A stretch of 36,136 nucleotides of DNA from Candidatus Crickella merdequi (GTDB lineage Bacteria > Bacillota > Clostridia > Peptostreptococcales > Anaerovoracaceae). Of this stretch, positions 1 to 36,136 are shown piece after piece (the first letter of the stretch is position 1; every line of letters begins with the position of its first letter). The stretch is from NCBI GenBank assembly GCA_018064645.1, contig JAGHUT010000054.1, positions 1-36,136 on the forward strand, written 5' to 3'. The translations under genes were made by a program, and so were the position numbers. Under the pieces are notes generated by a model, which made no database searches, had not been told where the DNA came from, and saw nothing but the letters and a program-made list of their open reading frames with translations.

Positions 1-223
1 GTATGTAACATGTCCTGAGAATTTTGATACGGGAAAAATGCTTAAGGATGCCCTTGATGCGGAGGTTTCCTACATTCCTGGAGCTTCGTTTAATGCTGAT
101 GGAAGCGGAAAGAATACTATGAGACTTAACTTCTCTGCAAACGATATTCCTGCACTTAAGGAAGGAATCAGACGTCTTGCAGGTGTATTCAAAGCTGAAC
201 TGGCTAAGCAGGAGAATAATTAA
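1..223 (+). CDS. PLP-dependent aminotransferase, C-terminal end only (5' truncated by window)
   Basis: The frame is open from base 2 to a TAA at 221-223, giving about 73 residues with no start in the window. The tail carries the signature of class I/II fold-type I aminotransferases of the 2-aminoadipate/MocR-like group: a stretch reading V-S-Y-I-P-G-A-S-F, then D-G-S-G-K-N-T-M-R-L-N-F-S, then E-G-I-R-R-L-A. In this family the Arg of the N-x-x-R-L-N-F segment binds the substrate carboxylate. The enzyme would transfer an amino group from an amino acid to a 2-oxo acid in the cytosol. It lies 31 bases upstream of the acyl-CoA synthetase gene on the same strand, which suggests one operon. The exact substrate cannot be read from the tail. 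The family call is fairly secure. Confidence 0.8.
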   Translation, partial: YVTCPENFDTGKMLKDALDAEVSYIPGASFNADGSGKNTMRLNFSANDIPALKEGIRRLAGVFKAELAKQENN

Positions 224-254
224 TTTACAGAGCAAAGGAAGGGAGGGGAAACCA

Positions 255-2363
255 TTGGATTTAACTAAACTTTTAAAGCCAAAGAAATTTGCCATCGTAG
301 GAGCAACTGAAAAGGAAACTTATGGTGGATTCGCAGTTATGCTAATGCAGAAGTTTGCTGCAGACAGACTTGAAGATATTTATCTCGTAAATCCTAAGAG
401 AGATGAGGTATTTGGACTTAAGTGCTATCACAGTATCGATGATATTCCAGAAGAAATCGATATGGTTATTATCGCAACTGGCAAAAAGACGGTTCCTGAT
501 CTGCTCGTACAGGCTAAGAACAAAGGTGCTGGTGGTGCTGTTGTATTTGCTGCAGGATTCGGCGAGACAGGAAAACCTGAGGATAAACAGGCAGAGGCAG
601 AACTCAAGGCTCTTTGTCAGGAACTTGATATGGCTCTCATGGGTCCTAATTGCGCTGGATATATCAACTGTGTAGACAACATCCCTGCAATGGGATTTAT
701 GACATCAGTTCCAGATCACTACGGAAGCGTTGGACTGGTGTCACAGAGCGGAATGATCTGCACGCTGCTTCTTGACAGCGGTAAAGCTGACTTCTCATAT
801 GTTATCTCATGTGGAAACAGCAAAATCGTAGAGGTTGTTGACTATATCGATTTCCTTATCGATGACGATGATACAAAGGTTATCGTTTCATACATTGAGG
901 GAGTAACAAATCCTAAGAAGTTCATAGAGACTTTGAAGAAGGCTGCCCTTAAGAAAAAGCCGGTAATCCTTCTTAAGATTGGAAGATCTGAGAAGGGAAG
1001 CAAGTCTGCTTCATCACATACTGGAAGTCTTTCAGGTTCAGATGCATCATTTAACGCTATCTTCGATAAGTACGGCGTAATCAGAGTTGATGACCTTGAG
1101 GATATTGCAAGCCTTGCAAATATGTTCGCAACAATGCCAAGACTTCCTGAGGGAGACAGAGTTGTATCACTCAATGGTTCAGGTGGTGAGAACGGAGTTG
1201 CCTGCGATATAGGATCACTCTACAACATCAAATATCCTGATTTCTCAGAAGCAGGCAAAGTAGAACTCAGAAAACATCTTGCCGAGTTCGCAACAATTAA
1301 CAACCCACTCGATACAACGGCTGATATCTGCTATGACACAGATCAGTTTGCCGATGCTGCTGAGGTAATCATCAATGATGAGAACTTTGATATGGCAATC
1401 GTGGGAATCACTATCGTTAATGAGCTTACAGACTTCTGCGTTAAGCACATGTCAGAAGGAATCATTAAACTCGTTAAGGAGGGAAGAGTTACAAAGCCAA
1501 TCTTTGTAGTTCCTGCTGTAGAGTCAGGCCGTATGCCGGACTATGTAGCCAACCTTAAGAACGCAGGCATTCCTGTAACTGCTCCTTGCTACTATGGATA
1601 CAAGCATGTTGGTATGGTTGCAAATTATGTTAACTGGCTCAAGGAAACAGATGTTGAGGCTCTTGAAGATGCAGTTCCAGATTGTCCTTGCACAGGCGAG
1701 AAGGTGGCTCTTTCTGAGCACGAGTCAAAAGAGCTACTCAAGCAGTACGGCGTACCGGTACCTGTTGAGTGCATAGCGACAAGCGTTGAAGAAGCAGTTA
1801 AATATGCTGATGAAATCGGATTCCCAATCGTAATGAAGGTTGAATCCAACGACATTCTTCACAAATCAGATGTTGGCGGAGTAAAGCTCAACATTAAGAG
1901 TGAAGAGGAAGTAAAGGTAGCTTATCAGGCAATTATGGATAGTTGCACTGAGAAGTGTCCAGACGCTTCAATTAATGGAATTCTTATGCAGAAGATGCTT
2001 AAGGCTGGAACTGAGGTAATCGTTGGTGTTACTAACGATCCATCCTTCGGACCTATGGTTCTCTGTGGAATGGGTGGAGTATTCACTGAGGTATTCAAAG
2101 ATGTATCTCTCTTCCCGGCACCACTTAAGAAAGAGAATGCACTTAAGATGATTAAGTCTCTCAAGGCTTATAAGATGATGACTGGTTACAGAGGTCAGCC
2201 AAAGCTTGATGTTGATGCTCTGGCAGATCTGCTTGTAAGTGTAGGAGACTTTGCGGTAGCGCATAAGAATGATCTTGCAGAGATGGATATTAATCCAGTC
2301 TTCGTTTATCCGGAAGGAGAGGGAGTCGCGCCAGCAGACGCGCTCGTAATACTCCGTCGTTAG
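255..2363 (+). CDS. acd: ADP-forming acyl-CoA (acetate-CoA) ligase, fused alpha-beta subunits
   Basis: The protein is 702 aa when started at TTG 255, which sits six bases after a GGGAGGGG ribosome binding site; an upstream in-frame ATG at 177 lies inside the previous gene and has no such site. Order of domains: N-terminal CoA-binding Rossmann domain (about residues 5-130), a succinyl-CoA-ligase-like domain with G-L-V-S-Q-S-G and the S-H-T-G-S-L-S-G segment holding the likely phosphorylated His255, then a C-terminal ATP-grasp domain from about residue 490 with the D-I-L-H-K-S-D-V-G-G-V motif. The family converts acyl-CoA, ADP and phosphate to acid, CoA and ATP, so it conserves energy in anaerobes. 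Neighbouring aminotransferase and transporter genes suggest use on acyl-CoA from amino-acid-derived oxo acids; that is inference. The substrate is not determinable here. Confidence 0.9.
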   Translation: MDLTKLLKPKKFAIVGATEKETYGGFAVMLMQKFAADRLEDIYLVNPKRDEVFGLKCYHSIDDIPEEIDMVIIATGKKTVPDLLVQAKNKGAGGAVVFAAGFGETGKPEDKQAEAELKALCQELDMALMGPNCAGYINCVDNIPAMGFMTSVPDHYGSVGLVSQSGMICTLLLDSGKADFSYVISCGNSKIVEVVDYIDFLIDDDDTKVIVSYIEGVTNPKKFIETLKKAALKKKPVILLKIGRSEKGSKSASSHTGSLSGSDASFNAIFDKYGVIRVDDLEDIASLANMFATMPRLPEGDRVVSLNGSGGENGVACDIGSLYNIKYPDFSEAGKVELRKHLAEFATINNPLDTTADICYDTDQFADAAEVIINDENFDMAIVGITIVNELTDFCVKHMSEGIIKLVKEGRVTKPIFVVPAVESGRMPDYVANLKNAGIPVTAPCYYGYKHVGMVANYVNWLKETDVEALEDAVPDCPCTGEKVALSEHESKELLKQYGVPVPVECIATSVEEAVKYADEIGFPIVMKVESNDILHKSDVGGVKLNIKSEEEVKVAYQAIMDSCTEKCPDASINGILMQKMLKAGTEVIVGVTNDPSFGPMVLCGMGGVFTEVFKDVSLFPAPLKKENALKMIKSLKAYKMMTGYRGQPKLDVDALADLLVSVGDFAVAHKNDLAEMDINPVFVYPEGEGVAPADALVILRR

Positions 2364-2392
2364 GACTCCGGGGTAATAAAGGAGGCTCCAAA

Positions 2393-3814
2393 ATGACAAA
2401 AACTAGACGTGCTAAGCGTCAACCTACAGCCGTAGAGAGTTTGATATTTGTTTCATTTTCTCTGGGACTACTGATGTACAACGTAGTATTTCTTAAGGGC
2501 GACGCACATATTCCTCTCATTGTTGCAACTGCAGTTATATCGGTATTTGCAGTAGTGAGACTTGGATATTACTGGGATGACCTGATGTCTGCCATCGGAC
2601 ACGGAATTAAGGAGATTGCAGTAACACTGTTGATTTACGGAATTATTGGAATGATGATTGCCAGTTGGATTATGTCCGGCATCATTCCAACACTCGTATT
2701 CTACGGACTGAAGATCCTTAATCCAAAGTTCTTCCTTGTAATGGCAATGATTATTTGTGCCCTTGTTTCAGTTGCTACAGGCAGCAGCTGGACAACTGTA
2801 GGAACAATGGGAGTTGTATTCCTCAGTATCGGCGCGGGATTCGGTATTCCAATGCCAATCACAGCCGGTGCAGCGATATCAGGTGCGTATTTTGGAGATA
2901 AAATTTCACCTATGTCGGATACAACTAACCTTGCACCTGCCATTTCCGGCTCAAACTTATTCGACCATATCAGACATATGATGGTCAGCAGTGGTATTTC
3001 ACTGATTATTGCTGGAATCATTTATCTGTTCATCGGATTCAAGTACGGCGGAAGTGGGGCGGATCTTTCGATGGTTGCAGAGATTGAGGAGACAATCAAG
3101 TCTGGATTTACATTAAGTCCATTCCTGCTTCTCGTTCCATGTGTGGTAATCGTAATGGGAATTCTTAGACAGCCAGCTGTTCCAAGTCTTTTCCTTGGAG
3201 TAGTTCTTGGATGTATCTGCTGTATGGTTTTTCAGGGTGCAAATTTTAACGATATTCAGACTTCGCTCCAGTACGGCTTCGAATTTGAGAGCGACTCGGA
3301 GATGATGAACAGCCTGCTTTCTGGTGGTGGAATCCAGAATATGATGTGGTCAATGTCATTGACAATCTGTGCAATCTGCTTCGGTAGTGTTCTCGATTCA
3401 ACACATATGCTGCACATACTTGCTTCAAAGGTTCTTACAATTGCAAAGTCAACAGGAGGACTGATTGCTTGTGTAGTATTCACCTGTCTTGGAACTAACA
3501 TTATTACAGGAGACCAGTATCTGGGAATTATTCTACCTGGAAAGATGTACAGAAAAGAATTCGAAGACAGAGGTCTTGCACCTCAGAATCTGTCAAGAGC
3601 ACTTGAGGATTCGGCCACAGTAACTTCACCACTGGTACCATGGAGCTCATGCGCCGCAGTAATGGTAGCTGCACTTGGTATACCAACCATTAAGTACCTG
3701 CCATATTGCTACCTGAGTCTGGTATCACCACTGGTATCAATTTTCCTTGGAATCACCGGTATTACAATTTACAAGCGTGCAAAGGAAAACAAAAACGTTG
3801 AAACTGAAGAGTAA
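2393..3814 (+). CDS. nhaC: NhaC-family Na+/H+ (or substrate/Na+) antiporter
   Basis: This 473 aa integral membrane protein has about 11-12 hydrophobic segments. The hallmark of the NhaC family is visible around residues 165-190: G-A-Y-F-G-D-K-I-S-P-M-S-D-T-T-N-L-A. A second conserved stretch is T-G-S-S-W-T-T-V-G-T near residue 130. The start is ATG 2393 behind a strong AAAGGAGG site, 29 bases after the acyl-CoA ligase stop. NhaC proteins exchange Na+ for H+ across the cytoplasmic membrane. Some relatives (MleN type) swap a carboxylate for another together with Na+, so an organic-acid antiporter serving the upstream pathway is a live alternative. Operon membership is inferred from spacing and strand. 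Confidence 0.88.
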   Translation: MTKTRRAKRQPTAVESLIFVSFSLGLLMYNVVFLKGDAHIPLIVATAVISVFAVVRLGYYWDDLMSAIGHGIKEIAVTLLIYGIIGMMIASWIMSGIIPTLVFYGLKILNPKFFLVMAMIICALVSVATGSSWTTVGTMGVVFLSIGAGFGIPMPITAGAAISGAYFGDKISPMSDTTNLAPAISGSNLFDHIRHMMVSSGISLIIAGIIYLFIGFKYGGSGADLSMVAEIEETIKSGFTLSPFLLLVPCVVIVMGILRQPAVPSLFLGVVLGCICCMVFQGANFNDIQTSLQYGFEFESDSEMMNSLLSGGGIQNMMWSMSLTICAICFGSVLDSTHMLHILASKVLTIAKSTGGLIACVVFTCLGTNIITGDQYLGIILPGKMYRKEFEDRGLAPQNLSRALEDSATVTSPLVPWSSCAAVMVAALGIPTIKYLPYCYLSLVSPLVSIFLGITGITIYKRAKENKNVETEE

Positions 3815-3868
3815 TATCTTCAGCCTTCATAAAAAAATTATTCCTAATGTTATTAAGGAGAGAAAGAA

Positions 3869-5188
3869 ATGATTGAAAAGAAACCTTTTAAGCTAACAGC
3901 CAAGGTATATCTTGCTGTAATTGCAATCGGTCTGGTTAACTCAATTGTATTCACTATTCCATACATCAAGTATACTTTCTACTATGGAATGATCGAGATG
4001 ACTGGATGTACTAATGCTCAGCTGGGACTTCTCATGACTATTTACGGTCTTGGAGAATTATTTGGACTTCCTATCGGTGGTGTATTCGCTGATAAGGTTG
4101 ACTCAAGAAAAGGTCTTTGCTTCTCATGTGCTGCAACAGGACTGCTTTGCTTCCTTCTCGTAGCTAAGCCATGTTACGCAACAACAGCACTCGTATGGTT
4201 CCTGCTTATCTTCACATCACTCTTCATTTTCTGGGGAGCAATCTTCAAGGGACTGAGAGAGCTTGCACCTGCTGAGTATCAGGGAAGAATGGTAGGATTC
4301 TATTCAGGAGCATCCGGTCTTGGATACTGGATTGTAAACACAGCAATGGTTCCTGTATATGATCACTACTCAAAGACAACAGACGGAATGGGAATGGTAG
4401 CTGTATTCGTATTCTTTGGAGTGCTTTGCTTCATCTATGCTATTGCAGCCTGGTTCCTCATCGGAATGTGCAGAAAAGAGCAGCAGGAGAACGGCTGGGA
4501 CTTCATGACAGACGACGGAGTAGAGGCTCAGCAGGGATTCGCAGGATTCATGCAGAATGTTAGGGACGTTATCAAGTACAAGTCAGTATGGGTATTCGGA
4601 GCAGTAATGTTCGGAACATATGGAGTACAGATTGCACTTTCATACACAACATCATTCTTTACAGATGTTCTTGGAATGACAGTAACATTTGGAGCATTCC
4701 TTTCAGTAATGAGATACTATGGAATGCAGGCTATTGGAGCTCCTATCCAGGGAATTCTCTCAGATAAGCTCGGCGGAGCATCAAGAGTTGTATCAATTGC
4801 AAACGTGCTTACAGCCCTGATTCTTGTTGGTCTTCTTGTTCTCCCAACTGAGACTCTCAAGATTGTTCCTCTTCTGATCTGTATCGTACTCCTCGGTGGA
4901 TTCTTCAACTCAGGAGCATACGGTGCAATGTTCGCTCTGAACACAGAAGGACAGGTTCCTGCAAGACTGTTTGCTACAGCTGTAGGAGTATCTTCAGGAC
5001 TCGGATATATTCCAGACATCTTCGAGCACACAATGTTCGGAATCTGGCTCGACAAGTATGGCAATGCTGCTTACACAGGAATCTTCTGCTTCGGTATCGG
5101 TGTAGCACTCATGGCTGTTGTAGCACTTATTTACTTCCGTGGACAGATCAAGAAGGGTTCATATGTCTTTGGACAGAAAGCCGAATAA
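3869..5188 (+). CDS. Major facilitator superfamily transporter
   Basis: This 439 aa protein has twelve predicted hydrophobic segments in two halves, separated by a polar central loop around residues 205-235. Between TM2 and TM3 is the MFS motif A variant G-G-V-F-A-D-K-V-D-S-R-K. The half-motif recurs in the second half as G-I-L-S-D-K-L-G. The start ATG follows a TTAAGGAGAG ribosome binding site. It is the last gene before a strong terminator, and 54 bases follow nhaC. Codon choice is strongly biased to AGA, GGA and C-ending codons, like pnp and ileS in this window, which hints at high expression. Substrate is unknown; uptake or export of an organic acid or amino acid handled by the upstream enzymes would fit the context. 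Confidence 0.85.
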   Translation: MIEKKPFKLTAKVYLAVIAIGLVNSIVFTIPYIKYTFYYGMIEMTGCTNAQLGLLMTIYGLGELFGLPIGGVFADKVDSRKGLCFSCAATGLLCFLLVAKPCYATTALVWFLLIFTSLFIFWGAIFKGLRELAPAEYQGRMVGFYSGASGLGYWIVNTAMVPVYDHYSKTTDGMGMVAVFVFFGVLCFIYAIAAWFLIGMCRKEQQENGWDFMTDDGVEAQQGFAGFMQNVRDVIKYKSVWVFGAVMFGTYGVQIALSYTTSFFTDVLGMTVTFGAFLSVMRYYGMQAIGAPIQGILSDKLGGASRVVSIANVLTALILVGLLVLPTETLKIVPLLICIVLLGGFFNSGAYGAMFALNTEGQVPARLFATAVGVSSGLGYIPDIFEHTMFGIWLDKYGNAAYTGIFCFGIGVALMAVVALIYFRGQIKKGSYVFGQKAE

Positions 5189-5237
5189 TATACATGTTTA
5201 CTGTTGACATAGTCACAGTTCACATACATTCTTACTG

Positions 5238-5272
5238 AAAAATGCCAGGGCCTCCTTATCCTGGCATTTTTT
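5238..5272. terminator. Bidirectional intrinsic terminator between convergent genes
   Basis: AAAAATGCCAGG (5238-5249) pairs perfectly with CCTGGCATTTTT (5260-5271) around a 10-base loop, followed by a T tract on the plus strand and an equivalent T tract on the minus strand. It ends the plus-strand transporter operon. The stop codon of the minus-strand gene (5271-5273) abuts the stem, so the same hairpin can serve both. Confidence 0.93.
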
Positions 5273-5846
5273 AGTATACAATTATTATTTCGTCTTCATC
5301 TTCGATTCTATATTGTGAATCCATCTTTATGAGATCAGCTATCTTTGGTTCTCGCATAAGGTATTTCCATGCTTTGAACGTGGCTTTTATAAAATCCTCG
5401 TTCAGTGGATATTTGTCACGCTCTTCTATGAGAGGGCAAACATAAGGCAGCTCGTTTGTATCATAAATCAGGTGAAGGCTGCCGTCTTCATCTATATGCG
5501 GCTGAAGTGGAAAAGTTCTGCATTGCATCGGACGAAGTTCTCTCTCACAGAAGCAGTTTGCTTTGCAGGTGAGAAAAAACACCTTGCCGTGCCACGATTT
5601 AGGAAAATCATAGTCCCTGGCCCTGCAGGTATCCCAGACAAGCCATTCTTCATTGTGGCTGTACAGTTTGTCTTCTCCGGGAAGTAGATAGATTCCAAGG
5701 GCTTCCTCTGGGTCATCGAGTACATCCTGGGCACAGGAACAGCAGGCTGCATTACAAAGCGTACCGCAGTCAATATCCAGAGGAGATACTTCATCAAGCA
5801 TTCTGAAGATGTCTTCATATTCAAATTTACTTAATATACTTCTCAT
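5271..5846 (-). CDS. YkgJ-type cysteine-cluster protein (putative Zn/Fe-chelating)
   Basis: The protein is 191 aa if started at ATG 5846. The frame stays open upstream to an ATG at 5933, but no ribosome binding site favours the longer forms, and none is strong for 5846 either. Near the N-terminus is a cluster C27-x3-C31-x3-C35-C36-x-C38. A second group follows in the middle, T-C-K-A-N-C-F-C-E-R-E and R-P-M-Q-C-R-T-F-P. This is the arrangement of the CxxCxxCC/YkgJ family, whose members are thought to bind zinc or iron. The biochemical role is not known. It is transcribed alone, convergent with the MFS gene and divergent from rbfA. No signal peptide is seen. Confidence 0.7.
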   Translation of the reverse strand: MRSILSKFEYEDIFRMLDEVSPLDIDCGTLCNAACCSCAQDVLDDPEEALGIYLLPGEDKLYSHNEEWLVWDTCRARDYDFPKSWHGKVFFLTCKANCFCERELRPMQCRTFPLQPHIDEDGSLHLIYDTNELPYVCPLIEERDKYPLNEDFIKATFKAWKYLMREPKIADLIKMDSQYRIEDEDEIIIVY

Positions 5847-5875
5847 AACTATATAATAATACATAGATTGATGTT

Positions 5876-5903
5876 TTGAAAATGGTATTTTATATAGTAT
5901 AAT
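5876..5903 (+). promoter_or_regulatory. Candidate sigma-A promoter for rbfA operon
   Basis: TTGAAA (5876-5881) and a perfect TATAAT (5898-5903) are separated by 16 bases. Transcription would start near 5910, leaving a leader of only about 17 bases that consists mainly of the GGAGG ribosome binding site (5915-5919). The position in the divergent gap before rbfA supports it. Confidence 0.7.
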
Positions 5904-5926
5904 ATAAGGCTGTTGGAGGTATGAAT

Positions 5927-6316
5927 ATGGCAAGACACAGACAAGGTAGATTAGGCGAAGAGATTAAGAAGAGCATCAGCTCGATTCTTATTAATGGAGT
6001 TAAGGATCCAAGACTGGCAAATAGGATAATTACAATCAGTGGCGTAGATGTAACAAGTGATGGAAGCTATGCCTATGTTTATGTTACACCGCTGGTGCTT
6101 GGTAATGAGGATAAGGATAAGGTTTGTGAGGAAGTTCTGGCCGGCTTCAATAAAGCGAAGGGTCTTCTTCGTAACAGAGTTGCATCGGATATCAAACTGA
6201 GACATACTCCTGAGCTTGTTTTTAGAATAGACTCATCAATGGATTACGGCAGACATATTGATTCACTTCTTGCTGAGATTAAGGAGAATACTCCTGATCG
6301 TTCAGAAGAAGAGTAA
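5927..6316 (+). CDS. rbfA: Ribosome-binding factor A
   Basis: This 129 aa protein matches the length and pattern of RbfA: an N-terminal M-A-R-H-R-Q-G-R-L-G-E-E-I, then K-D-P-R-L, V-D-V-T-S-D-G-S-Y-A-Y-V-Y-V, and a KH-like fold ending in P-E-L-V-F-R-I-D-S-S. RbfA binds the 30S subunit late in assembly and helps mature the 16S 5' end; it is also a cold-shock factor in other bacteria. Two ATGs are possible. ATG 5927 lies seven bases after GGAGG, whereas ATG 5921 lies only one base after, so 5927 is preferred. It is the first gene of the rbfA-nrnA-truB-ribF run rather than following infB as in many genomes. Confidence 0.95.
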   Translation: MARHRQGRLGEEIKKSISSILINGVKDPRLANRIITISGVDVTSDGSYAYVYVTPLVLGNEDKDKVCEEVLAGFNKAKGLLRNRVASDIKLRHTPELVFRIDSSMDYGRHIDSLLAEIKENTPDRSEEE

Positions 6317-6326
6317 GGGGAAGAGA

Positions 6327-7301
6327 ATGCAGGACTCATTGACAGCAATTGCTGAGAGATTTAAGGAACTCGATAATATATTGATTTTTCCACATATTAA
6401 TATGGATGGCGATGCGATAGGCTCAGCAAGTGCCCTTTGCCTCGCTTTAAGACAGATGGGAAAGAATGCATACGTTTTTGTGTGCGAGAATACTCCGGAT
6501 AATCTTGATTTTCTTGAGATGAATTGTGTTACAGATGATGCATCTGTGATTGAAGAGCCTGGTGCAACAATCATGGTTGACTGTAATGGTTATGACAGAA
6601 TCAGGGGAAGAGAAGAAATATTCTGTAAAGGTGCTGTTAAGGGATGTATTGACCACCATGCAGTAGGCTCAAGTGATATAGAATACGATTTCTATCATTG
6701 TGAGTCAGACTCGGCGGCTACCGGCGAGATTATATATCTTCTGCTTAAAGAAATGGGCACAGAGATTACTCTCGATATAGCGAATTGTATTTTTGCATCT
6801 ATTACAACAGATACAGGAAACTTCCAGCACAGCAATACATCTAGAAGAAGCCATATGATTGTTGCTGATTTATACGATATAGAGGGTTTTGATTCAAAGT
6901 ATGTAAGTGCTTTGATTTATGATCGCAAATCAAAGGCTGAGTTCAAGCTTGAGACTATTGTTCTTTCGGGACTTGAATTCTATGCTGGCGGCAAGGTGGC
7001 TGTAGGTCTTGTATCGCAGGAGCTTCTTGCTACAACAGGCTGCAGGCTTTCACATGCTGATGCGATTATTCAGAGAGTAATGAGCATTAAAGGCGTTGAG
7101 GTTGGTGCTGTTATCAAACAGAATCCTGATGGAGTGTTTAAAGCAAGCCTGAGAGCAAAGAGCTATGCCAATGTTGCAGCAGTTGCTGCTGTTTTCGGTG
7201 GCGGCGGACATATTAAGGCTGCAGGCTGTACACTCGGCAAAGAGCTGATAGAGAAGAAGATTGCTCTTGTTGAGGAATTAACTAAGGCGGTTAACGAATA
7301 A
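6327..7301 (+). CDS. nrnA: DHH/DHHA1 phosphoesterase, NrnA-type oligoribonuclease / pAp phosphatase
   Basis: The protein is 324 aa from ATG 6327, ten bases after the rbfA stop and behind AGGGGAAG. The N-terminal DHH domain shows H-I-N-M-D-G-D-A-I-G-S (metal ligands) and the C-I-D-H-H-A-V-G-S motif. The C-terminal DHHA1 domain ends with the substrate-binding V-F-G-G-G-G-H-I-K-A-A-G. NrnA proteins degrade 2-5-mers of RNA to mononucleotides and dephosphorylate pAp in the cytosol. Its position between rbfA and truB is common in Firmicutes. Some homologues hydrolyse cyclic-di-nucleotide linear products (pGpG, pApA); which substrate dominates cannot be read from sequence. Confidence 0.92.
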   Translation: MQDSLTAIAERFKELDNILIFPHINMDGDAIGSASALCLALRQMGKNAYVFVCENTPDNLDFLEMNCVTDDASVIEEPGATIMVDCNGYDRIRGREEIFCKGAVKGCIDHHAVGSSDIEYDFYHCESDSAATGEIIYLLLKEMGTEITLDIANCIFASITTDTGNFQHSNTSRRSHMIVADLYDIEGFDSKYVSALIYDRKSKAEFKLETIVLSGLEFYAGGKVAVGLVSQELLATTGCRLSHADAIIQRVMSIKGVEVGAVIKQNPDGVFKASLRAKSYANVAAVAAVFGGGGHIKAAGCTLGKELIEKKIALVEELTKAVNE

Positions 7302-8255
7302 ATGAATATTGATGGTATTATTAATATTAACAAGCCTGAGGGTATTACTTCTCACATTGTTGTAGCAAAGCTTAGAAGAAGACTTGGAATAAAGAGAATC
7401 GGTCACACAGGAACTTTAGACCCTATGGCTACAGGTGTACTTCCTGTATGTGTGGGCAAGTCAACAAGGGTTGTTGAGTATTTTGATGGAGATTTCAAGC
7501 GATATACTGCAGGACTCAGACTTGGACAGGTTACCGATACGCTTGATTCTACCGGAGAGATTCTTAATACAACTGAAGTTACGGATGAACACCTGAAGCG
7601 CCTGCCTGAAGTGGTGAATACTTTTATGGGCAGGGTTATGCAGGTTCCACCTAAGTATTCAGCAGTTAGAGTTGATGGTAAGCGTCTGTATGAATATGCT
7701 AGAGACGGGCAGGATGTTGAGATTAAGTCACGTGAGATTTATGTTAAAGACATAAGGCTTGTTTCGATTGATGAAGACAGGGCTGAAGCTGTTCTTGACA
7801 TAACCTGCTCCAAAGGGACATATATAAGAACAATATGTGATGACATCGGCAGAATTCTCGGCTGTGGAGCAGTAATGACTTCTCTTGTTAGAACGGAAAG
7901 TGGAAATTTCACCATTGACAAAGCGGTAGATCTTAATCAGCTTATTGATATGACTGATGAAGAGATTGAATCACTTGTGATTCCTTGTGATGATACACTT
8001 ACAGGATATGGTGAGATAACTATTACCCCGGACAGAAGAGCTCCGTTCCGAAATGGAATGACAACTTCTCCGGCAAAATACAGAATTACAAGAGATAGTG
8101 ATTTTATCAAAGACGAAAGATACGATTTTGACGACAGGATCAGAGAGCTTGCGACCTTCTACAAGGTGTATGCTGAAGATGAGTTCCTGGGAATTGCTGA
8201 TCTTGTTGAAGGAAAGGAATTAAGACCTCTTAAAGTAATATATGCAGGTAATTAA
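7302..8255 (+). CDS. truB: tRNA pseudouridine-55 synthase
   Basis: ATG 7302 follows the nrnA stop with no gap, so translation is probably coupled. The 317 aa protein carries the TruB signature G-H-T-G-T-L-D-P-M-A-T-G-V-L with catalytic Asp40, and the later K-Y-S-A-V-R-V-D-G-K-R-L-Y-E-Y-A-R and C-S-K-G-T-Y-I-R-T motifs. TruB isomerises U55 in the T-loop of all tRNAs and also acts as a tRNA folding chaperone. The C-terminus (after about residue 245) resembles a PUA-like extension. It overlaps ribF by 14 bases at its 3' end. Confidence 0.96.
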   Translation: MNIDGIININKPEGITSHIVVAKLRRRLGIKRIGHTGTLDPMATGVLPVCVGKSTRVVEYFDGDFKRYTAGLRLGQVTDTLDSTGEILNTTEVTDEHLKRLPEVVNTFMGRVMQVPPKYSAVRVDGKRLYEYARDGQDVEIKSREIYVKDIRLVSIDEDRAEAVLDITCSKGTYIRTICDDIGRILGCGAVMTSLVRTESGNFTIDKAVDLNQLIDMTDEEIESLVIPCDDTLTGYGEITITPDRRAPFRNGMTTSPAKYRITRDSDFIKDERYDFDDRIRELATFYKVYAEDEFLGIADLVEGKELRPLKVIYAGN

Positions 8256-9186
8256 ATCACTTGAAGACATTAGAATATCTGAGAGAACCGCTGTTGCAGT
8301 AGGTAATTTCGATGGCGTGCACATGGGGCACAGAACAATCCTTGAGAGTGCAGTAGATTGCGCCCACAGGAATGGTTTTCTTGCTGTCTGCTATACCTTC
8401 TCCAATCATCCTGTTAATTTCTTCATGGAAAAAAACGGCATGCCTGAGAAGTGTGTCAAGCTCATATGCACAGAGGCGGATAAGCTGGATATGCTTGAGA
8501 AGCTAGGCTTTGATATTGTTGTTAATGTTCCTTTTGATGAGAATGTAATGACAATGCGAGCAATGGATTTTATCCATGCAATTCTTAAAGACAAGCTTAA
8601 TGCGGCAGCTGTGTGCTGCGGCTTCAATTACAGCTTCGGCGTTAAGGCTGAGGGCAATGTTGAGCTTCTTAAGTCAGAATGCAGTAACCTTGGAATTACT
8701 GTTAATGTCCACGATGCAGTGGAGATTGATGGAACAGTAGTCAGTTCTACAGAAATCAGGAAGCTTATAAAGGAAGGAGATATGGAGCTCCTTACAAGGT
8801 TCCTGGGAAGACCGTATGCCCTTAGTGGAACAGTAAGTCATGGTCTTGCCCTTGGAAGAGAGATCGGATTTCCGACAATGAATATTACAGCGCCGATGAC
8901 AATGGCACTTCCGCCTAACGGAGTGTATTTTACAAATGCTGCTGTAGGGGGAGAGACCTTTAAAGCCATTACAAATATTGGAGTTAAACCGACAGTTGAA
9001 GACACAAAGGTTAAATCTATCGAAACAAATATTTTCGACTTCAATGATGATGTTTACGACGAGAAGGTAACTATAGAATTCCTCAAATGGGAGCGTCCTG
9101 AGGTTAAATTTGACAATATAGAGGCACTGACATCCCAGATCAGTCACGATGTAAACCTTGCGATGGAATACCATGGTCTTGTTTAA
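8242..9186 (+). CDS. ribF: Bifunctional riboflavin kinase / FAD synthetase
   Basis: This 314 aa protein has the two expected halves. The N-terminal adenylyltransferase domain has A-V-G-N-F-D-G-V-H-M-G-H, with the HxGH-type nucleotide motif, and S-S-T-E-I-R-K-L near residue 168. The C-terminal riboflavin kinase domain has R-F-L-G-R-P-Y followed by G-R-E-I-G-F-P-T-M-N. It makes FMN from riboflavin and ATP, then FAD. The start ATG lies within the last 14 bases of truB in another frame with no clear ribosome binding site, pointing to translational coupling. Pairing of ribF with truB is standard in Firmicutes. It ends 140 bases before rpsO. Confidence 0.95.
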   Translation: MQVIKSLEDIRISERTAVAVGNFDGVHMGHRTILESAVDCAHRNGFLAVCYTFSNHPVNFFMEKNGMPEKCVKLICTEADKLDMLEKLGFDIVVNVPFDENVMTMRAMDFIHAILKDKLNAAAVCCGFNYSFGVKAEGNVELLKSECSNLGITVNVHDAVEIDGTVVSSTEIRKLIKEGDMELLTRFLGRPYALSGTVSHGLALGREIGFPTMNITAPMTMALPPNGVYFTNAAVGGETFKAITNIGVKPTVEDTKVKSIETNIFDFNDDVYDEKVTIEFLKWERPEVKFDNIEALTSQISHDVNLAMEYHGLV

Positions 9187-9203
9187 ATTTGTTCAAATAA
9201 TGA

Positions 9204-9232
9204 TAGACAATGGTTGCATCGTATGGTAATAT
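9204..9232 (+). promoter_or_regulatory. Candidate promoter for rpsO
   Basis: TAGACA (9204-9209, five of six matches to TTGACA) and TAATAT (9227-9232) are separated by 17 bases, with a TGG extended -10. It would start a transcript near 9239 with an 88-base leader before rpsO. Confidence 0.65.
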
Positions 9233-9253
9233 ACATAAGGTTATATTAATATA

Positions 9254-9297
9254 CCTATGCTTCGTTTCATGCTGCTCCGGCGGTTACAATGCATAGG
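9254..9297 (+). promoter_or_regulatory. rpsO 5' leader structured RNA, candidate S15 autoregulatory element
   Basis: CCTATGC (9254-9260) pairs with GCATAGG (9291-9297). Inside it, GCTGC (9271-9275) pairs with GCGGT (9280-9284) using two G-U pairs, capped by UCCG, i.e. a C(UNCG)G tetraloop. The inner helix places a U-G pair next to a G-C pair, similar in kind to the G-U/G-C motif that S15 reads in 16S rRNA. Ribosomal protein S15 leaders that repress their own translation are known in several phyla. That this one does so is inference. Confidence 0.5.
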
Positions 9298-9326
9298 CGA
9301 ATCGCAAAGAAAAGGAGATTTTTATT

Positions 9327-9593
9327 ATGCTTACAAAAGAAAAGAAACAGGAAATTATCAAAGAGTACGCTACATGTGAGGGAGATACAGGTTCCCCAGA
9401 GGTTCAGGTTGCTATTCTTACATACAGAATCAACGACCTTAACGAGCACCTCAAGGAGCACCACAAGGACCACCACTCAAGAAGAGGACTTCTTAAGATG
9501 GTAGGACAGAGAAGAAACCTTCTCAAGTACCTCAAGGAGACTGATATCGAGAGATACAGAACTCTTATTGCTAGACTTGGACTCAGAAAGTAA
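9327..9593 (+). CDS. rpsO: 30S ribosomal protein S15
   Basis: This is an 88 aa protein of the standard S15 length. It carries [14 protein letters not shown], then H-H-S-R-R-G-L-L and the basic L-G-L-R-K tail. S15 binds the three-way junction of helices 20-22 in the 16S central domain and nucleates the platform. The start follows AAAGGAG by eight bases. The gene has its own promoter and a structured leader upstream, and a stem-loop separates it from pnp, the classical rpsO-pnp arrangement. Codon use is strongly biased, as expected for a highly expressed gene. Confidence 0.98.
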
Positions 9594-9605
9594 TAACTGG
9601 TCAGA

Positions 9606-9640
9606 AAGCGGGATCGCAGTTGTGCTATCCCGCTTGATTT
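9606..9640 (+). terminator. Hairpin between rpsO and pnp (weak terminator or processing site)
   Basis: AAGCGGGAT (9606-9614) pairs with ATCCCGCTT (9627-9635), and GCA/TGC can pair inside the loop. The following tract TTGATTTATCTTT is interrupted, so termination would be partial. Such a hairpin in rpsO-pnp of other bacteria serves as attenuator or RNase processing site; the role here is inferred from position. Confidence 0.6.
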
Positions 9641-9704
9641 ATCTTTGTATGAATCGTAGTAGAAGGGATTATATTCAATTAACAGGAAGGAGTTGTTAAT
9701 TAAA

Positions 9705-11825
9705 ATGGCAAGATTCACAGATTATAAGACTTTTAGAACAGCACTCGGCGGCAGACTTCTCGAGTTTGAGATCGGCAAAGTTTGCGAGCAGGCTAATGGA
9801 CAGGTTACAGTAAGATATGAGGATACTGTAGTAAACTGTACTGCAGTAGCTTCAAAGGAGCCTAAGCAGGATGCAGATTTCTTCCCGCTTAGCTGCAATT
9901 ACGAGGAGAAGATGTACGCTGTTGGAAAGATTCCAGGCGGATACATCAAGAGAGAGGGTAAGGCAGGCGAGCATGCAACACTCGTTTCAAGACTTATCGA
10001 CAGACCTCTCAGACCACTTTTCCCTAAGGGTTACAGAAACGACGTAGTAGTTACATGTACTGCATGGTCTGTTGATCATGACTGCTCACCAGAGATTGCA
10101 GCAGTTATCGGTTCATCAGTAGCAATTGCTATTTCTGATATTCCATGGGATGGCCCAACTGCTGGAGTAGTAGTTGGCAGAGTTGATGGCGAGTTCATCA
10201 TCAACCCTACATTTGAGCAGAGACAGGTTTCTGAGCTTAACCTCACAGTATGCGGTACTGAGGAGGCTATCATGATGGTAGAAGCTGGAGCTAAGGAGCT
10301 TCCAGAAGATGTAATGCTTGATGCTATCATGTTTGCTCACGAGGAGATCAAGGTACTTTGCAGATTCATTAAGGAAATCGTAGCAGAGGTAGGCAAGGAG
10401 AAGCAGGAGTACAAGGTTTTCAAGGCTGGAGACGATGTAGATGCTGCTGTTAGAGCTTACTCAACAGAGAAGATGGTTGAGGCTATCAAGACTTTTGATA
10501 AGCTTGAGAGACTTGCTAACATGGATGCAGTTGAAAAGGATGCACTTGAGCACTTCGCTGAGGAGTTCGAGGGCAGAGAATCAGAGATTGCTGATGTTAC
10601 TTATGCTATCAAGAAGGAAGAGGTTAGAAGAATGATTCTCGAGGAGGGAATCAGACCTGATAATCGTAAGCTTACAGAGATCAGACCTGTATGGTCAGAG
10701 ACAGGCTTCCTTCCAAGAACACATGGTTCCGGACTCTTTAAGAGAGGACAGACTCAGGCGCTTTCAGTATGTACTCTTGCACCACTCAGCGAGGCTCAGA
10801 ACCTTGACAGCATTGATGCTGATGTTACAACTAAGAGATATATGCACCAGTACAACTTCCCTGGATATTCAACAGGAGAGGCTAAGGTTTCAAGAGCACC
10901 TGGAAGAAGAGAAATCGGACATGGAGCACTTGCTGAGAGAGCACTTCTCCCAGTACTTCCAAGCGAGGTAGAGTTCCCATATGCAATCAGAGTCGTATCT
11001 GAGATTCTCTCTTCAAACGGTTCTTCTTCAATGGCTTCAACTTGCGGTTCAACACTTGCACTTATGGATGCTGGTGTTCCTATCAAGAAGCCTGTATCAG
11101 GTATCGCTATGGGTCTCATCGAGGGATTCAATGAGGATGGTTCAAGCAAGTTCGCTGTTCTCTCTGATATTCAGGGTATGGAGGACTTCCTTGGCGATAT
11201 GGACTTCAAGGTAACTGGTACACCAGACGGTGTTACTGCACTTCAGATGGATATCAAGGTTCATGGACTTTCAAGAGAGATTCTCAAGCAGGCTCTTGAC
11301 CAGGCTAAGGTTGGAAGAGCTGAGATTCTTGCTAACATGCTTGAGGAGATTCCTGAGCCAAGAGCAGAGCTTTCAAAGTGGGCACCAAGAGCTATCTCAC
11401 TTCAGATTAATCCTGACAAGATCAGAATCGTAATCGGTAAGGGCGGAGAGACTATCAACGGAATGGTTGAGAAGTATGACGTTAAGATCGATATTACAGA
11501 CGAAGGTCTTGTATCAATCTATGGATTAGATGGTGAGAAGACAGAGGCCTGCAAGAAGGAAATCGAGCTTCTTACAGCAGAAGTAGAGGTTGGCGGAATC
11601 TATGAGGGAACTGTTACAAGAATTCTTACAACTGCAAAGGGTTCAGTAGGAGCATTTATCGAGATTCTTCCAGGTAAGGAAGGTCTTCTCCATATCTCAA
11701 AGATGGCTAAAGAAAGAGTTGAGAAGGTAGAAGATGTTATGAATATCGGAGATAAGGTTACTGTTAAGGTTTCTGAGATCGACAGCCAGAACAGAATCAA
11801 TCTCTCAAGAAAAGAACTTCTCTAA
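9705..11825 (+). CDS. pnp: Polyribonucleotide nucleotidyltransferase (PNPase)
   Basis: The protein is 706 aa from ATG 9705, about 12 bases after GGAAGGAG. An in-frame TTG at 9693 touches the ribosome binding site and is disfavoured. Domains in order: first RNase PH core (about 10-140), helical domain (about 145-290), second RNase PH core with F-K-R-G-Q-T-Q-A-L-S and S-S-S-M-A-S-T-C-G-S-T-L, a KH domain with I-V-I-G-K-G-G-E-T-I (about 565-575), and a C-terminal S1 domain ending near the last residue. PNPase degrades RNA phosphorolytically 3' to 5' and can add tails. There is no long tail after S1. It is transcribed with or after rpsO and followed by a strong terminator. Confidence 0.98.
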   Translation: MARFTDYKTFRTALGGRLLEFEIGKVCEQANGQVTVRYEDTVVNCTAVASKEPKQDADFFPLSCNYEEKMYAVGKIPGGYIKREGKAGEHATLVSRLIDRPLRPLFPKGYRNDVVVTCTAWSVDHDCSPEIAAVIGSSVAIAISDIPWDGPTAGVVVGRVDGEFIINPTFEQRQVSELNLTVCGTEEAIMMVEAGAKELPEDVMLDAIMFAHEEIKVLCRFIKEIVAEVGKEKQEYKVFKAGDDVDAAVRAYSTEKMVEAIKTFDKLERLANMDAVEKDALEHFAEEFEGRESEIADVTYAIKKEEVRRMILEEGIRPDNRKLTEIRPVWSETGFLPRTHGSGLFKRGQTQALSVCTLAPLSEAQNLDSIDADVTTKRYMHQYNFPGYSTGEAKVSRAPGRREIGHGALAERALLPVLPSEVEFPYAIRVVSEILSSNGSSSMASTCGSTLALMDAGVPIKKPVSGIAMGLIEGFNEDGSSKFAVLSDIQGMEDFLGDMDFKVTGTPDGVTALQMDIKVHGLSREILKQALDQAKVGRAEILANMLEEIPEPRAELSKWAPRAISLQINPDKIRIVIGKGGETINGMVEKYDVKIDITDEGLVSIYGLDGEKTEACKKEIELLTAEVEVGGIYEGTVTRILTTAKGSVGAFIEILPGKEGLLHISKMAKERVEKVEDVMNIGDKVTVKVSEIDSQNRINLSRKELL

Positions 11826-11847
11826 TTAGAGCGCTTATGAATTAAAG

Positions 11848-11879
11848 AAATCGTGAAGTTTAATGCTTCACGATTTTTT
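11848..11879 (+). terminator. Intrinsic terminator after pnp
   Basis: AAATCGTGAAG (11848-11858) pairs with CTTCACGATTT (11866-11876) around a seven-base loop, running into six T residues (11874-11879). Confidence 0.93.
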
Positions 11880-11890
11880 ATTATGCACAT

Positions 11891-11919
11891 TCGACTACGC
11901 TTGCGTAAAGTGTTACAAT
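11891..11919 (+). promoter_or_regulatory. Candidate promoter for the DUF2207-ppk operon
   Basis: TCGACT (11891-11896) and TACAAT (11914-11919) are spaced by 17 bases. The -35 is only four of six to consensus. It lies directly after the pnp terminator and 37 bases before the next start codon, where a promoter is required. Confidence 0.5.
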
Positions 11920-11955
11920 ATACTAAATCAACTCGCTTTGGGGAGGTGTGTTGTA

Positions 11956-13812
11956 ATGCACAAATTCCAAATTAGAAATAGATTTAGAAGAATTGCTGCT
12001 GTTGTTACAGCAGCGTCTGTGCTGGCCCTGGCATCAGCATCGATGGTTCTTGCGGCAGACATTTCTGATTTCAATACAACAAGTTGTAAATTGAAGATAA
12101 ATGTTAACAACGATAATACATTTAATTATCGTGAGACCGTAGTAATAGATGCTTCTGCCTACGAAGAGATGCCTGAGAACATCGATTTTCAGTTCACAAT
12201 AGATAAGTCATATACAGGTCGTGTAACTGATGTCAGCGTAAAGGGCTATAAGTATGATTTTGACGAAACGACGAATGTGCTGAATATCACAGTAGATGAA
12301 CTTGGTGCCAATACTCTGCTTGCCTTCGATATTTCTTATACACTGACCGGCATTGACTATATGGGTGAAAAGGATGATGTTCTTATATTACCTATGATTG
12401 ACAATGGACATGCTGGTGTTATTGATAACATACAGGTTACTGTTCAGTATCCTGAGAATTTCAGGTTCAAGAATATTCAGTATGTTGTCGGTGATGAGAT
12501 TACAATGACAAATGCATACGGAAGGTGGGAAAGAGATAAAACCAATTTCAGAATTACATATTCCGGTGAAGGTATACCTGCTAATGCTAAAGTTTGTATT
12601 AATGCAACTCTTCCTGCTGCTTACTGGGCTAATGCTACAAGTATTGGAATTACAAAGAATCTATCACTTATAGTACTTCTTGCAGGTGTAATTATTCTGA
12701 TTCTTCTTAAACTTGTTTTTGGCAAAGACCCTGTGATCAGTGTTAAAGAAGAGCATTATCCACCTGAAGATCTTTCACCTGCTCATGTAGGGTATCTTGT
12801 AGACAAAGTTGTTGATAATCCTGATATAACGGCTATGTTCTTCTATATGGCAAGAAAGGGATATATGCGTATTAAAGAAGTTGAGCGCAGGAAGTTCAGC
12901 TTCACGTATATGAAATATCCTAAAGGTGAGATGAAAGCTACAAAAGTTCTATTTGATGCGCTCTTTGATAAATGTTCCGCTGGTGATACGGTCATGCTGG
13001 AGAACAGAGCAGCGGCTCTACAGAAAGCAGACAGAAAGATAAGACGCAATGTGCCATCTGATATATTTGGCGGATACAAATTCTTCAGTGCAGTCTCACA
13101 CTTTGGTAATACAATGCTTTGGATGACATATGCCTTTGTATGTGCTGCTGTGCCGTTTCTGAATATTATCTACATAACACAATCAGGTGGAGAAACTGCA
13201 AAAGGTCTGCTTCTTTCTCTTACAGTTGCAGCTGTTATGTGTGTTCTCATGGAGAATCTCAATGTATCTTATTACAAGATGAGAAGAAGGCTTGTTAAGG
13301 ATGGTAAGCAGGTTCTGACATTTGCGATTCTGGCTTACATTGCAGGCGCCGCTTTGTTTACGTATTTCTTCAGATTCAGCTACAACGGAAGAATAGGTGA
13401 CCAGAGTGTAATTCTCTTTGAAGTAGTATTTTTCATCATTGCACCATTTATGGTGACCGGTATGAAATCGAGAAGTAAGAGAAATATATATTTTACCGGA
13501 AGGATTAAAGGCCTTGAGCAGTTTATGAATACATGTTCCAAAGAACAGATTGCGCAATTGTGCAAAGAGGACTCAGGATACTATTTCAAGCTTATGCCTT
13601 ATGCTCTTGCTTTCAACATTTCAAGACATTTCGCCGGAACCTTTGAATATGTTGATGTTAAAGGCCCGGACTGGTATGAACCATTTGGCATAAGTGGTGA
13701 TTATGATTGTGATATTGTAGTAATGAATTCAATGATAGTAAATCTGCAGAGTGAATTGAATAAACTTGTATTCGGCCCTCTTGAGGCAGTTGAATTCAAT
13801 GTCAGGAGATAA
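11956..13812 (+). CDS. DUF2207 family membrane protein with signal peptide
   Basis: The protein is 618 aa from ATG 11956, nine bases after GGGAGG. Residues 1-34 form a signal peptide: basic N-region, hydrophobic core, and a V-L-A-A-D junction suited to signal peptidase I. An extracytoplasmic beta-rich domain (about 38-225) follows, then a transmembrane helix near 233-255. A cytoplasmic stretch (about 265-380) has the P-D-I-T-A-M-F-F-Y-M-A-R-K-G-Y segment typical of DUF2207, and four further hydrophobic segments lie between about 385 and 510. DUF2207 proteins have no established biochemical function. The gene precedes ppk by ten bases on the same strand, so co-transcription with polyphosphate synthesis is likely. 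It is the first gene after a terminator. Confidence 0.8.
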   Translation: MHKFQIRNRFRRIAAVVTAASVLALASASMVLAADISDFNTTSCKLKINVNNDNTFNYRETVVIDASAYEEMPENIDFQFTIDKSYTGRVTDVSVKGYKYDFDETTNVLNITVDELGANTLLAFDISYTLTGIDYMGEKDDVLILPMIDNGHAGVIDNIQVTVQYPENFRFKNIQYVVGDEITMTNAYGRWERDKTNFRITYSGEGIPANAKVCINATLPAAYWANATSIGITKNLSLIVLLAGVIILILLKLVFGKDPVISVKEEHYPPEDLSPAHVGYLVDKVVDNPDITAMFFYMARKGYMRIKEVERRKFSFTYMKYPKGEMKATKVLFDALFDKCSAGDTVMLENRAAALQKADRKIRRNVPSDIFGGYKFFSAVSHFGNTMLWMTYAFVCAAVPFLNIIYITQSGGETAKGLLLSLTVAAVMCVLMENLNVSYYKMRRRLVKDGKQVLTFAILAYIAGAALFTYFFRFSYNGRIGDQSVILFEVVFFIIAPFMVTGMKSRSKRNIYFTGRIKGLEQFMNTCSKEQIAQLCKEDSGYYFKLMPYALAFNISRHFAGTFEYVDVKGPDWYEPFGISGDYDCDIVVMNSMIVNLQSELNKLVFGPLEAVEFNVRR

Positions 13813-13822
13813 ATAAAGATAT

Positions 13823-15862
13823 ATGGCTAAATTATTCGAAGAAGGATTCACACAGAATAGAGAGATTTCGTGGCTCAGATATAATGAGAGAGTGCTTGAA
13901 GAGGCTTTTGATGAGACTGTGCCTCTCTTTGAGCGCCTTAATTTTATCTCTATTTTTACATCCAATCTTGAGGAATTCTTTCAGGTAAGGGTAGGAAGTC
14001 TTATCAGCGATGATGAGAACGGTGATGACAGCATTGATATCAAATCAGGCATGAATCCTGCAGAACAGTTAGAGGCAATCTATGAAATGATACCCAAGCT
14101 TCTTGCTCGTAAAGATGAAGCGTACAGACTTATTGACAGCGAACTCAAGGCAAAGGGTCTCAATCGACTAAGTGTAACTGAACTGAGAAGAGATGAAGCG
14201 AAGAAAGCTGCAGATTTTTTCAAAGAGAAGATAAGAGACAGAATCAGCCCGATTATTATCAAGGCTGATGATGAGTTTCCTATGCTTGAAAGCAATAAGC
14301 CATATATACTGTCTCGCCTTGAGAGCAGCAACGATGGCTTCTATGCTATTGCAGAGATTCCTTCAGATGTTGAAAAAATTCTTGTTTTTGATGAGGGTAT
14401 TCATGCAGGCGGCGAGGTGAGATATATCGTTACAGAGGACCTTGTCAAAACAATTCTGCCTCAGCTTTTCAGTCCCTTTAAGCCGGTTGAAACTGTAGGA
14501 ATCGCCATCACAAGGAACGGAGATGTTCCTGCAGACACTGATTCAAAAAATATGCTTAAGGAGATGAAATCTGTAGTTGAACGCAGACGGACTACTGATC
14601 CTGACATGCTTATTGTAGATACAAAGCTGAGCAGCAGACTTGAAGACTATCTTCTGTCTGTCTTTGATCTTGCGCCATCACAGGTCTATATTGCATCAAG
14701 AACTTCATATTCATATATTTCTGATGTGAGAGATATTATTCCGGAGTGGCTTAACGAAAAGCTCTGTTATGAGGCTTTTACGCCTTTCAATCAGCTTAAA
14801 CTCAGGAACAGACCTGTAATGGAAATCGTTAAAGAAGAGGATATACTATCGTCATATCCTTATGACTCAATGGATCCTTTCCTTGAACTTCTCAGAGAAG
14901 CATCAACCCATAAGAAAGTTAAAGAAATCAGAATGACCATTTACAGACTTTCTTCTCATCCGATTATTGTTGAGCACCTGCTTGAAGCGGTAAAGAACGG
15001 CAAGAAAGTCAAGGTTCTCATTGAATTAAGAGCAAGGTTCGATGAAGAGCGTAATATTGACTGGGCTGAGAAATTATCAGAAGCCGGTTGCAAAGTATAT
15101 TACGGTGATGAGAAATATAAGGTTCATTCGAAGCTGTGCCAGATTGTTATTGATGATGGAGATGATAAGAAGTATATATCGCAGGTTTCGACAGGCAACT
15201 ATAATGAGAAATCTGCAAAGCTTTATACTGACTTCTCTCTTATCACTTATGATCAAAGAATCGGCAAAGATGTTGATGACTTCTTCGAAGATGTTTTCAA
15301 GAACAAAGAAGGAGAATATAAGCACATACTCACATCTCCTAAAACTATGCAGGATACTCTTGTTAAGCTCATAAGAAGAGAGGCTGACAAGGGCAAGGAC
15401 GGCAGAATATTCATTAAGGTCAATTCTGTGACAGATGTAAGGCTTATAGAAGAACTCATGGAAGCTTCATGCAAGGGCTGTGTAATCAGAATGATTGTCA
15501 GAGGAATCTGCTGCATTCTGCCTGGCATAGAGTACTGTACAGAGAATATTTCTGTTGTTAATGTTGTGGGAAGATTCCTTGAGCATTCAAGAGTGTATGT
15601 CTTTGGAGAGGGAGAAGACGAGGTGATGTACATTGCATCGGCTGATCTCATGACAAGGAATATGACAAAGAGAGTCGAGCTTGCATGTCCTGTATATAAC
15701 ACTTCTCTTCGTAACAGAATCAAGGCGGTGCTTTATCTGAATTACATAGACAATGTAAAGGGAAGAGTGCTGACAAGCGATGGTACATATAAGAAAAAGC
15801 CTGCAGGCAACAAAAAAACAGACAGCCAGCAGATGCTTATGAAGCAGTCTCAGGTTGTCTGA
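13823..15862 (+). CDS. ppk1: Polyphosphate kinase 1
   Basis: This 679 aa protein is near the usual PPK1 length. The N-terminus has the family segment R-E-I-S-W-L-R-Y-N-E-R-V-L and S-N-L-E-E-F-F-Q-V-R-V. The likely autophosphorylated His is His435 in Y-K-V-H-S-K-L-C, and the second conserved His is His588 in F-L-E-H-S-R-V-Y. The I-V-R-G-I-C-C-I-L-P-G motif near 560 is also intact. PPK1 makes inorganic polyphosphate from ATP reversibly. The last 25 residues are lysine- and glutamine-rich and look disordered. It follows the DUF2207 gene by ten bases, with no strong ribosome binding site of its own except AGGAGA about 15 bases upstream, so coupling is likely. No terminator is evident before the convergent small gene. 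Confidence 0.96.
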   Translation: MAKLFEEGFTQNREISWLRYNERVLEEAFDETVPLFERLNFISIFTSNLEEFFQVRVGSLISDDENGDDSIDIKSGMNPAEQLEAIYEMIPKLLARKDEAYRLIDSELKAKGLNRLSVTELRRDEAKKAADFFKEKIRDRISPIIIKADDEFPMLESNKPYILSRLESSNDGFYAIAEIPSDVEKILVFDEGIHAGGEVRYIVTEDLVKTILPQLFSPFKPVETVGIAITRNGDVPADTDSKNMLKEMKSVVERRRTTDPDMLIVDTKLSSRLEDYLLSVFDLAPSQVYIASRTSYSYISDVRDIIPEWLNEKLCYEAFTPFNQLKLRNRPVMEIVKEEDILSSYPYDSMDPFLELLREASTHKKVKEIRMTIYRLSSHPIIVEHLLEAVKNGKKVKVLIELRARFDEERNIDWAEKLSEAGCKVYYGDEKYKVHSKLCQIVIDDGDDKKYISQVSTGNYNEKSAKLYTDFSLITYDQRIGKDVDDFFEDVFKNKEGEYKHILTSPKTMQDTLVKLIRREADKGKDGRIFIKVNSVTDVRLIEELMEASCKGCVIRMIVRGICCILPGIEYCTENISVVNVVGRFLEHSRVYVFGEGEDEVMYIASADLMTRNMTKRVELACPVYNTSLRNRIKAVLYLNYIDNVKGRVLTSDGTYKKKPAGNKKTDSQQMLMKQSQVV

Positions 15863-15875
15863 TTAAATCAATTGC

Positions 15876-16085
15876 TTAGTGTATATTGCGCTTATGCTTC
15901 TCTGTTTCGATGTTCTCAGTAGGGAAGTAAAGCGTCTTGTTCTCTTCGCTGTCGTCATCGTAATCCTGTCTGTGATTGCGAATAACTGAGTTTGAGTCAA
16001 ACTCTTTGCCGCTCTGTCTGTAGTTGATAATTGCATATATGAGCAGACCGATTAGAACTATTAATCCAAGTATAATTAATGGCAT
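15876..16085 (-). CDS. Small single-pass membrane protein of unknown function
   Basis: This is a 69 aa protein on the minus strand. The start codon at 16083-16085 is preceded on that strand by GGAGG (16090-16094) with five-base spacing, strong support for translation. Residues about 3-21 form one transmembrane helix at the N-terminus. The remaining 48 residues are hydrophilic, with a run of acidic residues (D-Y-D-D-D-S-E-E-N) and a basic, histidine-containing end. I do not recognise a family. It converges on ppk with only 13 bases between stop codons. A role near the membrane, perhaps as a small partner of an envelope process, is possible but not shown. Confidence 0.7.
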   Translation of the reverse strand: MPLIILGLIVLIGLLIYAIINYRQSGKEFDSNSVIRNHRQDYDDDSEENKTLYFPTENIETEKHKRNIH

Positions 16086-16171
16086 GGTAACCTCCAGATT
16101 ATCTATAATGGTTTATGTAATTATATAACAAAAAAGTAACTAATAATACACCCAAAAACACTAACTTTAAA

Positions 16172-16200
16172 GTGCAAAATTACACAATCTATGGTATGAT
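16172..16200 (+). promoter_or_regulatory. Candidate promoter of the ileS-to-protease run
   Basis: A TATGAT -10 (16195-16200) carries a TGG extended -10. The weak -35 GTGCAA (16172-16177) is 17 bases upstream. It is the best promoter in the 274-base gene-free stretch before ileS and would give a leader of about 150 bases. Confidence 0.5.
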
Positions 16201-16211
16201 AGTTGTGTATG

Positions 16212-16296
16212 TTTTGCGCTTTTTGCGTGCGCAAAAATAAGCTAAATTTGTTAAAAAAATTATTATTTCAACATCTTCAGCCGATGTATTTTCGGC
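16212..16296 (+). promoter_or_regulatory. ileS leader with two hairpins, not a T-box
   Basis: TTTTGCGC (16212-16219) pairs with GCGCAAAA (16229-16236). Further on, GCCGA (16280-16284) pairs with TCGGC (16292-16296); CATC (16272-16275) with GATG (16283-16286) is a mutually exclusive alternative. Neither hairpin is followed by a T tract that would make a standard terminator. I do not find the conserved T-box sequence with UGGN bulge or a following terminator, although ileS in many Firmicutes is T-box controlled. Function is unknown. Confidence 0.35.
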
Positions 16297-16359
16297 AAGT
16301 AGGAAGAATATCAACAGGGATAATTATTTTTACAAAAATCAATATAGGAGACGAGAGAA

Positions 16360-19300
16360 ATGTTTGAAAAATTATCGGACAAGCCTGTTGCTGAATATCA
16401 GAGCGAACAGGTTAAGAACTGGAACGAAATGGATCTTCTCGACCTCTGCGTAACAGAGAGAGAGGGTGCGCCAAGCTATGTGTTCTATGAAGGACCTCCA
16501 ACAGCTAATGGAAGACCTGGAATTCACCATGTTATGGCAAGAACTCTCAAGGATTCAATCAACAGATACAAGACTATGCAGGGCTACCAGGTTAAGAGAA
16601 AAGGTGGCTGGGATACTCATGGTCTTCCTGTAGAGATCGAGGTCGAGAAGCAGCTTGGTTTCAGTGGCAAGCAGGATATCGAGAAGTATGGAATCAAAGA
16701 GTTCAACGAGAAGTGCCGTGAGTCTGTATTCACATACACACAGATGTGGACAGACATGTCAGAGAGAATGGCATATCTTGCTGATATGAAGGATCCATAC
16801 ATCACATACAAGAATGATTACATCGAGACAGGCTGGTGGATTCTCAGAACTGCATTCGATAAGAATCTTGTATATGAGGGTTATAAGATTCTCCCTTACT
16901 GCCCAAGATGCGGAACAGGTCTTGCTTCACACGAGGTAGCACAGGGTTACAAGATGGTTAAGGTTAATACTCTGACATGCAAGTTCAGAAGAACAGGCGT
17001 TGATCACACAAATGAGTATTTCCTCGCATGGACAACAACACCTTGGACACTTGCTTCAAATATTGCTCTTACAGTTGGTGCTGACATTGATTATGTCAAG
17101 GTTAAGATGACTTCCGGTGATAATGAGGGCAACCTTTTCTGGATGGCTAAGAGCCTTGTAAGTGCAACTCTTGGCAAGGAGGAGTATGAGGTTGTTGAAG
17201 AGCTTAAGGGTGCTGAGATGGAAGGCTGGACATATGAGCAGCTCATGCCATTCTGTCAGCCTGAAGCAGGTAAGGCTAAGTTCATCGTAACTTGCATGGA
17301 TTATGTTTCAACTGAGGATGGTACAGGTATCGTTCATACAGCTCCTGCATTTGGTGAGGATGACTACCAGTGCGGACGTAAGTACAACCTTGCAGTTCTT
17401 CAGCCTGTAGATGAGAAGGGATGCTACACAGAGACTCCTTGGAAGGGTCACTTCGTAATGGAGGAAGGCCTCGATGTAGAGATTATCAAGTACCTGGCTC
17501 AGGACGATAAGATCTACAAGAAGGAGAAGCTTGAGCACAACTACCCACACTGCTGGAGATGCAGCACACCTCTCGTATACTATGCTAACAAGTCATGGTA
17601 CATAGAGATGAGCAAGCTTAAGGATGAGCTTGTTGCAAATAACAATACAGTTAACTGGTTCCCTGATTACATCGGTGAGAAGAGATTCGGTAACTGGATT
17701 GCAGATGTTAAGGACTGGGCTATCTCAAGATCAAGATACTGGGGTACACCAATTCCAATCTGGAGATGCGAGTGCGGTCATCTTCACTGCATCGGTTCAA
17801 GAGCAGAGCTGGTTGAGCTTGCTAACCAGGACATCGATGAGACAATAGAGCTTCACAGACCATATGTTGATGATGTAACTCTTACTTGCCCAGAGTGCGG
17901 CAAGGAGATGCACAGAGTACCTGAAGTAATGGACTGCTGGTTCGATTCAGGAGCAATGCCTTTCGCTCAGTGGCACTACCCATTTGAGAACAAGGAGAGA
18001 TTCGACGAGCTGTTCCCTGCAGACTTTATCTGTGAGGGTATTGACCAGACAAGAGGATGGTTCTACTCACTGATGGCTGTATCAACAATCGTTAAGGGAT
18101 GCGCTCCATACAGAAATGTTCTTGTTAACGACCTTATCCTCGATAAGGAAGGCAAGAAGATGTCAAAGTCAAGAGGCAACACAGTATCACCATTTGAGCT
18201 TCTCGACAAGTACGGCGCAGATGCACTGAGATGGTACCTGGTATCTGTTTCACCTGCATGGACTCCAACAAAGTTCGACGAGGACGGCGTAAAGGACGTA
18301 GTAAGCAAGGTATTTGGAACACTCAGAAATACATACAACTTCTTCACACTGTACTCAAATCTTGATGATATCGATGCTGCTGCAATTGAGATTCCATATG
18401 CTGACAGACCTGAGCTGGACAGATGGATCATCTCAAAGTACAACAAGCTTGTTAAGGACACTACAGAGAGCATGGATGTATATGATCACATGAAGACTGT
18501 ACGTGCAATCACAGAGTTCATCTCTGAGGACCTTTCAAACTGGTACATCAGAAGAGCTAGAAGAAGATTCTATGCTGAGGGCATGGATGATGACAAGAAG
18601 GCTGTATACGCAACAACATACGAGGTACTTCTCGGCGTTGCTAAGATGATGGCTCCAATCGCTCCATTCATCAGTGATGAGATTTACACAAAGCTCACAG
18701 GTGAGAAGACAGTTCACACTGCATTCTATCCTAAGTGGGATGAGAGCCTCATCGATGAGAAGGTAGAGGAGAGAATGGATCTGGTTAAGACTCTTGTTAA
18801 CCTTGGAAGAGGAACAAGAGAGCAGGAGAAGCTCAAGGTTAGACAGCCGCTCCAGAAGGTAATCATTGACGGTAAGTATGAGTCGATTATCTCCAACCTT
18901 ACAGATCTTATCATTGAGGAGCTTAATGTTAAGGAAGTAGTATTTGAGAATGAGCTTGACCAGTACATGAACTACTCAGTTAAGCCAAACTTCAGAGCTG
19001 CAGGTCCTGTTCTTGGCAAGAACATTAAGGAGTTCGGTCAGAAGATGGCTGCTGCTGATGCAAAGGCGATTATTGCTCAGCTTGCTAACGGACCAATCTC
19101 AATGGAGATAGGTGGAGAGACATACGAGATTACTGAGGACTTCCTTGATGTAAGAATTTCTGCTAAGGAAGGATTCGTTGTAGGAATGGAGAACAACGTA
19201 TTCACAATTCTCGACACAACACTTACACCAGAACTTATTGAGCAGGGTTATGTAAGAGAGATCATCTCAAAGATTCAGCAGCTCAGAAAGCAGAATGATT

Positions 19301-19485
19301 TCGAGATGATGGATAACATCAACATCTTCATAGAGGCTGATGCGGAGATCTCATCTGCAATCGAGAATGCTAAGGACTTCATCATGGATGAGACTCTTGC
19401 TAAGTCAATCAGCCCTAAGAGCGGACTTGATGAGTACGATATCAACGGTCACAAGACAGGTATCGCAGTAGAAAAGATTCAGTAG
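16360..19485 (+). CDS. ileS: Isoleucyl-tRNA synthetase, type 2 (IleRS2), with GIHH signature
   Basis: This 1041 aa class I synthetase charges tRNA-Ile. The type 2 (eukaryote-like) form is shown by P-T-A-N-G-R-P-G-I-H-H, G-W-D-T-H-G-L-P-V-E-I-E-V-E-K, a long anticodon/C-terminal region and no C-terminal zinc-finger cysteines. The KMSKS loop is intact at 600-604. The editing (CP1) domain has T-T-T-P-W-T-L-A-S-N and G-T-G-I-V-H-T-A-P-A-F-G-E-D-D. Cysteine pairs (C-P-R-C, C-P-E-C) mark zinc sites in the insertion. Where HIGH is expected, residues 54-57 read G-I-H-H. Start ATG follows AGGAGA. It leads a run of thirteen same-strand genes. Confidence 0.97.
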   Translation: MFEKLSDKPVAEYQSEQVKNWNEMDLLDLCVTEREGAPSYVFYEGPPTANGRPGIHHVMARTLKDSINRYKTMQGYQVKRKGGWDTHGLPVEIEVEKQLGFSGKQDIEKYGIKEFNEKCRESVFTYTQMWTDMSERMAYLADMKDPYITYKNDYIETGWWILRTAFDKNLVYEGYKILPYCPRCGTGLASHEVAQGYKMVKVNTLTCKFRRTGVDHTNEYFLAWTTTPWTLASNIALTVGADIDYVKVKMTSGDNEGNLFWMAKSLVSATLGKEEYEVVEELKGAEMEGWTYEQLMPFCQPEAGKAKFIVTCMDYVSTEDGTGIVHTAPAFGEDDYQCGRKYNLAVLQPVDEKGCYTETPWKGHFVMEEGLDVEIIKYLAQDDKIYKKEKLEHNYPHCWRCSTPLVYYANKSWYIEMSKLKDELVANNNTVNWFPDYIGEKRFGNWIADVKDWAISRSRYWGTPIPIWRCECGHLHCIGSRAELVELANQDIDETIELHRPYVDDVTLTCPECGKEMHRVPEVMDCWFDSGAMPFAQWHYPFENKERFDELFPADFICEGIDQTRGWFYSLMAVSTIVKGCAPYRNVLVNDLILDKEGKKMSKSRGNTVSPFELLDKYGADALRWYLVSVSPAWTPTKFDEDGVKDVVSKVFGTLRNTYNFFTLYSNLDDIDAAAIEIPYADRPELDRWIISKYNKLVKDTTESMDVYDHMKTVRAITEFISEDLSNWYIRRARRRFYAEGMDDDKKAVYATTYEVLLGVAKMMAPIAPFISDEIYTKLTGEKTVHTAFYPKWDESLIDEKVEERMDLVKTLVNLGRGTREQEKLKVRQPLQKVIIDGKYESIISNLTDLIIEELNVKEVVFENELDQYMNYSVKPNFRAAGPVLGKNIKEFGQKMAAADAKAIIAQLANGPISMEIGGETYEITEDFLDVRISAKEGFVVGMENNVFTILDTTLTPELIEQGYVREIISKIQQLRKQNDFEMMDNINIFIEADAEISSAIENAKDFIMDETLAKSISPKSGLDEYDINGHKTGIAVEKIQ

Positions 19486-19510
19486 AACAATTAAAGGAAA
19501 CCATTAAGAA

Positions 19511-20545
19511 ATGACAACTGTTAACGGAAAGCATAATATTCTGAGCCTCAATATTGATATGCTTAAGCAGGTAATGCTTGAGTATGGAGAGGCGGCTTTC
19601 CGTGCTAAACAGATTTTTGGATGGCTTGCAAAAGGAACAGAAAGCTTTGAGGCGATGGGAAACATTCCCTCAAAGCTTCGTTCCAGACTGAACGAAGATT
19701 ATTACATCGGTCTTCCGGAATTAGTAAGAATGCAGGAATCAAAGACCGATGGAACTATTAAAGTACTGTATGAATTTGAAGATGGTAGAAGAGTAGAATC
19801 TGTCTTTATGAAGTACAGCTACGGCAACTCAATCTGCATTTCATCACAGGTTGGCTGTCGAATGGGTTGCACATTCTGTGCATCGACAATTAATGGTCTT
19901 GAAAGAGGCCTTTCCAGAGGAGAAATGCTCGGTGAGGTCCTCAAGATGCGAAATATCACAGGGGAGAATATCAATCACATAGTAATTATGGGAATGGGCG
20001 AACCTTTTGATAACTATGAAGAAGTATCAGGCTTCTTAAGACTTATCAACGATAAGGACGGATATAATCTGAGCATGAGAAACATTACCGTTTCTACATG
20101 CGGACTTGTTCCTGTGATAGAACAGTTCGGAGAAGATTTTCCACAGGTGAATCTTGCAGTATCGCTCCATGCACCTAATGACGATATAAGGTGTGAGACA
20201 ATGCCTGTGGCAAGAAAATACTCTCATGCAGAGCTTCTCAAAGCATGCAGAGATTATACAGAGAAGACAGGAAGAAGAATAAGTTTTGAATATTCAATGA
20301 TTAATGGAGTCAATGATTCCGATGAATGTGCAAAGGAGCTTGCAGCCAAGCTTAAGGGCTGGCTGACTCATGTTAATCTTATTCCACTTAATGAAGTTAA
20401 AGGTAAAGACTACAACGCCTCAGATAAACGAAGAATTGCGAACTTCAAATCAATTCTGGAGGCTTCAAATATAGCTGTAACAGTAAGAAGAACCTTAGGT
20501 TCAGATATTGACGCAGCATGCGGACAACTAAGGAATAACAGTTAG
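19511..20545 (+). CDS. rlmN: Dual-specificity 23S rRNA A2503 / tRNA A37 C2-methyltransferase
   Basis: This 344 aa radical SAM enzyme has the CxxxCxxC cluster motif at C116, C120 and C123 (V-G-C-R-M-G-C-T-F-C-A-S). It also has the G-M-G-E-P-F-D-N motif that binds SAM, and the conserved C-terminal Cys337 in D-I-D-A-A-C-G-Q-L that resolves the protein-RNA intermediate. The first catalytic Cys and this one distinguish RlmN/Cfr from other radical SAM enzymes; the chromosomal context and sequence favour RlmN over the resistance enzyme Cfr. It lies 25 bases after ileS behind AAAGGAAA and 26 bases before plsX. Confidence 0.95.
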   Translation: MTTVNGKHNILSLNIDMLKQVMLEYGEAAFRAKQIFGWLAKGTESFEAMGNIPSKLRSRLNEDYYIGLPELVRMQESKTDGTIKVLYEFEDGRRVESVFMKYSYGNSICISSQVGCRMGCTFCASTINGLERGLSRGEMLGEVLKMRNITGENINHIVIMGMGEPFDNYEEVSGFLRLINDKDGYNLSMRNITVSTCGLVPVIEQFGEDFPQVNLAVSLHAPNDDIRCETMPVARKYSHAELLKACRDYTEKTGRRISFEYSMINGVNDSDECAKELAAKLKGWLTHVNLIPLNEVKGKDYNASDKRRIANFKSILEASNIAVTVRRTLGSDIDAACGQLRNNS

Positions 20546-20571
20546 TTTAAATTATTCTCAAGGAGGGACGT

Positions 20572-21576
20572 ATGAGAATACTTGTAGACGGAATGGGAGG
20601 AGATTACTCTCCTAGCGAAATAGTTAAGGGTGCAGTAATGGCTGCTCCACATATTAACGAGACAATTGCCATTCTTGGACCAGAAGAGATAATTAACGAG
20701 CTTCTTGCCGCAGAAGGCTGGAATGGAAACAATATCGAAGTAATCAATGCAACAGAAGTGATTACTAATGATGAAGCACCAGCAAAGGCAATAAGACGCA
20801 AGAAAGATTCAACTATTGTAAAAGCCATGACTATGATGAAAGAAGGCCAGGGAGATGCTTTTATCTCCGCAGGAAGCACAGGTGCGCTTCTTTCGGGAGG
20901 TCTTCTCATTCTTGGCAGAATCAAGGGAATAAAGAGACCTGCAATTGCAGCATTCTTCCCTAAAATCGGTCAGGACGATACAACACTTATTGTAGACTGC
21001 GGTGCCAATGTTGAGTCTAAGCCAGAATACATATATCAGAACGGAATAATGGGAAGCATTTTTGTAAAAGCTCTCAAAGGCATTGATAATCCTGAGGTTA
21101 AGCTTCTTAACGTAGGTGCAGAAGATGCTAAGGGTGACGATCTTCACAAAGAGGCATTTAAACTTCTTGAGAGCAGCAGCCTTAATTTCACAGGCAATGT
21201 TGAGGGAAGAGATGTCTGTTTTGGTGTTTGTGATGTAGTTGCAACAGATGGATTCTCAGGTAATGTATTCCTTAAGAGTTCAGAAGGAATTGCAATTGCA
21301 ATTATGAAGAGAGTCAAAGAGAAGATGACAGACGGAATAGCAGCCAAGCTGGGTGCAGCACTGTCATACGGAAAGCTCAGAGAACTTAAGGATGAGTTCA
21401 ACTACGATACAGAAGGTGGAGCACCTATCCTTGGTCTCAAGGGCGCTGTTCTAAAGATCCACGGCAATTCAAAAGCTCCAGCCGTATACTATGCAATCAA
21501 GAAGGCTGTTCGTTACGTTGAGAACGATGTAACAGGACAGATTGAAAAGGCGGTTACATGTCACAGCGAACTGTAG
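20572..21576 (+). CDS. plsX: Phosphate acyltransferase PlsX
   Basis: This 334 aa protein starts with M-R-I-L-V-D-G-M-G-G-D, the PlsX N-terminus, and has A-G-S-T-G-A-L-L, V-D-C-G-A-N-V and F-S-G-N-V-F-L-K-S motifs of the family. PlsX converts acyl-ACP and phosphate to acyl-phosphate at the membrane surface, the donor used by PlsY. The start follows AAGGAGGG. The PlsY partner is encoded 6.5 kb downstream as a fusion with GpsA. The 3' end overlaps rnc by 19 bases; the acpP gene often found between plsX and rnc is absent. Confidence 0.97.
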   Translation: MRILVDGMGGDYSPSEIVKGAVMAAPHINETIAILGPEEIINELLAAEGWNGNNIEVINATEVITNDEAPAKAIRRKKDSTIVKAMTMMKEGQGDAFISAGSTGALLSGGLLILGRIKGIKRPAIAAFFPKIGQDDTTLIVDCGANVESKPEYIYQNGIMGSIFVKALKGIDNPEVKLLNVGAEDAKGDDLHKEAFKLLESSSLNFTGNVEGRDVCFGVCDVVATDGFSGNVFLKSSEGIAIAIMKRVKEKMTDGIAAKLGAALSYGKLRELKDEFNYDTEGGAPILGLKGAVLKIHGNSKAPAVYYAIKKAVRYVENDVTGQIEKAVTCHSEL

Positions 21577-22265
21577 AAGGTCTAGATAACCTGCAGAATT
21601 CAATAGGCTATCACTTCTCCGATGAGAAGCTTCTGATTAATGCGCTCACACATAGTTCCTATGCGCAGGAACAGGGATACAGTTATTCAGCCAATAACGA
21701 AAGACTGGAGTTTATTGGTGACGCTTATCTCGGTTCAGTAGTAGCAAAAAAACTCTATGACATCATGTCTGAGGTGCAGGAAGGCGTTCTTTCCAAAAAA
21801 AGAGCAGAAGTTGTATGCGAGAGGACACTGGCTGAAGTAGCAAGAAAGATCAGCCTTGGAGAGTATCTTCTCCTTGGCAAAGGTGAGGATAAGCACAGCG
21901 GTGCTGATAAGCCTTCTATCCTTTCAGATGCAATGGAAGCAGTGATCGGAGCAATCTTTATTGACGGTGGTTTTGATGAATGCAAAAGGGTTGTTCTTGA
22001 CCTCTTTATGGACAAGATAAGGCTCGCAGTCAAAGGCGAACTTGTTAAAGACTGGAAATCAGAGCTCCAGAAGGAGATACAGAAGAAATATCGTGAGAAC
22101 AGGCTTGAATATGTAATGCTTGAAGAATCAGGTCCTGCTCACGACAGGAACTTCATTATGGAAGTAAGACATAATGGTGAGCCTTTGGCAAAAGGCTGCG
22201 GCAAGAGTAAGCTTAAGGCCGAACAGGCAGCAGCAGAGGCAGCACTTAAAAAGGGGGAAATATAA
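21558..22265 (+). CDS. rnc: Ribonuclease III
   Basis: This 235 aa protein has an N-terminal catalytic domain with N-E-R-L-E-F-I-G-D-A-Y-L-G (the nine-residue signature, Leu to Ile and Val to Tyr variants) and D-A-M-E-A-V-I-G-A-I-F-I-D, both holding the metal-binding acidic residues. A C-terminal double-stranded RNA-binding domain (about 160-232) ends in K-S-K-L-K-A-E-Q-A-A-A-E-A-A-L. RNase III cleaves double-stranded RNA and processes rRNA precursors. The start codon lies within the last 19 bases of plsX, so translation is probably coupled. One base separates its stop from the smc TTG start. Confidence 0.97.
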   Translation: MSQRTVEGLDNLQNSIGYHFSDEKLLINALTHSSYAQEQGYSYSANNERLEFIGDAYLGSVVAKKLYDIMSEVQEGVLSKKRAEVVCERTLAEVARKISLGEYLLLGKGEDKHSGADKPSILSDAMEAVIGAIFIDGGFDECKRVVLDLFMDKIRLAVKGELVKDWKSELQKEIQKKYRENRLEYVMLEESGPAHDRNFIMEVRHNGEPLAKGCGKSKLKAEQAAAEAALKKGEI

Positions 22266-22266
22266 T

Positions 22267-25200
22267 TTGTATTTCAAGAGAATAGAACTGCAGGGCTTCA
22301 AGTCTTTTGCAGATCCTGTCACAATTGAATTAAATGATGGAATCACATGTATTATCGGACCTAACGGAAGTGGTAAGAGTAATATCAGTGATGCTTTGAG
22401 ATGGGTAATCGGAGAGCAGAGTTCCAAGCAGCTGCGTGGTAACAAGATGCAGGATGTAATTTTTGCCGGAACCAATACGAGAAAACCAAAGGGCATGGCG
22501 GAGGTTACTCTTGTAATCGATAATACTTCGGGGATTCTTCCTTTGGAGTACAACGAAGTTGCTGTCACAAGACGTATGTACAGGTCTGGTGAGAGTGAGT
22601 ACCTCATCAATGGCAATCAGTGCCGTCTCAAGGATATAAAGGAGCTGTTTATGGACACCGGTATCGGTGTAGATGGATACTCAATTATCGGACAGGGCAA
22701 GATTGCAGAGATAGTAAGTACGAAGCCTGAGAACAGAAGACAGATTTTTGAAGAGGCAGCAGGAGTAGTGCTCTACAAGAGCAGAAAACATGATGCAGAG
22801 AATAAGCTTAAGACTGCAAGCGACAATCTGGAAAGAGTCAGAGATATTATCGCCGAAATTGAAGGAAGAATCGGCGGCCTTAAGGAGGATTCAGAGAAAG
22901 CCACAGAGTATATCGGATTAAGAGACAGATATAAGACTCTTGGTGTCAATATTATAATGCATAATCTTGACAGTCTCGAAAAGAGTGTAGAAGCAGGCAG
23001 AAGTGAACTTGCTGCACTCGAGAAGGCCATCGAAGATACAGGCATCAGATATGATGAACTTGAAGATCTTATAGAATCCAAAAGAGTTAAGGAAGCTGAA
23101 CTTGATGAGGCACTGTCTAATGCCAATACAGAGCTTCTTGCCAAGATTGAGGAACTCAATGAGATAAGCAGCAGCGGACAGCTTAACACTGAAAGACTCA
23201 GCAATATTGAGAAGGATCTTGAAAGAGTCAATGAAGCAATTACAGATATTGAGTCAAAGCTTATGGAAGAGCAGTCCAGGCTTAAAGAGCTTACTGATAA
23301 GGATAATGATCTTAACAAGACCTTACAGGATGCTCAGAATGCTTATAGTGATGCAGTAATCAGGCTCAACGAGGATACAGAGGCTTATAACAAGGTAAGT
23401 CACCAGATTGAGAATGATAAAGATGACATTATCTCAATCAATAACAGAATGGTATCACGCAAAGCAGATATTGCAACTCTGGAGAATTATAAGAACGCTC
23501 TTCAGGACAGAATTAATGAGCTTGAGAGCGAGAATAGTGGTAATGATGCCAGAGATGCAGAACTTAAGGCTGAACTTGACAGGCTTGAGAAAGCTCTTGA
23601 GGCTAAAGCCGATGCCGGAGATGCCAAAATCAGCCAGATTAATGATTTTGGCGATAAGATTATATCTGTTGAGAATACAATTGCTGACTATTCACAGCAG
23701 ATTAATGAACTGACTAACGTTATCAACAGAGCTGAAGCCAGAAAGAATACCATCGAAGAGATGGAGAATAACTATGAGGGCTATAACAATGCTGTCAGAT
23801 CAGTAATGAAGCGTTCTTTTGAGGGAATTATCGGCACTGTATCTGACTTGATTCAGGTTCCTTCTGGTTATGAGCTTGCTGTTGAGACAGCTCTTGGCAA
23901 TGGACTTCAGAGTATTGTATGCAAGAATGATGCTTCAGCCAAGTCAGCTGTAAGCTGGCTCAAGTCAGCTAAAGCAGGAAGAGCAACTTTCCTTCCTGTT
24001 GCATCAATCAGAGCCGACAAGATTAAGCCTGATTCTTCAGTAACAAATGAACCAGGTTACATTGGAGTAGCTTCAGATATTGTAACTTGTCCTGATTACC
24101 CTAATATTTCAGATTATCTTCTCTGCAGAGTAATTATTGCAGACAATATGGACAATGCTGTAGCAATATCAAAGAAGAGAGTTGGCGGATTCAGAATTGT
24201 TACACTTGAAGGTGAAATCATCAGTTCTTCAGGTTCAATTACTGGCGGTAAGTACGCCAATAAGACAGCAAATCTTCTCGATAGAAAGAAAGAGATAGAT
24301 AACCTTTCGGAGTCAATCGCTTCATATAAGAGTGAAATTGACAAACTGAGAAGTCAAAGAGAAGATGCAAGAGATGAGCTTTCTTCAATTAATGACAGCC
24401 TTAAAGCATCCCAGGAAGAGCTTCAGGCACTTCAGATTGAGTATAACGTATGTCAGGCTGATAGAGATCATGCTATGGAACTTGTCAAAGCTTCTGAGGG
24501 AAGCAGCGAGAAGTACAGAAAAGATATCGAAAATATTACGGATGATATCGTAAGTGCCGATAAGAGAATAGCTGAATACAAGAAGGAAATCGATGCTACT
24601 GACGATAATGTTAAGGCCCTTCAGGATGAGATATCCAGCCTTCTTGACGAGCAGGACAGACTGTACGAGCTTAAGGAAAAAGACAGCGAAGCAATCGTTC
24701 AGATCAAGATTAGAATCAGCGAAAGTGAAGCTACTATTTTTGCACAGAACGAGCTTATTGAAAGAGTAAGAGACACAATCTCCGACCTCGAAGATAACCT
24801 TTACGAGAACCGAGATGAGAAGGAATCTCTTGAACATACAAGAAACAAGCTTACAAGCAGTGGCGTTGAGTCAAGCGAGCTTGAGTCAGAGCTTAAGCAG
24901 CAGAAGCTTGAACTTGAAGCAGGAATTGCATCTCTTACAGCTGAGCTTGATGCAAACAAAGCTGAACACGATGCTGCTCAGAAAGATCAGAAGAAGCTTT
25001 TCTCAAATCTCGAGAAGATTAAGGATGACAAGTTCAAGCTTGAGATTAAGACTTCAAAGAATGAGACACTTCTTGATACACAGAAAGATAAGTTGTGGGA
25101 TGAATTTGAAGTAACTTACGCTGAGGCTGCTGACCTGAGAGATCCTGACTTTGCAATTACAACAGGTAACAGGGAGTCTAAAGAGATTAAGCTTAGAATG

Positions 25201-25824
25201 GCTGAGCTTGGCGATGTAAATATAAGTGCAATTGAGGAATATAAGCAGGTAAGCAAGCGATATGAGTTCCTTACTGCACAGGAGAGCGATACAACCAAGG
25301 CAATGAAAGAACTTGAAGATATCATCTCCAATATGGATAAGACAATAAGAACAAAGTTCAAAGAGACCTTTGATACAGTTGTTGTCAACTTCGAGGAGAC
25401 ATTTAAGGAACTTTTCGGAGGTGGATATGCTGAACTCAGACTTGAGGATGAGACTAAACCACTTGAGTCAGGAATCGAAATCACAGCACAGCCACCAGGA
25501 AAGAAGCTTAAGAACATCAATCTGCTTTCAGGTGGTGAGAAGACTCTCACAGCCATTGCTCTCATGTTTGCTGTTCTCAAGGCGAAGCCAACACCTTTCT
25601 GTATTCTTGATGAGGTTGAGGCGGCTCTTGACGAGGTTAATATTGAGAGATTCTCAGGTTACCTTAAGAATTTCGATGATATTCAGTTTGCTCTCATCAC
25701 ACACCAGAAGGCTACTATGGAGCACGCTGATGTACTTTACGGTGTAACCATGCCGGAGCAGGGAGTATCAAGAATGCTTTCGCTTAAACTTGGTGATGAA
25801 TTTGATGTACCAGGTCTTGAATAG
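22267..25824 (+). CDS. smc: Chromosome segregation/condensin ATPase SMC
   Basis: Started at TTG 22267, nine bases after GGGGG at 22253-22257, the protein is 1185 aa, essentially the standard SMC length, and begins Y-F-K-R-I-E-L-Q-G-F-K-S-F. An in-frame ATG at 22174 would read through the end of rnc and is rejected. Walker A G-P-N-G-S-G-K-S lies at 31-38. Long coiled coils (about 170-500 and 690-1000) flank a hinge around 515-670. The ABC signature L-L-S-G-G-E-K begins at 1086, and Walker B C-I-L-D-E-V-E-A-A-L-D follows. SMC with ScpAB organises and segregates the chromosome. ScpAB genes are not in this window. Confidence 0.97.
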   Translation: MYFKRIELQGFKSFADPVTIELNDGITCIIGPNGSGKSNISDALRWVIGEQSSKQLRGNKMQDVIFAGTNTRKPKGMAEVTLVIDNTSGILPLEYNEVAVTRRMYRSGESEYLINGNQCRLKDIKELFMDTGIGVDGYSIIGQGKIAEIVSTKPENRRQIFEEAAGVVLYKSRKHDAENKLKTASDNLERVRDIIAEIEGRIGGLKEDSEKATEYIGLRDRYKTLGVNIIMHNLDSLEKSVEAGRSELAALEKAIEDTGIRYDELEDLIESKRVKEAELDEALSNANTELLAKIEELNEISSSGQLNTERLSNIEKDLERVNEAITDIESKLMEEQSRLKELTDKDNDLNKTLQDAQNAYSDAVIRLNEDTEAYNKVSHQIENDKDDIISINNRMVSRKADIATLENYKNALQDRINELESENSGNDARDAELKAELDRLEKALEAKADAGDAKISQINDFGDKIISVENTIADYSQQINELTNVINRAEARKNTIEEMENNYEGYNNAVRSVMKRSFEGIIGTVSDLIQVPSGYELAVETALGNGLQSIVCKNDASAKSAVSWLKSAKAGRATFLPVASIRADKIKPDSSVTNEPGYIGVASDIVTCPDYPNISDYLLCRVIIADNMDNAVAISKKRVGGFRIVTLEGEIISSSGSITGGKYANKTANLLDRKKEIDNLSESIASYKSEIDKLRSQREDARDELSSINDSLKASQEELQALQIEYNVCQADRDHAMELVKASEGSSEKYRKDIENITDDIVSADKRIAEYKKEIDATDDNVKALQDEISSLLDEQDRLYELKEKDSEAIVQIKIRISESEATIFAQNELIERVRDTISDLEDNLYENRDEKESLEHTRNKLTSSGVESSELESELKQQKLELEAGIASLTAELDANKAEHDAAQKDQKKLFSNLEKIKDDKFKLEIKTSKNETLLDTQKDKLWDEFEVTYAEAADLRDPDFAITTGNRESKEIKLRMAELGDVNISAIEEYKQVSKRYEFLTAQESDTTKAMKELEDIISNMDKTIRTKFKETFDTVVVNFEETFKELFGGGYAELRLEDETKPLESGIEITAQPPGKKLKNINLLSGGEKTLTAIALMFAVLKAKPTPFCILDEVEAALDEVNIERFSGYLKNFDDIQFALITHQKATMEHADVLYGVTMPEQGVSRMLSLKLGDEFDVPGLE

Positions 25825-25850
25825 GGCTGGTACTGTGGATAGGAGACAGT

Positions 25851-26747
25851 ATGGGATTATTTGAGAACAAATCTACATTCAGAAGATTTATTGACAGCAT
25901 TACTAATGTAATTGCAGACAATCCTACATTAGATGATGATTTCTTCGAAGAGCTTGAGGAATCTCTTGTTATGGCAGATATTGGTATTGATACTGCCGAG
26001 AAGATTATGGTTCAGCTCAAAGAAGTGATTAACAAGAAATACATTACAAAGCCTGAGAGAATTATGGATGAACTTAAAGTCATTATTGAAGGCCTTGTTG
26101 ATAAGGGTGAGCGCAACAAGCTTTGCGATGAAACACCGCTGGTCATTCTCATGATCGGTATTAATGGTGGCGGTAAGACGACATCAATCGGTAAAATTGC
26201 CAACAAGATTGTTGTAAGCGGTAAGTCTGTAATGCTTGCAGCAGCCGATACTTTTAGAGCTGCTGCTGCTGAACAGCTTGAGCAGTGGGGTCAGAGAGTT
26301 GGAGTAAGAGTAATAAGACATGAAGAAGGTACAGATCCTTCCGCTGTCATTTATGATGCTATTCAGTCAGCAAAAGCAAATTCAACGGATGTTCTTATTG
26401 TTGACACTGCCGGAAGACTTCAGAATAAGGGCAATCTTATGAAGGAGCTTGAGAAGATGAGCCGTGTCATTACTAAAGAATTCCCTGATGCAAAAAGAGA
26501 GAATCTCCTGGTGCTTGATTCTACAACAGGTAAGAATGCAATCAGCCAGGCTAAGGAATTCTCAGAGATTACGGATATAACAGGTATAGTTCTTACAAAG
26601 ATGGATGGAACCGCTCGTGGCGGAATATCTATTACAATTTCCGACGAGTTTGATCTTCCTATCAAGTTCATCGGCATGGGCGAAGGAATGAACGACCTGC
26701 TTGAATTTAACGCGAAGGATTTCGCAGGAGGAATATTTAATGAGTAA
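25851..26747 (+). CDS. ftsY: Signal recognition particle receptor FtsY
   Basis: This 298 aa protein has an N-domain helical bundle (about 1-85) and an SRP-type GTPase: G1 G-I-N-G-G-G-K-T-T-S-I-G-K, the D-T-F-R-A-A-A-A-E-Q-L insertion-box segment, G3 D-T-A-G-R, and G4 T-K-M-D-G. It lacks the long acidic A domain of some FtsY proteins, common in Firmicutes. FtsY docks ribosome-SRP complexes at the membrane. G-T-A-R-G-G replaces the more usual G-T-A-K-G-G, a mild change. The start follows AGGAGA, 26 bases after smc; the 3' end overlaps der by eight bases. smc-ftsY linkage is typical. Confidence 0.96.
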   Translation: MGLFENKSTFRRFIDSITNVIADNPTLDDDFFEELEESLVMADIGIDTAEKIMVQLKEVINKKYITKPERIMDELKVIIEGLVDKGERNKLCDETPLVILMIGINGGGKTTSIGKIANKIVVSGKSVMLAAADTFRAAAAEQLEQWGQRVGVRVIRHEEGTDPSAVIYDAIQSAKANSTDVLIVDTAGRLQNKGNLMKELEKMSRVITKEFPDAKRENLLVLDSTTGKNAISQAKEFSEITDITGIVLTKMDGTARGGISITISDEFDLPIKFIGMGEGMNDLLEFNAKDFAGGIFNE

Positions 26748-28059
26748 ACCGGTACTTGCTGTTGTAGGCAGACCAAATGTAGGTAAATCTACTTTTTTTA
26801 ACAGAATAATTGGTGAGAGAAGAGCTATTGTAGAGGATATTCCTGGTGTAACAAGAGATAGAATCTACGCCGAAGCAGAGTGGAATGGCAAGGAATTCGC
26901 TATTATCGACACTGGCGGAATAGAAGCGAAGACTGATGATACTATTCTCTCCCAGATGAGAGACCAGGCTGTAATGGCTATGGAGATGGCTGATGTCATA
27001 ATCTTCATGGTAGACGGTAAGGAAGGTCTCACAACAGCTGATAGAGATGTTGCGACAATTCTCAGAAGAACAGGTAAAGAAGTAATTCTTGTTGTTAACA
27101 AGATAGATGTGCCTGAGAGATTGTACGATAATATCTATGATTTTTATGAGCTTGGTTTCGGTGAGCCTATTGGAATCAGTTCAGTGAACATGCTGAATCT
27201 TGGAGATCTTCTTGACAGAATCATTGAGGGATTCCCTGAAGAAGCATACGAGGAGGATGATGATACAGTTAAGATTGCTATAATCGGCAAGCCTAATGTA
27301 GGTAAATCGTCAATGGTTAATGCTCTCACAAAGGAGAATCGTGTAATTGTATCGCCAATTGCCGGTACAACAAGAGATTCAATCGATACACCTTTCACAT
27401 ATAATGATCAGAAGTATACGCTCATTGATACTGCAGGTCTCAGAAGAAAAAGCAAAGTGTATGATGACATTGAAAGATACAGCGTTATCAGAGCTATTGC
27501 GGCAGTAGAGCGATGTGATGTGTGTGTTCTTATGATCGACGCAGTTGAAGGTCTTACTGAGCAGGACAAGAAGATTGCCGGCATCGCTCATGAAGAGGGC
27601 AAAGGTCTTCTCATTGTTGTCAATAAGTGGGATCTCATAGAAAAAGAAACAAACACTATGAGAGACTATGAGAGAAAAATCAAAGCTGAGATGCTTTTCG
27701 CATCATATGCTACTGTACTTTTTACATCTGTAGTTACAAAGAGAAGAATCTATGATGTAATCGAAAAGTGTGAAGCTATTCAGAAGATGAGAACGATGAG
27801 AATCACAACTGGAAAGCTTAACAGCATTCTCGAGGACGCAATCATGATGCAGCAGCCGCCACAGGACAAGGGAAGAAGGCTGAAGATTTACTACGCTGCA
27901 CAGATTGGAATTTGTCCACCGCTTTTCAGCTTCAACATCAATGACAAGAAACTCATGCATTTCTCATATGCTCGTTATCTCGAGAATAAGATAAGAGATG
28001 CATATGGATTTGAGGGAACTTCAATCAAATTTATATATAAAGAGAAGAGAGGAGAATAG
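26740..28059 (+). CDS. der: Ribosome assembly GTPase Der (EngA)
   Basis: The protein is 439 aa from ATG 26740, behind AGGAGG and overlapping ftsY by eight bases. It contains two tandem GTPase domains, the defining trait of Der: first P-loop G-R-P-N-V-G-K-S-T (residues about 10-18) with D-T-G-G, N-K-I-D; second G-K-P-N-V-G-K-S-S (about 185-193) with D-T-A-G, N-K-W-D. A C-terminal KH-like domain follows. Der is an essential factor in 50S subunit maturation. It lies two bases before the plsY-gpsA fusion, the usual order der-plsY-gpsA in Firmicutes. Confidence 0.97.
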   Translation: MSKPVLAVVGRPNVGKSTFFNRIIGERRAIVEDIPGVTRDRIYAEAEWNGKEFAIIDTGGIEAKTDDTILSQMRDQAVMAMEMADVIIFMVDGKEGLTTADRDVATILRRTGKEVILVVNKIDVPERLYDNIYDFYELGFGEPIGISSVNMLNLGDLLDRIIEGFPEEAYEEDDDTVKIAIIGKPNVGKSSMVNALTKENRVIVSPIAGTTRDSIDTPFTYNDQKYTLIDTAGLRRKSKVYDDIERYSVIRAIAAVERCDVCVLMIDAVEGLTEQDKKIAGIAHEEGKGLLIVVNKWDLIEKETNTMRDYERKIKAEMLFASYATVLFTSVVTKRRIYDVIEKCEAIQKMRTMRITTGKLNSILEDAIMMQQPPQDKGRRLKIYYAAQIGICPPLFSFNINDKKLMHFSYARYLENKIRDAYGFEGTSIKFIYKEKRGE

Positions 28060-28061
28060 GT

Positions 28062-29819
28062 ATGCCAAAGGAAGTAGTACTAGTTCTGATTGGAATTTTT
28101 GCATATGCTATTGGCTGCATTTCACCATCAATCATGCTTGGCAGACTTGCAGGAATAGATATTAAGAAAGAAGGCAGCGGTAATGCCGGAACAACAAATA
28201 CACTTAGAGTCCTTGGTGGTAAAGCTGCGCTTATCGTTCTTTGCGTAGATATTCTCAAAGGCTTTATTGCAGTAAAAACAGGATATCAGATTGGTCGTGA
28301 GTATGGTGCAATGATTGCTTTTGCATGTGTTGTACTTGGTCACGTTTTCCCTGCTATTCATAAGTTCAAAGGTGGAAAGGGCGTTGCAACATGCTTTGGT
28401 GCCGCTCTTGCCCTTGATTTCCCGAGTGCATTTGCACTTCTTGTGATTGCTGCAATTGGAGTAGGCTATTCAAGAAAAATGTCTGTTGGATCAATGCTGG
28501 CAGCAGTATGCTATCCACTTCTTATGTGGTTCTACATGCCAGATCATCCTAACTTCATTTATGGAGCTATTGTAATGGCATTATTCGTGCTGTTCACACA
28601 TAGATCAAACATCAAGAGACTCATTAAGCATGAGGAGCCTAATCTTAATCTGGGCGACAAGCTTGGTTTATTCAAAAAGCAGGATGATTATGATGAATCT
28701 GAAAAATCAGATGATGAGGTTCCTGCAATGGCTCATGCAGATGCAGTTGCTCAGGAATTTGTTGAGCCGGAACCTGTAGATTATTATGAAGGAATTGAGA
28801 TTCCACAGCTTGGCAAAGAAGAAAAGCTTAACATTGGAGTAGTAGGTAGCGGAAGCTTTGGTACGGCTGTCGCTAACATGCTTGTTCACAATGGTCATAA
28901 TGTAACTCTTTTCGGCAGAAATAAAGAAGCTATTGACAAGATGAGAGAGACAAGGATGAACGAGAAGTATCTTCCATATGTAATTCTCAGCGATAAGATT
29001 AAATACACAAATACACTTAAGACGGCAGTTAACAATAAGGATATCGTAGTATTTGCTGTTCCTGCACAGAGCTTCAGAAATCTTTCAAAGAGAGCTGTTA
29101 AGAACTTAAAGGAAGATGCAGTTGTCGTTAACCTTGCTAAAGGTATCGAGCAGAAGACTCTTAAGAGAATGTCTGAAATTGCAGAAGAGACAATGCCTGG
29201 TGTACCTTATGTAGTTTTATCAGGACCTTCACATGCAGAAGAGGTAGTAAGAAATTACCCATCAGCACTTGTTGCTGCTTCAGAGAACAAGGATGCAGCA
29301 GCTAAGGTTCAGGATGCATTTATGAATGACAAGTTCAGAGTTTATACTCACGATGATGTTACAGGTGTTGAGCTTGGTGGTGCTATTAAGAATGTTATTG
29401 CTATTGCTACAGGTATTTCAGACGGAAAGAAGTTCGGTAACAATGCAAGAGCTGCACTTATGACAAGAGCTACACATGAGATCAGCAGACTTGGCAATGC
29501 AATGAATGCTGATCCTGCAACATTTGCAGGTCTTACAGGTATTGGTGATCTTATGGTTACATGTTCAACGAACCTGTCCAGAAACAGAAGATGCGGTCTT
29601 TTCATCGGCCTTGGTCTTACTCCAGAGGAGGCTGTAGAAAGAGTTGGTTCAACTGTTGAAGGATTCTATACTGCAAAAGCTGCAAAGCAGCTGGCAGATA
29701 AGCTTGGCGTAGATATGCCTATTACGCAGACAACATACAAGGTGCTTAAGGGAGATATTACTCCTGACGAAGCGCTGGATATGCTTATGTTAAGAGACAA
29801 GAAGGAAGAAACTAAATAG
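28062..29819 (+). CDS. plsY-gpsA: Fusion of glycerol-3-phosphate acyltransferase PlsY and NAD(P)+ glycerol-3-phosphate dehydrogenase GpsA
   Basis: One uninterrupted 585 aa frame joins two enzymes usually made from adjacent genes. Residues 1 to about 195 are PlsY: several membrane segments with G-S-G-N-A-G-T-T-N, G-H-V-F-P-A-I-H-K-F-K-G-G-K-G and H-R-S-N-I-K-R-L. Residues about 196-255 form an acidic, proline-containing linker. Residues about 256-585 are GpsA: the dinucleotide motif G262-S-G264-S-F-G267, Lys360 in A-K-G-I-E, Lys443 in A-I-K-N-V, and G-L-T-G-I-G-D. GpsA reduces dihydroxyacetone phosphate to sn-glycerol-3-phosphate; PlsY acylates it with acyl-phosphate from PlsX. An in-frame ATG at 28728 (residue 223) has GAGG eight bases before it, so a soluble GpsA form might also be translated. 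Start ATG follows AGAGGAG. Confidence 0.93.
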   Translation: MPKEVVLVLIGIFAYAIGCISPSIMLGRLAGIDIKKEGSGNAGTTNTLRVLGGKAALIVLCVDILKGFIAVKTGYQIGREYGAMIAFACVVLGHVFPAIHKFKGGKGVATCFGAALALDFPSAFALLVIAAIGVGYSRKMSVGSMLAAVCYPLLMWFYMPDHPNFIYGAIVMALFVLFTHRSNIKRLIKHEEPNLNLGDKLGLFKKQDDYDESEKSDDEVPAMAHADAVAQEFVEPEPVDYYEGIEIPQLGKEEKLNIGVVGSGSFGTAVANMLVHNGHNVTLFGRNKEAIDKMRETRMNEKYLPYVILSDKIKYTNTLKTAVNNKDIVVFAVPAQSFRNLSKRAVKNLKEDAVVVNLAKGIEQKTLKRMSEIAEETMPGVPYVVLSGPSHAEEVVRNYPSALVAASENKDAAAKVQDAFMNDKFRVYTHDDVTGVELGGAIKNVIAIATGISDGKKFGNNARAALMTRATHEISRLGNAMNADPATFAGLTGIGDLMVTCSTNLSRNRRCGLFIGLGLTPEEAVERVGSTVEGFYTAKAAKQLADKLGVDMPITQTTYKVLKGDITPDEALDMLMLRDKKEETK

Positions 29820-29821
29820 GA

Positions 29822-31147
29822 ATGGCAAACTTATATCACATTATTACTTACGGTTGTCAGATGAATGAACACGATTCTGAGAATATTGCAGGTCTCCTCG
29901 AGGCCATGGGTTATGAGTATGCAGATGATGCATATGAAGCAGATATCGTAGTAATGAACACCTGCAGTATTAGAGAGAATGCTGACAAAAGATTTTTTGG
30001 TGTACTTGGACAGTTCAAGAAACTTAAGAAGACCAATCCTGACTTCATCCTCTGTGTCTGTGGATGCATGCCGCAACAGCCAAGAGTTATTGAAGAGATT
30101 AAGAAGAGTTTCGCATGGGTTGATGTAATCTTTGGAACTCAGAATATTAAGCAGTTCCCTGAACTCCTTGATGCAAGAATCAGGACAGGCAGGAAACAGA
30201 TGGCGATAATCGATAACAATCCTGTTGTTGAAGAAGATATGGAGCCTAAGAGAGTTTTCAGACATAAGGCTCTTGTCAACATTACATATGGATGTAACAA
30301 CTTCTGTACATATTGTATAGTGCCTTATACAAGAGGTAGGGAAAAGAGCAGAACTATTAAGGACGTGAAGTGTGAGGTTGAGAGACTTTGTGCAGACGGC
30401 GTTAAAGAGGTCATGCTCCTTGGACAGAATGTTGATTCGTTTAAAGATGCTGCAACTGGTGGCACTTTTGCTGACCTTCTCAGAGAACTTGATACTGTAG
30501 ATGGCCTTGAAAGAATCAGATTCATGACATCCCATCCAAAAGATATTTCTGATGACATGATCAGCTGCTATCAGACATGCAGTAAGCTTTGTCATAATAT
30601 TCATCTGCCTGTTCAGTGCGGTAATGACAGAGTGCTTAAGAGAATGAACCGTCATTATGACAGAGCAAGATATCTCGACAGAGTTGCCAAGCTTAGAGAA
30701 GTGTGTCCTGACATAACAATTTCAACAGATATAATTGTTGGATTCCCAGGTGAGACAGAAGAGGAATTTGAAGACACTCTCTCACTTTGCAAAGAAGTGA
30801 GATATGATTCTGCTTTTACCTTTATTTATTCTCCAAGAGAGGGAACTCCTGCGGCACGTTTTGAGGACCAGATTCCTGAAGAAATCAAACACGCACGTTT
30901 CGATAGACTTGTTGACTGTATAAACGAGATATCTCTCGAAAAGAACAAGTGCTACGTAGGAGGTACTTACGATGTGCTCGTTGAGGGAATAAGCAAGAAT
31001 GATGACTGTATCTACAGTGGCAGAACAGATGGATTTAAACTTGTTAATTTTACAGTACCTGAAGGCATCGCCCTTACAGATGGTACCATTGTAAAAGTAC
31101 AAATTACAGATGCAAAGACTTTCAGTCTTGAGGGAAGACTTATTTAA
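29822..31147 (+). CDS. miaB: tRNA-2-methylthio-N6-isopentenyladenosine-37 synthase MiaB
   Basis: This 441 aa methylthiotransferase has the N-terminal cluster cysteines C12 (T-Y-G-C-Q-M-N-E-H-D-S-E), C48 (N-T-C-S-I-R-E-N-A) and C82 (C-G-C-M). The radical SAM triad is C158, C162 and C165 (G-C-N-N-F-C-T-Y-C), and a TRAM domain forms the C-terminus. The G-C-Q-M-N-E-H-D segment is typical of MiaB rather than of RimO or MtaB. It adds a methylthio group to i6A37 in tRNAs reading UNN codons. The start follows the fusion gene stop by two bases, with a modest AAGGAAG upstream. Confidence 0.94.
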   Translation: MANLYHIITYGCQMNEHDSENIAGLLEAMGYEYADDAYEADIVVMNTCSIRENADKRFFGVLGQFKKLKKTNPDFILCVCGCMPQQPRVIEEIKKSFAWVDVIFGTQNIKQFPELLDARIRTGRKQMAIIDNNPVVEEDMEPKRVFRHKALVNITYGCNNFCTYCIVPYTRGREKSRTIKDVKCEVERLCADGVKEVMLLGQNVDSFKDAATGGTFADLLRELDTVDGLERIRFMTSHPKDISDDMISCYQTCSKLCHNIHLPVQCGNDRVLKRMNRHYDRARYLDRVAKLREVCPDITISTDIIVGFPGETEEEFEDTLSLCKEVRYDSAFTFIYSPREGTPAARFEDQIPEEIKHARFDRLVDCINEISLEKNKCYVGGTYDVLVEGISKNDDCIYSGRTDGFKLVNFTVPEGIALTDGTIVKVQITDAKTFSLEGRLI

Positions 31148-31164
31148 TAGCAACAGGAGCAGTA

Positions 31165-32646
31165 ATGGCAGAGACTTTCAATTACATTATTGAATTTCTA
31201 ACAGTTGGGCACATAGTGAACATCATTTATGTGCTCAATTTAATTATTGCGTTTGTTATTATTTTTGTAGATAAGAAGGACCCTTCGGCAACAATGGCGT
31301 GGATTATGATTCTTTTCATTGTTCCTGTTGTCGGCTTTGTGTTCTATATGGTATTTTCCCAGCATATATCGAGACTTAAGATCGATAAGGTTCCGCCAGA
31401 GGAAATGCGACTAGGCACTTACATGCTCGAGGAGCAGATGAGAGAGCTTAATTCAGTGCACCTTGCCAATTACAGCAAAGTTCTCGATAAATGGAAAGCA
31501 ATGGTAATGCTCAACCTTGACTACAGCGGTTCAATTCTTACTGCTAACGAAAGTGTTGAGATTATTACAGATGGTAAACACAAGTTCCATAAACTCTTTG
31601 ATGATATCAGGAATGCGGAGAAGAGTATCTGCCTCTGCTATTTCATTATCAAAAACGATATTGTAGGAAAGAAACTTATCAGTCTTCTTACAAAAAAAGC
31701 TGCAGAAGGTGTCGAAGTAAGGCTGCTTATGGACGCCATGGGAAGCAAACAGATTACCAGATTCCAGCTTAAAGAATTTGAAGAGGCTGGCGGTAAATAT
31801 GCTTTCTATTTCAAGCCAAGGATAAGACACTTGTTTATCAGATTCAATTATCGCAACCATCGAAAGATAGCTGTAATCGATAACAGAATAGGATATATAG
31901 GAGGGTTTAATGTAGCCAGAGAATATGCAGGCTACAAGAAGAGATTCGGCTACTGGAGAGATACTCATGTAAGAATTATCGGAGATGCGGTCAAGACAAT
32001 GAATTACAGATTCTTTCTTGACTGGCGTTATGCCACAAATGAACAGTTTGATTTCGTAAATGAGGTTCGCAACAATCCATTAAATTTAATTGATGGAGAT
32101 ATTCCGATTCAGGTGGTATCCTGTGGTCCTAACTCTCCAAGAGAAGAAATCAAGCTTGCCATGATGAAGATGATTACTGGTGCCAAAAGCAGAGTCTTTA
32201 TTCAGACACCGTATTTTGTACCGGACAAGGCAATTATGGAGTCTCTTCTTATGGCGGCAAGATCAGGCGTTGAGGTGAATTTGATGATTCCATGCATGCC
32301 GGACCATCCGTTTGTATACAGAACCACATTATATAATGCAGGCGAGTTACTTAAAGAGGGGGCACACGTATATATATATGAGAATGGATTTCTTCATGCC
32401 AAAACACTTAGTGTTGACGGAGAAGTTTGTACTGTTGGTTCAACAAATTTCGATATAAGAAGTTTCAAACTCAACTTCGAGACAAACGCATTTATCTATG
32501 ATAGTGAAGTCTCAAAGAGAATGGAAGCTTTTTTCATTAAGGATCTGGAGAAAAGCAGACCTTATACCCTTGAGGACAGAGCAAATATTTCGACATTAGA
32601 GAAAGCTCTCGAATCTATTTCCAGACTTTTAACAGAAATACTATAG
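31165..32646 (+). CDS. cls: Cardiolipin synthase (phospholipase D superfamily)
   Basis: This 493 aa protein has two N-terminal transmembrane helices (about 13-37 and 43-65) and two HKD motifs: H232-x-K234-x4-D239 in N-H-R-K-I-A-V-I-D, and H411-x-K413-x4-D418 in H-A-K-T-L-S-V-D. This layout is that of bacterial cardiolipin synthases, which condense two phosphatidylglycerol molecules to cardiolipin and glycerol at the membrane. The start ATG follows CAGGAG. It sits ten bases before the MurT-like gene. Since the same run contains plsX and the plsY-gpsA fusion, lipid synthesis genes are grouped. Another PLD-type phosphatidyltransferase activity cannot be excluded. Confidence 0.93.
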   Translation: MAETFNYIIEFLTVGHIVNIIYVLNLIIAFVIIFVDKKDPSATMAWIMILFIVPVVGFVFYMVFSQHISRLKIDKVPPEEMRLGTYMLEEQMRELNSVHLANYSKVLDKWKAMVMLNLDYSGSILTANESVEIITDGKHKFHKLFDDIRNAEKSICLCYFIIKNDIVGKKLISLLTKKAAEGVEVRLLMDAMGSKQITRFQLKEFEEAGGKYAFYFKPRIRHLFIRFNYRNHRKIAVIDNRIGYIGGFNVAREYAGYKKRFGYWRDTHVRIIGDAVKTMNYRFFLDWRYATNEQFDFVNEVRNNPLNLIDGDIPIQVVSCGPNSPREEIKLAMMKMITGAKSRVFIQTPYFVPDKAIMESLLMAARSGVEVNLMIPCMPDHPFVYRTTLYNAGELLKEGAHVYIYENGFLHAKTLSVDGEVCTVGSTNFDIRSFKLNFETNAFIYDSEVSKRMEAFFIKDLEKSRPYTLEDRANISTLEKALESISRLLTEIL

Positions 32647-32656
32647 GAGACAAGAT

Positions 32657-34051
32657 ATGCTTAGATACTACATAGCATTATGGGCTGCCAAATTATCTCT
32701 GGTTGCTCTAAAGATTACAAAGCATAATGGAACTAATTTTCCTGGTATAGTTGCACTGAGGATTTGTCCGGACTTTCTTACCAGAGTTGCTAAGCCGGAG
32801 ACAATTATCGGAGTGACAGGTACTAATGGTAAGACAACTGTAAGTAACCTTATTAAGGATGCTCTTGCTGTTAAAGGCGTTCAGGTGCTTTCTAACAGTC
32901 ATGGAAGCAACATTGCAACAGGTGTTGCCACTTCATTCATGAATGGTGTAAACATATTCGGTAAGTGCAGATATAAGATGGCAGTACTTGAAATCGATGA
33001 AAGATCAGTTACTAAGTTTTTCCCTGCATTTGAACCTGATTACATGATTGTAAATAATCTTACAAGAGATTCAATTATGCGTAATGGACACCCTGAATAT
33101 ATTGCGGGAATTCTTACTAAATATATGCCGGCCAAGACTAAGCTGATTATCAACGGTGACGATCTTATCGCATGCTCTGTATCTCCTGATAATGAGAGAA
33201 AATACTTTGGCATCAGCAGAATGGATACTGATGTCGAAGAGTGCATTAATCTCATTAACGATATGATGATCTGCCCTGAGTGTAATGAGATGCTTAAGTA
33301 CGACTACCTGAGATATCATCACATCGGTAAGGCATATTGTCCTAACTGTGGCTTCAAATCACCTGAGTGTGATTATCTTGGTGTTAATGTTGATACAGAT
33401 GCTATGTCAATCAATGTTGTAGAGAAAGCTGAACCATTAAATGAGACAGTTTCTTACAAGCTGATTAACGACAGTGTGTTTAACATTTACAATGTTGTTG
33501 CGCTTGTGGCTCTACTTAGAGAAATCGGCTACAGTTCTGCCGATGTTAAAGAAATGCTTGAAGGAATCGAGATCGTTAAGACAAGATTCAACGAGAAGCA
33601 GTTCGGAACATACACATTCATCAGACAGATGTCAAAGGAAAAGAATGCGCTGGCATCTTCAAGAGTATTTGACTATGTATCATCAAGACCGGGAGATAAG
33701 GAGCTTGTTCTGATGATGAACTGCCTTGGCGATACTAAGACATGGTCAGAGAATATGTGCTGGCTATACGATTGTGATTTCGAGTTCCTGAATAATGACA
33801 GCATCAGGAACATTGTAGTTACAGGCGAAAGAGCAAAAGATTACTATCTCAGACTTCAGTATGCAGGAGTTCCTGTCGATAGAATAACAATTGTACCTGA
33901 TGAAAAAGATATTCCTTCAGGTCTTAAGCTTTTCCCTTATTCAAATGTATATCTTTTCTATGGAACTGATTCTCTTGAACTGTCATATGTGATTGGAGAG
34001 GCCATTGAAGAAACAATGAAAAAGAAAGTTGCAGAAGGAGGGGACAGATAA
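32657..34051 (+). CDS. murT: MurT-like Mur ligase with zinc ribbon and DUF1727 domain, divergent
   Basis: This 464 aa protein has the MurT architecture. The ATP loop G-V-T-G-T-N-G-K-T-T lies at 52-61, with E-I-D-E near 115, and a four-cysteine zinc ribbon has C206-x2-C209 and C228-x2-C231. A DUF1727 C-terminus ends near 455. MurT activates the alpha-carboxyl of D-Glu in lipid II, and GatD supplies ammonia from glutamine for amidation. Two conserved segments differ from the family as I recall it: the F-R-D-Q-L-D-R-Y-G-E stretch reads T-R-D-S-I-M-R-N-G-H (136-145). The D-x-S-W segment, said to hold the Asp of the shared glutaminase triad, reads N366-M-C-W. Stop and next start overlap (TAATG). 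A paralogue with another acceptor is possible. Confidence 0.8.
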   Translation: MLRYYIALWAAKLSLVALKITKHNGTNFPGIVALRICPDFLTRVAKPETIIGVTGTNGKTTVSNLIKDALAVKGVQVLSNSHGSNIATGVATSFMNGVNIFGKCRYKMAVLEIDERSVTKFFPAFEPDYMIVNNLTRDSIMRNGHPEYIAGILTKYMPAKTKLIINGDDLIACSVSPDNERKYFGISRMDTDVEECINLINDMMICPECNEMLKYDYLRYHHIGKAYCPNCGFKSPECDYLGVNVDTDAMSINVVEKAEPLNETVSYKLINDSVFNIYNVVALVALLREIGYSSADVKEMLEGIEIVKTRFNEKQFGTYTFIRQMSKEKNALASSRVFDYVSSRPGDKELVLMMNCLGDTKTWSENMCWLYDCDFEFLNNDSIRNIVVTGERAKDYYLRLQYAGVPVDRITIVPDEKDIPSGLKLFPYSNVYLFYGTDSLELSYVIGEAIEETMKKKVAEGGDR

Positions 34052-34785
34052 TGAGAATTGAAGTATTATATCCGGAAATCTGCAATTTATATGGAGAGCT
34101 TGGTAATATCAGATGCCTTAAAGAGTCGCTTCCAGATGCTGAGATTATAGAAACCCATATCAAAGATAAGCCTGTTTTTCTCGATGAAGAGGTGAATCTT
34201 GTATATATGGGAACAATGACAGAGCGTGGTCAGGTGATGGTTATCGATGCGCTCAACCCATATAAAGATGTAATTAAAGAAAGAATTCACGAAGGCATGC
34301 CGTTCCTTGTTACAGGAAATGCTTTTGAGGTATTCGGCAAAGAAATAATTGAAGATAATGTTAAAGTTGCTGACGGACTTGGACTTTTTGATTTCGTATC
34401 CAGAAGATCCTCAATACAGAGAGTTAATCATCTGTATGTGGGGGATTTCAGAGTTTCAGAAGAAGAAACGATAAAAGTAGCAGGCTTTAAATCGCTCTTC
34501 GGCTATGCTTACGGCCCTGCTTTTGAGTGTAAACTCTTCGATACTGTTCTTGGATACGGTGCTAACGAAGAGATTAAAGAAGAAGGCATAAGATGTCATA
34601 ATTTCATGGCTACATATCTTACAGGACCACTTCTTATTCTTAATCCGCCGTTCACAAAATGGCTTATGAATGAGCTTATGGGCGCAAAGGATGCTGTTCC
34701 AGCTCATTATGATGCTGCGATGGATGCATATAATTACAGAATTGAAGAATACCTGAGACCTGGTAAGGGCTGGAAATACCATTAA
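34051..34785 (+). CDS. gatD: GatD-like class I glutamine amidotransferase fold lacking catalytic Cys and His
   Basis: This 244 aa protein overlaps the MurT-like gene by one base. It keeps GatD hallmarks: L-Y-P-E-I-C-N-L-Y-G-E-L-G-N-I near the N-terminus, G-L-G-L-F-D-F in the middle and A-T-Y-L-T-G-P-L-L near 190. In functional GatD the nucleophile elbow reads like I-C-G-G-Y-Q-F-L-G; here it is V-T-G-N-A-F-E-V-F-G, with T88-G89-N90 and no cysteine. The catalytic His of Y-L-H-G-P is Thr191. The upstream I-G-G-G-x-D-R-E-Q becomes M-G-T-M-T-E-R-G-Q. The frame is intact, so this is an unbroken pseudoenzyme rather than a pseudogene. It probably acts as a structural partner of the ligase. Confidence 0.78.
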   Translation: MRIEVLYPEICNLYGELGNIRCLKESLPDAEIIETHIKDKPVFLDEEVNLVYMGTMTERGQVMVIDALNPYKDVIKERIHEGMPFLVTGNAFEVFGKEIIEDNVKVADGLGLFDFVSRRSSIQRVNHLYVGDFRVSEEETIKVAGFKSLFGYAYGPAFECKLFDTVLGYGANEEIKEEGIRCHNFMATYLTGPLLILNPPFTKWLMNELMGAKDAVPAHYDAAMDAYNYRIEEYLRPGKGWKYH

Positions 34786-34796
34786 GAGGTATGACA

Positions 34797-35414
34797 ATGA
34801 GTATTATCATAACAAAGCTGATAACCCTTCCTGGAATTATAATTGGATTGTCCCTTCATGAATTTGCTCATGCAAAGGTGTCATCTTTGCTTGGCGATCC
34901 AACTCCTAAGCAGCAGGGCAGAGTTACAATAAGTCCTTTCGCACATATTGATGTTATAGGTTTCATAATGCTTCTGCTGTGCGGCTTCGGTTGGGGTAAA
35001 CCTGTTCAGATTAACCCGGCATATTATAAGCACAGAAGAAGGGATGAATTCCTTGTATCTATAGCTGGAGTCATTATGAACTTCATTCTTGCTATTCTGT
35101 TCGCATTTCCAACAATGTGGGCTTTCAGAGCAAGTATGACATCATCATTAATGGAAATTGTATTTGAGGTTTTATTTGCTGTAGTTCAGATTAATCTTTG
35201 TCTTATGCTTTTTAACCTAATTCCGGTTCCGCCACTTGATGGTTTCGGCATTGTAACACAGCTGTTCAATCTTCAGAAGTACAGCTGGTACTACAGAATA
35301 TACCAGTACGGCTCAATCATACTTCTGATACTGATTGTTTCAAATGCCACAAGTCTTATTCTGACACCGGCAATGCAGTGGCTGCTTAATATAATATTTA
35401 CAATCGTATCATAA
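34797..35414 (+). CDS. Site-2 protease family (M50) membrane metalloprotease
   Basis: The protein is 205 aa from ATG 34797, which lies seven bases after GAGG (34786-34789); ATG 34791 lies only one base after and is less likely. The zinc-binding H21-E22-F-A-H25 is in the first membrane segment. The third ligand, Asp148, is in V-P-P-L-D-G-F, the usual N-P-x-P-x-x-D-G-type site. About five to six membrane segments are present and there is no PDZ domain, as in the compact YwhC-like group. Site-2 proteases cleave membrane-embedded substrates. The substrate is unknown. It is the last gene of the run and is followed by a strong terminator. Confidence 0.88.
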   Translation: MSIIITKLITLPGIIIGLSLHEFAHAKVSSLLGDPTPKQQGRVTISPFAHIDVIGFIMLLLCGFGWGKPVQINPAYYKHRRRDEFLVSIAGVIMNFILAILFAFPTMWAFRASMTSSLMEIVFEVLFAVVQINLCLMLFNLIPVPPLDGFGIVTQLFNLQKYSWYYRIYQYGSIILLILIVSNATSLILTPAMQWLLNIIFTIVS

Positions 35415-35415
35415 A

Positions 35416-35443
35416 AAAACCGGACCAGTGGTGGTCCGGTTTT
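35416..35443. terminator. Bidirectional intrinsic terminator after the long operon
   Basis: AAAACCGGACCA (35416-35427) pairs perfectly with TGGTCCGGTTTT (35432-35443) around a four-base loop. The A-run at 35413-35419 gives a good T tract on the minus strand too. It ends the plus-strand run and the convergent minus-strand oxidase gene, whose stop is at 35464-35466. Confidence 0.95.
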
Positions 35444-35463
35444 CTGTTATTCCTATGGAGTAG

Positions 35464-35955
35464 CTACACCATCTTAGGATTTATCTTACAGCTCCAGTCT
35501 GTTACCTTGAGTATCGCAACGCTTGTAACTTTCTCTGTAGCGTGATTCCAGTCGAAATCATAGCCTGCATAGTTATCTGCAACATACTGAAGAGCATCAA
35601 TTGCTTCTTGACCTTCTATGAATATGATATCGGCTTTACCCATTATACTTTCATATCTGGTAGTAATATCGCCCGCGTCAGCAAGTACATCAACCTGACG
35701 ATCACCATCAAGAACAAATGAACATACATTATTCTTCTTCATAAGTTCAAACTTTCTACCGGCTTTAGCGCCGTGAATGTACAGGTACATCTGATTTCCC
35801 TCAACCATTCCAACATAATTGACAGGAACTATGTAAGGGGAGAGTGGCTCTTCATCATCATACAAACCAAGATGGACAACATCACAGTTCATGAGAACTT
35901 CTACGACTTTCTCATATTCTTTAACTTCGCGGTCTTTTCTTCTCATTGGCTTCAT
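35464..35955 (-). CDS. Pyridoxamine 5'-phosphate oxidase-like flavoprotein (Nim-like family)
   Basis: The protein is 163 aa from ATG 35955, seven bases after GGAGG on the minus strand. The frame is open further upstream but has no better site. The N-terminal M-R-R-K-D-R-E and later V-P-V-N-Y-V, Y-L-Y-I-H-G-A-K-A-G-R-K and N-N-V-C-S-F-V-L-D-G are typical of the split-barrel FMN-binding family that includes NimA-like 5-nitroimidazole reductases and other small flavin or haem proteins. The physiological substrate is unknown. A good promoter lies 40 bases upstream. It is divergent from the CIRCE-controlled transcript, so its upstream region and the heat-shock operator share about 100 bases. Confidence 0.85.
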   Translation of the reverse strand: MKPMRRKDREVKEYEKVVEVLMNCDVVHLGLYDDEEPLSPYIVPVNYVGMVEGNQMYLYIHGAKAGRKFELMKKNNVCSFVLDGDRQVDVLADAGDITTRYESIMGKADIIFIEGQEAIDALQYVADNYAGYDFDWNHATEKVTSVAILKVTDWSCKINPKMV

Positions 35956-35995
35956 CGCAATTCCTCCTGTAATCAAAAGTATATAATTCTTTTTT

Positions 35996-36024
35996 ATTAT
36001 AATTAACCAAATGTAGAGAATCAA
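35996..36024 (-). promoter_or_regulatory. Candidate promoter for the Nim-like gene
   Basis: On the minus strand, TTGATT (36019-36024) and a perfect TATAAT (35996-36001) are separated by exactly 17 bases. Transcription would start near 35989 with a leader of about 35 bases before ATG 35955. Confidence 0.75.
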
Positions 36025-36054
36025 ATTATATGTGAAGAAAAACTCACATTATTG

Positions 36055-36081
36055 TTAGCACTCTCTATTGACGAGTGCTAA
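36055..36081. promoter_or_regulatory. CIRCE operator (HrcA binding site)
   Basis: TTAGCACTC (36055-36063), nine-base spacer, GAGTGCTAA (36073-36081): a perfect match to the CIRCE consensus. HrcA binds this inverted repeat to repress groESL and dnaK operons in the absence of stress. The gene it controls begins beyond the window and is expected to be groES (groESL) by common arrangement; that identity is inferred. Confidence 0.97.
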
Positions 36082-36133
36082 AATGTGATATATATTTAAG
36101 ACAAAGAAATAGAGTCACATTTATAAGGAGGTG
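36068..36133 (+). promoter_or_regulatory. Heat-shock promoter and ribosome binding site for the next gene (expected groES)
   Basis: TTGACG (36068-36073) and TATATT (36091-36096) are spaced by 17 bases. The -35 element is inside the CIRCE spacer and right arm. A near-ideal AAGGAGGTG (36125-36133) follows; the start codon lies just outside the window. HrcA bound to CIRCE would cover the -35. Confidence 0.8.
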
Positions 36134-36136
36134 TGG

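Follow-up and report, generated by a model that had tools for sequence, protein, structure and literature searches.

The window analysed here, a stretch of 36,136 nucleotides from Candidatus Crickella merdequi, carries a murT/gatD gene pair whose GatD has both catalytic residues of the glutaminase replaced in an intact reading frame; this observation, first made in a preliminary description of the sequence, was confirmed. We give about an even chance to the reading that, in the complex encoded by this pair, GatD no longer hydrolyses glutamine and MurT is still an ATP-dependent carboxylate-amine ligase, which would join an amine from a source other than glutamine. What the pair, as found in Clostridia of the gut and mouth, attaches to a building block of the cell wall is probably something other than ammonia derived from glutamine. 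In fold and partner the window pair is a homologue of MurT/GatD, but it lacks the residues that define the glutaminase.

The genes lie in one direction in the order miaB (its identity being taken from its own sequence), a cardiolipin-synthase-like gene, murT, gatD and an M50 peptidase gene. The murT gene (32657..34051, + strand) encodes 464 amino acids comprising a Mur ligase middle domain with a Zn ribbon and a MurT_C domain. The gatD gene (gatD*; 34051..34785, + strand), which was identified by its open reading frame, profile search, comparison with structure chains and predicted structure, encodes a homologue of 244 amino acids without the catalytic Cys and His, of the type named class 2 below. 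Its frame is open from ATG to stop, the murT stop codon TAA (34049-34051) shares its last base with the ATG, and an AGGAGG resembling a ribosome-binding site was read directly from the sequence at 34036..34041 (+), ending 9 bases 5' of the ATG. The full-length frame and the translational overlap with MurT given in the preliminary description are both present, the overlap being a single base. The cardiolipin-synthase-like protein of the PLD type encoded upstream (31165..32646, +) and the M50 peptidase encoded downstream (34791..35414, +) are syntenic, and no role in the system is claimed for them.

The window GatD scores 39.4 bits against the Pfam profile GATase_3 (cut-off 27) and matches the GatD chains of S. 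aureus, S. pneumoniae and S. pyogenes with E-values from 8e-21 to 1e-11, so it has the homology and the GATase_3/GatD fold, which is intact in the predicted structure. The window MurT scores 86.2 bits against MurT_C (PF08353, cut-off 25) and 33.3 bits against Mur_ligase_M (PF08245, cut-off 24), and it also matches solved MurT chains. Compared with the known complexes of S. aureus (6gs2/6h5e), S. pneumoniae (6fqb) and S. pyogenes (9sq9), the window pair is alike in the sequences of both subunits, in predicted fold and in gene order; the ATP and carboxylate residues of MurT are shared as well, and so is, in nearly all members counted, the CxxC..CxxC Zn ribbon. On the other hand, the window pair lacks the Cys-His-(MurT)Asp triad, the oxyanion Gly60 and the glutamine-capturing Arg, its channel-loop residues D139 and E143 are replaced, and its scores are far under the NCBIfam equivalog cut-offs, being 80.1 against 450 bits (NF052463) and 63.7 against 400 bits (NF045636) for GatD, and 199.8 (NF052464) and 160.5 (NF045635) against 800 bits each for MurT. 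The class of the window pair differs from the known complexes also in its association with an ATP-grasp gene, as described below. Natural fusions of MurT and GatD occur in relatives, and a complex model of one such fusion, which comes from a relative and is not the window pair, was predicted with a pTM of 0.85. An alignment composed of one natural fusion and many single-subunit rows (A2) was dropped, GatD and MurT rows sharing columns in it; an alignment with four natural fusions (A4), which were aligned properly, was used.

Alignment to the S. aureus GatD placed T92-I93-C94-G95-G96-Y97-Q98 opposite V87-T88-G89-N90-A91-F92-E93 of the window GatD, with Cys94 replaced by G89, the oxyanion Gly95 by N90 and Gln98 by E93 (codons 88-93, T-G-N-A-F-E in place of I-C-G-G-Y-Q, 34312..34329, +). 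The catalytic His189 is replaced by T191 (codon 191, 34621..34623, +). The GGG of the oxyanion strand corresponds to G54-T55-M56, in which Gly60-Gly61 have become T55-M56 (codons 54-58, G-T-M-T-E in place of G-G-G-S-D, 34210..34224, +), and the column of Arg128, the glutamine-capturing residue, is a gap. The preliminary description had the replacement of the His by Thr191 correctly. It had set T88-G89-N90 against Cys94, a replacement that stands and can be narrowed to G89 itself, and it had given the G-G-G as lost, which holds for two of the Gly but not for the first, G54, which is kept.

The source genome (1.6 Mb, 103 contigs, 92% complete) contains a second murT/gatD pair on contig C12, designated pair B; its GatD reads TGNSVEIFG and YSLGP at the two sites and so also has neither the Cys nor the His. 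A MurT_C search revealed no third MurT in this 92%-complete genome, of which 8% may be missing. The preliminary description had asked whether a second, catalytic pair exists in the genome and whether close relatives share the substitutions; the second pair is present but Cys/His-less, and the substitutions are shared by relatives. A GatD match was obtained in 52 of the 148 sampled genomes of the same family; by state, 10 of the 52 are canonical (Cys and His present), 28 are window-like and were named class 2, and 14 are Cys/His-less of another kind, named class 3 (the class of one locus, L061, was reassigned by hand when the residues were read). Only Cys/His-less GatDs were among the matches listed for 42 of these 52 genomes. 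In total, 163 distinct GatD sequences were collected, 30 canonical, 119 class 2 and 14 class 3, a set enriched for class 2 by the search and with classes defined by the Cys94/His189 sites. The finding of the Cys/His pair in 0 of 119 class-2 sequences is partly a matter of definition, because class 2 is defined by lacking it.

A free test was provided by scanning named genomes with a motif outside both sites, which gave 80 loci, all with a readable GatD. Neither Cys at position 94 nor His at position 189 was found in any of the 82 GatDs of these loci; the 30 distinct canonical GatDs came from other searches. The loci include Mogibacterium timidum, Baileyella intestinalis (locus L106), Mobilibacterium timonense, Alterileibacterium massiliense and [Eubacterium] infirmum, as well as metagenome-assembled genomes labelled Lachnospiraceae, Oscillospiraceae, Erysipelotrichaceae and others; Mogibacterium is labelled Anaerovoracaceae in the quick MurT tree, and the position of its match is that of G124, a genome of the window's family. 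When 35 entries, 29 from the sample and six named genomes identical with six of these, were searched with MurT_C, each MurT over the cut-off belonged to a pair already read as Cys/His-less. Among 24 further class-2 genomes, of whose additional pairs a part (16 regions) was read, one (G177) has a canonical pair (L160) alongside a class-2 pair (L132), so the canonical and class-2 types are not strictly exclusive. At the level of the phylum, 133 of 398 sampled genomes gave a match, scores above 300 bits were obtained only in the two genomes of the window's family, and the next score was 121 bits. Of the 29 phylum loci read, 27 are canonical and two are without Cys/His, one of these (L206) being genome G004 again and the other (L210) L044-like.

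Class-3 pairs (L046, L055, L058, L060 and others) are also without Cys94 and His189 and keep the MurT ligase residues. They are unlike the window pair in having TGT or VGTT, TNxLGP and LHGER in the pocket and RNGDPD in the gate loop, and unlike class 2 in having no adjacent ATP-grasp gene. The flanks of two of them, L055 and L058, are common to the window pair, with Cls or MiaB upstream and M50 downstream.

Among the 119 distinct class-2 sequences, position 93 is Thr in 118, position 95 is Asn in 117 and position 98 is Glu or Asp in all. At position 63, where E58 of the window GatD stands opposite Asp63, Glu is found in 119 of 119 class-2 sequences and Asp in 29 of 30 canonical ones; Arg at position 128 is present in all 30 canonical but in only 4 of the 119 class-2 sequences. 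No relocated conserved Cys or His was found in this set, the best Cys column reaching 46% and the best His column 33%. In class 2 the dead site has not been left to drift, its pocket residues being newly near-invariant, and the repeated occurrence of the substitutions rules out chance.

To the MurT side, 115 distinct MurTs, each paired with a GatD that had been read, were counted. Residues K59, N85, E110, D112, E113, D136, R304 and K321 are near-invariant in every class. The residues for ATP and the acceptor carboxylate (K59, N85, E110, D112 and E113) are all present in the window MurT and are each found in 73 or 74 of 74 class-2A sequences, and the window P-loop GTNGKTT (residues 55-61, 32819..32839, +) is intact. 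The triad Asp, Asp349 in S. aureus and Asp355 in S. pneumoniae, is replaced by Asn366 in the window MurT (33752..33754, +). This Asp (D355) is present in 9/9 canonical, 2/75 class-2A, 0/17 class-2B, 1/1 L044-like and 0/13 class-3 MurTs, that is, it is absent in 103 of the 106 non-canonical partners. The channel-loop D139 is found in 9/9 canonical MurTs and 0/106 others, and E143 in 8/9 canonical, 2/13 class-3 and 0/93 other MurTs. The channel or gate loop of the window MurT, RDSIMRNGHPEY (residues 137-148, 33065..33100, +), replaces the canonical RDQ(L/M)DR(Y/F)GE; the corresponding loops are RDS..RN(A/G)HPE in most class-2A, KDSLRRNGHPE in class-2B and KDQVQRNG(D/E)PD in class-3 MurTs. The gate loops are conserved within a class and differ between classes, and each class also has its own form of the segment around D355. 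A careful MurT tree, built from 43 chosen rows, places the 32 non-canonical rows on one side of a branch (support 99/95), and a quick tree of 83 rows does the same with its 72 non-canonical rows (SH-aLRT 96). As the classes are separated by what is essentially a single branch of the MurT tree, the correlations between residues go back largely to one event; they show a coherent co-change rather than evolution repeated independently. At the level of the residues compared, the glutaminase site is shown to be lost in both subunits, with the ligase-site residues retained, and this state is conserved across a clade.

In two pairs of relatives with usable dS, NG86 dN/dS is about 0.06 (0.020/0.332) and about 0.14 (0.099/0.712); the window and its nearest relative share 86% identity, with a dN of 0.084 and a dS of 2.4 that is saturated. 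The purifying values in the two relative pairs support the earlier proposal that the gene is maintained by selection. Sequence, predicted structure, phylogeny, purifying selection and the loss of the triad Asp of MurT together support the conclusion that a glutaminase-dead GatD is kept by selection.

Clustering of the neighbours in loci of at least 5 kb revealed a single gene family, with 41 proteins from 40 loci, that was found in class-2 loci only. Genes of this family directly adjoin MurT or GatD in 35 of 84 class-2 loci, 0 of 8 canonical loci and 0 of 11 class-3 loci, and sit upstream of the pair in some loci and downstream in others. The three members that were tested belong to the ATP-grasp proteins of PF14397, scoring 149.2, 113.5 and 115.6 bits (cut-off 31.4). 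No such gene is adjacent to the window pair; it adjoins pair B on contig C12, and scores 149.2 bits against PF14397 (ATPgrasp_ST) at the same cut-off. Loci L127 and L133 have the order murT-gatD-ATPgrasp-murT-gatD, with two pairs in tandem, an arrangement suggestive of joint action by both pairs and the ATP-grasp protein. Genome-wide, PF14397 was found over the cut-off in 24 of 28 class-2, 3 of 14 class-3 and 1 of 10 canonical genomes and in 0 of 8 chosen genomes without a GatD hit. Comparison of positions puts the gene next to the pair in 22 of the 28 class-2 genomes, against 0 of 14 class-3 and 0 of 10 canonical genomes; 4 of the 28 class-2 genomes had no hit over the cut-off and 2 more have the gene away from the pair. 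Further PF14397 genes occur elsewhere in several of these genomes.

A quick tree was built in which the 41 operon copies were set beside 29 stretches taken from 20 other PF14397 regions, most of these regions having come from class-2 genomes. With midpoint rooting, all 41 operon copies are in one group of 47 rows (SH-aLRT 89), and the operon label changes 6 times on the tree, compared with 22.5 in shuffles. The six other rows of this group also come from class-2 genomes, one of them being a long branch. The operon partners tested resemble the sugar-transfer-associated ATP-grasp proteins of PF14397 by score, and the class-2 copies group together in the tree; our literature search on PF14397 found no paper. 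Counted against the preferred explanation were the class-2 genomes and loci without an ATP-grasp gene beside the pair, the window pair among them, the PF14397 genes found elsewhere, the lack of an adjacent ATP-grasp gene in class 3, which is Cys/His-less too, and the SH-aLRT of only 89 for the group of 47 rows.

In six class-2 and two class-3 loci (8 in all) a MurJ-like family neighbours the pairs, and the one protein of it that was tested (L062) matches MurJ and Polysacc_synt. MurE adjoins class-3 pairs in 4 of 14 genomes, in the same direction in G014 and G030 and divergently in G078 and G133. These gene contexts support, by association, a role on lipid-linked wall precursors. The MurE motif DNPR/DDPR was considered as a marker of an unusual stem peptide, and was found in 6/25 class-2, 3/14 class-3, 3/10 canonical (G114 being unreadable) and 5/8 no-hit genomes; it was not used as support because it does not separate the classes. 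No MurE was found at E<=1e-40 in three class-2 genomes (G019, G036 and G111).

What the GatD residues do, and what MurT Asp349 (S. pneumoniae Asp355) does, is described in PMC5871853, PMC6113224, PMC3266927 and PMC6085368. Complexes with GatD C94G (PMC3266927), C94S (PMC6113224), C94A, H189A or R128A (PMC5871853) are reported to be inactive with glutamine; for MurT-D349N, the text of PMC6113224 speaks of severely reduced activity and a figure legend there of its complete loss, and the S. pneumoniae MurT with the Asp changed to Ala is reported as reduced but not dead (PMC6085368). PMC3266927 further reports that the amidation of lipid II by S. aureus MurT/GatD-C94G, which is nil with glutamine, is unaffected with NH3 at pH 8.5, that there is no activity with NH3 at pH 7.5, and that MurT alone is inactive with any donor tried. 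The laboratory mutant has the same Cys-to-Gly change as the window GatD and is reported to leave a complex that uses NH3 at pH 8.5; in the window the change is natural, shared by a clade, and accompanied by changes of the His, the MurT Asp and the gate loop. Within the parts of the literature covered, MurT/GatD is reported to be essential in several of the Gram-positives studied and has been taken up as a drug target, and GatD is treated as a glutaminase. The titles and abstract openings found in our literature search describe no Cys-less, His-less or inactive GatD, and the available parts of the papers with a MurT/GatD tree (PMC11915815) and a MurT tree (PMC12786226) do not mention a Cys/His-less one. 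The same kind of material held nothing usable on the wall types of Mogibacterium and its relatives.

In the reading that we prefer, a working ligase can in principle have, as an obligate structural half, a GatD with a natural Cys-to-Gly change, since the S. aureus C94G complex works with NH3 and MurT alone is inactive, and we infer this role for the window GatD because the S. aureus MurT is reported to be inactive without GatD. MurT would phosphorylate a carboxylate, in all likelihood the alpha-carboxyl of D-Glu, on a lipid-linked precursor of peptidoglycan, and would join the activated carboxylate to an amine that is not derived from glutamine. This amine might be an amino compound rather than ammonia, held at the re-specified region of GatD and the gate, and the associated ATP-grasp ligase and pair B might perhaps extend or complete the product, giving a substituted stem peptide. 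The new evidence, namely the re-specified pocket, the class-specific gate loops, the tandem paralogues and the ATP-grasp gene, leans toward such another amine; the lean to an amino compound comes from the pocket and gate being re-specified, and differently so in the paralogues A (the window pair) and B, together with the ATP-grasp association. In its fullest form, which we put forward tentatively, pairs A and B and the ATP-grasp ligase may constitute a pathway, so far unrecognised, by which the alpha-carboxyl of D-Glu in lipid-linked peptidoglycan precursors receives an amino-acid substituent or bridge, with the former glutaminase pocket and gate binding the incoming amino compound.

Free ammonia is plentiful around amino-acid fermenters in the rumen, gut and plaque. 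As the simpler amine, with a precedent in S. aureus, it was counted against the preferred explanation, and it is a serious rival as the amine source. The pair might make ordinary D-isoglutamine from free NH3, with GatD as a scaffold and perhaps an NH3 conduit, and the intact ligase residues of MurT and the NH3 activity of the S. aureus C94G complex at pH 8.5, for which GatD is still needed (PMC3266927), are in line with this. However, the inactivity with NH3 at pH 7.5 reported there speaks against it, and it leaves unexplained the near-invariant pocket residues, the gate-loop difference between paralogues A and B, the tandem pairs at some loci and the ATP-grasp association; we regard it as possible but doubtful. 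It is unlikely that GatD is a regulatory or purely structural pseudoenzyme, which would sense a ligand such as glutamine or an amino acid and gate MurT without delivering an amine. A pocket that is conserved but not catalytic, a fold predicted to be intact and the reported requirement of S. aureus MurT for GatD would suit such a protein, but this reading accounts neither for the remodelling that the gate loop and the Asp355 segment of MurT have undergone in parallel nor for the ATP-grasp association. That the glutaminase is kept by means of relocated catalytic residues is very improbable: a His lies two residues before position 189 in 6 of 119 class-2 sequences and a Cys near the elbow in 2 of 119, but no Cys or His column exceeds the values given above, Gly60 and, in most class-2 sequences, Arg128 are lost, and so is Asp355 in nearly all non-canonical MurT partners. 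A decaying pseudogene, which the missing catalytic residues might by themselves suggest, is hardly conceivable given the intact frame with its ribosome-binding-site-like sequence and murT overlap, the dN/dS far below 1 in the two measurable relative pairs and the full-length conservation in more than 100 relatives.

The finding means that either free ammonia can stand in for glutamine in the amidation of the wall, or MurT has turned to another amine. Genes of this kind, if named by homology only, could be credited with a reaction of which, with glutamine, they are incapable. If MurT has indeed turned to another amine, the class-2 bacteria would hold an undescribed stem peptide, and, should the pathway of the two pairs and the ATP-grasp ligase prove true, MurT would be a general stem-peptide aminoacyl ligase and not only an amidase.

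In four genomes, the pair of class 3, the second type of GatD lacking the catalytic Cys and His, is directly adjoined by a MurE gene: G014 (contig C2; pair at locus L061, MurE at L308), G030 (C91; L066 and L320), G078 (C27; L065 and L288) and G133 (C40; L067 and L298). MurE and murT/gatD are co-directional in two of these genomes and divergent in the other two, and the adjacent MurE proteins read SPRTDDP or CPKTDDP at the amino-acid motif, in place of DNPR. This position is unusually varied across the family (MurE loci L255-L323), in which several genomes carry two MurE-like genes each; the genome of the window has one MurE-like gene without DNPR, reading EEDCGEED. Outside the murT/gatD context, several PF14397 ATP-grasp genes lie in tandem at L235 (G042, contig C4) and L236 (G115, contig C3), and these arrays are perhaps surface polysaccharide loci.

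A further Cys/His-less GatD subgroup was observed at L044, L161, L162, L166, L172, L197 and L210. Its oxyanion strand reads GSGTE, GAGTE, GPGTE or GCGTE and its elbow TGN, and most members carry a histidine two residues ahead of the old catalytic His position. In several genomes such a pair is a second murT/gatD pair. The GatDs of L208 (G722) and L209 (G626) keep the catalytic Cys and His; their oxyanion strand reads GAG, and the glutamine-capturing Arg128 is replaced by His.

Genome G177 harbours both a canonical murT/gatD pair (L160, contig C15) and a window-like class-2 pair (L132); therefore, the two types are not strictly exclusive. The same family search that returned the class-2 MurT-GatD fusions also yielded a gene fusion of the canonical type, with Cys and His present (L189, positions 1390-3540), which indicates that fusion arose in both types.
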